Assembly: GCA_003220495.1 (NCBI GenBank)
Contig: QHSP01000034.1
Coordinates: 1 to 64,000, forward strand
Length of the DNA stretch: 64,000 bases
Direction of reading: 5' to 3'
Source: Candidatus Rokuibacteriota bacterium
GTDB lineage: Bacteria > Methylomirabilota > Methylomirabilia > Rokubacteriales > CSP1-6
Of this stretch, positions 1-64,000 are shown in pieces; position 1 is the stretch's first letter, and each line of letters opens with the position of its first letter. The position numbers and the translations under genes were made by a program. The notes below the pieces were generated by a model that made no database searches, had not been told where the DNA came from, and was given only the letters and a program-made list of their open reading frames with translations.

Positions 1-361
1 CCGCGATCTTCTCGCGCGTCTCGGTGGTATTGGCGCTCTTACCGTGCGCCTCGACCGCCGCCTGGTCCTTCCAGATCTCGAAGATCGCGAACTGATGCGG
101 CTGGTCGATGCGCTGCACGACCTCGCAGCGGAGATTGCCGCCTTCCTTGGACGCCGCGTCTCGGTAGCGTCGGAGTATGGTCGCGGCCTCAGCCTTCGAC
201 GTCGGCATGACCTCGACGTAGGTCACGGAGTAGATGTTGCCCGCGATCGGGGCGGGTGTTGACGTCTGAGCGGGCGCCGGCGCCTGGGCACGCGCGTCTC
301 CGATCACGCCGATCGCCATCACGACCAGTCCGAGCAAGAGAACGCGAACGACCATGTCCAT
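1..361 (-). CDS. Secreted antibiotic-biosynthesis-monooxygenase (ABM) domain protein, partial
   Basis: Reading the minus strand from the ATG at 361 gives a hydrophobic signal peptide (MDMVVRVLLLGLVV, cleavage near ARA-QA), then an ABM-type ferredoxin-like fold with typical segments NIYSVTYVEVMP and QFAIFEIWKDQAAVEAH. The frame runs off the left edge, so the C-terminus is missing. A GAGGGGGTG ribosome site precedes the ATG. ABM proteins are small dimeric beta-barrel oxygenases or haem/quinone-handling proteins; the export signal suggests a periplasmic role, but the substrate is unknown. It is divergent from the hydrolase at 412, so the 50-bp gap should hold both promoters. Confidence 0.75.
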   Translation of the reverse strand, partial: MDMVVRVLLLGLVVMAIGVIGDARAQAPAPAQTSTPAPIAGNIYSVTYVEVMPTSKAEAATILRRYRDAASKEGGNLRCEVVQRIDQPHQFAIFEIWKDQAAVEAHGKSANTTETREKIA

Positions 362-411
362 GGCGTCACCCCCTCGCATGCTACCCTAAGCGCTCGAAGC
401 GCGGAGGAGCT

Positions 412-1182
412 ATGTCGGCGGGCGACGTCATCGGGGGAATCGAGCTGGAAGTGGTGCGCCGCGGCGCCGGCCGGCCGGTGCTGCTCCTGCACGGCGCGCA
501 GACCGTCGATCCGCGCGCGCCATTTCTAGAAATGCTCGGCCATCACGCCGAGATCATCGCCCCCTCCCACCCCGGCTTCGGGAGATCGGCGCGCCCGGCG
601 GATTTCGAGACCGTGTACGACCTCGTCCACTTCTATCTCGACTTCCTCGAGGCGCTGCCCCACGAGAAGGTGACCCTGATCGGATTGTCCTTCGGCGGGT
701 GGCTTGCGGCCGAGCTCGCCGTCAAGTGCCGTCATCGGCTCGACGGGCTCGTCCTGGTCGACGCCTTCGGCATCAAGGTCAGCGACCGCGAAACCCCGGA
801 CATCCTCGACGTCTTCAACACCTCGCCGCAGGAGGTTCAGCGGCGGAGCTGGCACGATCCCGCGACCTGGGCGCCTGATCTCGACGCCCTGTCCGACGAC
901 GAGCTCGTGATCCGCGCGCGGAACTGGGAGGCGCTCTGCCTCTACGGCTGGAATCCGTACATGTACAATCCCCAGCTCAAGCGGTGGCTGCAGCGCATCA
1001 CGGTCCCGACGCTCGTCCTGTGGGGCTCGAGCGACGGCATCGTGAAGCCGTCGTACGGACGCGGTTACAGCAGCCTGATCCCCGGCTCGCGCTTCGAGCT
1101 GATCGAGCGCGCCGGGCATCATCCCGAGATCGAGCAGGCCAGAGCCTTCGTGGACACGGTCGTGAAGTTCATGAATCGCTGA
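412..1182 (+). CDS. Alpha/beta-hydrolase fold protein
   Basis: A 256-residue cytosolic hydrolase of the MhpC/epoxide-hydrolase type. The oxyanion strand and HG motif are at about residues 23-28. The nucleophile elbow GLSFGG puts Ser at about 93, the acid is Asp208 in WGSSDG, and the base is His236 in AGHHPE, so the triad is complete. The ATG at 412 is preferred over an upstream in-frame start because GGAGGAG lies directly before it. The next gene, an LLM flavin oxidoreductase, begins 21 bp downstream, so the two are probably one operon, perhaps oxidation followed by hydrolysis of a small organic substrate. The substrate cannot be read from the sequence. Confidence 0.85.
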   Translation: MSAGDVIGGIELEVVRRGAGRPVLLLHGAQTVDPRAPFLEMLGHHAEIIAPSHPGFGRSARPADFETVYDLVHFYLDFLEALPHEKVTLIGLSFGGWLAAELAVKCRHRLDGLVLVDAFGIKVSDRETPDILDVFNTSPQEVQRRSWHDPATWAPDLDALSDDELVIRARNWEALCLYGWNPYMYNPQLKRWLQRITVPTLVLWGSSDGIVKPSYGRGYSSLIPGSRFELIERAGHHPEIEQARAFVDTVVKFMNR

Positions 1183-1203
1183 GGCGGCTCCGGAGAGAGC
1201 ACG

Positions 1204-2400
1204 ATGGACGCTTGGTGGCAGTGCGAAGTCCCGTACCCGTTCGTGCCGCAGGACGTCATCAACGCAACGGATTCCGTCCGCGCGAGCCTACCGAATCGCT
1301 ATTGCGACCCGAAGATCGCCGCCGACCTCTTCGAGGAAGTCATCGACGAGTTCCTCCTGTGCGACGACCTCGGCCTGAACGTCCTGGCGGTCGAGCACCA
1401 CGCCGGCATCAACTCGCTGCTCGGCGCCAATCCGTTGCTGGTCGGCATCCTCGCGCGGCAGACGCGGCAGGTGCGGCTCCTGAGCCTCGGGACGCTGATA
1501 TCCCTCCGAAAAGATCCTGTGCGGGTCGCGGAGGAATACGCGACGGCGGACGTCATCTCGCACGGCCGCCTCGAGATCGGCTTTGTTAAATCGGGCGGCA
1601 CGGAGATGGCGTCGAACAACGCGAATCCCGTGAACAACATCGAGCGCTACTGGGAGGCGATCGACCTCATCAAGAAGGCGCTCAGCCATCACGACGGGCC
1701 GTTCAGCTGGGAGGGCAAGCACTTCACGCACCGCCACGTGAACATCTGGCCGCGGCCGTGGCAGCAGCCACATCCGCGGATGTGGTCGGCCACCGGCGAT
1801 CCGGAGACCGCCGCCGAGGTCGGACGGCGCGGGATGGTGCACGTGCTCGTGCTGCGCGGACCGGAGGGCACGAAGCGCGCCTACGCCGCCCATAGAAAGG
1901 CACGCGCCGAGGCGGGCCTACCGAAGGTGACCACCGACAACTTCGCCTATGCGGCCTTTGTTTATGTCGGCGACACCGACGAGGAGGGGATGCGCGTCGG
2001 GAGCAAGCTCCTCTGGTTCCTCCACACCAGCCTGAAATCGGCTCCGCAGTATTCGAAGCTCCTCCCCGGCAGCGCGCCGCCCCAGGCCGCGCCGCAGATC
2101 TATCGCACGGCGCCCAAGAGCGGAAGCACGGGCGTGATGTCGGCGGGGCAGAACGCCGCACGGCTCACGTCGCTCAGCGCCGAGCAGGCGATGGCGCAGG
2201 GCATTCTCTTCGCCGGCAACCCGGACAGCGTCTACAAGCAGGTGATGGACTTTTACGACAAGGTCGGCGGGTTCGGCCACCTCAGCCTGGTCGGCCGCTC
2301 CGGCTTCATGACCCACGCCGAGTCCGAGAAGAGCATCCGGCTCTTCGCGCAGGAAGTTCTCCCGCGTCTCCGCGAGATCAAGCCGATCACGGCGGACTGA
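1204..2400 (+). CDS. LLM-class flavin-dependent oxidoreductase
   Basis: A 398-residue bacterial-luciferase-like monooxygenase (TIM barrel, FMN or F420). Family features are EHHAGINSLLGANPLLVGILA near the N-terminus, the RVAEEYATADVISHGRLEIGF segment, and FAGNPDSVYKQVMDFYDKVGGFGHL near the C-terminus. It lies just downstream of the alpha/beta hydrolase and is likely co-transcribed. Such enzymes oxidise small organic molecules with reduced flavin and oxygen; the actual substrate is unknown. A second paralogue from a different subfamily lies at 4029-5153 on the other strand. Confidence 0.88.
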   Translation: MDAWWQCEVPYPFVPQDVINATDSVRASLPNRYCDPKIAADLFEEVIDEFLLCDDLGLNVLAVEHHAGINSLLGANPLLVGILARQTRQVRLLSLGTLISLRKDPVRVAEEYATADVISHGRLEIGFVKSGGTEMASNNANPVNNIERYWEAIDLIKKALSHHDGPFSWEGKHFTHRHVNIWPRPWQQPHPRMWSATGDPETAAEVGRRGMVHVLVLRGPEGTKRAYAAHRKARAEAGLPKVTTDNFAYAAFVYVGDTDEEGMRVGSKLLWFLHTSLKSAPQYSKLLPGSAPPQAAPQIYRTAPKSGSTGVMSAGQNAARLTSLSAEQAMAQGILFAGNPDSVYKQVMDFYDKVGGFGHLSLVGRSGFMTHAESEKSIRLFAQEVLPRLREIKPITAD

Positions 2401-2423
2401 CGGCCCCGGCGGTTCCGGGACCC

Positions 2424-3215
2424 TCAGCGTCCCATGAACCTGGGCGCCCGATTCTCTCGGTGCGCGGCCATGCCTTCGTCCACATCGCGACTCCACTCGA
2501 GGGCGTGACGGAGCGCGTCGGCCAGGGCGCGGCCCGCGGCGAAGCCTCCAGCACTGCGGACGTTGATAATGCGCTTGGCTCCTCGCGTGGCGAGTGGACC
2601 ACTGGCACAAATTCGGGCGGCTAGCGCGCGCGCTTCGGGGAGGAGCCGCGCCGCAGGATAGACCGAGAGCACGAGCCCAAGGCGCTCCATCTCCGCCGCG
2701 TCGACCTCGCGCCCCGTGCAGATCAGCTCGAGCGCGCGCGCCCGCCCGACGATCCCCGGCAGCCGAACCGGGCCTCCGGCGCCTGGGAAACCGCCCCAGA
2801 GCGCTTCGGGAAGCGCGAAGGTCGCGTGTGCCGCGGCCAGGCGGATGTCGCAGGCGAGAGAGAGCTCGGCCGCGCCCGCGCGGGCGGCGCCGTTGAACGC
2901 CGCGATCGTAATCTGAGGCAGCGCCTCGATCGCGTCATACAGACGGTTCGCGATGCGGACGAGCTCGAGGATCTGCTCTTTCGTGTAGCTCGCGCGGACC
3001 ACGGGATTCAGAATGCCCATCGAGAAGAACTCGGCGCCGCTGCCGGTGATCACAACGGCCTGAGTTTCCTCGTCGGCGCCGAGGCGATCGACCACGCCCT
3101 GCAGCGTGAGCAGCACGTCGCGCGTCAGCCGGTTCTGATCGCCAGGACGATCGAGCGTGATCGTCATGGCGCGCCCGTCGCGCTCGACGCGGACTTCTTT
3201 CGATCCTTCCGTCAT
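2424..3215 (-). CDS. Enoyl-CoA hydratase/isomerase family protein
   Basis: A 263-residue crotonase-fold protein beginning [14 protein letters not shown]. It shows the usual core: [14 protein letters not shown], then [14 protein letters not shown] (oxyanion-hole strand), and the [24 protein letters not shown] segment that normally reads AVNGxAxGGGxELALACDxRIA. The start at 3215 has GGGAGGA upstream and overlaps the stop of the MerB-like gene as ATGA, which argues for translational coupling. The canonical second glycine loop is altered (ARAGAAE), so activity on a standard enoyl-CoA is not assured. Confidence 0.85.
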
Positions 3216-3883
3216 CGACGTCCTCCCGTGAGGAGACCACCGAAGAGGCGCGAGCCGAGCTTGAAGCCCTCGACCAGCGTGGTGCCGGCTCCTTCCGCCG
3301 TCGGGTTTTCCTCTCGCCACGCCCTCAGATGCTCTTCCGACCGGAAGAAGTTGATCGTCGTTCAGAGCGAGTCGGCGACCTTGCAGCGGACGTCGGCTCG
3401 CTGGCCGATCCAGAGCATGACCTCCGACCCTTCCGGTCCGGCACCTTCCGGCGTCGATCGGAGCTCGAGCAGCTCCGCGCAGTGATGACAGCGCGACCGG
3501 ATCTCGACTGATTGGCCGAGCATCGGCGCGATGCCCAGCGCGTCCACGGCGCAGCACGCGAACCGCTCCTGGCCACCCTGCAGGCGCACCACGAACGGCG
3601 ACGGCGATGCCGAGAAGGGGTATGCCATGTCGACGCGGCCATCCTGGATACGGATCAGGTCATCGTCGTCCAGGGTGACGAGCGCGTGCCGCGTAGCCGC
3701 GGCCGGGGCGTCGGCAAAGCTGGCGACGATGTCCTCTACCGGAATGGGTCCACCGCGGTCCACGAAGAGCTGGAGAACGCGCCTGGACACCGCGGTCTCC
3801 CGCGCCGCCCGCCGGGCTTTCCATCGATCTTCCAGGTCGCCGGCGCCGAGCTCGTCGGCGGTCTTGATCTGAAGGCGCGCCAT
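3212..3883 (-). CDS. MerB-like organomercurial/organometal lyase, predicted selenoprotein (in-frame UGA = Sec174)
   Basis: Read through the UGA at 3362-3364, the frame gives a 223-residue protein: an N-terminal winged-helix-like region (about 30-90) followed by an alkylmercury-lyase domain. [10 protein letters not shown] supplies Cys111 and Asp114, RSRC supplies Cys132, and UGA174 precedes [15 protein letters not shown]. Against MerB from memory (Cys96, Asp99, Cys117, Cys159, then HVHFFAS) the spacing is identical with no gaps, so the UGA falls on catalytic Cys159. The frame stays open and homologous for 49 codons after UGA and ends in an ATGA overlap with the enoyl-CoA hydratase gene. A SECIS-like hairpin follows the UGA. 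MerB cleaves carbon-mercury bonds; no merA, merT or merR lies nearby, so the substrate could be another organometal. The alternative is a pseudogene. Confidence 0.85.
3332..3349 (-). promoter_or_regulatory. Predicted bacterial SECIS hairpin for the MerB-like gene
   Basis: On the minus strand, 12 nt after the UGA, TTCTTCC pairs with GGAAGAG (7 pairs including one terminal U-G) around a GGUC loop. The loop starts 19 nt after the UGA and its first base is G, which fits the known bacterial SECIS rules (short stem, loop 16-37 nt from UGA, G among the first loop bases). The GGUC loop also occurs in the E. coli fdhF SECIS. Confidence 0.7.
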
Positions 3884-3942
3884 CCCGGTAGCAGGATAAA
3901 CTCTGTCGCAAGCCAGGAGGACGCGATGTTCGAGGGCTTCAC

Positions 3943-4032
3943 GGCTACGAGAAAGCCTGGTCGACCTACGTGAGCAATCTGAAGGGCTGCATCGCCCTAC
4001 CCTGCGGCCACTATCCCGCCGAACGCGTCTAG
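3943..4032 (+). pseudogene. Remnant: C-terminal fragment of an alpha/beta hydrolase
   Basis: The frame GYEKAWSTYVSNL followed by ALPCGHYPAE looks like the tail of a haloacetate-dehalogenase-type hydrolase, including the catalytic-His motif GHY-AE, ending at a TAG. No start or body is present upstream, because the MerB-like gene lies there on the other strand. The fragment overlaps the stop end of the neighbouring LLM gene by a few bases. Likely the scar of a rearrangement. Confidence 0.5.
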
Positions 4033-5153
4033 CGAAACCGTGGAATCACTTTCTCCGCGAACAGCTCGAGCGTCTTCAAACACCGATCGCGCTCGAGAAT
4101 GCCCTGGCCGAACAGCAGGAACATCTCGTTGAACGGCACGTGGCGCGCCGCGTTCTCGATCATGCGCGTGACGGTGTCGGCATCGCCGATCAAGAGCGGC
4201 GGGCGGTCCTGGCCGAAGGGGACGGACCACGAGTCCCACATCCACAAGCAGTCCTCGGCCCAGGCCTCCGCCTCGCTCTTGGTGTCGGCGAGCACGAGAT
4301 AGCCGCCCCACGCGGCTTCCTCCCCGCGCGGCAGCTTGCGGCCGTGCTGCTCGGCCACCTCGCGGTAGCGGCTCCAGAGCATCGTGCAGAAGTCCATCTC
4401 GCCGGCCATCACGATGGGCTTGCCGCCTTCCCTCGCCCAGTAGAGGGAGGTCTGCAGGCTGTGCGTGAAGCCCGAATAGACCGGGATCGGATTCTGCAGC
4501 GGGCGCGGCGCGATGCCGACCTCGCGGATCGTGCCGTCAGCGTCCACACCGCGGCCGTACTTCAGATAGACCGGATGCGGATGCGGCTGGCGCTGACCCT
4601 CGGGCGGATACGACCAGTACTTGCCCTTGAAGGAGAACGTGTCGTGGGCCCACGCGGTCTTGATGATCGCCACGCACTCCTCGAAGAGCTCGCGGTTGCG
4701 CGCGTCCTCGTCGCTCTTGCGGTTCCACGGGCCGGTCGCCTTCGCGCCCGGCACGGCCGCGTAGTTCTCGAACCAGCGCGCCTGGTAGCCGCGCACGAAC
4801 GCGACGTTGAGCCGGCCACCGAGCAGATGATCCAGAGTCGCCGCGTGCTCGGCCACGCGGAGCGGGTTGTGCGTGGGCAGCACGTAGCCGAACTGATTGA
4901 TCCTGAGCCGCGGGCCGTGCCGGCCGAGGAACATCGCCATGAGGCCCGGGTCTTGACCGAGCTCGAATCCCTCGATCTGCAGGTGGTGTTCGGGGATACC
5001 AATGCCCGACCAGCCTGTCGCGTCGCACGCGCGCGCGTACTCGCCGATCTCGTCCAGCATCCGCTGGTAGAGCACGGGGTCCTTGCCGGCCATGCCGCGC
5101 TCCAGCTCGCGGCGCCGGCCGATCGTCACGTACATGAACGCGTGGAAGTCCAT
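4029..5153 (-). CDS. LLM-class flavin-dependent oxidoreductase
   Basis: A 374-residue luciferase-family monooxygenase. Diagnostic segments are GIGIPEHHLQIEGF near the N-terminus, QFGYVLPTHNPLRVAEHAATLDHLLGGRLNVAFVRGYQ in the barrel, and LLIGDADTVTRMIENAA near the C-terminus. It is a different subfamily from the one at 1204. It lies 9 bp downstream of an MFS transporter on the same strand, so import and oxidation of the same compound is a reasonable inference. Confidence 0.87.
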   Translation of the reverse strand: MDFHAFMYVTIGRRRELERGMAGKDPVLYQRMLDEIGEYARACDATGWSGIGIPEHHLQIEGFELGQDPGLMAMFLGRHGPRLRINQFGYVLPTHNPLRVAEHAATLDHLLGGRLNVAFVRGYQARWFENYAAVPGAKATGPWNRKSDEDARNRELFEECVAIIKTAWAHDTFSFKGKYWSYPPEGQRQPHPHPVYLKYGRGVDADGTIREVGIAPRPLQNPIPVYSGFTHSLQTSLYWAREGGKPIVMAGEMDFCTMLWSRYREVAEQHGRKLPRGEEAAWGGYLVLADTKSEAEAWAEDCLWMWDSWSVPFGQDRPPLLIGDADTVTRMIENAARHVPFNEMFLLFGQGILERDRCLKTLELFAEKVIPRFR

Positions 5154-5162
5154 CGCCTGACT

Positions 5163-6398
5163 TTATACCACCTGCCGTGACGGCGGCCGGCGCAGCGCCC
5201 AGAACGCGACGCAGCCCACCAGGTAGGAGGCGATCGAGGCCAGGAAGGCGAGCCGATAGCTGCCGAACGCGTCGAAGATCCACCCGGCGGCCCAGGCGCC
5301 GAAGGCCGAGCCGATGCCGGTGCCGACCGTGATCACGCCGAGGATCGTCCCGAGGTTCGGTCCCGGGAAGAGATCGGCCGTCTTCGCGGTGATCGCCGGG
5401 CCGCGCGCGCCCCAGGTGAGGCCGAAGAAGCTCGCGTGAAGCCAGAGGAGCCACGCGTGGTCGGGGCCCGTGATGAAGAGCGCACAGATCACGCCGACGA
5501 TCGAGACCGCGTAGGCGAGGATGGCCGAGAGCTCGCGCCCGATGTAGTCCGAGATCGTCCCGGTGACGATCGTGCCGCCGACGGAAAGCAACGCGCCCAT
5601 GCCGAGCACGCTGGCGGCGTAGAGCTTGTCGAAGCCGGCGTCCACGGCGAACGCGAGCTGGTGCAGCGAGACGAAGAAGCTTCCGAGGCCCGTGCAGAGA
5701 TAGACCGTGAACAGGAGCCAGAAGTGGGGCGTGGACACCGCTTCGGCGAGCGTCCAGTCTCGGCGCGCCGGGCGAGCGTAGGCCGCGCCTTCGCTCGGGG
5801 GCGGCGCGCTCGGCTGAGCGACCGGCGCGGGCGGCTCGTCACGACGAAAGAGCGCGGCGAGCGGCCAGACGAGGAGGCCCATGAACGCGGCCTGCACGAG
5901 ATAGGCGTGCCGCCAGCCGACCGCGAAGATCAGGAGCTGAGCGAGCGGCGCCGACACGGCGCGCGCGAAGCCGTTGGCCGACTGGACGATCGAGATCGCC
6001 ATGCCCCGGTTGCTCACGAAATGGCGCGACAGGATGGGCACGAACACGACGAGCCCGAGGCAGTTGGCTCCGAGCGTCGTGAGGACACCGTAGAGCACGA
6101 CGATCTGCCAGAGCGCGTGGACGTAGCCGCTGCCCAGGAGCCCCAGGGTGAGCACGGTCCCGCCGAGCAGCACGAGACGCCGCGGGCCGAGGCGGTCGAC
6201 CAGCGCGCCGACGAAGGGCGCGCTGATACCGCTCACGAGCGCGGAGACCGAGAAGGCCAGCGACGTCTCGGCGCGACTCCACCGGAATTCCTCGAGGAAG
6301 GCCACGAGAAAGACCGCATAGGAATGCATCAACGCGGCGCTGATGGCGAAGGTCACGAAGGCGCCGCCCAGCAAGAGGCCGCCGCGCCGCGTGGTCAC
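5163..6398 (-). CDS. MFS transporter
   Basis: A 411-residue major facilitator superfamily permease with about 12 hydrophobic segments and the loop motif GALVDRLGPRRLVLLGG between helices 2 and 3. The central cytoplasmic loop (about 185-215) is proline rich. It resembles the oxalate/formate-antiporter-like (OFA) group of carboxylate carriers. It is probably co-transcribed with the LLM oxidoreductase downstream and is divergent from the CoA-ligase operon starting at 6431. The substrate is not known; an organic acid is the best guess. Confidence 0.88.
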   Translation of the reverse strand: MTTRRGGLLLGGAFVTFAISAALMHSYAVFLVAFLEEFRWSRAETSLAFSVSALVSGISAPFVGALVDRLGPRRLVLLGGTVLTLGLLGSGYVHALWQIVVLYGVLTTLGANCLGLVVFVPILSRHFVSNRGMAISIVQSANGFARAVSAPLAQLLIFAVGWRHAYLVQAAFMGLLVWPLAALFRRDEPPAPVAQPSAPPPSEGAAYARPARRDWTLAEAVSTPHFWLLFTVYLCTGLGSFFVSLHQLAFAVDAGFDKLYAASVLGMGALLSVGGTIVTGTISDYIGRELSAILAYAVSIVGVICALFITGPDHAWLLWLHASFFGLTWGARGPAITAKTADLFPGPNLGTILGVITVGTGIGSAFGAWAAGWIFDAFGSYRLAFLASIASYLVGCVAFWALRRPPSRQVV

Positions 6399-6430
6399 GC
6401 GCGGTGCCTATACAATGGGGCCCGGGAGCC

Positions 6431-7993
6431 ATGACGCGACTGACGGACTACACGACCTACGCGGACGGCCAGCGCCACTTCTCGTCCGCGGCGCTGTGGT
6501 CGCTCTTCGACGGCGACCGCGACTCGCTGAACATCGCTGTCGAGTGCATCGACCGGCACGCCGGATCCGGGCGCGTCGCGGTCCGCATCGCCCACGCCGA
6601 CGGGCGCGACGAGACGCTCGACTTCGACGACCTGGCCGACTGGTCCTCGCGCTTCGCGCACTGGCTCGCCTCGCGCGGCGTCGGCCGCGGCGACCGCGTG
6701 GCGATCATGCTCGAGCCCTCGCTCGCCTTCTACGCCGCGCTCTTCGGCACGATCAAGCGCGGCGCCATCGCGGTGCCGCTCTTCACCCTCTTCGGCCCGG
6801 ATGGCATCCGGCTGCGGGCCGAAGACTGCACGCCGAAGCTCCTGCTGACGAACACCGAGAAGGCCGACACCGCGCGCGCTCTCGCCGGCCTCGACGTCGT
6901 GGTGGCCGACGATGCGCTCATGTCCGCGCTCGCGGCGCAGCCGAGCCGCTACGAGGCGCGTACCGCCCCCGACGACCTCGCGGTGTTTCAGTACACGTCG
7001 GGCACGACGCGCGAGCTGCCGGCGGCGGTGCGCCATCCCCAGCGGGCGATCGTCGCGCTCATGGTGGCGGCACTCTACGGCACCGGCATCCGGCCTCGTG
7101 ATCGCTTCTTCTGCCCGTCGTCGCCCGCGTGGGGACACGGACTCTGGCACGGGACGCTCGCGCCGCTGGCGCTCGGCGTCACGACCGCCACCATGGCGGG
7201 CAAGTTCGATCCGGTGAGAATGCTGCGCGCGCTCCAGGAGTACGAGGTGACCAACCTGTCGGCCGCCGCAACTCACTACCGCATGCTGAAGAGCTCCGGT
7301 CAGGCGCCGGCGTACCGTTACGGCATCCGGAAGCTGTCCTTCACCGGCGAGCCGATGGACAGCGCCACGCGCGCGTTCGTCGAGGCGACGTTCGGCGCGC
7401 CGGCGTGCAGCATGTATGGCACCACCGAGGTCGGCGTGATCCTCGCCGATTATCCGGGCGCGGCCGACCACACCGTCAAGCCCGGGGCGCTCGGCAAGCC
7501 GGTCCCCGGCGTCCGCGTCGAGGTGCAGGGCGCGGACGGTCGGCCCTGCCCGCCGAACCAGATCGGCGAGATCAAGGTGTGGCGACGGGGTGCCTGGTTT
7601 CCGACGAAGGATCGAGGCCACGTGGACGGCGATGGCTACTTCTATCACGCCGGACGCGCCGACGACGTCATCATCTCGGCCGGCTGGACGATGAGCGCGA
7701 TCGAGATCGAGGACGTGCTGCTGCGGCATCCGGACGTGCGCGAGGCGGCGGCGATCGGCGTGGCCGATGCCCTCCGGGGCCAGGTGGTCAAGGCCTTCGT
7801 CGTGAGCGCGCGCGGCGGCGACGAAGCGTTCGCTCGCGAGCTGCAGGATTTCACACGCACGCGCCTGAGCCAGCACGAGTACCCGCGCCAGGTGGCGTTC
7901 GTGGCCGCGCTGCCCAAGACGCCGGCCGGGAAGGTCAACCGCAAGGCGCTTCGAGAGTCGGAGGCGAGGGTGGAGCCCACGCATGCCCCGTGA
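6431..7993 (+). CDS. AMP-binding acyl-CoA synthetase
   Basis: A 520-residue ANL-superfamily ligase, close to acetyl/medium-chain acyl-CoA synthetases. The adenylation domain contains YTSGTT followed by RELPAAVRH rather than the usual GxPKGV, so the conserved P-loop lysine position is altered. Further motifs are MYGTTEVGV, KDRGHVDGDGYFYHAGRADDVI (hinge) and PKTPAGKVNRKALRE with the C-terminal catalytic lysine. ATG 6431 is preferred to 6404 because the family N-terminus begins there. Its end overlaps the next gene by 11 bp, indicating one operon with the dehydratase and second ligase. It should activate a carboxylic acid to its CoA thioester. Confidence 0.88.
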   Translation: MTRLTDYTTYADGQRHFSSAALWSLFDGDRDSLNIAVECIDRHAGSGRVAVRIAHADGRDETLDFDDLADWSSRFAHWLASRGVGRGDRVAIMLEPSLAFYAALFGTIKRGAIAVPLFTLFGPDGIRLRAEDCTPKLLLTNTEKADTARALAGLDVVVADDALMSALAAQPSRYEARTAPDDLAVFQYTSGTTRELPAAVRHPQRAIVALMVAALYGTGIRPRDRFFCPSSPAWGHGLWHGTLAPLALGVTTATMAGKFDPVRMLRALQEYEVTNLSAAATHYRMLKSSGQAPAYRYGIRKLSFTGEPMDSATRAFVEATFGAPACSMYGTTEVGVILADYPGAADHTVKPGALGKPVPGVRVEVQGADGRPCPPNQIGEIKVWRRGAWFPTKDRGHVDGDGYFYHAGRADDVIISAGWTMSAIEIEDVLLRHPDVREAAAIGVADALRGQVVKAFVVSARGGDEAFARELQDFTRTRLSQHEYPRQVAFVAALPKTPAGKVNRKALRESEARVEPTHAP

Positions 7994-9119
7994 GCAGTCG
8001 CTCTTCCCGAAGATCACCGAGCAGGGCCTGGACGACCTGCGCCGCCGCATCGGCGTCAAGATCACCGACACGCTCGAGCCCTGGTGCCACGAGGCCACGC
8101 GCGACAACATCCGCCACTACGCGCACGGGATCGGGGACGACAACCCGCTCTGGTGCGATCCCGAGTACGCGGCCGGCACGCGCTGGGGTGGCGTGCTGGC
8201 GCCGCCGAGCTTTCTCTTCGCGACGAGCCGGATCATCTCGGGCTACGTCGGCGGGCTCCCGGGCGTGCACGCGATGTGGGCGGGCGCCGACTGGACGTGG
8301 CATCTGCCGGTGCACCGCAACGACACGGTCTCGACCGAGGCGTGGCTCAAGGAGTTGATCGAGCATCAGACGACGTTCGCCGGCCGTTCGATCCAGCAGG
8401 TCTATCACGTCGATTTCTTCAACCAGCGCGGCGACCTCGTGGCCGCTGCCGACAGCTGGTGCTTCCGCACCGATCGCGACCAGGCGCGCGAAGCCGGGAC
8501 CAAGTACACCGCGGTGAAGGCGAAGCCGCCAAAGCGCTACACGGACGAGGAGCTCGCCGACGTCTATCGGCTCTATGCGACCGAGCAGATTCGCGGGCCC
8601 GTCGCGCGGTACTGGGACGACGTGCGCGAGGGCGACCGACTGCCTACCATGGCGAAGGGGCCAATGACGGTGACGGGCTTCATCGCCTACGCCCAGGGCT
8701 GGGGCGGCCTCTACATCCGGGCGAACAAGCTCGCGTGGAAGCAGGTCCACCGTCATTCGGGCCTTGGGATCAAGAACCGGTTCGGGATCCCCGACTGCCC
8801 GGAGCGCGTCCACTGGGAGCAGGAGTTCGCGACCCTGGTCGGCGCGCCCGGCGCGTACGACTACGGCCCCGAGCGATGCTCGTGGCTGACTCACCATCTG
8901 ACCAACTGGATGGCCGACGACGGGTTCCTCCGCCGCGCGCACTGCAAGATCCGCCGCCACAACCCCGAGGGCGACACCTTGCGGATCGACGGCAGCGTGA
9001 CGAAGAAGCTCGTCGAGAACGGCCGCCACCTCGTCGAGATCGAGCAGGAAGCGCGCAATCAGGACGGCGAGCTCTCGGTGCTGGGCAGCGGCGTCGTCGA
9101 GCTGCCCAAGCGCGGCTGA
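7983..9119 (+). CDS. MaoC/FAS1-like dehydratase domain protein
   Basis: A 378-residue double-hotdog protein. The N-terminal half (about 20-150) is a FAS1-like dehydratase domain with GIGDDNPLWCDPEYAAGTRWGGVLAPPSF, and the second half continues as a MaoC-like domain. Such proteins hydrate or dehydrate acyl-CoA intermediates, as in mesaconyl-CoA hydratase-type and 3-hydroxyacyl dehydratase families. It overlaps the upstream ligase by 11 bp and is followed after 12 bp by another ligase, so all three probably act on one acid-degradation route. Confidence 0.85.
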   Translation: MPREQSLFPKITEQGLDDLRRRIGVKITDTLEPWCHEATRDNIRHYAHGIGDDNPLWCDPEYAAGTRWGGVLAPPSFLFATSRIISGYVGGLPGVHAMWAGADWTWHLPVHRNDTVSTEAWLKELIEHQTTFAGRSIQQVYHVDFFNQRGDLVAAADSWCFRTDRDQAREAGTKYTAVKAKPPKRYTDEELADVYRLYATEQIRGPVARYWDDVREGDRLPTMAKGPMTVTGFIAYAQGWGGLYIRANKLAWKQVHRHSGLGIKNRFGIPDCPERVHWEQEFATLVGAPGAYDYGPERCSWLTHHLTNWMADDGFLRRAHCKIRRHNPEGDTLRIDGSVTKKLVENGRHLVEIEQEARNQDGELSVLGSGVVELPKRG

Positions 9120-9131
9120 GCGCGGCTCGCG

Positions 9132-10760
9132 ATGGACCCGCGCGCGGTCACCCGCTTCGGCGATCTGACCGACGCCGCCGCCGCGTGGTGGGGCGACCGC
9201 GAGGCGTTGGTCTTTCGCGATAGCCGCTACACGTTCCGTCAGATCGCCACCGAAGTCGATCGCGTCGCGCGCGGCTTGATCCACGTCGGGGTCCGCCCGG
9301 GCGAGAAGGTCGCGATCTGGCTGCTCAACTGCCCGGAATGGATCTTCGCGATGTTCGCCCTGGCCAAGATCGGCGCCGTCCACGTGCCGATCAATACGCG
9401 ATTCAGGACCGTGGACCTCGGCCTGGTCCTCGAGCGGTCGAGCGCGACGACCGTGATCACCCACGACGTTTCCGGGCCCGTCGACTATCTGGGGATGATT
9501 CGTGAGCTCGTCGACTTCGACGACCCGAGCGGCGACCGTCGCGTGCGAAGCGCGCGGCTGCCCGATCTCGAGCGTGTGATCGTCGTGAGCGACAGGAGAT
9601 ATCCCGGCGCCTGGAGCTGGCCCGACCTGCTGGCGTCGGCAAGCACGGTGCCGCCGGCGACGCTGGCCGCTCGGGAGTCGGCGGTCCGCCCGACAGACAC
9701 GGTGTTCATCATGTACACGTCGGGGACGACCGGATTCCCGAAGGGTGTGATGCGCGACCACACGATGCTCGCGCATCTGGCCGACCGCTATCGCCGTCTC
9801 CAGTCAACCGAGCGCGACGTCTTCGTCAACTATCTACCGCTCTTCCACATCTTTGGGTACATCGAGGGGCCGCTCGGCTCGATGCTCACGGGCTACCGGC
9901 AGATCCTCACCGACACGTTCGATCCCGACGAGACGCTCGACCTCGTGGAGCGCGAGGGGGCCACGCACATCGACGGCTTCGACACCCACCTGAAGCTCCT
10001 GATCGACGCCCAGGAAGCCCGGCCGCGCAATCTGTCGACCTTGCGCACGGGCGTGATCGCGGGCGGCGCCGCGAGCGCGACGCCACTCGTGTATCGCGCC
10101 CGCAAGGTGCTGGCGCCGCTGCGCCATCTGACCGCGTACGGTATGACCGAGGTCGGCGCGACGATCTCGCTGTCGTTCCTCGACTCGACGGAGGAGCAGG
10201 CGTGCGAAGCCTCAGGCGCTCCGTGCGAGGGCTTCGAGGTCCGCGTGATTGATCCCGACACCGGGCTTGATCAGCCCCGTGGCACGCCGGGCGAGGTCGT
10301 GGTGCGGACGCGCTATCTGATGCAGGGCTACTACCGAGATCCCGAGGCGACCGCGCGCGCGATCGACACCGAAGGATGGTTCCACACCGGTGACGCCGGC
10401 ATCCTGCGCGCGGACGGCCACCTTCGCTTCGTCGGTCGCTACAAGGACATGATCAAGGTCGGCGGCGAGAACGTCGACCCGACGGAGGTCGAGAGCTATC
10501 TGAGCACCTACCCGGGCGTGAGCCAGGCAGCCTTCGTCAGCTATCCGGAGGCGCGACTCGGCGAGGTCGGTGTCGCCTTCGTCCAGGTCGTCCCCGGCGC
10601 CAGCGTGGATCCGGATGGCTTGATCGCGTTCTGTCGCGGCCGGATCGCGAGCTTCAAGATCCCGCGGCACGTGCTCATCGTCGACGAGCTGCCGATGACG
10701 TCGAGCGGCAAGGTGCAGAAGGCGCGGCTGCGCGAGGTGGCCCGCGAGCGACTCGGCTGA
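9132..10760 (+). CDS. Long/medium-chain-type acyl-CoA ligase (AMP-binding)
   Basis: A 542-residue FadD-like ligase with the complete ANL motif set: MYTSGTTGFPKGVMRDH (P-loop), AYGMTEVG, GWFHTGDAGILRADGHLRFVGRYKDMIKVGGENVDP (hinge region), and PMTSSGKVQKARLRE with the catalytic lysine. Unlike the first ligase of this operon its P-loop is canonical. Third gene of the 6431-10760 operon. An aromatic or branched acid substrate is possible; the sequence does not decide. Confidence 0.9.
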   Translation: MDPRAVTRFGDLTDAAAAWWGDREALVFRDSRYTFRQIATEVDRVARGLIHVGVRPGEKVAIWLLNCPEWIFAMFALAKIGAVHVPINTRFRTVDLGLVLERSSATTVITHDVSGPVDYLGMIRELVDFDDPSGDRRVRSARLPDLERVIVVSDRRYPGAWSWPDLLASASTVPPATLAARESAVRPTDTVFIMYTSGTTGFPKGVMRDHTMLAHLADRYRRLQSTERDVFVNYLPLFHIFGYIEGPLGSMLTGYRQILTDTFDPDETLDLVEREGATHIDGFDTHLKLLIDAQEARPRNLSTLRTGVIAGGAASATPLVYRARKVLAPLRHLTAYGMTEVGATISLSFLDSTEEQACEASGAPCEGFEVRVIDPDTGLDQPRGTPGEVVVRTRYLMQGYYRDPEATARAIDTEGWFHTGDAGILRADGHLRFVGRYKDMIKVGGENVDPTEVESYLSTYPGVSQAAFVSYPEARLGEVGVAFVQVVPGASVDPDGLIAFCRGRIASFKIPRHVLIVDELPMTSSGKVQKARLREVARERLG

Positions 10761-10773
10761 TGTCTCGCCGGAG

Positions 10774-11052
10774 CTACTTCGCCGGGCCCGACGTGTAGCC
10801 CCGCTCCGTCATGCAGCGCCGGTAGCGGTCCTGATTGACCGTCTCGACCGGCCCTCCCGGGCCCGACGTCACGCGCTTGGCTTGGGTCAGACAGTCCAGC
10901 GTATCGCGGCCGCGCTGCTGCTCGGTGACGCCGGGCTTCGTCCACGTGTCGCCGCCGGACGCGGCGCAGCCGGTGAGCCACTGGATCAGGAGCAGCGAGA
11001 GGGCGACGGCGGCACCCGTGCGTCGGCCCGCGGAACGAACCGTACTCAACAT
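10774..11052 (-). CDS. Small lipoprotein of unknown function
   Basis: A 92-residue protein starting MLSTVRSAGRR, with a hydrophobic stretch ending in the lipobox LTGC, so it is predicted to be lipidated at Cys31. The mature part is polar, with two cysteines (DCLTQAK and RRCMTERGY) that could form a disulfide. The RYRRCMTERGY ending resembles small lipoproteins seen in many proteobacterial-like genomes, whose function is unknown. The start lies inside the tail of the decayed HxlR gene. Confidence 0.65.
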   Translation of the reverse strand: MLSTVRSAGRRTGAAVALSLLLIQWLTGCAASGGDTWTKPGVTEQQRGRDTLDCLTQAKRVTSGPGGPVETVNQDRYRRCMTERGYTSGPAK

Positions 11053-11406
11053 CGGGCTCCACGCGAACCAGCGTGGGAATGCGCGCACGCGCACGTCGAC
11101 CTCGAACCTCGGATGCTGATACGCTGAAGCTCGCGCCCGGCGTTGGTGAGGTGGTATTCGACGTGGCGGGTGGGATGCGTCCGCCGGACGATCACCCCGG
11201 TCTGCTCGAGACGCCGCAGGCGCTCCACCAGCAGCGCGCGTGAGACGCTCGGCAGGCTTCGGTCGAGCTCGTCGAAGTGGTGGACCCCGTCGAGCAGCTC
11301 GCGAACGATCAGCAGTCCAGCGGTCGGCGAGGATCTCCGTGGCTCGGGCGATCGGGCAATACTGGCCATACTCCCACACAGGCTCCCCCCAATCCGGTGG
11401 GTTCAC
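11046..11406 (-). pseudogene. HxlR-family winged-helix regulator, frameshifted and truncated
   Basis: The first frame gives the family N-terminus EYGQYCPIARATEILADRWT, then a 2-nt loss near 11313 shifts to a second frame that continues LLIVRELLDGVHHFDELDR and RALLVERLRRLEQTGVI through the wing HVEYHLTNAGREL. The usual C-terminal dimer helices after this point are missing. Joined, the pieces recreate an HxlR DNA-binding domain with its conserved cysteine. Two lesions make a simple sequencing error less likely. Confidence 0.75.
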
Positions 11407-11560
11407 CGGTTCGCTTATTGTACTAGTCGCTGATGTTCATCAGGGTCCAGGCACTCGGCATCGAGCTCGGAGCTCTCGGAGCTCGCTGCCTGGACGCCCA
11501 GCAGTCGGCGCTCAAGCGCACCGAGCGCGGGAACAGGGCAGGTCCTGCAGTACTGACGGA

Positions 11561-11587
11561 CGGGGGGAGCGTCGGTCGCTCCCCCCG
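11561..11587. terminator. Strong GC hairpin downstream of degP-like gene
   Basis: A perfect 11-bp stem, CGGGGGGAGCG with CGCTCCCCCCG, around the loop TCGGT, lies 9 bp past the stop of the DegP-like gene. There is no U-tract on either strand, so it may be a rho-dependent or mRNA-stabilising 3' hairpin rather than a classical intrinsic terminator. Confidence 0.5.
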
Positions 11588-11595
11588 ATTTCGAG

Positions 11596-13086
11596 CTAGA
11601 CGGCGGGAACGGCCACGTACATCGTCTGGCCGTCGCGATTCACGAGCAGCACCATCGGCTCGTTCTTGGCCTGCTTGTCGACTCGCGTCGTGAGGTCCTC
11701 GACGGTACGGACGGGCTGCCGGTTGATCTCGACGATCACGTCGCCGGCGCGGATGCCGGCCTCGGCCGCGCGACCACCTTCGACCACCTCACGCACGAGC
11801 ACGCCTTCCTTCACCTTGAGCCCGAGCTCACGGGCCATTGGCGGAGTCAGCGGCTGGACCGAGAGGCCCAGCTTGCCCTTGCCCTCGGTTTCGGCCAACT
11901 TGGCGGGCGACTCGTCCTGGAGTCGGCCGATGTTCGCGTTGAGCCGCAGCTCCCGGCCTTCCCGCATCACAACCATCGGCACGTCCTTGCCGACGGGCAC
12001 GTCGGCTACGAGGCCCGGCAGATCGGTTGCCTTCGCGACCTTCTTGCCGTTGAACTCGACGATCACGTCACCGGCCTTGATGCCGGCCTTGTCAGCCGGA
12101 GAGCCCGCGGTCACCGCCGAGACGAGCGCTCCCGTGTTGTCATCGCGCTTGAAGCTCTTGGCGAGCTCGCGGGTCAGCGGCTGGATCGACACGCCCAGCC
12201 AGCCTCGCTCGACCTTGCCGTGATCGGCGAGCTGCGTGATCACCGTCTTGGCCAGGCTTGACGGCACCGCGAAGCCGATGCCGACCGAGCCGCCACCGCG
12301 GCTGAAGATCGCGGTATTGATGCCGATGACCTCGCCCCGGGCGTTGATCAAGGGACCACCGCTGTTGCCCGGATTGATCGACGCGTCGGTCTGGATGAAG
12401 TTGTCGTACGGCCCGCTCCCGATGACCCGGCCGGTCGCGCTCACGATCCCGGTGGTCACGGTCTGCTCGAGCCCGAACGGATTGCCGATGGCCATCACCG
12501 GCTCACCCACCTGAAGCGCCGTCGAATCGCCGAGGGGGATCACCGGCAACCCGGTGGCGTCGACCTTCAGGAGGGCGAGATCGGTCTTCGAGTCTCTGCC
12601 CACCACCTTGGCGGGTAGCTCGCGCCCGTCGTCGAGCTTCACCTGGATGTCGGTGGCGTTCTCGACGACGTGGTTGTTGGTGACGATGTAGCCGTTCGCG
12701 TTCAGCACGAAGCCCGATCCGGCGGCCCGAACAGGACGGCGCGAGCCCTCGTCGAAGAAGCGCTTGAAGAAATCATCGAAGGAACGCTCGTCGGGGCGGC
12801 CTCTGAACTGCGGCGGCACTTGCGTCTGCGGCGGCGCTTGCATTTGGGCCTCGGCGTTGAGCTTGGCGCTGACGTTCACGACCGCGGGTTTCGCCTCCTT
12901 GCTGAGACGCACCCAGTCCGGCGCCTGGACCATGACGGTCTGGACGCCCGCGCGATGCTCGGTCCAGAGCGGCGCTGAAGACGCGCTCGTGAAGCCGAGA
13001 TGGGGCAGCAGGCCCACCAGGCCCGCGACCGCGACCAGCGCGACGATGGGCGCCGCCAAGCGTTGACGCCTCTTCGAAAGATTCAT
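11596..13086 (-). CDS. DegP/HtrA-type periplasmic serine endoprotease
   Basis: A 496-residue Do-family protease: signal/anchor segment at about 10-32, trypsin-like domain with the triad His in [10 protein letters not shown], Asp in [12 protein letters not shown] and Ser in [11 protein letters not shown], then two PDZ domains, the second ending near [11 protein letters not shown] 13086 is favoured by GGAGAGG just upstream. It degrades or refolds misfolded envelope proteins. It lies downstream of and in the same direction as the two-component genes at 13224-15295, a layout that recalls stress-controlled degP loci, so control by that pair is a plausible inference. Confidence 0.92.
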
Positions 13087-13223
13087 GCGACCCTCTCCGT
13101 GTTCGTTCATTTCTTGAGCTCCTCGTACGACGTTGTCCGAGTCACGAAATTCACCATAGCGAATGGACGTAAGGCCGCCGTGAGACGTGAATGAGAAGCC
13201 TCTTAGGCCGGGCGATCGGCAGG

Positions 13224-14615
13224 CTACGCGGCGGGCAGGCGGATCGTGAAGCGGCTGCCACCACCGGGGCGATGGTCGACCTCGAGCGTGCCAGCGTGGG
13301 CCAGGACGATCGAGCGCGCGATGGCCAGGCCGAGCCCGCTCCCACCGGTGTCGCGGCTCCGCCCGGCGTCCAGGCGCACGAAGGGCTCGAAGATGCGCCG
13401 GGCGTCCGCCGGGTCGATTCCGATGCCGGTGTCCTCGACGGCGAGCGCCGCGCCCTCGCGCGATCGCTCCAGCGAGATGACCACGCTGCCGCCGGCCGGC
13501 GTGTACTTGACGGCGTTGTCCACCAGATTCAGCAGCGCGCGCCGGAGCGCGGCGGCATCGCCCTGCACCATCGCGGGCGCCGTCGCCCCCATGCTCACCG
13601 TGACGCCCTTGCCCTTGGCCAGACGTACGCCGAGCTCGAGCGCTTCGAGGCACACGGACTCGAGATCCACGGGTTGGCGGGTCGCTGTGAGGCCAACCGT
13701 GGATCGCGAGAGGAGCAGCAGGTCCTCGGCGAGCCGGATGAGCTGGTCGACCTCCTCGATGCTCGAGGCGAGGACGCGACGATATTCGTCCGGTGAGCGC
13801 GGCGCGCGGAGCGCGATCTCGATGCCGCCCCGGAGGGCGGTGAGCGGCGTCCGCAGCTCGTGCGCTGCGTCGGCGGTGAAGCGCTGCATCTCGCCGAAGG
13901 CGGCCTCGAGCCGGGCGAGCATCGCGTTGAGCGTGTCCGCGAGCCGATCGATCTCGTCCTGCGTCCCCCGACGCTCGAGGCGGCGGCTGAGGTCCTCGGC
14001 GCTGATGCGGAGCGCGCCCTGCGACATGCGATCGACCGGCCGGAGTGCGCGGCGAGCCAGCAGCCAGCCGCCGACCGCCGAGAGCACCACGCCCAGCGGG
14101 ACGAGCACCGCCAGGGTCTCCACGTAACGGATCAAGGCCTGCCGCGTCCGGCGCAGCGGCATCGCCACCTGGACCAGATCGACCACGCGCCCGCCGCGCA
14201 CGACGGGCATCGTGAGCAGGCGCGCCTGCTCACCCGTGGTGAGATCGACCGTCTCGAGCGTGGGCGCGCCGCGCAGCGCGTTGATGCGGGCTTCGCGCGA
14301 GAGCGGCAGCCCGGGCCGCAGCGCACGGGAGCGCACACGTCCTTCCGGGTCGAGGAGCTGCAGCAGGGCGTCGGCGAACTCCGAGCCGAGGAACTCGCGC
14401 ACGAGCGGCTCGAGATCGGCCGGCAACGGCGCGGCCGGGTCCGCCGGCGGCGCGTCGCGGAGCACGCCGGCCACGGTGAAGAGTGAGGCGTCGAGATCGT
14501 TGAAGAGATGCCAGCGCAGGAGCGAGTACGCGGCGACGCTGACCAGCAGCAAGATGGCCACGACCACGGCGGAGTACCAGAGCGTCAGTCGGGCTCGGAT
14601 CGAGAGCGGGCGCAT
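13224..14615 (-). CDS. HAMP-domain sensor histidine kinase
   Basis: A 463-residue EnvZ/CpxA/QseC-type kinase. TM1 is at about 10-32, a periplasmic loop of about 130 residues follows, TM2 is at about 165-187, then HAMP, an HisKA domain with [15 protein letters not shown] (phospho-His), and an HATPase_c domain with NLVDNAVKY (N box), DTGIGI (G1) and [11 protein letters not shown] (G2). All catalytic motifs are intact. The start is 2 bp after the stop of the response regulator gene, so the two form an operon. Confidence 0.93.
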
Positions 14616-14617
14616 CG

Positions 14618-15295
14618 TCAGGCCTCGTCCTTCAAGACATAGCCGGCGCCGCGGATCGTGTGGAACAGCTTTCGCTCCTGCGGCCCGTCGATCTTACGGC
14701 GAAGGTAGCCGACGTACACGTCGACGATGTTGCTCTCCGGGTCGAAGTCGAGCCCCCACACGTGCTGCACCAGCATCGGGCGCGTCAGGATCCGTCCGGC
14801 GTTCCGCATGAAGTACTCGAGCAGCGCCCACTCTCGCGTGGTGAGCTCGACTCGACGGCCCGCACGCTCGACCTTGCGCGTGGCCGGGTCGAGCGTCAGG
14901 TCGGCCAGCCGGAGCACCGGGGCGCGCCGTTCCGAGCCGCGCCGGAACAGGGCACGCACCCGGGCCAGGAGCTCGTCGAAGGCGAACGGCTTGGCCAGGT
15001 AATCGTCGGCGCCGAGATCGAGCCCGGTCACCTTGTCGGCCACGCTGTCGCGCGCGGTGAGCATGATGACGGGCGAGTGCACACCCGCCTGGCGCGCGGC
15101 CTTGAGCACGGCGAAGCCGTCGCGCTTGGGCAGCATGACGTCGAGCACGATCAGATCGTAGGGGTCAGTCGCGAGGAGCAGGTCGAGCGCGCCGTCGCCA
15201 TCGGCGGCGGTCTCCACGGTGTGCCCCTCCTCTTCGAGTCCCTGGCGGATGAAGCCCAGGACCTTCCGATCGTCCTCAACCACGAGAATGCGCAT
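14618..15295 (-). CDS. OmpR/PhoB-family response regulator
   Basis: A 225-residue regulator: receiver domain (1-118) with acidic pair Glu7-Asp8-Asp9, phospho-acceptor Asp52 in LIVLDVMLP, Thr in MLTAR and Lys in AKPF; then a winged-helix DNA-binding domain (about 128-225) ending in the wing IRGAGYVLKDEA. First gene of a pair with the kinase and divergent from the methyltransferase at 15364. Its signal is unknown; the DegP-like neighbour hints at envelope stress. Confidence 0.93.
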   Translation of the reverse strand: MRILVVEDDRKVLGFIRQGLEEEGHTVETAADGDGALDLLLATDPYDLIVLDVMLPKRDGFAVLKAARQAGVHSPVIMLTARDSVADKVTGLDLGADDYLAKPFAFDELLARVRALFRRGSERRAPVLRLADLTLDPATRKVERAGRRVELTTREWALLEYFMRNAGRILTRPMLVQHVWGLDFDPESNIVDVYVGYLRRKIDGPQERKLFHTIRGAGYVLKDEA

Positions 15296-15363
15296 AGCGT
15301 GTCTGACTCATCGTACCTGCATCACGCCAGACGCAACTCGATTTGCGCCTGTAAACTAGCCGC

Positions 15364-16029
15364 ATGGATCCGCCCGCCGGAGACGGCTTGCTCACGCCCC
15401 TCGCGTACGCGCGCGAGGACGAATCGGCGGACGAGCGCTTCTATCTGATGCCGCGCAAGGTCGTGCACATCGACGACGGCGCGATCGCGGCGCTCGGCGC
15501 GCTCTACGCCGGCGTGCTGCCGGCCGGCGGCCGCCTGCTCGATTTGATGAGCAGCTGGCGCAGCCACCTGCCGCCAGACTTCCGCGCTCGCGAGGTAGTC
15601 GGGCTCGGCCTGAACGCCGAGGAGATGGCGGACAACCCGCAGCTGGCGGCCCATGTCGTTCACGACGTGAATCGTGAGGTGCGGCTGCCGTTCGGCGACG
15701 CGGAGTTCGACGGGGCGATGTGCGCCGTCTCGATCCAGTACGTCATTCATCCCGTGCGGCTCCTGCGAGAAGTCCGACGGGTGCTGCGGCCGGGCGCGCC
15801 GTTCGTCGTGTCGTTCTCGAACCGCTGCTTTCCGACCAAGGCGGTGGCCGTGTGGCTCGATACGAGCGACGAGCAGCACGTGCGGCTCGTCCGCAGCTAT
15901 TTCGGGGCCGCCGGCGGCTTCAGCGATGTGAAGGACGAAGACCGATCGCCCGGACGCGGCGATCCCCTGTACGTCGTCTGGGCGCGCGCGTCTTCGAGTA
16001 CCATCGAGGGGAGGCCGATGAGCCGATGA
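15364..16029 (+). CDS. Class I SAM-dependent methyltransferase-like protein
   Basis: A 221-residue protein with a Rossmann methyltransferase fold: LLDLMSSWRSHLP at motif I, VVGLGLNAEEM at motif II, FDGAMCAVSIQYVIHPVRLLREVRRVLRPGAPFVVSFSNR for motifs IV-VI. The glycine-rich motif I is degenerate (DLMSSWRSH), as in several Methyltransf_11-like families. It overlaps the dioxygenase gene as ATGA, so the two are translationally coupled. The substrate is unknown. Confidence 0.8.
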   Translation: MDPPAGDGLLTPLAYAREDESADERFYLMPRKVVHIDDGAIAALGALYAGVLPAGGRLLDLMSSWRSHLPPDFRAREVVGLGLNAEEMADNPQLAAHVVHDVNREVRLPFGDAEFDGAMCAVSIQYVIHPVRLLREVRRVLRPGAPFVVSFSNRCFPTKAVAVWLDTSDEQHVRLVRSYFGAAGGFSDVKDEDRSPGRGDPLYVVWARASSSTIEGRPMSR

Positions 16030-16853
16030 CCAGACTGGCGTCGTCCGCGGTCGAGCGCTACCACCGGGACGGCTTCCACTTCCCGGTGCCGGTCCTGACG
16101 CCGGGCGCGGCGCTCGGGCTTCGCCGGCGACTCGAGGCCGTCGAGGCCGAGCACGGTGGGCGACTCACCGGCGAGCTTCGCCACAAGCCGCATCTGCTCT
16201 TCACGTGGCTGGCCGACCTGGTGCGCCACCCGGCGATCCTCGATGCCGTCGAGGACGTGCTCGGCCCGAACCTGCTCGTCTGGAGCACGAGCTTCTTCAT
16301 CAAGGAGGCGCGCGATCCCGCGTACGTCTCCTGGCACCAGGACGCCACCTACTGGGGGCTGAGCGCGCCGGACGTCCTCACCGCGTGGGTCGCTTTCACC
16401 GACGCGACGGTCGAGAACGGCGCGATGCGGATGGTCCCGGGCTCGCACGCCGAGCAGCTCGAGCATCGCGACACGTTCGCAGCGCACAATCTGCTGTCGC
16501 GCGGTCAGGAGATCTCGGTCGAGGTCGACGAGACGCGCGGGGTCGACATCCTGCTGCGCGCCGGGGAAATGTCCCTGCACCACGTCCGGATGGTCCACGG
16601 CTCACCCGCCAATCGGTCGGACGACCGGCGCATCGGCTTCGCGATCCGCTACATCCCGACGTACGTGAGGCAGATCGCCGGCGACGGTGACAGCGCGATG
16701 CTCGTGCGCGGCGTCGACGACCACCACTACTTCGCGCCCGAGTATCCGCCGTCGTCCGACCTGGCCCCGGAGGCGCGCGCGCAGCACGCCGCGGTGATGG
16801 CGCAGTCGGCGAAGATCCTCTACCGCGGCACCGGGGTCGAGCGCTTCAGGTAG
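16026..16853 (+). CDS. Phytanoyl-CoA dioxygenase (PhyH) family protein
   Basis: A 275-residue Fe(II)/2-oxoglutarate oxygenase. The facial triad is visible as SWHQDATYWG (HxD, His about 104) and the distal His in LHHVRMVHGS, with the 2OG-binding Arg in ANRSDDRRIGFAIRY. Members hydroxylate small molecules; bacterial members include ectoine and natural-product hydroxylases. Coupled by ATGA to the upstream methyltransferase, suggesting hydroxylation and methylation of one metabolite. Confidence 0.87.
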   Translation: MTRLASSAVERYHRDGFHFPVPVLTPGAALGLRRRLEAVEAEHGGRLTGELRHKPHLLFTWLADLVRHPAILDAVEDVLGPNLLVWSTSFFIKEARDPAYVSWHQDATYWGLSAPDVLTAWVAFTDATVENGAMRMVPGSHAEQLEHRDTFAAHNLLSRGQEISVEVDETRGVDILLRAGEMSLHHVRMVHGSPANRSDDRRIGFAIRYIPTYVRQIAGDGDSAMLVRGVDDHHYFAPEYPPSSDLAPEARAQHAAVMAQSAKILYRGTGVERFR

Positions 16854-16880
16854 CGACGCGCTCGCCCCGGCGTCCGCCCG

Positions 16881-18407
16881 TCACTTGGCCTTGAGCTTCA
16901 CGTCCTCGTAGGGCGCCGAGTAGGCGTGGCCCGGGATGAGCCCCAGCCCCGACTCTTGCACCCTCGGGCCTTGGCCGTTGATGAACGCGAGCTCCCAGAT
17001 CGGGATGACCATCGTCTTCTCGTACACGATCTGCTGGATCCGGTGCAGGAGCGCTTCCCGCTTCTTGCGATCCAGCTCGGCGGCCTGGTCCTTGAAGAGC
17101 GAGTCGATTTCGGGATAGCTGCCGTAGACATAGGTGCCGCCGGCGACGACGAACGTTTCCAGGCGTGTCGCCGCATTACCGAACGCGCCGCTCGCCGTGT
17201 AGGCGAGATTCTTATACTTCTTGTCGCCATAGCTCGCCCAGTGGGCCGCGCGCTCCAGCGGTCTCAGCTTGGAGCGGATGCCGATCTGCTGGAGATAGTT
17301 CGCGATCGCCTCCTGCACGTTCGCATACGCGACGTCCAAGTAGTATTCGCCGGCGTCGAAGCCGCTCGGATAGCCCGCCTCGGCGAGCAGCTTCTTGGCC
17401 TGCGCGGGATCGAAGGCATAGGCGGGCGGCTGCCAGTAGAAGTCGAAGGTGCTCGGAATGATGCTGTACGTCAGCCGGGAGTGGCCGAGCGTGATGGCGT
17501 CGTTGATCGCCTTCCGGTCGATCGCGAGGTTGGCCGCCAGCCGCACACGCCGGTCGTGCCAGGGTGATTTCGGATCCCACTGATCGAGCATGCTGACCCA
17601 CTGCGGCGCCTGGATCACCGCCGGCTTCAGCGTGAGACCGGGGGTCTTCTGCAGCTCCTCGGCCAGCTCGCCGCGGATTGAGTAGACGACGTCGATCTCG
17701 CCGCGCTTGAGTGCCGCCAGGCGGGTCGTCTCGTCGCTGATCACCTTGAAGACGAGCCGTTTCACATTCGGCGTCTTGCGCCAGTACCCGTCGAACGCCT
17801 CCATCACCAGCTCGACCCCGGGCGAGAACGAGACGAACTTGTAGGGGCCCGCGCCGATCGGCGCCCTCTTGAAGCCCTCGTCGCCGACCTTCTCGACGTA
17901 CTTCTTCGGCACGATCCAGCCCGCGCCGCTGGCCGCGGTGTAGAAGGTCATGAAGTCGGGCCACGGGTTCTTCAGCCGGAACCTCACGTGGAGCGGATCC
18001 GGCGTCTCGACGGCTGCGACGCGGTCCTTGAGCGTCTTGGCGGCCGCGCCCTTGTACCGGTCGAACGAGAACTTCACGTCCTCGGACGTGAGCGGATCGC
18101 CGTTGTGGAACTTCACGCCCTTGCGGAGCGTGAAGTCGTAGACGCGCCCGTCAGGCGAAACCTGCCACGATTCGGCCAGGCTCGGCGCCGCGGTGTTCCC
18201 AGGCATCGCCTTGGCCATCGCATCGTGGATCGCGTACAAGACCATGAACGGTGTGATGATCCCCTGGGTCTCGGCGGGATCGAACCACGTGGGCGAGAGG
18301 GAGATGTGCACACCCCACGTCATCTGACCTTCGGGCGCCGCCGCCGCCGGCGCGGCGACGGCAAGCACGGCAAGCACACCACACGCGACAACACGAAGAA
18401 GCCGCAT
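16881..18407 (-). CDS. ABC transporter solute-binding protein, family 5 (peptide/nickel/opine type)
   Basis: A 508-residue exported binding protein. The signal peptide ends near AAAA-PEG. Family signatures are AESWQVSPDGRVYDFTLRKGVKFHNGDPLTSEDVKFSFDRYK and, at the C-terminus, RIQQIVYEKTMVIPIWELAF. No permease or ATPase genes are adjacent, so it is an orphan binding protein here, working with a transporter encoded elsewhere. The ligand cannot be told from the sequence. Confidence 0.9.
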   Translation of the reverse strand: MRLLRVVACGVLAVLAVAAPAAAAPEGQMTWGVHISLSPTWFDPAETQGIITPFMVLYAIHDAMAKAMPGNTAAPSLAESWQVSPDGRVYDFTLRKGVKFHNGDPLTSEDVKFSFDRYKGAAAKTLKDRVAAVETPDPLHVRFRLKNPWPDFMTFYTAASGAGWIVPKKYVEKVGDEGFKRAPIGAGPYKFVSFSPGVELVMEAFDGYWRKTPNVKRLVFKVISDETTRLAALKRGEIDVVYSIRGELAEELQKTPGLTLKPAVIQAPQWVSMLDQWDPKSPWHDRRVRLAANLAIDRKAINDAITLGHSRLTYSIIPSTFDFYWQPPAYAFDPAQAKKLLAEAGYPSGFDAGEYYLDVAYANVQEAIANYLQQIGIRSKLRPLERAAHWASYGDKKYKNLAYTASGAFGNAATRLETFVVAGGTYVYGSYPEIDSLFKDQAAELDRKKREALLHRIQQIVYEKTMVIPIWELAFINGQGPRVQESGLGLIPGHAYSAPYEDVKLKAK

Positions 18408-18452
18408 CGATTGATCTCCTCAGGGACGGCGAGGGTTATTTTGTCGCTGGTC

Positions 18453-19145
18453 TCAGTCCCGCCGGCTGCCGGTGAAGCGCAGCAGCATCAGGAAGAGGTT
18501 GATGAAGTTCAGATAGAGGGAGAGCGCGCCGACGACGGCGTAGGCGCCGGCCTGCCCCTCCGGCAGGGCCAGGGCCATCTGCTTCAGCCGCTGCGCGTCC
18601 CACGCCGTGAGGCCGGTGAAGACGATGACACCGACCACCGAGATCAGAAACTGCAGCGCATCGTTGTGCCAGAACATTCCGATGATCGAGGCGAGGATGA
18701 GGCCGATCAGGCCCATCATGAAGAACTGCCCGGCGCCGGCCAGGCTACGCTTCGTCGTCGAACCGAAGAGCGCGAGGGCGCCGAACATGCCGGCGGTGAC
18801 CACGAAGGTCATCGTCACCGACTCTCCCGTGTAGGCGAGCAGGATCACCGACAGGGTGACGCCGTTCAGCGCCGAGTAGAGCGCGAAGAGTCCGGCCGCG
18901 GTTCCGGGGGCCAGGCGGTCCGCTCGCGCGGACAGGAAGAACACCAGGCCCAGCTCCGCGATCACGAGCGCGAAGAAGACGAGGCGATTGCCGACCAGCA
19001 CCCTGAGCAGATCCGGCGAGCCCGCCACCGCGAACGCCACGATTGCCGTGAGGCCGAGGCCCACGGCCATCCAGCCGTACACTTTCCAGAGGAAGGCGGA
19101 GACTCGATCCGCCGTCTGGACTGTATTCGTCGTCCGTGCGTCCAT
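18453..19145 (-). CDS. Bax inhibitor-1/YccA family membrane protein
   Basis: A 230-residue integral membrane protein with seven hydrophobic segments and family motifs ALNGVTLSVILLAYTG, GLIGLILASIIGMF and AWDAQRLKQMA followed by ALSLYLNFINLFLMLLRF at the end. Bacterial members such as YetJ are pH-sensitive calcium leak channels, and YccA modulates FtsH. ATG 19145 has an AGGAGGG-type site upstream. It stands alone on its strand between a binding protein and a sugar dehydrogenase. Confidence 0.92.
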   Translation of the reverse strand: MDARTTNTVQTADRVSAFLWKVYGWMAVGLGLTAIVAFAVAGSPDLLRVLVGNRLVFFALVIAELGLVFFLSARADRLAPGTAAGLFALYSALNGVTLSVILLAYTGESVTMTFVVTAGMFGALALFGSTTKRSLAGAGQFFMMGLIGLILASIIGMFWHNDALQFLISVVGVIVFTGLTAWDAQRLKQMALALPEGQAGAYAVVGALSLYLNFINLFLMLLRFTGSRRD

Positions 19146-19273
19146 TGGCACCCTCCTTGTCCAGAGTGGACGCCGCCTATTGTACCGGGGACGGCCTTCT
19201 GGTGGGGGTGCGCGCCGCAGGCCGTCGCGGGGCTGGGGCCCCGCCGGCCGAGGCGCGCCTATGAACGATGGGA

Positions 19274-20425
19274 TCAGCCGTTGCCGGCGTAGCTGATGCG
19301 GTAGATGCGTCCGGCCTTGTCGTCGGACACGAGCAGCGCGCCGTCGGGCATCACGAGCACGTCGGCCGGGCGCCCGGAGGACATGCTGCCCTTCAGCCAG
19401 CCCGAGGCGAAGGGCTCGTAGGACGTGGCCCGCCCCTTCTCGATCTTCACGAAGGAGACCCGGTAGCCGATCGGGGTCGAACGATTCCACGAGCCGTGCT
19501 CGGCGATGAAGATGCCGCCTCGGTATTTCTCGGGGAACATCCGCCCGGTGTAGAAGCGCATGCCGATCGACGCGACGTGCGGGCCGAGCTCGCGGGCCGG
19601 CGGGGTGAACTCGGCGCACGACCGCCCGGCATTCTGCTCCGGATCGCGGATGCCGCTGCCGTGGCAGAACGGAAAGCCGAAATGCTCGCCGACCTTCGTC
19701 AGATGATTCAGCTCGTCCGGCGGCTGGTCGTCCCCGAGCGAGTCCCGGCCGTTGTCCGTGAACCACAGATCGCCGGTCGCCGGATCGAAGTCGAAGCCGA
19801 CGCTGTTCCGCACGCCGCGCGCGACGACCTCGATCCGACCGCCCCCGAGGTCGAGCCGCGTGATCGTGGCGTGGAGCGGCCCGGGCGGCGTACAGATGTT
19901 ACACGGCGCCCCCACGGGAACGTAGAGCCGCCCGTCCGGACCGAAGGCGATGAACTTCCAGCCGTGATGCGCGTCGGACGGATAGGCGTCGCTGACGAGC
20001 TCGGGCTTGGGCGGATGCGCGAGATCGCGCGCGACGTCGCGGAAGCGCAGGACACGGCTCACCGCGGCGACGTAGAGGGCGCCGTCGCGGAACGCGACCC
20101 CGCTCGGCTCGTTGAGGCCGCTGGCCACGACGTGGACCTGGTCCGCCCGATTGTCGCCGTCGCGATCGACCACCGCGTACACTTTGCCCTCCGAGCGCGA
20201 GCCGACGAACACGATGCCGCCTGGCCCGAGCGCCATCTGCCGGGCGTTCGGCACGTCGGCGGCGTAGACAGCGATGCGGAAGCCCGGCGGCAGGGTGATC
20301 TCGCTCATCTCGGCCGCGGCGGTCGGCAGCATGTTCGCGAGATATCCGCTGTAGACGCACCCGATGACGATGAGGGCGGCGAGCGCACTCAGGAGCAGGG
20401 TCGGGATCGTGCGGGATCGACGCAT
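19274..20425 (-). CDS. PQQ-dependent sugar (sorbosone/glucose) dehydrogenase-like protein
   Basis: A 383-residue membrane-anchored or exported six-bladed propeller. An N-terminal hydrophobic segment is at about 8-30, then blades with LPPGFRIAVYAADVPNARQMALGPGGIVFVGSR, HHGWKFIAFGPDGRLYVPVGAPCNIC and GDLWFTDNGRDSLGDD, and AEHGSWNRS near the end. The GSWNR and TDNGRD motifs mark the L-sorbosone dehydrogenase group. Start 20425 (MRRSRTIP) is chosen because the anchor begins right after it. A periplasmic electron-donating oxidation is likely. Confidence 0.87.
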   Translation of the reverse strand: MRRSRTIPTLLLSALAALIVIGCVYSGYLANMLPTAAAEMSEITLPPGFRIAVYAADVPNARQMALGPGGIVFVGSRSEGKVYAVVDRDGDNRADQVHVVASGLNEPSGVAFRDGALYVAAVSRVLRFRDVARDLAHPPKPELVSDAYPSDAHHGWKFIAFGPDGRLYVPVGAPCNICTPPGPLHATITRLDLGGGRIEVVARGVRNSVGFDFDPATGDLWFTDNGRDSLGDDQPPDELNHLTKVGEHFGFPFCHGSGIRDPEQNAGRSCAEFTPPARELGPHVASIGMRFYTGRMFPEKYRGGIFIAEHGSWNRSTPIGYRVSFVKIEKGRATSYEPFASGWLKGSMSSGRPADVLVMPDGALLVSDDKAGRIYRISYAGNG

Positions 20426-20444
20426 CGCTCTCGGGCGCCGCGCT

Positions 20445-21353
20445 TCAGTGATAGCTTCGCGTCCCGGTCCCGCGCTGCCCGCCGAGAAATCGGCGAGCGC
20501 GGGCCAGGGTACGGAAGGCATGGTACTTGGCTCCGTCGGCGAGCCCCGACCGCCCGACCGGCGGCAGCCGGATCCCGAGCCGGCCGAGCCGCTCGTTGAC
20601 GTGATAGAGGATCTCCCGCCGGTCGGACGACGCCGTCCGGAACGTGATGCTGAAGGACACCGACACCTGCGGTCCGTTCTTCACCCAGTGCGGCCAGCTC
20701 ACGGGAAAGTAGAGCCCGTCGCCGGGCGTGAGCTCGAACACCTGGGCTTTTCCCTGGTTGACGTCGTCGAAGACCAGGTTTCGATGGCCGCGCGCGTAGA
20801 ACTTCTCCAGCTCCCGCTCGGAGAGGATCGCGCGATCGGCTCCGTCGAACAGGCTGACCTGCTTTCGCCCGCGAATCTGCAGCAGGAAGTTGTGCTCGGG
20901 GTCCATGTGATAGGGCGTCACCGAGTCCGGCGACGAAACGAAGATGAAGCCCTCGCGTTTGCCCATCCCGGGCCCGATCGATTCGGAGTGCTCGCGGACC
21001 TGGTCGAGGCAGGCGTCGAGCAGCGCGCGGTACTCCGGGTCCCGCTCGACGTTCTTGAACACCATCCACGAGCGGCATTCTTCGATCCGACGGATCGTCT
21101 CGTCGATCGACAACCCGGTGCGCGGCGTTCTGGCCGGATCGAGGCTGACCGGCACGTCGCCCGCGTTGTACTCGACCCGGTCTTCGGGCAGCGCCCGCGC
21201 GAGCTCGAGCAGCCGCGGCAGGGCGAACAGCGGGTGATCCGAGAGCCGGTGGCGGACGAGGAACGGCTGGCGGTCGAAGCGCTCCCGGAACCGCAGCGGA
21301 TCGATGTGCAGCAGCGACAGGCTCTCGGTCGTCGGGGCGGACGCTGGGCTCAT
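20445..21353 (-). CDS. Cupin-like/JmjC-domain protein
   Basis: A 302-residue protein with a JmjC-type cupin core: SVTPYHMDPEHNFLLQIRGRKQV holds the HxD metal ligands, GDGLYFPVSWPHWVKNG the distal histidine region. Such proteins are Fe(II)/2-oxoglutarate hydroxylases. The ATG at 21353 overlaps the stop of the GNAT gene (ATGA), so the two are coupled. The pairing with a BioF2-like acyltransferase suggests a joint role in modifying a cell-envelope or natural-product molecule, which is inference. Confidence 0.82.
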   Translation of the reverse strand: MSPASAPTTESLSLLHIDPLRFRERFDRQPFLVRHRLSDHPLFALPRLLELARALPEDRVEYNAGDVPVSLDPARTPRTGLSIDETIRRIEECRSWMVFKNVERDPEYRALLDACLDQVREHSESIGPGMGKREGFIFVSSPDSVTPYHMDPEHNFLLQIRGRKQVSLFDGADRAILSERELEKFYARGHRNLVFDDVNQGKAQVFELTPGDGLYFPVSWPHWVKNGPQVSVSFSITFRTASSDRREILYHVNERLGRLGIRLPPVGRSGLADGAKYHAFRTLARARRFLGGQRGTGTRSYH

Positions 21354-22648
21354 GACGTGGATTCTCCTCCGGTGGTCTCGGGGCCGGAGCCCGGTCGAGA
21401 CCACCGGGTCAGCATGCGTCGCCCCCACTGGAGCAGCGGCATCAGCGACACCAGCAGATCACCCGGGGGCCGGCCGGTGGCGAAGAGGACGGAGGCCATC
21501 GTGCGCCGACCCGGCCAGAGGCGATTGATCATGGCGTGGTCGGCGTCGGCGCACGAATCCATCCACCGGATTTCGGGACGTCGATGCAAGCGCCGCACGT
21601 TCTCGATCTCCAGCAAGAAGCCCGGCGAGAAGGCGCGATACGCTTCGTCGAAGGCGATCTTGAACGCGAACCCTCCGTCGCCCGCCAGGAAGTTGCACTT
21701 GAGCGCCAGCGGCCGGTCGTCGAGAAACAACCCCAGCAGCATCAGCCGGCCGAGCTCGTGCGCGGCCGTGGCGGTCGAGACGAAGAACTCGCGCTCCGGC
21801 TCGCTGCACGCCAGCGCGCTGCGCCCCCGTCCTTTCCAGCCGCTCGCTTCCAGCTGAAGAAAGGCGCGGAGCCACGGCGCCGCGTCCTCGCCGGGCTCGA
21901 GCTCTCTCCAGACAAGCCGGCCACGCTCGCGCAGGCGCTTCTCCTTGCGCCGGGCCTCCTTCAGCGCCAGGCCGGAGATCGCGCGGCGCAGATAGCTCTC
22001 GGCGTCCTTGCCGGGCTCGAAGAAGGCTCGGGTCGACCAGTCGCCCAGCCAGAACGGGCGCCGCCGCGCGTGCAGCTGCTCCACCAGGAGCTGGTGCACA
22101 GGCCCCTCGGCCGCGATCGAGCGCAGCTCGACCACCGAGGCGCCGGACTCACCGATCAGCCAATCGAACGCCGCGGCGAACGTCGCGCTCGCGCCCTCGC
22201 GGCGAACCAGCGGCGTGCACAGGAAACAGTGGAGGTGCTTGAAGGACACCAGCGCCGCGATCGGCAGCCCGCGGTATCGAGCCCTCCGCTCGAAGGGAAA
22301 GAACCCGCAGAGCCGGGGTGGTCGCTGCGGCGCGCCCGGGTCGGATCGATACACGAAGACGAGCTCGAGCTGCCGGCCGGCGCCGAAGCTCCGCACCGCG
22401 GACTCGGCCATGATGGACTCGTAGAAGACGTTCGTCTCGAGCAAGTCGGCGGCGAGATCGTCGAGGGCGAGCCGATGCCCCGCCAGCTCGTCGAGGCTCC
22501 GGGCGACGACGATCCGGAGCGCGCCGCCGGTCGGCGACGACACCGGCTGCGGCGGTCGGGTAAATACCTGAGGCGCTTCGTCAGGGCGCCGGCCGCCCAA
22601 CCGCCCGATGGCGGTCGCGCCAGGCACCGCGCCCTGCTCAGCTCGCAT
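21350..22648 (-). CDS. GNAT-family acyltransferase (BioF2/CelD-like)
   Basis: A 432-residue protein of the Acetyltransf_6 group, recognised by FFEPGKDAESYLRRAISGLALKEARRKEKRLRERG (basic helix), then FLQLEASGWKGRGRSALAC and LALKCNFLAGDGGFAFKIAFDEAYRAFSPGFLLEIENV. Relatives act in exopolysaccharide or peptidoglycan-peptide assembly. First gene of a two-gene operon with the JmjC-like protein. The first 40 residues are low-complexity, so the true start may lie downstream. Confidence 0.82.
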   Translation of the reverse strand: MRAEQGAVPGATAIGRLGGRRPDEAPQVFTRPPQPVSSPTGGALRIVVARSLDELAGHRLALDDLAADLLETNVFYESIMAESAVRSFGAGRQLELVFVYRSDPGAPQRPPRLCGFFPFERRARYRGLPIAALVSFKHLHCFLCTPLVRREGASATFAAAFDWLIGESGASVVELRSIAAEGPVHQLLVEQLHARRRPFWLGDWSTRAFFEPGKDAESYLRRAISGLALKEARRKEKRLRERGRLVWRELEPGEDAAPWLRAFLQLEASGWKGRGRSALACSEPEREFFVSTATAAHELGRLMLLGLFLDDRPLALKCNFLAGDGGFAFKIAFDEAYRAFSPGFLLEIENVRRLHRRPEIRWMDSCADADHAMINRLWPGRRTMASVLFATGRPPGDLLVSLMPLLQWGRRMLTRWSRPGSGPETTGGESTS

Positions 22649-22751
22649 CGAGCATCGCCGTCACGCTGCGTCGTCCCCGCTGTCGATTCTAGCCTAGACG
22701 CTAGGGCACGGGCGCGACGACACCCGAGCCGCGGATCGGCGGTTCACGCCC

Positions 22752-23708
22752 TCAGCGGATCGCGATCGGCGCGACGGTCGAGCCCGTCGCTCCCTTCAGC
22801 TTCAGCGGCTGCATCACGAAGGCAAACTCGTGCACGCGCTTGGACGCCAGCTCGTCCAGCTTCAGATTCTCGAGCAGGTGGATCCCGTTGATCACCAGCA
22901 TGATCTGGTGAACGGGCGCCGAGATCTGCGGATCGGGATTCGGCGAGACCTCCACCGGGAAATTGTCCGCGCCGACCAGCATCGGATCCTGACGCACCAG
23001 CCACTCGGCGGCGGCGACGCCGAGGCCGGGACATCCCTTCATGTAGCGCGCGTTGTCCTTGGCCCAAAGCTTGCCCCACCCGGTGTGGATGATCACCGCA
23101 TCGCCTGGCTGCAGCGCGAGGTTCTGTCGCTGCAGCGCCTGCTGCAGATCCGACACCGTGATCTCGTAGTTGTCGGCCAGCATGTCGGCGCCTTTGAACG
23201 CGGCGACGTCGATCAACACGCCGCGCGTGATGAGCGCGCCGACGTTCTCGATGCCCAGCTTCGTGAAGCCCGTCCGGGTCGAGATCTCGTCGAGCTTGAA
23301 GCAGTTGTAGAGGCTGTGCTCGATCGTCTGGTGGGCGAAGCCGTCGAACTGCGTGCCCACCTGGCCGATCTCGGACAGGACCACCTCTTCGTTGCTGCCG
23401 CGTCGATTCGACTGGGGGTTCATGAACGTCCGCTTGACGTGCATGTCGAATCGCCGCGTGCTCGAAATCGGCATGTCGGCCGAGAGCACGTGGCCGATCT
23501 CGATGACCTCGCCGGTGCGGATCAGGCGGGTCGCGCGCAGCACGGTCTCGGGCTTCATGTGGTTGCCCGACCCGCGCTGGTCGCCGGCGCCCCACTTCGA
23601 GGGGCACCGCTGGCTGTCCGCCGGGGGCCGCCACGACTGAGCGTTGAGAGGTTCGCCGAACAGAACGAGCGTCGTGGCCAAGGCAATCCCGGTCGCGATG
23701 TGTCGCAT
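22752..23708 (-). CDS. Exported cyclase-family (kynurenine formamidase-like) hydrolase
   Basis: A 318-residue protein with a cleavable signal peptide (about 1-23, LNA-QS). The cyclase fold is clear: ADMPISSTRRF, then QVGTQFDGFAHQ, the site of the metal-binding HxGTHxDxPxH motif, and GDAVIIHTGWGKLW. Two histidines of the canonical motif are Gln here (QVGTQ), so it belongs to the variant periplasmic group and its metal use may differ. It faces away from the secreted hydrolase at 23876. Confidence 0.85.
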   Translation of the reverse strand: MRHIATGIALATTLVLFGEPLNAQSWRPPADSQRCPSKWGAGDQRGSGNHMKPETVLRATRLIRTGEVIEIGHVLSADMPISSTRRFDMHVKRTFMNPQSNRRGSNEEVVLSEIGQVGTQFDGFAHQTIEHSLYNCFKLDEISTRTGFTKLGIENVGALITRGVLIDVAAFKGADMLADNYEITVSDLQQALQRQNLALQPGDAVIIHTGWGKLWAKDNARYMKGCPGLGVAAAEWLVRQDPMLVGADNFPVEVSPNPDPQISAPVHQIMLVINGIHLLENLKLDELASKRVHEFAFVMQPLKLKGATGSTVAPIAIR

Positions 23709-23875
23709 GGGGCCCTCCTTCGATCCGTCGTTCGAGCCGCGCCGAGAATCTGTCGCACGCGCGCCGATGTCAAGCCGGCGCGATTGACACCCGCGACGCG
23801 CGCGTGGTACTTCTGCGCCGTTTCGCCCTCGTGGACTCGGCCGAGCAGTGCGGCAGTCACTGAAGGAGGCGCGTC

Positions 23876-26005
23876 ATGAGCCCGCAGTATCGCCGCATCG
23901 TCGCGGCCGCCGCCGCCACCGTCCTGATCCTCCTGCCCGGGCTCGCCTTCGCTGTCGAAGCTCGCTTCGACCTCTCGTCTCCGGCGAGCTCGCCGTTCCC
24001 GAGCGACCGCTTCACGGTGGACGACCACGATCAGAAGACCGGGCTTCGCGTGAGCCTGCCCAAGCCCGACTGCGCCGTCCGCGTGTCGGACTGCGCGGAC
24101 ATCGACGTCATCAATACCCTCGACGGCTTCAACCTGCAGCCGCGACTGTCGATCCCCTTCTCGGGACCGATCGACGTGTCCACCGTGAGCCACCGCACGG
24201 TGTTCCTCGTTCGCCTCGGCCAAGGTCACGGGCACCACGGCGATCCCGTCGGGATCAATCAGATCGTGTGGGATCCGGCGACCAACATGCTTCACGCCGA
24301 GTCCGACGAACTCCTCGACCAGCACACGCGCTATCTCCTCGTGGTGACCGACGGCGTGCGTGACACCGACGGGCGCCGCGTGAAGGGCGAGGCGTTCGAG
24401 GACTTTCTCGGCGACGGCAAGCACAAGCATCATCACGGCGGCGGCCTCGGCGACTATCGCGGGGATCTGCGGGAGGCGCTCGACAAGGTCGAGATCCACG
24501 GGCACCGGACGGTGGCGGCGAGCGTGTTCACCACCTTGAGCGCAACAGCCGTCCTCGAGAAGATTCGTCGCGAGATCAAGCATTCGCAGCCGAAGCCGGC
24601 TACGGTGCTCGGGACCTTCCCGCTCATCAATCTCAATCCGCGGTCGATCCAGTGGCGACGCGAGGTCCGGAAGTTTCCGAATCCAAAGGATCCGACTGAT
24701 CCTCTGTTCGTGTTCTCGACCTTTCCGGTCGCAGCCCTCGGCATCATCCCCGGTGTTGGCTCCGTCGCCTTCGGCAGCTTCGAGTCGCCCGACTGGGAGC
24801 TGATGCCCGAGGGGTTCATTCCGCCGATCGGGACGCGGACGGAGGTGCCCGCGGTCCAGCGCACGAACACGCTCTACTTCAACCTCGTCATCCCGGCCGG
24901 GATGACGCCTCCAGGCGGCTGGCCGGTGGCGATCTTCGGGCACGGCTTCACCGACAGCAAGCAGGGCGCCCCGAGCGCGGTCGCCTCGACGTTCGCGAGT
25001 CACGGCATTGCAACGATCGCCATCAACGTCGTCGGTCACGGCGGCGGTGACGCCGGGACGCTGATCATCACCCCGAACGTGGGCACGCCGCTAACCATCC
25101 CTGACGGGGGCCGTGGGATCGATCAGGACGGCAATGGGACCGTCGACTCCACCGAGGGCGTGAACGCCCTGCCCCCGCGTGGCATCATCGGCAACCGCGA
25201 CGGTCTTCGGCAGACGGTGGCCGACCTCATGCAGCTCGTGCGGGTCATCGAGACCGGCGGCATCCCGGGCCTGAGCCGCCAGAGAATTTTTTACGCCGGA
25301 CAGTCGTTCGGCGGCATCTACGGCGTGAAGTTGCTCGCCCTCGAGGACTCCATTCGCGCGGGCGTTCCGAACGTTCCGGGCGGACCCATCATCGAGATCG
25401 CGCGGCTGAGCCCTTCATTCCGAGTGTTGGTCGGCATAGCGCTCGCCTCCAGGGTGCCGGCGCTCCTCAACGCGCTGCCGTTCGCGCCGCCGGCGTGGGG
25501 CTTCAACGAGAACGTTCCGTTGCGGACGGATCCGCCGACGGTGACCATCAACACCGTGCCAGGCGCCATGGCCATCCAGGAGGTCCTCGACAACACCGAG
25601 TGGGTCTCGCAGTCGGGGAATCCCGTCGCGTACGCGCCGCATCTGCGCAAGCGTCCGCTCCACGAGACCGATCCGCCGCCGGTCATCATCCAGTTCGCCA
25701 AGGGCGATCAGACCGTTCCGAACCCGACGGCGTCGGCGATCTTCCGCGCCGGCGACCTCACCGATCGCTCGAGCTACTTCCGCAACGATCTGGTGCGGCT
25801 GGCGTTTCCGACCGCGCCGGCCAATCCGCACACGTTCCTGACTAACATCGGCGTGCCGGCGGGCGCGGGCCTGGCGATTGCGGCCCAGCAACAGATCGCG
25901 GCGTTCTTCGCGAGCGACGGCACGCTCGTCATCGATCCCGACGGGCCGGGGCCATTCTTCGAAGTGCCGATCGACGGCCCGCTGCCCGAGGCGCTGAACT
26001 TCTGA
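23876..26005 (+). CDS. Secreted alpha/beta hydrolase with N-terminal Ig-like domain
   Basis: A 709-residue exported protein: signal peptide to about residue 26 (AFA-VE), a bacterial Ig-like region (about 80-170; LSIPFSGPIDVSTV), a histidine-rich linker HKHHHGGG near 185, then an alpha/beta hydrolase domain from about 340. GHGFTDSK marks the oxyanion region, AGQSFGG the nucleophile serine and FAKGDQTVPNP the acid loop. This layout resembles bacterial virulence-factor lipases and secreted esterases. The His-rich linker could bind metal. A GGAGG site lies upstream of the ATG. Confidence 0.82.
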   Translation: MSPQYRRIVAAAAATVLILLPGLAFAVEARFDLSSPASSPFPSDRFTVDDHDQKTGLRVSLPKPDCAVRVSDCADIDVINTLDGFNLQPRLSIPFSGPIDVSTVSHRTVFLVRLGQGHGHHGDPVGINQIVWDPATNMLHAESDELLDQHTRYLLVVTDGVRDTDGRRVKGEAFEDFLGDGKHKHHHGGGLGDYRGDLREALDKVEIHGHRTVAASVFTTLSATAVLEKIRREIKHSQPKPATVLGTFPLINLNPRSIQWRREVRKFPNPKDPTDPLFVFSTFPVAALGIIPGVGSVAFGSFESPDWELMPEGFIPPIGTRTEVPAVQRTNTLYFNLVIPAGMTPPGGWPVAIFGHGFTDSKQGAPSAVASTFASHGIATIAINVVGHGGGDAGTLIITPNVGTPLTIPDGGRGIDQDGNGTVDSTEGVNALPPRGIIGNRDGLRQTVADLMQLVRVIETGGIPGLSRQRIFYAGQSFGGIYGVKLLALEDSIRAGVPNVPGGPIIEIARLSPSFRVLVGIALASRVPALLNALPFAPPAWGFNENVPLRTDPPTVTINTVPGAMAIQEVLDNTEWVSQSGNPVAYAPHLRKRPLHETDPPPVIIQFAKGDQTVPNPTASAIFRAGDLTDRSSYFRNDLVRLAFPTAPANPHTFLTNIGVPAGAGLAIAAQQQIAAFFASDGTLVIDPDGPGPFFEVPIDGPLPEALNF

Positions 26006-26026
26006 CGAGCCGGGCCTGGCGACGTC

Positions 26027-27253
26027 TCAGGTCGCCAGGCTCGGGCTCGGCATCGCCGCCGGATGCGGGCGCGGCGGGCGGAACGTGAGCGCGATCGCCA
26101 CGGCTCCGAGGCCGATCCCGGACGAGCCCATGTAGAGCCAGAAGTAGCTCCCGAGCGTGTCGTAGAGCCAGCCGCCGGCCCACGGCCCGATCGCCATGCC
26201 CAGCGTGGACACGAACGCGACCGCGCCGAAGGTGGTTCCCATGATGCGGGCCCCGAAGTATTCGCGCACGAGGATCGCGTAGAGCGGCATCACGCCGCCG
26301 TAGGCAAAGCCGAACAGGACCGCGAGCGCGTAGAATCTCGCGAGGCTGTCCGTGAAGACGTACAGGCTCACGGCGAGCGCCTGGAGAGCGAGCCCCGTCA
26401 GCAGCATACGCTTGGCGCCGATGCGGTCGGCAATGAGGCCGCACATCACCTTGCCGACCAGCGACGCCAGGCCCGCCACGCTGAGCACGGTGGTGGCGGC
26501 CATGGCCGTCACGCCGTGGTCGAGCGCGTGCGTGACCATGTGGAAGATCGGGCCCGAGTGTGCCGCGCAGCAGGCGAAATAGGTGAACGCGAGAGCGGCG
26601 AACTGCGGCGTACGCAGCGCCTGCGCCACCGTGAGCTCGGCGGCGTCGGTCCCGGCGGCTGCCCGCGCCGCGCCGGGCGGGGGCGCCGCCGGTTCGCGCA
26701 CGAGCAACGCGGCCGGAATGATGACGAGCCACGCGAGATCGCCGATCACGAACATGGCCGTGCGCCAGTCGTAGCTGGTGATGAGCCAGCGGGCGAGCGG
26801 CCCCACGATCGTCGAGCCCAGTCCGAGCCCCGCCGAGACCAGCGCGACGGCGAGGCTGCGATTGCGCGTGAACCAGCGGGTGGTCGTCGCCGTCAGCGGG
26901 GTGAAGAAGCTGCCCGACGCCAGGCCGACCAGCACACCGAAGAGAAGCTGGAACTGCCCGAGCGTGGTCGCCTGGCTCGCCGTCACCAAGCCGAGACCGA
27001 GGAGACCGCCGCCGCACAGCACGACGGTGCGCGTGCCGAAGCGGTCGGAGAGCGCGCCCCACACGAAGGATCCGACGCCCATGGCGAGCCAATTGAGCAG
27101 CGCCGCCGTCGAGACGCCGGTCCGGGACCAGCCCGTTGCTTCGGAGATCGGCTGCAGGAAGATGCTGAGCGCGAGCATCGCGCCGACCCCGATGCAGGTG
27201 ACGACGATGCCCGTGCCGACGATGATCCAGCCGTAGAAGAGCCGCTGCGCCAT
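26027..27253 (-). CDS. MFS transporter
   Basis: A 408-residue permease with 12 predicted helices and the loop motif GALSDRFGTRTVVLCGG between helices 2 and 3; DRIGAKRML gives the equivalent motif in the second half. It resembles the OFA/monocarboxylate group, like the carrier at 5163. It sits 10 bp downstream of the MoaD-like gene on the same strand and may belong to that operon. The substrate is unknown. Confidence 0.88.
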   Translation of the reverse strand: MAQRLFYGWIIVGTGIVVTCIGVGAMLALSIFLQPISEATGWSRTGVSTAALLNWLAMGVGSFVWGALSDRFGTRTVVLCGGGLLGLGLVTASQATTLGQFQLLFGVLVGLASGSFFTPLTATTTRWFTRNRSLAVALVSAGLGLGSTIVGPLARWLITSYDWRTAMFVIGDLAWLVIIPAALLVREPAAPPPGAARAAAGTDAAELTVAQALRTPQFAALAFTYFACCAAHSGPIFHMVTHALDHGVTAMAATTVLSVAGLASLVGKVMCGLIADRIGAKRMLLTGLALQALAVSLYVFTDSLARFYALAVLFGFAYGGVMPLYAILVREYFGARIMGTTFGAVAFVSTLGMAIGPWAGGWLYDTLGSYFWLYMGSSGIGLGAVAIALTFRPPRPHPAAMPSPSLAT

Positions 27254-27263
27254 TTGGGGTCCT

Positions 27264-27560
27264 CTAACCTCCGGCCATCGCTCCGATGACCAGAAACGGC
27301 TCGGCGCCGCTCGCGACCGCCTCCGGCAGCGGCTCGTCGGGCGACTCCTGCGAAATGTCCTGCTCGCACGCGAAGAATCTCACGAATGCCCGGCGCTGGC
27401 GCGTGACCTGGTCGCGGATCGTCCCGCGCAGCATCGGGTAGCTGGCCTCGAGCGCATCGAGGACCGAACGCTGCGTGACCTGGCCCGCGACGTCGAGCTT
27501 CACCTCGCCCTCGACGCGCGCGAGCGTTCGCAGGTGGGCCGGCAGCACGACCCGGATCAT
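27264..27560 (-). CDS. MoaD/ThiS-like ubiquitin-fold sulfur carrier protein
   Basis: A 98-residue beta-grasp protein starting [20 protein letters not shown], with [16 protein letters not shown] and the C-terminus [10 protein letters not shown]. The terminal Gly-Gly is the usual site of adenylation and thiocarboxylation. Its ATG overlaps the stop of the BNR-repeat gene as ATGA, so both are translated together. No moaE or thiF gene is nearby, so its partner is unknown. Confidence 0.85.
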
Positions 27561-28672
27561 GGCAGCATCTGGGCTTCGACGGACACCACGGACGGAAGGT
27601 CGCGGACGATCGGTGTCCAGCTGTCGCCCGCGTCGGCCGAGGCGTACACCTGACCGCCGGTCGTGCCGACGTAGACGCCGCACGGCTCGAGCGTGTCGAC
27701 CGCCATCGCGTCGCGCAGCACGTTGACGTAGCAGTGGCTCTGCGGCAGCCCCTTCGTCAGCGGCTCCCACTCGTGCCCGCCGCTGCGGCTCCGGTACACG
27801 CGCAGCTTGCCGTCGGGGAGATAGTGCTCGGAGTCGCTCTTGATCGGGACGACGTAGACGGTATTCGGCTCGTGCGCGTGCACGTCGATCGGGAAGCCGA
27901 AATCGGTCGGCAGGTTTCCGCCGACGTCCTTCCACGATTCGCCGGCGTCGTCGCTGCGCATGACGTCCCAGTGCTTCTGCATGAACAGCACGTTCGGACG
28001 CGACCGATGCATCGCGATGCGATGGACGCAATGACCGACCTCGGCGGTGGGGTCGGGGATCTGCTCGGATCGGAGACCACGGTTCATCGGCCGCCACGTC
28101 TCGCCGGCGTCGTCGCTCCGGAAGACGCCCGCCGCCGAGATCGCGATGAAGATCCGCCCGGCGGTGCTGGGATCCAGCAGGATCGTATGCAGGCACATCC
28201 CCCCGGCGCCCGGCTGCCACGCCGGCGCCGACGGGTGGTTGCGCAGCCCGGGGAGCTCCCGCCACGTCTGGCCGCCGTCGGTCGTCCGGAACAGCGCCGC
28301 GTCTTGAATGCCCGCGTAGACCGTGTCCGGGTCGGTCAGCGAGGGCTCGAGGTGCCAGACCCGCGCGAACTCGAAGAGCCGTTGCGTGCCGTCGTACCAG
28401 AGGTGATTGCCGACGGCACCCTCGTACGCGAACTTGTTGCCGACCGCCTCCCACGTCTTGCCGCCGTCGCTGGAGCGCTGGATTACCTGGCCGAACCAGC
28501 TGCTGGACTGCGACGCGTAGATCCGATTCGGGTCGGCGGGCGAGCCCTTGAGGTGGTAGATCTCCCAGCCCCCGAAGTGGGGGCCGCTCACGTCCCAGCG
28601 CTCGCGCTTGCCGTCCGCCGTCAGGACGAACGCGCCCTTGCGTGTGCCAACCAGTACGCGTACACGGCTCAT
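27557..28672 (-). CDS. BNR/sialidase-like repeat beta-propeller protein
   Basis: A 371-residue propeller with five Asp-box repeats: [32 protein letters not shown] and SADAGDSW. It lacks a signal peptide and the catalytic residues of true sialidases, so it is better called a WD40/YVTN/BNR-like protein (exo-alpha-sialidase annotations are common but misleading). It is coupled by ATGA to the MoaD-like gene, a pairing that also occurs in other soil bacteria as far as I recall. Role unknown. Confidence 0.85.
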
Positions 28673-28698
28673 GCGGTGCTCCTTTTTAAATTGTCGGG

Positions 28699-29127
28699 CT
28701 ACTTCTTCCTGGTGGCGATCTGGTCACGCATCCGCTGCTCGGCCTTCCGGAGCTCCGGCGTGAATTCGGCGCCGAAGTCTTCCGCCTCGAACACCTGGCG
28801 AATTTCGATCTCGGTCTCGCCCTCGACAGGATTCGGGCAGCGCTTGACCCACGCGATCGCCTCTTCCTTCGACTTCACCTGGAAGATCCAGAATCCGCAG
28901 ACCAGGTCCTTCGTTTCCTTGAACGGCCCGTCGACGACCGTCCGGCTGGCTCCCGAGAACCTCACGCGCGCGCCCTTCGAGCTCGGGTGGAGCCCTTCGG
29001 CCGCCAGGAGGATACCGGCCTTCGTGAGCTCCTCGTTGTATTTGCCCATGTCGGCGAGGAGCTTCTCGCTCGGCATGACGCCCGCTTCCGTGTTCTTGTC
29101 GGCCTTCACGAAGATCATGAATCGCAC
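28699..29127 (-). CDS. YCII-related DGPF-domain protein
   Basis: A 142-residue protein with the hallmark [34 protein letters not shown]. The start is a GTG at 29127 with AAGGAG seven bases upstream. DGPF proteins are typically encoded beside ECF sigma factors of the ECF42 group and are thought to be their partners or targets. Here it is one of two such proteins near the sigma gene at 30589, with SRPBCC and DoxX proteins between. Confidence 0.88.
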
Positions 29128-29152
29128 GGGGTTTCTCCTTTTATTTCCTCGC

Positions 29153-29704
29153 CTATTTCCTCGCCGAGGCTTCCGCCACCGACTTCATGCTGGCCAGACC
29201 CTTCTCGAACTCTCCCCCGAGGGCCTTGTCCATGTTCACGAAGAGGCCGACGGCTCGGGCGATGAACTTGTTGTGCCCGTACATGCTCCACGTCACGGCG
29301 GTGCGCTCGCCTTCGGGCTTGAAGGTGAACTCCGCGGTGTTGGTCGCCTCGAACGGCTTGAGGAACTCGAGCTTGAGCCTGACCAGCTCGCCTGGTCGGC
29401 TCTCCGTGATCGTCATGCGCCCCTCGCCGACCTTGCTGTTGCCGGCCCACGCGAAGGCCGCCCCTTTGCCCGCCGGCGCGCCCTCGAACGAGCTCTTCGC
29501 CGCGGGGTCGAGCTTCGCCCACGGAGACCATGCCTCCCAGTTGTGGAAATCGTTGACTTGCGCGAACACCGCGGGCGCGGGCGCGGCGATGGTCGCGCTC
29601 CGCTCGATCCGGAACTCGGACGGCTGCAGCGCGACGATCGCCGCGAGCACGCCGACGACCAGCACGACGGCCGCGGCCACCCCGATGAGGATCTTGATCA
29701 GCAT
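29153..29704 (-). CDS. SRPBCC-family (polyketide cyclase-like) protein with N-terminal anchor
   Basis: A 183-residue protein: an N-terminal hydrophobic helix (about 3-24), then the START/Bet v1-like fold with IERSATIAAPAPAVFAQVNDFHNWEAWSPWAKLDP and AVTWSMYGHN. These domains bind hydrophobic ligands. It begins immediately after the DoxX stop and belongs to the same minus-strand group as the DGPF proteins, which suggests shared control by the ECF sigma factor. Confidence 0.87.
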   Translation of the reverse strand: MLIKILIGVAAAVVLVVGVLAAIVALQPSEFRIERSATIAAPAPAVFAQVNDFHNWEAWSPWAKLDPAAKSSFEGAPAGKGAAFAWAGNSKVGEGRMTITESRPGELVRLKLEFLKPFEATNTAEFTFKPEGERTAVTWSMYGHNKFIARAVGLFVNMDKALGGEFEKGLASMKSVAEASARK

Positions 29705-29705
29705 G

Positions 29706-30104
29706 TTACCGGGCCTCCCGAAGCGCCGAGGGCGCGGACGAGCTGCTGATCGGCGCCAGCTTCCAGCGGCCGTACGCCACGAACACCGCCAGGAGCCCCA
29801 CCACGAACGGCATCAGCGCCAGCACGACGGGCCCGATCATCAGGCTGACCACCGTGGCGCCGATCATGATGATGACCAGCCCCGCGGCGGCCAGCGGCGT
29901 CAGCCCCGGACGGATGCGCAGCAGCGAGGGCAGGATCAGGCCGAGTGCGCCCAAGATCTCGACCACGGCGATGAACCGCAAGAATGCGCCCGGCATCTGG
30001 ATGTCTTTCGTCATCTCCTCGACCGGCATGATCAGCTTCACTACGCCGGCGAACAGAAACAGGAGCGCGAGCAGCGCCTGGACGATCCACAGCGCATACG
30101 ACAT
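29706..30104 (-). CDS. DoxX-family membrane protein
   Basis: A 132-residue protein with four hydrophobic helices, starting MSYALWIVQALLALLFLFAGVVKL, with the family feature GALGLILPSLLRI. Start 30104 has GGAGG upstream. DoxX-like proteins are linked to redox and detoxification. It is followed directly by the SRPBCC gene, so an operon is likely. Confidence 0.88.
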   Translation of the reverse strand: MSYALWIVQALLALLFLFAGVVKLIMPVEEMTKDIQMPGAFLRFIAVVEILGALGLILPSLLRIRPGLTPLAAAGLVIIMIGATVVSLMIGPVVLALMPFVVGLLAVFVAYGRWKLAPISSSSAPSALREAR

Positions 30105-30169
30105 GTTCGGTCTCCTCCAGTGATTTTCAATTCGGGCGCGCCGCATCGACAAAGCGAGCGCCTCGACCG

Positions 30170-30523
30170 CTACGCCGGGGGCCCCTCTCTGACCGGACGG
30201 ACCTCTATGGTACCGACGCGCGCCAGGGGGCCGCGGGCCGCGAAGGCGATGGCGTCGTCGAGATTCTCGACGTCGATGAGCATATACCCGCCCAGATGCT
30301 CGCGCGTCTCCGCGAACGGACCATCGGTCAAGAGCCGTTTGCCGTCGCGCACCCGGACGCTGGTTGCCGTGGACGTCGGGTGCAGCGGGTTGCCGCCCAG
30401 GTACTGCCCGCGAGCCACGAGCTCTTCCGTGGTCCGGACCTGGCCCCAGTACAGCTCCTGGCGCTCGGCCAGGCTGCGCTTTTCCCAGGTCTCGTCGAGG
30501 TACACCAGCAAGAGGTATTTCAC
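30170..30523 (-). CDS. YCII-related DGPF-domain protein
   Basis: A 117-residue protein with KRLLTDGPFAETREHLGGYMLIDVENLDDAIAFAARGP, the DGPF signature, ending VRPV. I choose the GTG at 30523 (VKYLLLVY) because GGAGG lies five bases upstream and relatives begin MKYLLL; an ATG four codons earlier is possible. It is divergent from the ECF sigma gene at 30589, with a 65-bp shared promoter region, the classic ECF42 arrangement. Confidence 0.9.
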   Translation of the reverse strand: MKYLLLVYLDETWEKRSLAERQELYWGQVRTTEELVARGQYLGGNPLHPTSTATSVRVRDGKRLLTDGPFAETREHLGGYMLIDVENLDDAIAFAARGPLARVGTIEVRPVREGPPA

Positions 30524-30588
30524 ATGTGCCTCCATCAGTAGGTCGAACGGGGCGTGCCGGGATCGACACCCGGCGTAGATTATCTACC

Positions 30589-31872
30589 GTGGACGATCCT
30601 CTCGGGGCCAGCGCCGCCGTCGACGCAGTCTACCGGTCCGACTGGGGCCGGATCGTCGCCACCTTGATCCGACTCGTCGGCGATTTCGACGTGGCCGAAG
30701 AAGCCTCCCAGGAGGCCTTCGCGGTGGCGGTCGACCAGTGGGCGACCTCCGGCGTGCCCGAGTTTCCCCGCGCCTGGATCATCCAGACGGCCCGCCACAA
30801 GGCCATCGATCGGATCCGGCGCCGGGCGCGGCTCGATGAGAAGCTGGACGCCTACGCCGCCTCCGAGTCGACCCGCGCCGACGAGGCGCCGGACTACGAT
30901 CCCGACCAGATCCCCGACGATCGCCTCCGGCTCATCTTCACCTGCTGCCACCCCTCGCTCTCGCTCGAGGCCCAGGTGGCGCTAACTCTTCGGACGCTCG
31001 GAGGTCTGGAAACGGACGCGATCGCGCGGGCATTCCTGGTGCCGGTCGCGACGATGGCCCAGCGGCTGGTTCGCGCGAAGGGCAAGATCCGCGATGCGCG
31101 CATCCCGTACTCGGTGCCCGATACGAATGACATGCCGGCCCGCCTCGACGCGGTGCTGACCGTGATCTATCTCATCTTCACGGAAGGCTACGCGCCGACC
31201 CGCGGCGAACAGCTCGTGCGGACCGACCTGTGCGCCGAGGCCATTCGCCTCGGGCGCCTCGTCCGCGCGCTGCTAGTCTCGCCGCCGGCCGAGGCGACGG
31301 GCCTCCTGGCCCTCATGCTGCTCCACGATTCACGGCGCGAGGCGCGGCTCGACGACGCCGGCGATCTCGTCTTGCTCGAGGATCAGGATCGTCGCCGCTG
31401 GAATCAGGCGCAGATCGCCGAAGCGCTGCCGCTCGTCGAGCAGGCGCTGCGGGGCGGCCCGGGGCCGTTTGCGCTCCAGGCCGCGATCGCGGCCGTGCAC
31501 TGTCAGGCGTCACGGCCCGAGATGACGGACTGGCCCCAGATCGTTCGCCTCTACGATCTGCTCGAGCGCGCGCAGCCTTCCCCGGTCGTGTCGTTGAACC
31601 GCGCGGCGGCTGTCGCCATGGTCGAGGGCCCGCGGGCGGCGCTGGCTCTCATCGACCAGCTCGCCGCCGGCAACGAGCTCGACCAGTATCATCTGCTCCA
31701 CGCCGCGCGAGCCGATCTGCTGCGGCGCCTCGGCTCCGACGCGGAGGCGGCGAAGAGCTATGCGCGGGCGCTCTCGCTCGCCACGAATGATGCCGAGCGC
31801 CGATTCCTCGAGCGACGCCTGCGCGAAGTCCAGCGGCACACGGTCCGCGCTCCGGCTGCGCCGTCGGCGTAA
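30589..31872 (+). CDS. ECF-type sigma factor with C-terminal extension (ECF42-like, DUF6596)
   Basis: A 427-residue sigma factor: region 2 (about 10-75) with LVGDFDVAEEASQEAFAVAVDQW, region 4 (about 115-170) with VALTLRTLGGLETDAIARAFLVP, then a long C-terminal domain with IYLIFTEGYAP and TPR-like helices ending in ARAL. This extension typifies ECF42, which in characterised cases controls DGPF-protein genes without an anti-sigma factor. Start GTG 30589. Two DGPF genes lie divergently next to it, as expected. Confidence 0.9.
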   Translation: MDDPLGASAAVDAVYRSDWGRIVATLIRLVGDFDVAEEASQEAFAVAVDQWATSGVPEFPRAWIIQTARHKAIDRIRRRARLDEKLDAYAASESTRADEAPDYDPDQIPDDRLRLIFTCCHPSLSLEAQVALTLRTLGGLETDAIARAFLVPVATMAQRLVRAKGKIRDARIPYSVPDTNDMPARLDAVLTVIYLIFTEGYAPTRGEQLVRTDLCAEAIRLGRLVRALLVSPPAEATGLLALMLLHDSRREARLDDAGDLVLLEDQDRRRWNQAQIAEALPLVEQALRGGPGPFALQAAIAAVHCQASRPEMTDWPQIVRLYDLLERAQPSPVVSLNRAAAVAMVEGPRAALALIDQLAAGNELDQYHLLHAARADLLRRLGSDAEAAKSYARALSLATNDAERRFLERRLREVQRHTVRAPAAPSA

Positions 31873-31936
31873 CCGGCGCCCGGCGAGCGGCCTCGAGGCG
31901 GCCCCAATGAGGCTTCCGGAGCGCCGTTCACCCCAG

Positions 31937-31965
31937 TTGACAATGAGCTGCTCAACCCGGACAAT
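31937..31965 (+). promoter_or_regulatory. Predicted sigma-70 promoter of the leuA leader
   Basis: A perfect TTGACA (31937-31942), a 17-bp spacer and GACAAT (31960-31965, 4 of 6 matches) precede the leader ORF at 31976. The expected start point is within a few bases of that ATG, so the leader peptide may be translated from an almost leaderless message. Confidence 0.6.
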
Positions 31966-31975
31966 ACCTCGGCAC

Positions 31976-32050
31976 ATGAACACCCTGACCCTTGAGATCC
32001 AGAGGACGACGAGCGCGGACTTCTCGCTCGCGACCCTGTCCCTGAACTAG
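31976..32050 (+). CDS. Leucine-type leader peptide (attenuator)
   Basis: A 24-residue ORF, MNTLTLEIQRTTSADFSLATL then SLN, with five leucine codons. It lies between a strong promoter and an intrinsic terminator 100 bp before the 2-isopropylmalate synthase gene. This arrangement is that of a leuA attenuator: ribosome stalling at Leu codons when leucine is scarce would alter folding of the downstream hairpins. The Leu codons are dispersed rather than consecutive, so control could be weaker than in enterobacteria. Confidence 0.6.
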   Translation: MNTLTLEIQRTTSADFSLATLSLN

Positions 32051-32077
32051 GCGCGCGTCCCCCTCGGGCGCGCGCCG

Positions 32078-32113
32078 AAAAAGCCTCTCCCGCGACCCCG
32101 GGGAGGCTTTTTT
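32078..32113 (+). terminator. Attenuator terminator upstream of leuA
   Basis: AAAAAGCCTCTCC pairs with GGGGAGGCTTTTTT around a short C-rich loop (32091-32099) and is followed by a T run. A second GC hairpin (GGCGCGCG with CGCGCGCC, 32050-32076) starts at the last base of the leader stop codon and could be a pause or alternative structure. Confidence 0.75.
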
Positions 32114-32132
32114 GTTTGCCCTGAACGTATAG

Positions 32133-33824
<1,692 letters not shown>

Positions 33825-33834
33825 CCGCCCGTTC

Positions 33835-34746
33835 GTGAACGCGCTGATCCAGCTCCTCGCGGCGGAGCTGCCGCGAGCCGTCCGCTGGTCGGGCGCGCTC
33901 GCGCGTCAGCTTCGGCGTCACGACATCTCGCTCACCGGAAAACATTCCGGCTCCGCGGACACCGACGCGCTCACGCTCGCCGATCTGGCGGTGCAGGAGA
34001 TCCTGGTGGCCGCCCTTCGTGACATGGGCCCCGCCGTTCGCCGCTGCCGGATCGAGGCCGAAGAAGCCTCGGGTGACCTCGGTCGATTCGCCGCGCAGGG
34101 CGACTGGGTGCTCGCCATCGATCCCATCGACGGCACACGCGAATACCGTGACCGCACCGGCCACCGCTACGCGGTCATGCTCCACGCGCGGACGGCGGAG
34201 ACGATTCACTATTCCCTGGTGTACTTGCCGGAGGAGGGCCCGGAAGGAACCTGGCTCGAGGTGCGCGACGACCACATCGTGCTGGGCCCCGATGACGGCA
34301 CGCGCGCGGCCCGGGCGGTGCTGGACGCGCTGCCACCGACCGCGGCGGATCGCCGTCGGGAGAACCGCCGGATCCTCGTGAGCGGGTTCCGCGGCCGCGA
34401 GGCCGAGCGAGCGCGCGCGGTCAGCGCCGCCGGACTCGACGGCGTCCTGGGCTCCGACACGCCCGGGAGCCTCTTCCCGCTGATGGCGAGCGGCGACCTG
34501 GGCGGCGCGCTCTTTCACACGCCGAACGTGTACGACTTCCCCGTATGCATGCACGTCGCCCGAGCGCTTGGCGGCGAAGCGGTCTGGGTGCACGACGGCC
34601 AGCGTGTGGACTTTCGCCGGATATGGCGCGACGAACGCGCGAACATGCTCCGGCTTCCCGGGATCGTGGCGTGCGTGAGCGACCGCACGGTCATCCCGAC
34701 CCTGGTCGACGTGGCGCGCCACTGGAGCCGCGAGCGATACCAGTAA
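33835..34746 (+). CDS. Inositol-monophosphatase-fold phosphatase
   Basis: A 303-residue Li-sensitive-type phosphatase. WVLAIDPIDGTREY is the metal-binding DPIDGT motif, EAEEAS provides the first Glu pair, and NVYDFPVCMHVARALGG carries the third metal Asp. It may act on PAP (CysQ-like), inositol phosphate or histidinol phosphate; the sequence does not decide. GTG start 10 bp after leuA, so it is probably co-transcribed with it and subject to the same attenuation. Confidence 0.8.
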   Translation: MNALIQLLAAELPRAVRWSGALARQLRRHDISLTGKHSGSADTDALTLADLAVQEILVAALRDMGPAVRRCRIEAEEASGDLGRFAAQGDWVLAIDPIDGTREYRDRTGHRYAVMLHARTAETIHYSLVYLPEEGPEGTWLEVRDDHIVLGPDDGTRAARAVLDALPPTAADRRRENRRILVSGFRGREAERARAVSAAGLDGVLGSDTPGSLFPLMASGDLGGALFHTPNVYDFPVCMHVARALGGEAVWVHDGQRVDFRRIWRDERANMLRLPGIVACVSDRTVIPTLVDVARHWSRERYQ

Positions 34747-34773
34747 CTGAGCGCGGGCGGTCTCCTGACCGCG

Positions 34774-35268
34774 TCAGCGTCCTTCGTACGCCTTCGTCAG
34801 CGCGTCGATGTCGAGCTTCTTCATCTTCAGCATCGCCGCCACGGCGCGCTTCGACTTTTCGGGGTTCTTGTCCTGCAGCATCTCGACCAGGACCGTGGGC
34901 ACGACTTGCCACGAAAGGCCGAATCGATCCTTGAGCCAGCCGCACTGCACTTCCTCGCCGCCGGCCGCGAGCTTCTCCCAGAAGTGGTCCACTTCCTTCT
35001 GGTTCTCGCAGTGCACGACGAGCGAGATCGCCTCCGTGAACTTGAAGAGCGGACCGCCGTTCAACGCCGTGAACTCCTGTCCGCTGAGCTCGAACGCGAC
35101 GGTCATGACCGATCCCTTGGGGCGACCGGCCGCCTTCGCGGCCTCGTCGTCGTAGCGGGTGATGCCGACGATCCTGGAATCCTTGAAGATCGACACGTAG
35201 AACTTCGCGGCCTCTTCGGCCTGGCTGTCGAACCACAGGAACGTGGTGATTTTTTGCGTCTTTGGCAT
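34774..35268 (-). CDS. PhnB-like VOC-superfamily protein
   Basis: A 164-residue protein of the 3-demethylubiquinone-9 methyltransferase-like (PhnB) group: ITTFLWFDSQAEEAAKFYVSIF, EFTALNGGPLFKFTEAISLVV and CGWLKDRFGLSWQVVP are its hallmarks. The older name is historical; no methyltransferase fold is present. ATG 35268 follows GAGGAGG. It is common as a stress- or ECF-sigma-associated gene. It lies just downstream of the large regulator on the same strand. Confidence 0.88.
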   Translation of the reverse strand: MPKTQKITTFLWFDSQAEEAAKFYVSIFKDSRIVGITRYDDEAAKAAGRPKGSVMTVAFELSGQEFTALNGGPLFKFTEAISLVVHCENQKEVDHFWEKLAAGGEEVQCGWLKDRFGLSWQVVPTVLVEMLQDKNPEKSKRAVAAMLKMKKLDIDALTKAYEGR

Positions 35269-35302
35269 GGATGCCTCCTCGGTGGAAAGATTGCCGCGCG
35301 CT

Positions 35303-44408: not shown

Positions 44409-46205
44409 ATGAGTCCTGGAAAGCCCGAGTACGTCTCGGACCTCGTCGTCTACCTGTTGAACCGGCTCGGCGTCGAGTACGTCACGCTGAATCCGGGTGC
44501 GACCACCCGCGGAATGCATGAATCCCTGGTGACCTACGGTGGAAATGCCGCGCCTGAGGTCATCACCTGCAGCCACGAAGAGGTCGCGGTCGCCATGGCG
44601 GAGGGCTATTACCTGGCGACGGGGCGGCCTCAGGTCACGCTGGTTCACAACATCGTCGGCCTGCAGCACGCGAGCAAGGCGATCTACGAAGCCTGGCTCA
44701 ACAACGCTCCGATGATCATCATCGGAGGCACCGGACCCCAGGACTCGACGCACCGGCGGCCGTGGATCGATTGGATCCACACGGCGCAAGTCCAGGCGCA
44801 GATCGTCAGAGACTACGTGAAGTGGGACGACCAGCCTCAGGGGGCGCTCAGCGTCGCCGAATCGATTCTCCGCGCCTACCAGATCGCGATGACCGAGCCG
44901 CGGGGCCCGGTCTACCTCTGCCTCGACGTCGAGTTGCAGGAGAGCCGACTTCCTGACGGCTTTGCCATTCCCGATCTGAGCCGCTACCGCCCTCCCGCCC
45001 CGCCCGCGGGCAACCCCGAAGCGATCGCTGACGCGGCGAAGGCGCTTCGAGAGGCGCGCTGGCCGGTTCTGCTGGTCGAGGGATTAGGACGGGCACCGGG
45101 CGGACCGGAAGCGCTGCAGTCGCTGAGTGAGCTCCTCGGGATTCCGGTGATCGAGCAGGGCTCTTCCTTCAATCTCTCGAATCGTCACCCGCTGAACGTC
45201 AGCGGAGCGAGCGTCGAGGTGCTGAAGGAAGCAGACCTGGTCCTGACCGTTGGCGTCAAGGACATCGAAGCTGCGCTGACGCGCCCGGAGCCCGCCGCCG
45301 GGATCGTGCCGGCGGGCCTGCCGAGGGTGGCCGCCGGGTACAGCCGGCGCCACGAGAGCGTCATCCCGGCGGGGACTAGGCTCGTTCGTGTCGGGCTGCA
45401 AGAGTATGGGATCAGGAGTTGGACCAGTAGTCACGGCCGGCTCGTGCCCGCGGATATCGCCATTCTCGGGAGCGGGCCTCAAGTGCTGCGGGAGCTCACG
45501 CGTCTGTGCGAGAGCGCAATGGACAGCGATCTCCGACGGCGGATCGCCGAGAGAGCCGCGAAGGCTCGGGAGATCCACGCGTCAGTTGCCGCCGGCGTCG
45601 AGAAGGACTTGAAGGAACGCTGGTGGGCACAGAAGCCCACCTCGACCGCTCGGCTGGCCGCCGAAATCTGGGAGACGATACGCGGCCAGGACTGGGTCCT
45701 AGCGCACGGGTCGTTGAGCGGCTGGGAGCGAAGGCTCTGGGAGGTGACGGACGGGTCGCGCTACATCGCCGGCGGTGGTGGAACGGGAACCGGGATGGGC
45801 GTGGCGATGGGAGTCGCGCTGGCCTTCAGAGGGACGGGCAAGATCTGCGTCAGCATCCAGAACGACGGTGACCTCCTGTACACCCCAGGGTCTCTGTGGA
45901 CCGCTGCGCACCACCATATTCCCATGTTGATCGTCATGTTCAACAACAGGTCCTACTATCAGGACGTCGGACATCAGCTCGCGGTCACCAAGATGAGGCA
46001 GCGCTCCTTGGACAACGTTGGCGTCGGTGTCAGCCTGGAGGAACCCGCCACCGACTTCGCGACCCTGGCGAGGAGCTTCGGCATTTACGGCGACGGGCCG
46101 ATCCTCGACCCCGAGCAGATCCGTCCGGCTCTGGAAAGAGGCCTGAAGGTCGTGAAAGCGAACGGGACGCCAGCGCTCATCGACACCGTCACGCAGCCCA
46201 GATGA
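44409..46205 (+). CDS. Thiamine-pyrophosphate-dependent decarboxylase/synthase family enzyme
   Basis: A 598-residue enzyme of the acetolactate-synthase/benzoylformate-decarboxylase superfamily: N-terminal PYR domain with the catalytic Glu in CSHEEVAVAMAEGYY, central domain, and PP domain with GGGGTGTGMGVAMGVALA and the TPP motif NDGDLLYTPGSLWTAAHHHIPMLIVMFNN. Products of this group vary (oxalyl-CoA, benzoylformate, phosphonopyruvate and others). First gene of a likely operon with a VOC remnant, a dihydroxyphthalate-decarboxylase-like protein and an amidohydrolase, suggesting aromatic-acid breakdown. Confidence 0.88.
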   Translation: MSPGKPEYVSDLVVYLLNRLGVEYVTLNPGATTRGMHESLVTYGGNAAPEVITCSHEEVAVAMAEGYYLATGRPQVTLVHNIVGLQHASKAIYEAWLNNAPMIIIGGTGPQDSTHRRPWIDWIHTAQVQAQIVRDYVKWDDQPQGALSVAESILRAYQIAMTEPRGPVYLCLDVELQESRLPDGFAIPDLSRYRPPAPPAGNPEAIADAAKALREARWPVLLVEGLGRAPGGPEALQSLSELLGIPVIEQGSSFNLSNRHPLNVSGASVEVLKEADLVLTVGVKDIEAALTRPEPAAGIVPAGLPRVAAGYSRRHESVIPAGTRLVRVGLQEYGIRSWTSSHGRLVPADIAILGSGPQVLRELTRLCESAMDSDLRRRIAERAAKAREIHASVAAGVEKDLKERWWAQKPTSTARLAAEIWETIRGQDWVLAHGSLSGWERRLWEVTDGSRYIAGGGGTGTGMGVAMGVALAFRGTGKICVSIQNDGDLLYTPGSLWTAAHHHIPMLIVMFNNRSYYQDVGHQLAVTKMRQRSLDNVGVGVSLEEPATDFATLARSFGIYGDGPILDPEQIRPALERGLKVVKANGTPALIDTVTQPR

Positions 46206-46225
46206 ACGTACGAGGAGGAAATGTC

Positions 46226-46559
46226 ATGGCGAGGATCAAGCACATCGCATTGACCACGAAGGATCCGGACAAGGTCGCAGCGTTCTACAAGGAAGGCCTC
46301 GGGCTCAAAGAAGGACGCTGACGTGGGCGCCAACGGGCCCAACTACAACGGCATCCACCATTTTGGCTTCGAGGTGGACGACCTCAACGAGGCTAGTCAA
46401 AGGCTGGAGGCGGTCCAGGCCAAGCGGCTCACCCAGAAGGACGGTCTCGACGTCGCGATGGCTCCCGGCCGCCACCGCAACTTCGAAATGAAGTGGGCCG
46501 GTCCCGATGAGGTGGTCTTCGACATCTCACATACGGGCTGGCAAACTCTCCCGGAGTGA
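46226..46559 (+). pseudogene. VOC-family (glyoxalase-like) gene with internal deletion
   Basis: The start MARIKHIALTTKDPDKVAAFYKEGLGLKE is a normal VOC N-terminus and VGANGPNYNGIHHFGFEVDDL through FDISHTGWQTLP a normal C-terminus, but they lie in different frames and about 35-40 residues between are missing. The junction falls at AAAGAAGG, a sequence that could code for either flank (LKE or KKD), as expected for deletion at a short repeat. The apparent UGA at this joint is not a Sec codon because the downstream homology is in another frame. Confidence 0.8.
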
Positions 46560-46604
46560 AGCGAACCGAGGCGGCGCTCGAGGTTGACAAGCGGGAGGTG
46601 AGTC

Positions 46605-47642
46605 ATGCCGCTCAGGCTAGCGATGGGCTTCTCCGACAATCCGCGAGTGCAACCTTTGAAAGATGGACTCGTGAAGCCGCAGGGCATCGAGCTCGACTGC
46701 ATCACGCTCGATCCCAGCAACCTCTTCCAGCGGAACCTCACGTACGACGAGTTCGATGTCTCGGAGATGTCCATCTCGGAGACGCTCCTGGCCCGGGAAA
46801 GGACTGACGGCAAGAAATGGGATTGGTCTGCCCTGCCGGTTTTCCTGAGCCGCGGTCACCACTGGCACACGCTCTACGTCAACACCGCCTCCGGCATCAG
46901 GAGCCTTGCAGACCTCAGAGGCAGGCGGATCGGTGTTCCCGATTACGACATGACCGCCGCTCTGTGGTTTCGGATCACGCTGAAAGATCTCTACGGCATC
47001 GAGGCCAAGGACAACGTCTGGTACAACGGGCGCACGAAGGAGCTCAGCCACGGGGGTGCGCTGGGCCTGGATAGAGACGGGCCGGTGGGCGTCACCCATC
47101 ACTGGCTCACGGTGGATCAAACACTGGACGTGATGCTTGATCGCGGCGAGATCGACGCGTGCACGGCCATCCGCTCGGAAGGCCGGGTCACGGCCGGCGA
47201 CACGACGGTCGTCGACCGCTGGGGCGGTACGCCGATCGACGGTAACCCTCGCCTCAGGAAGTTGCTGGACGACAACGGCAAGGGAATCGTCTACGAGTTC
47301 TATCGAAAGACCGGATGCTTCCAGGCTAATCACCACGTGATCGTGCAGAACCGCATTCTCAAAGAACATCCGTGGGTCGCGCTGGAGCTGTTCAAGGCCT
47401 TTCAGCGATCCAAGGAAGTGGCCTACGAGCGCGCGCGGCGATCCCAGCTCGCGTACCTGTTCTTTCCGGGGAAGGACTTTCAGGAGCAAGCGGCCGTCTT
47501 CGGAGACGATCCGTATCCCATCGGCCTGCGTGTCATGGGCAAGAATGTCGAGCGCGCGATCCGTGGCTCACTGGAGCAGGGACTGCTCCGCCGGCCGCTG
47601 CGGCTCGAGGACATTTACTACCGGACAACGCTGAACACCTGA
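46605..47642 (+). CDS. 4,5-dihydroxyphthalate decarboxylase-like protein
   Basis: A 345-residue protein with a periplasmic-binding-protein type II fold, similar to Pht5-type decarboxylases: LRLAMGFSDNPRVQPLKDG at the N-terminus, VSEMSISETLLAR, and LFKAFQRSKEVAYE near the C-terminus. It lacks a signal peptide, which supports a cytosolic enzyme rather than a binding protein. It starts 46 bp after the VOC remnant and is followed after 12 bp by an amidohydrolase. The substrate is probably an aromatic carboxylate, but this is unproven. Confidence 0.8.
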   Translation: MPLRLAMGFSDNPRVQPLKDGLVKPQGIELDCITLDPSNLFQRNLTYDEFDVSEMSISETLLARERTDGKKWDWSALPVFLSRGHHWHTLYVNTASGIRSLADLRGRRIGVPDYDMTAALWFRITLKDLYGIEAKDNVWYNGRTKELSHGGALGLDRDGPVGVTHHWLTVDQTLDVMLDRGEIDACTAIRSEGRVTAGDTTVVDRWGGTPIDGNPRLRKLLDDNGKGIVYEFYRKTGCFQANHHVIVQNRILKEHPWVALELFKAFQRSKEVAYERARRSQLAYLFFPGKDFQEQAAVFGDDPYPIGLRVMGKNVERAIRGSLEQGLLRRPLRLEDIYYRTTLNT

Positions 47643-47654
47643 GGACGGAACGCC

Positions 47655-48731
47655 ATGGCAGTCATCGACGCCGACACCCACGTCATCGAGACCGACCACA
47701 CCTGGAGCTATCTCGATCCCTCGGAGCAGCAGTTCCGGCCGGTCGTCGTCAGTCCCAAGGGCGAGGGTGGGCGCGAATACTGGTACATCGACGGCAAGAT
47801 CCGCGGCTTGGCGCGTCAGGCCGTGACCGCCCCTGACGTCTCCGCGCTCGAGGCGAAGCTCGGCCGCAAGATGGCGGCGCCTCAGGAAGCGCGCGAGGGC
47901 GAAAGCGTGGACGTCCGCCTGAGACATATGGACGAGCTCGGCGTGGACATCCAGGTGCTCTGGCCCACCTTGTTTCTGGAGCGCGTTGCCGATCGTCCGG
48001 AGGCCGAGATCGCGGTATGTCGGAGCTACAACCGGTGGCTGGCCGACATCTGGCAGCAAGCCCAGGGACGGCTGCGCTGGGTGTGCGTCTTACCGTTACA
48101 GACCATGTCCGAAGCGCTCGATCAACTGCGCTTCGCGCACGCTAACGGTGCCGTCGCCGTCTTCATGCGCGGCATCGAGAATGAGCATCTGCTCCACGAT
48201 CCCTGCTTCTTCCCCCTCTACGAAGCCGTGAGCACGCTCAACATGGCCATTGGCGTGCACGCCGGCAATGCCAACCCCTATGTCCGCGAACTGCTGGCGC
48301 AGCGCAACGCGCCCGGCACCTTCTGGGCCTACCGGATGTCCTCGATCGGCGCGTTCCATTCGCTCGTGATGGCGGGCCTGCCCGATCGCTTCCCTCACCT
48401 CCGGATGGTCTTCGTCGAGATCGCCTCGCAGTGGGTGCCGTGGACTCTGAAGGACCTCGCGCGTCGCCTGCCCCAGCAGCGGGGGCGTTCTCTTCCAGAG
48501 AATCCGCTGAAGGCCTATCGCCTCTACGTCGCGTGCCAGTCCGACGACGATCTGCCCTACGTGCTCACGTACACGGGCGAGGACAACATGATGATGGGCA
48601 CCGACTACGGCCATCACGACCACGCCGCTGATCTCGAGGGCTTGCGCAATCTGAAGACCGCCGGTGGGATCAGCGCGCGCGTCTACGATAAGATCGTCGA
48701 CGCCAACCCCAAGACCGCCTACGCCTTGTAG
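47655..48731 (+). CDS. Amidohydrolase-family (ACMSD-like) enzyme
   Basis: A 358-residue TIM-barrel hydrolase or decarboxylase. DADTHVIE near the N-terminus gives the HxE/DxxH metal start, IGVHAGN the barrel His, and MMGTDYGHHDHA the final metal Asp. The group includes ACMSD and gamma-resorcylate-type decarboxylases. It ends the 44409-48731 operon and fits a role downstream of the Pht5-like protein in aromatic acid breakdown. Confidence 0.88.
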   Translation: MAVIDADTHVIETDHTWSYLDPSEQQFRPVVVSPKGEGGREYWYIDGKIRGLARQAVTAPDVSALEAKLGRKMAAPQEAREGESVDVRLRHMDELGVDIQVLWPTLFLERVADRPEAEIAVCRSYNRWLADIWQQAQGRLRWVCVLPLQTMSEALDQLRFAHANGAVAVFMRGIENEHLLHDPCFFPLYEAVSTLNMAIGVHAGNANPYVRELLAQRNAPGTFWAYRMSSIGAFHSLVMAGLPDRFPHLRMVFVEIASQWVPWTLKDLARRLPQQRGRSLPENPLKAYRLYVACQSDDDLPYVLTYTGEDNMMMGTDYGHHDHAADLEGLRNLKTAGGISARVYDKIVDANPKTAYAL

Positions 48732-48812
48732 TCCTGCCTCAGACTGCTCGAGCGCGCCGCGGGAGGCCAGCTCCGGCGATGACGTTCTCCGCCCGACTAC
48801 CAGCTTTGGGCA

Positions 48813-48857
48813 CCAAGAACAAATCAGCCACCTCCGACGTCTCGGAAGTGGCCGATT
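48813..48857 (-). terminator. Intrinsic terminator of the tRNA operon
   Basis: On the minus strand a 16-bp stem with two mismatches (AATCGGCCACTTCCGA with its partner) around a GACG loop is followed by TTTGTTCTTGG. It begins 5 nt after the CCA end of tRNA-Lys. Confidence 0.75.
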
Positions 48858-48862
48858 CGCTT

Positions 48863-48938
<76 letters not shown>

Positions 48939-48980
48939 GTCCCACCCTCACGACACGCGATCGCGAACATCGACTCCAAG

Positions 48981-49057
48981 TGGTGCGCCCGGCAGGAGTC
49001 GAACCTGCGGCCTTTGGCTTCGGAGGCCAACGCTCTATCCAGCTGAGCTACGGGCGC
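48981..49057 (-). tRNA. tRNA-Arg (CCG)
   Basis: Minus strand GCGCCCGTAGCTCAG start, anticodon loop CTCCGAA giving CCG, T arm GGTTCGACTCC, encoded CCA. Cloverleaf is complete. Confidence 0.95.
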
Positions 49058-49081
49058 GGCGTACCACGCATATTCTCTTGT

Positions 49082-49159
49082 TGGGGTGACCGATGGGAAT
49101 CGAACCCACAACCCCTGGAGCCACAGTCCAGTGCTCTAACCAATTGAGCTACGGTCACC
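49082..49159 (-). tRNA. tRNA-His (GUG)
   Basis: Minus strand GGTGACCGTAGCTCA start including the extra G-1 that pairs with C73, anticodon loop CTGTGGC giving GUG, T arm GGTTCGATTCC, encoded CCA. Confidence 0.95.
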
Positions 49160-49198
49160 GCGCAAGGGCCTAATCCTACAGGAGCGCCCGCGCAGCGT

Positions 49199-49993
49199 CT
49201 AGCCTTCCATCTCCCGCGGCGAGGGGCCGCCGTCGATGACGATCGTCTCGCCCGTCATCCACGCGGACGCGTCGGAGACCAGGAAGATGCACGGATAGGC
49301 GATCTCCTCGACCTTGCCCCAGCGCCCCATGCCGACGCGCGCGGCGATCGCGTCGTACGTCTTCTTGCCGTCCGGCCCCGCCTGCTTGAGCACGTCCAGG
49401 TAGCCCTCGGTCTCGACCGGGCCCGGCGCGATGCAATTCACGCGGACGCCCTTGCGTCCCCAGGCGGTGCCAAGCTCGCGCGTGAGCGTGATGACGGCGG
49501 ACTTCGCCGCGCCGTAGTGTGACATCATCGTCGAGCCGTAGACGCCTGCGATCGACGCGATGTTGACGATTACGCCGCCGGTCGGCTGCTGCATCATCTG
49601 GCGCCCCGCCCACTTGCAGCCTAGGAACGCGCCGGTCAAATTGATGCCGACCACCGTATTCCAGCCGTTGACCGAGATGTCCTCGGGCTTGGCGCGAAAG
49701 GAGGCGCCGGCGTTGTTCACCATGATGTCGAGCCGGCCCCACTCCTGGACCGCGCGGTCGACCATCGCCTTCACCTGGTCTTCCTGGCGCACGTCGAGGG
49801 CCACGGCGAACGACCGCTTGCCCACGTCGCGGACGGCCTTGACGACCGGCTCGAGGTGCTCGAGCTTACGCGAGCAGAGAGCGACGTCGGCGCCCGCCCG
49901 CGCGAACTCGATCGCGATAGATTTGCCTATGCCAGTGCCCCCTCCCGTGACGATCGCCGTCTTGCCCTCGAGCGAGAAGGGTGATTTGGCCAT
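49199..49993 (-). CDS. SDR-family oxidoreductase
   Basis: A 264-residue classical short-chain dehydrogenase: TGGGTGIGKSIA (NAD(P) binding), DVRQED, NNAGA, catalytic Ser in IASIAGVYGS, Tyr and Lys in SHYGAAKSAV, and the C-terminal MTGETIVIDGG. Close in type to 3-oxoacyl-ACP reductases and glucose-dehydrogenase-like enzymes. ATG 49993 is used; a GTG three codons upstream is possible. It stands alone upstream of the tRNA genes on the reverse strand. Confidence 0.92.
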   Translation of the reverse strand: MAKSPFSLEGKTAIVTGGGTGIGKSIAIEFARAGADVALCSRKLEHLEPVVKAVRDVGKRSFAVALDVRQEDQVKAMVDRAVQEWGRLDIMVNNAGASFRAKPEDISVNGWNTVVGINLTGAFLGCKWAGRQMMQQPTGGVIVNIASIAGVYGSTMMSHYGAAKSAVITLTRELGTAWGRKGVRVNCIAPGPVETEGYLDVLKQAGPDGKKTYDAIAARVGMGRWGKVEEIAYPCIFLVSDASAWMTGETIVIDGGPSPREMEG

Positions 49994-50089
49994 GGCGCGC
50001 ACGATACCCCAGGGGTCCCCACCTGTCCACTGGGCCTACGGCGAAGGGCGCGGCGGCGCGCTCGAGCTCGTGACCTCGGAGCCGCGAAG

Positions 50090-50412
50090 ATGGAGACCTG
50101 GTTCCAGGGACGCCTGGGATTTCCAGTCCGCCTGCCATCCGTCGCGCGACGGCTCATCGGCGGGCGCGTCTCATCCGTCGCGGACGCGCCCGTGGCGTAC
50201 GCCCTCTACGACCGGAGCAGCCAGTCCATCTCGCTGTTCGTCACGCGGCGGGTACCGTTCGCTCGGCGCGGATGGACCGAGCGTCACGTGGACGGCGCCG
50301 AGCTCTATTTCGCGTCGCTGCGAGGCGTCGCGCGGACCGGCTCTACGCGGCCGTGTCGGCCGGCGACGAGGAGGCGCTCGTCGAGTTCGCGCTCCTGTGT
50401 ATCAAGGGAGGG
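50090..50412 (+). pseudogene. Remnant of an anti-sigma-factor-like protein (C-terminal part, frameshifted)
   Basis: WFQGRLGFPVRLPS, GGRVSSVADAPVAYALYDRSS and SISLFVTRRVPF are typical of the C-terminal domain of zinc-finger anti-sigma factors common in these genomes. A frameshift near 50320 moves the ending ADRLYAAVSAGDEEALVEFALL to another frame. The zinc-finger and membrane parts are absent upstream. Confidence 0.55.
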
Positions 50413-50860
50413 CAATCTCGGCACGTCGGCGCGGCACTTCCTGCTCGACTCGCCGCCAGATCACTCGCGACTCCAGGCTCGCGCCGCCGTCGCCCATACA
50501 AGTCTGGAGCTTCGTGACCAGGTTCTGGGCCCGGCTGACTTGGGCCCTTGGCGCCTTCGCGGCGCGCCGCACGTCCTTGTCTGACGTCCGCTTGGCTTCC
50601 GACCAGGCCTCCTCGAGGTGCGCGACGAGCAGCACGACCCGCTCGACCTCGCTGTCGATATAGGCCCGCCGCGCTGCCGCGCTGTCGAACCTCGGGCAGT
50701 CCTCGGCGATCACGCCTTCGAAGTGGCGGACGATCTGCTCGGCCTCTACTAGATGATGCTCCACACGCGGTCGGGCCTCGCTGGCCGTTCGGTCTCCGGC
50801 TGAGACGAGAGCAGCCAATCCAAGGACTTGCACCGCGACCCACCCGCTGAAGAATCGCAT
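50402..50860 (-). CDS. Hypothetical exported helical protein
   Basis: A 152-residue protein beginning MRFFSGWVAVQVLGLAALVSAGD, a likely signal peptide. The mature region is predicted helical with two cysteines (AEDCPRF and LQTCMGDG), many charged residues and no family I recognise. The ATG at 50860 is chosen for the signal peptide; no strong ribosome site is visible. Its end abuts the anti-sigma remnant on the other strand. Confidence 0.5.
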   Translation of the reverse strand: MRFFSGWVAVQVLGLAALVSAGDRTASEARPRVEHHLVEAEQIVRHFEGVIAEDCPRFDSAAARRAYIDSEVERVVLLVAHLEEAWSEAKRTSDKDVRRAAKAPRAQVSRAQNLVTKLQTCMGDGGASLESRVIWRRVEQEVPRRRAEIALP

Positions 50861-51021
50861 CGTAAAGAATTTTACCATCGGTCAGGCATGATTCCGGGAA
50901 CCGGTCTGATCCCGACCAGGCGCCTTCTTGACCACCTCGGAGACCCACAAAGAATTCCATCCCAGCCGATAGTTACAGGGATTTCCGGTCCGTGGCATCG
51001 GGTTCGCACTGTAACGGGAGC

Positions 51022-51405
51022 ATGAAGGCGACGAGCCAGGATCCGAGAATCCTCCTAGTGGACGACAACACGGTCGTCAGGGACATGCTCGTCGACCTGG
51101 TCGCGTCCCTGGGCTACCGGGCGGATGCCGCAGCCAGCGGTCAGGAAGCTCTCGAGCTCTTCGACCGAGGCCAGTACAGCCTAGTCCTCACCGATCTGCT
51201 GATGCCAGGCATGAACGGCTGGGATGTCCTCGCCGCCCTGCGCCAGCGCGATGCGCACATTCCAGTGGTCATCGTCACGGGATCACCTGTCGCGGGCGAC
51301 CCCCGCGCGTTTCAGCCCGGGGTCGCCGTCCAGAAGAAGCCGGTCGACGTGACGGGTCTCGACGCGACGATCAAGCGGATGCTCCACGCTCGGCTCGCAG
51401 TCTGA
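51022..51405 (+). CDS. Stand-alone receiver-domain response regulator
   Basis: A 127-residue CheY-like protein: DDNTVVRD acidic cluster, phospho-acceptor Asp in LVLTDLLMPGMNGWDVL, Thr/Ser in VIVTGSP and Lys in VAVQKKPVD. There is no output domain. The start at 51022 follows GGGAG. No kinase is adjacent, so it probably serves a hybrid or distant kinase. Confidence 0.88.
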   Translation: MKATSQDPRILLVDDNTVVRDMLVDLVASLGYRADAAASGQEALELFDRGQYSLVLTDLLMPGMNGWDVLAALRQRDAHIPVVIVTGSPVAGDPRAFQPGVAVQKKPVDVTGLDATIKRMLHARLAV

Positions 51406-51491
51406 CCCCTGGCTTTGCCCCGCGCCGCCCTTTTACTAGGCGGTGTCGACTGCGCCCCGCTCCGGAATTATTGTTCCGCTGACACACGACC

Positions 51492-51802
51492 ATGCGTAAA
51501 CCGGCCAAACCCTCGTTCTCGTCGAGCCGTCAAACGCTTCTGCTTGCCCTCGGCCTGCTGATCCTTGCGTGTGCCTGCAGCACCACCAGGCTCACGCCAC
51601 CGCAGGAGTGGACGATGGTCAAGTTCGCCGAGTGAAAGACTCTCACGAACGCGATCAACGTGAAGCTGGAGCAGGTGTGGCGCCTCGTACATGCGGCGGC
51701 GGGCTGGCGAAGGACGACGCGCAAGCGGTGCAGTGGTATCGGAAGTCCGCCGCATCCGGATTCACGCCTGCGGCTGAACGCCTGAAAAAGCTCGGCGAGT
51801 AG
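51492..51802 (+). pseudogene. Decayed lipoprotein with Sel1-like repeat
   Basis: The N-terminus is a lipoprotein signal (LLLALGLLILACAC), then EWTMVKFAE is followed by TGA at 51633-51635 where a Trp codon (TGG) may have stood. The same frame continues KTLTNAINVKLEQVW, and after a further deletion and shift the last Sel1 repeat GLAKDDAQAVQWYRKSAASGF appears in another frame, ending AERLKKLGE. Two lesions indicate a dead gene. Confidence 0.6.
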
Positions 51803-51931
51803 GATCAGCGCGGCAGGTCGACCGCCACGCTCGTGTGAGAGAACGCGAGCCCGGGCTCGCGACCCGGCTGACCCGCTTCGTTGGATCCCCGGCACCGGTG
51901 AACTCGGCACATACTAGTGTCGAGCCCACTC

Positions 51932-52882
51932 ATGACCATCGAGCCATTGACGCCCTTCTCGCCCTACACCAGGCTCACCCGAGCCGAGTGGGCGCGGCTC
52001 CGCGCGGATGCAGCCCTGACCCTGACACCCGAAGACGTGCTCCGCCTGCAGGGTCTGAACGAACGCCTCGCGATGGACGAAGTCGTGGCCGTCTATCTCC
52101 CGCTCGCTCGTCTGCTCAGCCTGTACGTCGAAGCCGAGCGCGTTCTCTACCGCGCGCGGGCCACGTTCCTCGGCGACGCGACGGCCAAGGTGCCCTACGT
52201 GATCGGCCTCGCCGGAAGCGTCGGGGTCGGCAAGAGCACGACGGCGCGACTACTGCGCGAGCTCCTGGCGCGGTGGCCCGAGCACCCGAAAGTGGATCTG
52301 GTCACCACGGACGGCTTTCTCTATCCGCGACGCATTCTCGAAGAGCGCGGGCTGATGGGACGCAAGGGATTCCCGGAGAGCTATGACCGGCCGCGCCTGA
52401 TCCGGTTCCTGGGCGACCTGAAGGCCGGGCAATCGCCCCTGTCGTGCCCCGTCTACTCCCACCTCACCTACGACATCGTGCCCGATTCGACCGTCACCAT
52501 CGAGCAGCCCGACATCGTGATCCTCGAAGGGCTCAACGTCTTGCACGTGGCGTCGGACCGTCCGGGAGAAGCGCGCGTGTTCGTCTCGGACTTCTTCGAC
52601 TTCAGCATCTACGTCGACGCGCCGGAGGCCGACATTCGCCACTGGTACGTCGAGCGGTTCCTGCTCCTGAGGGCCACCGCGTTCAAGGAGCCGGAGTCGT
52701 ATTTCCATCGATATGCCGGCCTCTCCGACGACGAGGCTGAGCGAACGGCCGGCACCATCTGGGACACGATCAACGGCCCGAACCTCCGGGAGAACATCCT
52801 GCCGACTCGCGAGCGCGCGCACCTGGTCCTCGTCAAGGGTTCCGACCATCGGATCGACGAGGTCTGGCTGCGTAAGCTGTGA
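51932..52882 (+). CDS. coaA: Pantothenate kinase, type I
   Basis: A 316-residue CoaA that phosphorylates pantothenate, the first step of CoA synthesis. P-loop [69 protein letters not shown] and the ending [16 protein letters not shown] align closely with the E. coli enzyme. ATG 51932 is chosen by alignment; a GTG at 51917 would add five residues. No clear ribosome site is seen for either. Confidence 0.95.
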
Positions 52883-52967
52883 CACTGGCTTCACCATCAC
52901 GACGACGATGGCGACGACGACGATCACGATCGCGAGGACAGGCCGCGAATAGGGCCACCGACGACGC

Positions 52968-53477
52968 ATGCGGACCGGGCTCATCGCCCACGACGCGGCG
53001 CGCGCGCAGCCGGGCTACACCTTGTTCGCGCCGATGTACGGCGACGGCACCGTCTACCTCGTGGACATGCACGGGAAGGTCGTGCACACCTGGCGCCTGC
53101 CCTATCGACCGGGACTCCACGGCCACCTGCTCGCCAACGGGCATTTGTTGTACGGCGGCAAGATTATGGACGATCTCGAGCGCTTCGAGGGGTGGCGCCG
53201 CTTCAAGGGCGGCGCAGTGCTCGAAGTGGATTGGACTCCGCAACGGCAACGTCCTTCTGCTGGGCACCGAGGAGAACGGGACGATGTACGCCGACTACGT
53301 CGTCGAGATGACGACGGGCGGCGCAGACGCATCTTCGAGGTAACCCGTGATGGCGAGGTCGTGTGGGAGTACGTGAGCCCGCACTTCTTCCACGAGCCCT
53401 CGGGGCCGGGCTTCAACAACTGGGTCTTCCGCGCTTTTCGCTACACCGCGGAGGAGATCGAGGCGGCGCGCCGTTGA
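52968..53477 (+). pseudogene. Arylsulfotransferase (ASST)-like gene with internal deletions
   Basis: PGYTLFAPMYGDGTVYLVDMHGKVVHTWRLPYRPGLHGHLLANGHLLYGGK is a good ASST N-terminus. Near 53240 the frame changes to LRNGNVLLLGTEENGTMYADYVVEMTTGG and near 53320 changes back to RIFEVTRDGEVVWEYVSPHFFHEPSGPGFNNWVFRAFRY. The missing parts include the segment expected between the first and second blocks. Both ends are preserved. Confidence 0.75.
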
Positions 53478-53733
53478 GGCGTCGCCACCAGACGGAACGC
53501 TCCGGGCGGAGCCCCCTCGCTTCAGCGTAAAGTCTGCGACGCCCCTTCGAGAGGCAGCGAGTCCACGCCTTGACGGGCTGTCTCACTTCGCTGTCACGGC
53601 TGTCACGCTCGACGTCGTCTCTTCGCCGTCACCATCTAAAGTGCCTGTCTTCGTGGCCCTTCGCGGGTCGGCACGTCGCTTGCTCGCCACGCTATTGGCA
53701 TCGACTGTGGGCCGCGCCGTCAGGAGGGCACCG

Positions 53734-56700
53734 ATGACTCACCGACACTCTCGCAGCGTCCTCGCCGTCATCGTCCTCGGCTTCGGATTGGCCGGCGCAT
53801 TCCTCGCCGCCCGCGCCGGTGCGCAGTCAGGGGTCATCATCGAAAAGCGGAACATCGTGACGCGGGGCGAACACGGGCCTGTGCCGGTGCCGAATCCGCT
53901 GCGCCACGTGCCCGACGAGCTCCTGCTCCGACTCAAGCCCGGCCTGACCCAGGCAGCGGCTGCCCGCGCCCTCGGCGCCGTCGCCTTGAAGGGGAGCCGC
54001 CGGTTCCGATCCGTCGAGCACCTCTACCACATCAAGCTCGCGTCCGGGGTCAAGCTCCAGCAGGCGCTGCGGACGTTCCGGCGGAATCCCGATGTGCTCT
54101 ACGCCGAGCCGAACTACGTAGTCGAGGCCTTTGCGACCCCGAACGATCCGGGCTTCCCGAGCCAGTGGTCGCTGGCCAACACGGGACAGACCGGTGGTGT
54201 CCCTGGGGCCGACATCGGCGCGCTCGGCGCATGGGATGCCACGGTCGGCAGCGCCGAGGTCGTGATCGCGATCAACGACACGGGCGTCGACTACACGCAC
54301 GGGGATCTCGCGGCCAACATGTGGCAAAACCCATTCGACTGCAACGGCGACGGAGTCGATAGCGACGGCAACGGCTACGTCGACGACTGCCACGGGATCA
54401 ACACGCTGACGAGCAGCGGCAACCCGATGGACGACAACGACCACGGCACCCACGTGGCGGGGACTATCGGCGCTGTGGGCAACAATCTCTACGGCGTGGC
54501 CGGCGTCGCCTGGAACGTGAAGATCATCGCCTGCAAGTTCCTCGACGCGAGCGGCAGCGGCGACGCGGCCGGCGCGATCGCCTGCCTGGACTATCTCGCG
54601 GGCCTGAAAGACCGCGGCGTGAATATCGTCGCCTCCAACAACTCCTGGGGAGGCGGGCTCTTCTCGCAGGCCCTGGCCGACGCCATCGCCCGGCAGCAAC
54701 AGCGTGGCATCCTCTTCATCGCCGCGGCCGGCAACTCCTTCGCCGACAACGACAGCCTGCGCACCTATCCGTGCACCTACGAGCTGGCCAACATCATCTG
54801 CGTCGCCGCGACCGACGATCACGACGGTCTCGCCTACTTCTCCAACTATGGCCGTGGCACCGTTCACGTGGGCGCCCCGGGCGTGAACATTCTTAGTACG
54901 ACCATCGGCGACACGTTTCAGACCTTCAGCGGCACCTCCATGGCGACTCCCCACGTCACCGGCGTCGCCGCGCTCCTCTACGCTCAGAACCCGACGCAGG
55001 ATTGGCGAGCCGTGAAGAACTTGATCCTGGCCGGTGGCGAGCCGCGCCCGGCTCTGGCCAATACCGTCACGGGACGGCGACTCAACGCGCACGGCGCCCT
55101 TACGTGCGCGGGTTCGCCCGTGGTCTCGCGCGTGCGGCCGCTGGGCACGCAGATCAACGTCGGCGTCGGCGCCATCGTGGTCGTGTCGGCGCTCAACATC
55201 AACTGCGCCGAGCCCGCCGGGCCGATGACGGTGACGGTGAGTCCCACCGGCGAGGTGCTCACGCTTCTCGACGACGGCCAGGGAAGCGATCAGGTCGCCG
55301 ACGATGGTGTCTACACCGCGGCCTGGACGGCGCCGCCGGGTGACGCCTTCGATCTCAATTTCCCGGACGGCAGCGTCGTGCACGTGCAAGTCGCCACCCG
55401 GCTGAAGCCGGGCTTCCCAGTCCAGGCATTCGCTGGCGCGGGCTCGTATCATGGCGGACCCGCGATTCACGTCCTCGTCGGCAACATCGACGCCGATCCG
55501 CGGCTCGAGATTCTGGTGACAGGCCTGGCCCAGGGCCCACTCCATGCGTGGAAGTCCGACGGTACACCGGCGCCCGGCTGGCCGGCGCTCGATCCGCCGG
55601 GCGCCGCGTATCCGGCCCTCGGGCAGCTCTCGCTGACCGATCCGGGGCTGGAAGTCTTCTCGGGCCACTTTGCCTCGCCCAGTCGGTTGGGCGCGCACTC
55701 GGGCTCGGGCGCCGCCCTGCCCGGCTGGCCGCGGAACAGCGCCAACTACGTCGCTTCGCCGCCCTCGCTTGCCAGCATCGACGGCAGCGGGTTCGACACG
55801 ATCTTCACCGAGGAGGAGGACTGGAAGCTCCACGCCTATCGGGCGGACGGCACGATTCTGCCGGGCTGGCCGGCGACAACGTTCGTGGGCGGTCAGGAGC
55901 GCCATACGCCGGCCATCGCCGACCTCGATGGCGACGGCATTCCCGAGATCGTGACCGCGTCCGGCTCGGTATCACCGGGTGGCGTCTCGTTGCTGGCCTA
56001 CCGTCGTAACGGTACGCTCGTGCCCGGCTTCCCCGTCTCGTTCAACGGGCACGTCGACACATACCCGGTGATCGGCGACGTGGACGGCGACGGCCAGCTG
56101 GACATTGTCGTCGCCGGCCGCGTCGGCTCGGGTGACGGCGTCTACATTTTCTCGGCAAACGGGACTCTCAAGCGCACGATGCAGGCGTCGGGCTCGGTGT
56201 ACTACGGCACGGCTCTGGCGCTGGCCGACCTCGACGGCGACGGAATTCCCGAGATCATCATGCAGACCAACAGCGCCGTGAATGCCTGGAAGGGCGACGG
56301 CTCGATATTCCCGGGATGGCCCGTCCAGGTCGGGCCCAATACGTGGCTCGGCAACGCCGGGCCGGTGGTCGGCGACGTGGACGGCGACGGTCGGCCCGAC
56401 ATCGTGGTCCTTGCGATCCAGAACAGCGGCAACGCCGGGGATGTGCTCGTCTTCCACGCCAACGGCACGCTCCTGCCCGGATTCCCGATCCATCTCGCCG
56501 GTCTCGGATCAGGCGCCGTCCCCGCCATCGCGGACATCGATCTCGATGGCCGCAACGACATCATCGTGGCCAGCGACTTCTGGAGCGGCGTGTCCGGCTA
56601 CTACGACAAGGTCTGGGCCTACGATCTCGGCGGCCCGACTCCGCACGGCCCGATCCAGTGGGGGCAGTTCATGGGCGGGCCGAAGCACGACGGGCTCTAC

Positions 56701-59157
56701 CGCGCCGTCCAGGGCACCAGCGTCACCTTGGGCGTCTCACGAGTAGGGCTCGGCAGCGGTGCCGTCACGTCGAGTCCGGCGGGAATCGACTGCGGGACCG
56801 ATTGCTCGGAGACATACGCCGTCGGCACGGTCGTGACGCTGACAGCGGCGGCCGATTCGGGCTCGACCTTCACGGGCTGGGATGGCGCATGCATCGGTCA
56901 GGGCAACCCATGCACACTCACGATGGAAGGCGGCCGGGTCGCCATCGCGAAATTCGCTCGCCCGGTGACCTTGACCGTGAGCACGTCGGGGTCGGGCACC
57001 GGGGCGGTCGCCTCCAACCCCTCCGGCATCACGTGCGGCAGCGATTGTATCGAAGACTATCTGAGCGGCACGACGGTGTCGCTGACCGCCACCGCGTCAG
57101 CCGGCTCGATCTTCTCGGGCTGGAGTGGCGCGTGCGCCGGGACGACCAATCCCTGCACCGTGACGATGGACGGCGCCAAGTCCGTGACGGCCAGCTTCGG
57201 GCCGGCCGCGATGCTCACGGTGGCCGTGGCCCCGAGCGGGTCCGGCACCGTGCGCTCGAATCCCGCGGGCGTCGACTGCGGCAGCGACTGCACTGAGACT
57301 TACCCGCTCGGAACAGGGGTCACGCTGACGGCGTACGTTTCGGCCGGCACCGTCTTCACTAGCTGGAGCGGGGCCTGCGCCGGCCAGGGCAATCCGTGCT
57401 CACTGACGATGGGCGCTGACCGATCGGTCACTGCCAACTTCACGCCGTTCTACACGATGAGCGTCAGCCGTGCGGGCGCCGGCACCGGGACGGTCACCTC
57501 GACTCCGGCGGGCATCAGCTGCGGGTTCGACTGCTCCGAGCCCTACTCGAGCGGCACGACGGTCACTCTCACGGCGGCGGCCAACGCTGGCTCCGCTTTC
57601 GTGGGCTGGACCGGTGCGGCGTGCGCCGCTCAGGGCAACCCGTGCACGGTCACGATGACGTCGAACACGTTCGTCACCGCCAACTTCGCGTCGACGGTCA
57701 CGCTGTCGGTGTCGACGATCATGGCTGGGAACGGTGTCGTCACGTCGAATCCGTCCGGGATCAATTGCGGGAGCGACTGCTCCGAGCCGTACCCGGTCGG
57801 CGCAGTGGTGACTCTCACCGCGACACCAGCGGCCGGCTACATGTTCGACGGGTGGGAAACGGCACCATGTTCCGGACAAGGCACCTGCACCGTCACCGTA
57901 ACGACCAACCAGACCATCGTCGCGAGATTCCGCCAGCTGTTCACCGTGAGCCTCGCGATTGCGGGCTCAGGGACCGGCACCGTGGTCTCCAACCCGGTGG
58001 GCATCGCGTGTCCCGGGGATTGCTCCGAGCCGTTCCCGAGCGGCGGCACGTCGGTGACTCTGACGGCCACACCCGATGCCGGATCGATCTTCTCGAGTTG
58101 GAGCGGAGACATGTGCGGCGGCCAGGGCCCCACGTGTCAGCTGGTCATGGGCGCCAACTACGCCATCACGGCCAGCTTCACGCGCGTGTACGGCTTGACG
58201 GTCACGCGGGCGGGTGTGGGTAGTGGCGTGGTGTCGTCGAGCCCAGCCGGAATCAGCTGCGGAACGGACTGCACGGAGACATACAACACCGGCACCACCG
58301 TCACGTTGACGGCGACAGCCGCCGTCGACTCGATCTTCATGGGCTGGAGCGGGGGCTGCACTGGAGCCACCTGCACCGTCACGATGACCGCGGATCGCAC
58401 GGCAGTCGCCACGTTCGCGCCCAATCAGCCGGACCTCGTCGAGACGTCGGTGAGCGATCCGCCCGCGGCCGCGGCTCCCGGCAGCACCTTCAACGTGACC
58501 GATACCGTGCTGAACCAGGGTGGGGTGTCCGTGGCCTCGTCGACGACGCGTTACTACCTGTCGCTGGACACCGTGAAGGACGGCACCGATCGGTTGCTCT
58601 CCGGAACTCGCGGCGTCCCCACGCTCGCCGCCGGGGCGACCTCGACAGGATCCCGAACCGTCACGATCCCATCGGCCACACCGCTGGGCACGTACTACCT
58701 CCTCGCCTGCGCCGACGATCTCGCGCAGCGAGCCGAACGCAACGAGGCGAACAACTGCGTCCCGTCGAGCGGGACCATCCAGGTGACTCGCCCGGATCTC
58801 CTCGAGACCGCCGTCTCGGCGCCACCGGCGACGGCGGTCCGCGGAACCAGCTTCTCGGTGACGGACACGGTGCTGAACCAGGGAGCGCTGGCGGCCGGCA
58901 CGTCGACGACCCGCTACTATCTCTCGGCGAACCCGGTGAAGGACGGTAACGATCGCCTCGTGGGGTCACGCTCGGTCCCGGCGCTCGGCGCGTCGGCGAC
59001 GTCAACCGGGACGGCGAGCGTCGCCGTCCCATCGAACATGTCGCTCGGCGCGTACTACCTGATCGCGTGCGCCGACAACACGACGAACGTGACCGAGAGC
59101 GACGAGACCAACAACTGCCTGGCATCGGACACTTCGGTGCAGGTGACGAAGCCCTAG
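53734..59157 (+). CDS. Giant secreted subtilisin-like protease with FG-GAP, InlB-B-type and CARDB repeats
   Basis: A 1807-residue exported protein. Signal peptide about 1-31; inhibitor-like prodomain about 55-130; S8 protease domain about 145-450 with Asp182 (INDTGVD), His237 (NDHGTH) and Ser402 (FSGTSMATPH), all intact; then a propeller of FG-GAP/VCBS-like repeats (DVDGDGQLDIVVAG, DLDGDGIPEII) with calcium-binding Asp loops to about 990; seven divergent InlB B-type repeats with paired cysteines; and two CARDB domains at the C-terminus. ATG 53734 follows AGGAGGG. It is likely a cell-surface or released protease with adhesive modules. No sorting signal is seen at the end. Confidence 0.9.
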   Translation: MTHRHSRSVLAVIVLGFGLAGAFLAARAGAQSGVIIEKRNIVTRGEHGPVPVPNPLRHVPDELLLRLKPGLTQAAAARALGAVALKGSRRFRSVEHLYHIKLASGVKLQQALRTFRRNPDVLYAEPNYVVEAFATPNDPGFPSQWSLANTGQTGGVPGADIGALGAWDATVGSAEVVIAINDTGVDYTHGDLAANMWQNPFDCNGDGVDSDGNGYVDDCHGINTLTSSGNPMDDNDHGTHVAGTIGAVGNNLYGVAGVAWNVKIIACKFLDASGSGDAAGAIACLDYLAGLKDRGVNIVASNNSWGGGLFSQALADAIARQQQRGILFIAAAGNSFADNDSLRTYPCTYELANIICVAATDDHDGLAYFSNYGRGTVHVGAPGVNILSTTIGDTFQTFSGTSMATPHVTGVAALLYAQNPTQDWRAVKNLILAGGEPRPALANTVTGRRLNAHGALTCAGSPVVSRVRPLGTQINVGVGAIVVVSALNINCAEPAGPMTVTVSPTGEVLTLLDDGQGSDQVADDGVYTAAWTAPPGDAFDLNFPDGSVVHVQVATRLKPGFPVQAFAGAGSYHGGPAIHVLVGNIDADPRLEILVTGLAQGPLHAWKSDGTPAPGWPALDPPGAAYPALGQLSLTDPGLEVFSGHFASPSRLGAHSGSGAALPGWPRNSANYVASPPSLASIDGSGFDTIFTEEEDWKLHAYRADGTILPGWPATTFVGGQERHTPAIADLDGDGIPEIVTASGSVSPGGVSLLAYRRNGTLVPGFPVSFNGHVDTYPVIGDVDGDGQLDIVVAGRVGSGDGVYIFSANGTLKRTMQASGSVYYGTALALADLDGDGIPEIIMQTNSAVNAWKGDGSIFPGWPVQVGPNTWLGNAGPVVGDVDGDGRPDIVVLAIQNSGNAGDVLVFHANGTLLPGFPIHLAGLGSGAVPAIADIDLDGRNDIIVASDFWSGVSGYYDKVWAYDLGGPTPHGPIQWGQFMGGPKHDGLYRAVQGTSVTLGVSRVGLGSGAVTSSPAGIDCGTDCSETYAVGTVVTLTAAADSGSTFTGWDGACIGQGNPCTLTMEGGRVAIAKFARPVTLTVSTSGSGTGAVASNPSGITCGSDCIEDYLSGTTVSLTATASAGSIFSGWSGACAGTTNPCTVTMDGAKSVTASFGPAAMLTVAVAPSGSGTVRSNPAGVDCGSDCTETYPLGTGVTLTAYVSAGTVFTSWSGACAGQGNPCSLTMGADRSVTANFTPFYTMSVSRAGAGTGTVTSTPAGISCGFDCSEPYSSGTTVTLTAAANAGSAFVGWTGAACAAQGNPCTVTMTSNTFVTANFASTVTLSVSTIMAGNGVVTSNPSGINCGSDCSEPYPVGAVVTLTATPAAGYMFDGWETAPCSGQGTCTVTVTTNQTIVARFRQLFTVSLAIAGSGTGTVVSNPVGIACPGDCSEPFPSGGTSVTLTATPDAGSIFSSWSGDMCGGQGPTCQLVMGANYAITASFTRVYGLTVTRAGVGSGVVSSSPAGISCGTDCTETYNTGTTVTLTATAAVDSIFMGWSGGCTGATCTVTMTADRTAVATFAPNQPDLVETSVSDPPAAAAPGSTFNVTDTVLNQGGVSVASSTTRYYLSLDTVKDGTDRLLSGTRGVPTLAAGATSTGSRTVTIPSATPLGTYYLLACADDLAQRAERNEANNCVPSSGTIQVTRPDLLETAVSAPPATAVRGTSFSVTDTVLNQGALAAGTSTTRYYLSANPVKDGNDRLVGSRSVPALGASATSTGTASVAVPSNMSLGAYYLIACADNTTNVTESDETNNCLASDTSVQVTKP
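56721..58425 (+). repeat. Seven tandem coding repeats of about 243 bp (divergent InlB B-type)
   Basis: Seven copies of an 80-residue unit share the frame GxGxVxSxPxGIxCGxDCxExYxxGTxVTLTAxxxxGSxFxGWSGxCxGxGxxCTVTM. The copies are diverged in DNA but keep four cysteines and GW, suggesting disulfide-stabilised beta domains. Such tandem repeats may vary in number between strains. Confidence 0.85.
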
Positions 59158-59187
59158 CGGCGCACCCACCAAAGGAGATATTCGCCG

Positions 59188-59592
59188 CTAGTCCGGGTCG
59201 AAGGCGCCGCTCAGCTTCGGTGTCGCATCGAGGTCGAAGCTGTAGTAGTTGCACGTCATCTCCTCGCCCACCTCGATGTCGCGGGCGGCAATGTTCTCCT
59301 GCCGATCCGCGTCTCCTTCGATGACGTTGGGCTCATCCGAATGATTCATGTGTTTCGCGTGGTCGCCGCAAAGGATGACGATCTTCTCGCCATCGCGCAT
59401 CTCGACGTACCCGTACATCAAGTAGAACCTCTCGGTGGGGGGCGGCAAGCTCGCGAGCTTGGCGAGAGGCATCTGCATATCGATGCTCTCGTCCAGTGTC
59501 CAGACGACGGTGCCGCGCGAAATGCGGTCCGCTGCGAAACACCCGAGCCCGTGAATCTTGCTGGGCTTCAACCGTGTCCTCACGAGGAGCAT
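59188..59592 (-). CDS. SET-domain protein
   Basis: A 134-residue minimal SET protein: GLGCFAADRISRGTVVW, a SAM-pocket motif MNHSDEPNV (normally NHSxxPN) and EEMTCNYYSFD (ExxxxY catalytic Tyr region). These are lysine methyltransferase-like proteins of unknown target in bacteria. ATG 59592 is favoured by AGGTGG upstream over the GTG at 59598. A perfect palindrome lies in its promoter. Confidence 0.85.
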   Translation of the reverse strand: MLLVRTRLKPSKIHGLGCFAADRISRGTVVWTLDESIDMQMPLAKLASLPPPTERFYLMYGYVEMRDGEKIVILCGDHAKHMNHSDEPNVIEGDADRQENIAARDIEVGEEMTCNYYSFDLDATPKLSGAFDPD

Positions 59593-59610
59593 GTCCACCT
59601 GATTTCGGTC

Positions 59611-59624
59611 GCTAACGCGTTAGC
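59611..59624. promoter_or_regulatory. Perfect 14-bp palindrome upstream of the SET gene
   Basis: GCTAACGCGTTAGC, 18 bp before the SET gene start. Its position and symmetry suit an operator for a dimeric repressor; the protein is unknown. Confidence 0.4.
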
Positions 59625-59789
59625 CTGCCTATGTAGTCCGTGAACGCCGCTGTCGAATTCATACCCCAGATCCCCCGTCAGCCGAAAGTTTTGGCGCCGG
59701 CACCATCCTTGTATATGGCGCCCATTCCCATGGACGTGAGTGTTGTGGGCCGATGCCCCTGTTTGCGGCGGCGAGGGCGTCGCGTCGGG

Positions 59790-61418
59790 CTAGCGATCGA
59801 GCCAGGCCGCCATCAGGCGGCCGCCGTAGTCGTAACCGAGGTTCGGACCGTAGTTCTTGAGCGCCGGATCCCACACCGCCGGAAGGACCGTGGAGTAGGC
59901 TTCGGCCCGATAGACCATCTTGGCCAGGTAGCGTTGGATGTCGAAGATCAGGTCGCGCCGCTTCGCGGGGTCCTGAACGCGCCGCTGGCGCAGGAGCATA
60001 TCGGTGAGCGGCGGGTCGTTCACCTTCATGTTGTTGCGCGGGCTGTCCGGCAAGTAGGCGGTCGCCAAGAAGCTGTCGGGATCGAGAAACGGGGTCGAGG
60101 GCCCCCAGACGATGCCCTCATATTTCCCGAGCGGCACGGTGGCAATGTAGGCGCCGTATTCCCGCTGGTTCAGCTTGGCCTCGATGCCGATCTCTTTCAG
60201 GTCCTTGGCAATGAGCTGAGCCCCGTCGACCAGCGCCGTCTCGCCGAAGCTGTGGAAATCCACCACCGTCGCAAAGCCCCGCGGGTAGCCGGCCTGTGCA
60301 AGAAGCCGGCGGGCTTCGGCGGGGTCGTGCTTGTAGTACTGTGCGCCCTCGCCGAGCTGATCGACCGAGAGAGACCAGTCCCTGAGTGCAAGGGGAAGAC
60401 CCGGCGGATTGAAGACCGTCGACCCGTCGGCGACCGCCTCGACGAGGGCCTGGCGGTTCAGGGCCAAGGAGAGGGCTCGCCTGACCCGGACGTCGTTGAA
60501 CGGAGGTCGATCGCTGCGCATGGTGACGCCCATGCGCACGTTGGAGGGCAACTCGAGCGTGCGGAGACCCGGGCGATGCTTTGCGAGCTGGTCCTTCAGC
60601 TGGTTCCAGTCCGGCCGATTGATCGTTCCCATGAACTCGGGGCCGAGGTCGTACTTCCTGGCGAGAAACGCCGACATCCTGGAGGACTGGTCTTCGTCGA
60701 CCACCAGCTCTACGCGGTCGATGTAGGGAAGCCCGGGAACGAAGTAATGGGGGTTCCGCACCAACGTCATGCCGACATTGGGCCGGTAGCTGTCGAGCAT
60801 CCAGGGACCGGTCCCGACCGTGGCCTCCCACTTCTTGAGATCGCCGAACTTCTCCACCACTTCGCGAGCCACGATGGCGCCGGTCATCGGGTTGGCGACG
60901 ATGTCGGGGAACCAGACGAAGGGCTCCTTGAGGGCGAGCTTGACCGTATAGCGATCTGTCGCTTCGACCTTGTCGACGGCGCCCAGCAAGTAGTTCTGGG
61001 GGTTGGCCGTCAGGTTGCGGAAGCGCTCCATGGAGTAGACCACGTCGTCGGCCGTGAGCTCCCGTCCGTTGGTGGGGGGCTTCGGGTGCCACCTCACTCC
61101 CTTCCGCAGCCGGAAAACGTACGTGGTCTCGTTGGGCTGGCTCCAGGATTCGGCCAGGTCGCCCTCCAGGACAAAGCTGCCGGGCTGCACCGAAGGTCCA
61201 GCCTTGTGCTTGAGGAGCCGACTGTGCGTGAAGCTGTAGACGACCTGGGTCTTGAAGGCCACGACCAGGTAGGGATCGAAGTGCGGCGGGTCCCAGACAC
61301 GCAGCGTCAACGTTCCGCCCCGCTTGGGGGCCTGCGCACGGAGCCCCGACGGCGCCAGCACGGTGCCGACCAGGGCCAGCCCACTCAGAGTCAGGAGATC
61401 ACGACGAGCGAAGTCCAT
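59790..61418 (-). CDS. ABC transporter solute-binding protein, family 5, with Tat-type signal
   Basis: A 542-residue binding protein. The N-terminus FARRDLLTLSGLALVGTVLAPSGLRAQ has twin arginines followed by a hydrophobic core, indicating Tat export. Family segments AESWSQPNETTYVFRLRKGVRWHPKPPTNGRELTADDVVYSMERF and NNMKVNDPPLTDMLLRQRRV are clear. No permease or ATPase adjoins it. Ligand unknown. Confidence 0.9.
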   Translation of the reverse strand: MDFARRDLLTLSGLALVGTVLAPSGLRAQAPKRGGTLTLRVWDPPHFDPYLVVAFKTQVVYSFTHSRLLKHKAGPSVQPGSFVLEGDLAESWSQPNETTYVFRLRKGVRWHPKPPTNGRELTADDVVYSMERFRNLTANPQNYLLGAVDKVEATDRYTVKLALKEPFVWFPDIVANPMTGAIVAREVVEKFGDLKKWEATVGTGPWMLDSYRPNVGMTLVRNPHYFVPGLPYIDRVELVVDEDQSSRMSAFLARKYDLGPEFMGTINRPDWNQLKDQLAKHRPGLRTLELPSNVRMGVTMRSDRPPFNDVRVRRALSLALNRQALVEAVADGSTVFNPPGLPLALRDWSLSVDQLGEGAQYYKHDPAEARRLLAQAGYPRGFATVVDFHSFGETALVDGAQLIAKDLKEIGIEAKLNQREYGAYIATVPLGKYEGIVWGPSTPFLDPDSFLATAYLPDSPRNNMKVNDPPLTDMLLRQRRVQDPAKRRDLIFDIQRYLAKMVYRAEAYSTVLPAVWDPALKNYGPNLGYDYGGRLMAAWLDR

Positions 61419-61712
61419 GAGCGCCTCCTCGCGACGTCGACGACTCTTCCCTTGGCTTCGCGCCGAAGAATGCCCCCTCTCGAGGCCGGCGTCAACACTC
61501 GCAGGATTTGCGTTGGGCGTTACGTCCCTCTGGAGCGTGACGTCTCCGTACTTGGTGACCGCTGGCCCTCGTCGGCGTGATGGCCGACGCGGAAGATCAC
61601 GAACTCCGCAAGCCGCACTGGCGCGATGCCGATCAGGCAGATCAGGCGACCGTTGAGGATGCCATCCTGCGACACTTGGTGGTTACATCTGTGCCCCTGG
61701 GATCCCCAAGGG

Positions 61713-62498
61713 CTACACTGGAGTCGCCAAAACGCGCTCGAAGATCTTCCGGCACCCGGGGGACATGTCGAGCAGTTCGCAACCCCACATGTTCCCCGCC
61801 GTTGCCTCCGGCCCGTGCCAGACCACTCGCCCGAGCGCTTCGATCGGCCGCGCTACTCCGGGCTTGTGGAAGGTGACCCACAGGGTGTCGGAGCCGTCGG
61901 CGCAAGAGTGTTCCGAAGCGAACCGAAAACCCTTGGAAGAGATGTTTCGCGGCAGTCCCTCGAACAGGACCTCTCCGGTCTGGCTTTGAATCTGTGCCGT
62001 CACGTCCGAGCGAAACGTTCGTAATACGCGACGCCGCTCCCCGTGGATCCGCAGCGCGGCAAGCTCTGCCTCCAGCGCCGTGCGCTGGGCTCGTTCCACT
62101 GTGATCTGCCGCTGACAGTTTTCGGCCTCTCGCCGCGTTTCTTCCGCGTGGCCCTGTATCTCGGTTAGCTCTGCCTCCAGGTGCTCAGTCAGTCGAAGCG
62201 TTCCCTCATGGGCTGCGTCGCGCTCCCGCTCGGTCTCCTGAAACCGCGCTGTTATCTCACGATGGCTGCCTTCTAACTGCCCGTGGGCCTCCCTAAGGGC
62301 CCGTAGCTCCTCCTCGAGACGCACGATAGATGCCTTGGCTTCCCCCAGATACCACTCACTTTGTTCCCACTGCGTTCGCGTCCGTTCGGCGGTCTGCTGC
62401 CACTCCTCGGCTTGATTACTCAAGGCCTGCGCCACGGCTGGCAGGTCGACTCGGATCGTGAGCAAGTCTCCATCCGTCGACACGTGCACATTCGTCAT
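61713..62498 (-). CDS. Coiled-coil protein with C-terminal PilZ domain
   Basis: A 261-residue protein: a long heptad-rich coiled coil (about 30-145) followed by a PilZ domain (about 155-255) with RRRVLRTFRSDVTA in place of the c-di-GMP motif RxxxR, GLPRNISSKGFRF for the (D/N)xSxxG motif, and LGRVVWHGPE. A c-di-GMP effector role is likely. ATG 62498 has AGGAGG six bases upstream. Confidence 0.8.
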   Translation of the reverse strand: MTNVHVSTDGDLLTIRVDLPAVAQALSNQAEEWQQTAERTRTQWEQSEWYLGEAKASIVRLEEELRALREAHGQLEGSHREITARFQETERERDAAHEGTLRLTEHLEAELTEIQGHAEETRREAENCQRQITVERAQRTALEAELAALRIHGERRRVLRTFRSDVTAQIQSQTGEVLFEGLPRNISSKGFRFASEHSCADGSDTLWVTFHKPGVARPIEALGRVVWHGPEATAGNMWGCELLDMSPGCRKIFERVLATPV

Positions 62499-62846
62499 CA
62501 CTCACCTCCTGTTTCTTCGTGAGCCGACTGCAACCGACTTTCGCTGCGGGACTTCGGAGAATGATGAGGGACTCGATCCGAGGGACGAATGGCTCCCGCC
62601 AAGCTCGGCAAGCCCAGATCGGGAGGCGCTCGTCCCCGGGACGATGGCCCTGAGGGGTCGGTCATCGTAACGTGACGCCACTGGAATCTGGATCCGCAAA
62701 CAGGGTAGCGGGCACTGTGGATAACCAGAAGAAATTTATGAGACCGGCCCGAGACGGCGGGGCGGCGGCTGCTCAACCTTCGGGCCCCGTAGCGGCTCCA
62801 GAGACCCCCGTCGGGATCACCGCGATGTCGTGTTTGGGCGCCGCGG
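62499..62846. other. Intergenic region with no recognisable gene
   Basis: A 348-bp stretch upstream of the PilZ gene. I see no conserved frame, tRNA or repeat; it should hold the PilZ promoter. Confidence 0.4.
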
Positions 62847-62925
62847 CTACCCCTTGACGGCGCCCGTGAGAGCGGTGATGTAGTGCTCGACGAAGAAGGA
62901 GTAGACGAGCGCGACCACCCCGGGG
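62847..62925 (-). pseudogene. Remnant: C-terminus of an ABC transporter permease
   Basis: The minus strand reads VVALVYSFFVEHYITALTGAVKG and then TAG, the typical end of a sugar-type ABC permease (last helix plus the VKG tail). The rest of the gene is absent. It lies just downstream of a solute-binding protein gene, so it may be what is left of that transporter or a neighbour. Confidence 0.55.
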
Positions 62926-63026
62926 CCCGCGGGCGACTACCCCCCGCGGCCTGCACATCCTCGCCCGAGCCCTACGAAACGGAGGCGATGACAGCACCAC
63001 CCTTCGATGGTGTCAAGCTGCTGCGC

Positions 63027-64000
63027 TCAGTCCTCGCTAAGCCACACGTCCTGGAGTTTCTGGTTCGAATAATGATTCGGCGGCGCCACGTAGTTCTTCA
63101 CCTTCGCCAGGTGCACCACGCTCCGCGCCCACCAGATGCCCGGGATGTAGTACACGTGCCCGAGCACGATCTTCTCGATCTCGTTGATGAGCTTCTTGCG
63201 TTCCGTAGAGTCCAGAGCCCTCGCCTGACGCGTGAAGAGGTCGTCGATCCTCGGATCGGAGAATCGCCCCCAGTTGTTGCTGTCGCGCGTGGTGTACCGC
63301 TCGAGGAACTGGTCGGGGTCATCCATGAAGTTGAACGAGGGGCTGACGATCAGCTCGAAGTTGCCGGTGTCCCGGCCATCCGCGAACCAGGAGGCCGTCT
63401 CGAGAGGCCGGTGCTCGACCTCGATGCCGATCTTGCGCCACTCCTGGACCACGAAGATGCCGAAGTCGACGTACGGGACTCGGACGTTGCGGTTTTTCAA
63501 AACCGCTTTGAATCCGTTGGGGTAACCCGCCTCGGCCAGGAGGCGTTTGGCCTCGGCGCGATTCTTCTCGATGTCCTTCCCGAAGCCCGGAAATTTTTGC
63601 AGCTCGGCGTCCGACATGGCCCACTCCGTCGCAGGACGCATCAGCCCGCCGACGTCTTTGAGGCTCGCGATGGGGTAGAGCACGCGACTCGCGGTGTACC
63701 GATCGAGACCGAGCGTCAGCGCCTTACGGACACGTTCGTCGTTGAAGGGCTTGATCGTCTGGTTCACCGCGATGCCGAAGATGCCGGTGGCCGGGGTATC
63801 TTGCACGACCACCTTGTCGCCGAGCTGCTTCCGGATCGTTTCGACCTCAGACTGTGGCATGGTGCGGAACTCGATGTACGCACGCCCGGAGCGAATGGCC
63901 GCCGCGCGCACCGACGTCTCCGTGCTGACGAAGAACTTGTAGCCGTCGAGATACGGTCGGTCCTTGATGAAGTAGTCGGGGTTCCGCGCGCCCTCGAACG
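63027..64000 (-). CDS. ABC transporter solute-binding protein, family 5, partial
   Basis: The C-terminal 324 residues of an exported binding protein; the frame is open to the right edge, with NPDYFIKDRPYLDGYKFF at its visible start, so the N-terminus lies outside. Family features are NDERVRKALTLGLDR, ETASWFADGRDTGNFELIVSPSFNFMDDPDQFLERYTT and NEIEKIVLGHVYYIPGIWW. It is likely the first gene of a transporter whose permease survives only as the remnant at 62847. Confidence 0.85.
   Translation of the reverse strand, partial: FEGARNPDYFIKDRPYLDGYKFFVSTETSVRAAAIRSGRAYIEFRTMPQSEVETIRKQLGDKVVVQDTPATGIFGIAVNQTIKPFNDERVRKALTLGLDRYTASRVLYPIASLKDVGGLMRPATEWAMSDAELQKFPGFGKDIEKNRAEAKRLLAEAGYPNGFKAVLKNRNVRVPYVDFGIFVVQEWRKIGIEVEHRPLETASWFADGRDTGNFELIVSPSFNFMDDPDQFLERYTTRDSNNWGRFSDPRIDDLFTRQARALDSTERKKLINEIEKIVLGHVYYIPGIWWARSVVHLAKVKNYVAPPNHYSNQKLQDVWLSED

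Follow-up and report, generated by a model that had tools for sequence, protein, structure and literature searches.

A MerB-like lyase gene with an in-frame UGA, predicted to encode selenocysteine, at the catalytic Cys159 position in a Rokubacterial genome

In the organomercurial lyase MerB, mercury is held by Cys96 and Cys159, the carbon receives its proton from Asp99, and the Hg(II) is taken away by thiols. Selenols are ionised at neutral pH, and their bond to mercury is stronger, yet exchanges fast. Mercury-selenium chemistry is usually discussed to explain why mercury is toxic to selenoenzymes; a selenocysteine (Sec) lyase would make that affinity catalytic. An alkylmercury lyase MerB-like selenoprotein is named in a 2022 review (PMC9312934), MerP selenoproteins are catalogued (PMC2398784), and a 2026 review (PMC13188914) catalogues SaoL as a selenoprotein with the motif CU, as well as a UxxU protein and a putative mercuric transport selenoprotein, and gives 63 predicted selenoprotein genes for one Methylomirabilota genome.

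Here we describe a MerB-like gene from the Rokubacterial genome of an uncultured soil bacterium of the same phylum, within a window (the whole stretch of DNA analysed) of 64,000 nucleotides. Judging from sequence comparisons, we put at roughly three in four the probability that it encodes a MerB-family enzyme in which residue 174 is Sec, inserted by the cell's own SelA, SelB, SelC, and SelD with the help of a 3′ hairpin, and which acts as a soft organometal lyase, probably an organomercurial one. Within the literature covered, the apparent novelties are a separate full-length family together with its SECIS element, a putative return from Sec to Cys in which the SECIS is lost, and mer operons rich in selenium; that literature, which extends to neither Haft & Gwadz 2023 nor Haft & Tolstoy 2025, yielded no Sec-containing MerB in Rokubacteria and no mer operon combining a Sec MerB with a glutaredoxin and MerP.

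Comparison with MerB, SaoL, and other selenoprotein families

A minus-strand open reading frame (3883-3362) codes for 173 residues up to a TGA, beyond which the same frame is open for 49 codons more, to a TGA stop at 3212-3214; the whole gene (3215-3883) thus has 223 codons, including one internal UGA at codon 174 (3362-3364). The first-pass annotation had claimed both this continuation and its homology to the rest of MerB, and both are borne out, with the PF03243 match rising from 58.6 bits (profile positions 1-82 of 126) up to the UGA to 103.7 bits (1-126 of 126) with read-through, against a gathering cut-off of 27 bits. Aligned by phmmer to MerB proteins of solved structure, with positions counted by hand, codons 111 (Cys, 3551-3553), 114 (Asp, 3542-3544), 132 (Cys, 3488-3490), and 174 correspond to MerB C96, D99, C117, and C159, so that C96 and D99 of the catalytic triad are kept and C159 is replaced by the UGA. 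The MerB spacing of these residues, which had been described as reproduced without any gap, is conserved in length, although one insertion and one equal-sized deletion relative to MerB lie between residues 132 and 174.

Compared with MerB (PF03243; PDB 3f2f, 1s6l, and 5c17), the lyase has the same fold, the C96-D99-C117 equivalents, and full length, and differs in having UGA (predicted Sec) for Cys159 and Cys for W95. Its closest PDB matches are MerB2 and MerB, and a Foldseek search with a predicted model returned 11 PDB matches at E<=0.001, all of them MerB. The modelling input was the window protein plus three relatives; the model (pLDDT 66.8, pTM 0.56) has low confidence around the Sec position (162-174), and the active-site geometry is therefore not readable from it. 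The curated cut-offs for canonical MerB are missed by a wide interval (62.4 of 193 bits for NF009710 and 43.6 of 200 for NF033555).

The other close comparison is with SaoL (NF040728), the MerB-like organometallic lyase of the SAO system, which bears out the mention, in the first-pass annotation, of MerB-like lyases annotated in a selenoprotein-associated system. Both would be MerB-like selenoproteins, but the window gene lies far below the curated SaoL cut-off (57.9 versus 140 bits), which rules out membership, and none of the 388 genomes searched passes it; about 290 of these are from outside the phylum, where the SaoL model was the one used for genome searches. The SaoL model also ends where the window-lyase family has about 50 more residues, and a Pfam scan of the nine genes at window positions 2-10760 found no ABC-transporter or thioredoxin-like gene that would make an SAO neighbourhood. 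Because one 38-bit match puts the UGA codon (residue 99) of a distant family member, L072, opposite position 159, the last of the SaoL model, the Sec of SaoL may occupy the same site as the UGA of the window family.

Two further selenoprotein families touch the relatives and not the window copy. The UxxU protein (NF041115), like MerP, is an operon partner in relatives, the L132 copy scoring 110.3 against a cut-off of 95, and the window genome has no copy at E<=1e-12. Similarly, a UxxC partner resembling the Uxx-star/YruB-type glutaredoxin-like selenoproteins adjoins the lyase in relatives and not the window copy; the relatives' UxxC glutaredoxin falls under the named cut-offs (81.6 of 88.55 for TIGR02196 and 52.4 of 66 for NF041212).

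Relatives, gene neighbourhoods, and substrate

Homologues at E<=0.001 occur in 50 of 99 related genomes, and PF03243 matches in 50 of the 95 genomes of the phylum; no relative was found among 2.9 million viral contigs searched. By our own count there are 71 PF03243 matches, of which 66 were used in the neighbour counts: 34 main-family genes with UGA, 19 UGA genes of a second subfamily, and 13 Cys genes. The five left out are G056:C47 (site missing), G081:C52 and G043:C175 (ending before the site), G026:C120:671-778 (a second fragment of a gene already counted), and G057:C167, which is partial though it has the UGA. One gene, G055_L074, comes from the E<=0.001 homologue search alone, and loci L020, L021, and L022 were taken as belonging to the same genomes as G003:C458, G006:C124, and G002:C44, which are contigs from the genus of the window genome, and add no extra evidence.

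Some of these relatives lie in mer-type operons. Of the 34 main-family UGA genes, 13 have a UxxC glutaredoxin gene on the same strand no more than 1.5 kb away, as do 10 of the 13 Cys genes and none of the 19 second-subfamily genes; counting a UxxU protein or MerT within 4 kb as well raises these numbers to 14/34 and 11/13, with the second subfamily still at 0/19. For the other 20 of 34 main-family UGA genes no mer-type neighbour was found, and some of the genes without a neighbour are on short contigs. Conversely, 23 of the 79 UxxC glutaredoxin genes of the phylum are at lyase loci. The fullest locus, L159 (genome G062), has the order ArsR, MerB(Sec), MerF, Grx(UxxC), MerT-like, and MerP-like (GMTUxxU), and the MerF of its sister locus L066 scores over the NCBIfam cut-off; MerT-like proteins are mostly under cut-off, with that of Pfam passed in one of 95 genomes. 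ArsR and MerR regulators are both found beside the relatives' lyases. Operon-borne main-family copies are preceded by the dyad AGTCTGNAGTTACTACAGACT. Exact copies of it occur at 13 of 167 loci, or at six distinct places when sorted by hand (G033, G048, G006, G043, G003:C121, and G026), and it may resemble MerR-type operators. At the three loci checked, a SECIS-like hairpin also accompanies each of the Grx and UxxU genes.

Two other kinds of candidate selenoprotein were seen around these loci. MerP-like GMTUxxUP proteins (L026, L132, L159, L050, and L164) would have two Sec residues in the metal-binding motif and lie downstream of a lyase and a Sec-glutaredoxin. Loci L091 and L150-L154 code for flavoproteins resembling MerA and lipoamide dehydrogenase, in which C-x4-U replaces the redox-active pair of Cys residues (TCVNRGUIPKK), and at L091 a MerB C-terminal remnant is just upstream of the flavoprotein gene.

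The surroundings of the window copy are of another kind. Downstream, an enoyl-CoA hydratase/isomerase gene (2424-3215, minus strand) begins at an ATG (3213-3215) that overlaps the final stop of the lyase as ATGA, in the style of coupled genes, and this overlap, leaving no gap, fits read-through of the UGA. Upstream on the same strand, a Pfam scan identified a luciferase-like monooxygenase (4029-5153) and an MFS transporter (5163-6398), and the wider cluster includes further luciferase-like monooxygenases, two CoA ligases, a MaoC-type dehydratase, and a hydrolase. No mer transport, regulator, or reductase gene adjoins the lyase, and searches of the window genome found no MerT, no UxxU protein, and no Sec-glutaredoxin at the cut-offs applied (1e-14 for the last), with all MerA-type matches under the MerA cut-off. 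We also looked at positions 3895-3912, ahead of the window copy, for what might be left of a MerR-type promoter; the 21-nt dyad does not occur in that stretch, and we make no such claim.

From family, fold, and the relatives' neighbours, the window gene probably encodes an organomercurial (organometal) lyase. That its product is a carbon-metal lyase of this family is very likely, and mercury is the favoured, less secure, suggestion for the working substrate of the window copy. By analogy with MerB, Cys111 and Sec174 would hold the soft metal of a carbon-metal compound, Asp114 would donate a proton to the carbon as it leaves, and carriers with thiol or selenol groups would take over the released metal ion; the likeliest substrates are organomercurials or some other soft organometal of that kind. 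The earlier proposal of a selenoenzyme acting on mercury or another metal is thus supported by the family, the fold, and the relatives' mer neighbours (MerT, MerF, MerP-like, and MerR/ArsR); the genes around the window copy lend it no such support, and the copy may be a stand-alone descendant within a CoA-ligase and luciferase-like monooxygenase cluster.

These surroundings are what give weight to the main alternative, that the MerB-fold selenoenzyme no longer acts on mercury, the window copy and two near relatives having been recruited to a catabolic cluster to cleave some other carbon-heteroatom or carbon-metal bond. The near orthologues G003_L023 and G007_L024 have most of the window neighbourhood in common, including the CoA ligases, luciferase-like monooxygenases, MaoC/enoyl-CoA hydratases, and hydrolase; the ATGA overlap suggests coupling to the hydratase, and neither mer partners in the genome nor the dyad of the operon-borne relatives were found. 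On the other hand, every MerB catalytic residue is kept, with Sec in place of Cys159, the near clades are in mer-type operons, and a detoxification role is still available to stand-alone lyase genes; we consider recruitment to a different substrate unlikely, though it deserves to be kept in mind, and prefer the organomercurial lyase.

If the organomercurial reading is right, the presence of Sec, which binds mercury more strongly and exchanges fast, leads us to expect faster capture, and removal of the metal may need selenol carriers, a part that the UxxC glutaredoxin and UxxU protein could play. A tentative extension, which we hold to be somewhat on the doubtful side, is that organomercury detoxification in this phylum was rebuilt on selenium, passing from a Sec159 lyase to a UxxC glutaredoxin to a UxxU MerP-like carrier, each with its own SECIS, with both catalytic Cys replaced by Sec in G013_L072 and G055_L074, and with the window copy having left the operon. 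Such a relay would use the strong but exchange-labile Se-Hg bond to speed cleavage and hand-over. Against a strict selenol relay, Cys lyases also lie beside Sec-glutaredoxin genes, and most main-family UGA lyases, as counted above, have no such neighbour.

Decoding of the UGA codon

The window genome (5.98 Mb, 98.4% complete) has a tRNA-Sec gene scoring 69.8 bits, over the cut-off, with anticodon TCA, and near it on the same contig are selA (591 bits) and selB (356 bits); with selD (337 bits), all four of the selA, selB, selC, and selD genes that the first-pass annotation had suggested looking for are present. The selD gene (G000:C1:77537-78481) has one in-frame TGA of its own and is a selenoprotein gene too. 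Across the phylum, tRNA-Sec is present in 79 of 95 genomes, and by hand tally it went undetected in 5 of the 39 genomes with UGA forms, all five being drafts, and was found in 10 of the 11 genomes with Cys forms only; it therefore does not tell UGA genomes from Cys genomes. The weakest tRNA-Sec of the family (G014:C34:8237-8339; 59.4 versus about 70 bits) is in the genome of a Cys revertant lyase.

Just 3′ of the UGA is a predicted SECIS hairpin (3332-3349, minus strand) with seven pairs, the lowest a U-G, and a GGUC loop (3339-3342) that follows the UGA after 19 nt and so begins at the 20th nucleotide. Published bacterial SECIS rules, as quoted in the 2026 review, ask for a loop of 3-9 nt, a stem of 4-16 bp, a G in loop position 1 or 2, a spacing of 16-37 nt, and a minimum free energy of -7.5 or lower (PMC13188914); the window hairpin agrees with them in loop, stem, and spacing, and its core folds at -7.8 kcal/mol. 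The hairpin is nearly invariant in the main family (UUCUUCC-GGUC-GGAAGAG), and a stem of at least six contiguous pairs is present in 46 of 48 UGA forms (G058_L044, cut before the hairpin, is outside the 48) versus none of 13 Cys forms, with the same counts for stem, G, and energy combined; 97.0% of stem-pair cells are formed in the UGA forms and 60.4% in the Cys forms. The codons of the FFRSE motif are correspondingly uniform, with CGG in 40/41 (32% elsewhere in the same genes), TCG in 38/38 (45%), and GAA, the first Glu codon after the UGA, in 39/39 (18%), although binomial values for this codon choice overstate its significance because the genes are related.

Folding energy speaks less clearly. 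Relative to synonymous-codon shuffles, the mean z is -1.57 for the 48 UGA forms and -0.38 for the 13 Cys forms, and only 4 of the 48 UGA forms beat 99% of their own shuffles; within the 60 nt after the UGA in the window, the lowest-energy fold is another structure at -12.2, which counts against the hairpin. Compensatory changes are few, and with a stem so nearly constant there is little covariation to see. Constraint shows better in the codon counts than in folding energy. A scan of the window for further selenoprotein genes proved over-strict, missing the lyase gene itself.

Whether relatives have Cys or UGA at the catalytic site was another check named at the outset, and codon by codon all 53 UGA genes have the UGA at the Cys159 position and all 13 non-UGA homologues in the 95 phylum genomes have Cys there, as do 4 of 4 plasmid MerB sequences. 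In five pairs, dN/dS is 0.09-0.19 over the 45-49 codons after the UGA, compared with 0.10-0.36 for the 80 codons before it; a UGA at one site in many diverged genomes, followed by sequence under purifying selection, is more than chance would give. Together with the machinery, the SECIS, the codon constraint, and the tree described below, these comparisons uphold the proposal of selenocysteine at the catalytic Cys159 site, and we regard it as almost certain that codon 174 is read in this way: the hairpin would direct SelA, SelB, SelC, and SelD to decode it, giving a 223-residue product.

An open frame past a UGA does not by itself name the inserted residue, and suppression or a changed code could in principle insert another; we reject this as highly improbable because Cys is the site's alternative and tRNA-Sec is present, along with SelA, SelB, SelD, and the SECIS-like hairpin after the UGA. 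A standard gene finder would end the gene at the UGA. On that reading the codon is a normal stop, MerB is here truncated or decaying, and the homologous stretch beyond is a remnant; one degenerate family copy does exist elsewhere (G056:C47). But the purifying selection beyond the UGA, the hairpin, the stop-start overlap at 3212-3215, the identical site across the family, and the complete Sec machinery leave this reading with scarcely any probability, and we set it aside in favour of selenocysteine. Since ordinary gene finding ends such genes at the UGA, we infer that mercury-cycle surveys probably credit these soil bacteria with less lyase capacity than they have.

Predicted exchange of selenocysteine and cysteine

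The relatives' seleno-mer operons, described above, and the Cys revertants and double-UGA variants go beyond what had been noted from the window. On a tree built with the site masked and three short rows left out, the Sec/Cys label needs four changes. The Cys genes G014_L036 and G024_L038 fall within the Sec clade as sisters of the Sec gene G046_L040 (SH-aLRT 88), within an eight-row clade with support of 99, and their hairpins are broken, with one and zero contiguous pairs, respectively. Cys genes nested in this way, with a broken hairpin, are what a change from Sec back to Cys, accompanied by loss of the SECIS, would be expected to leave. Such natural Sec/Cys pairs in one family offer a direct test of what selenium gains in C-Hg cleavage and metal hand-over.

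The second MerB-like subfamily (L073, L076-L089, L124-L126, and L128) has QCGFE at the Cys96-Asp99 site, placing Glu at Asp99, and FLUTGMNLFRSEEH around the UGA; its SECIS is as in the main family, with the hairpin CUCUUCC-GGUC-GGAAGAG. Finally, two genes have UGA at both the Cys96 and Cys159 positions, L072 (G013:C148, ~31050-31433; LUGLD..ALTUNGMNLF) and L074 (G055:C471:512-1051; SPUAAD..AFURKSVFF), and with a possible hairpin after each UGA they are candidate double-Sec lyases.
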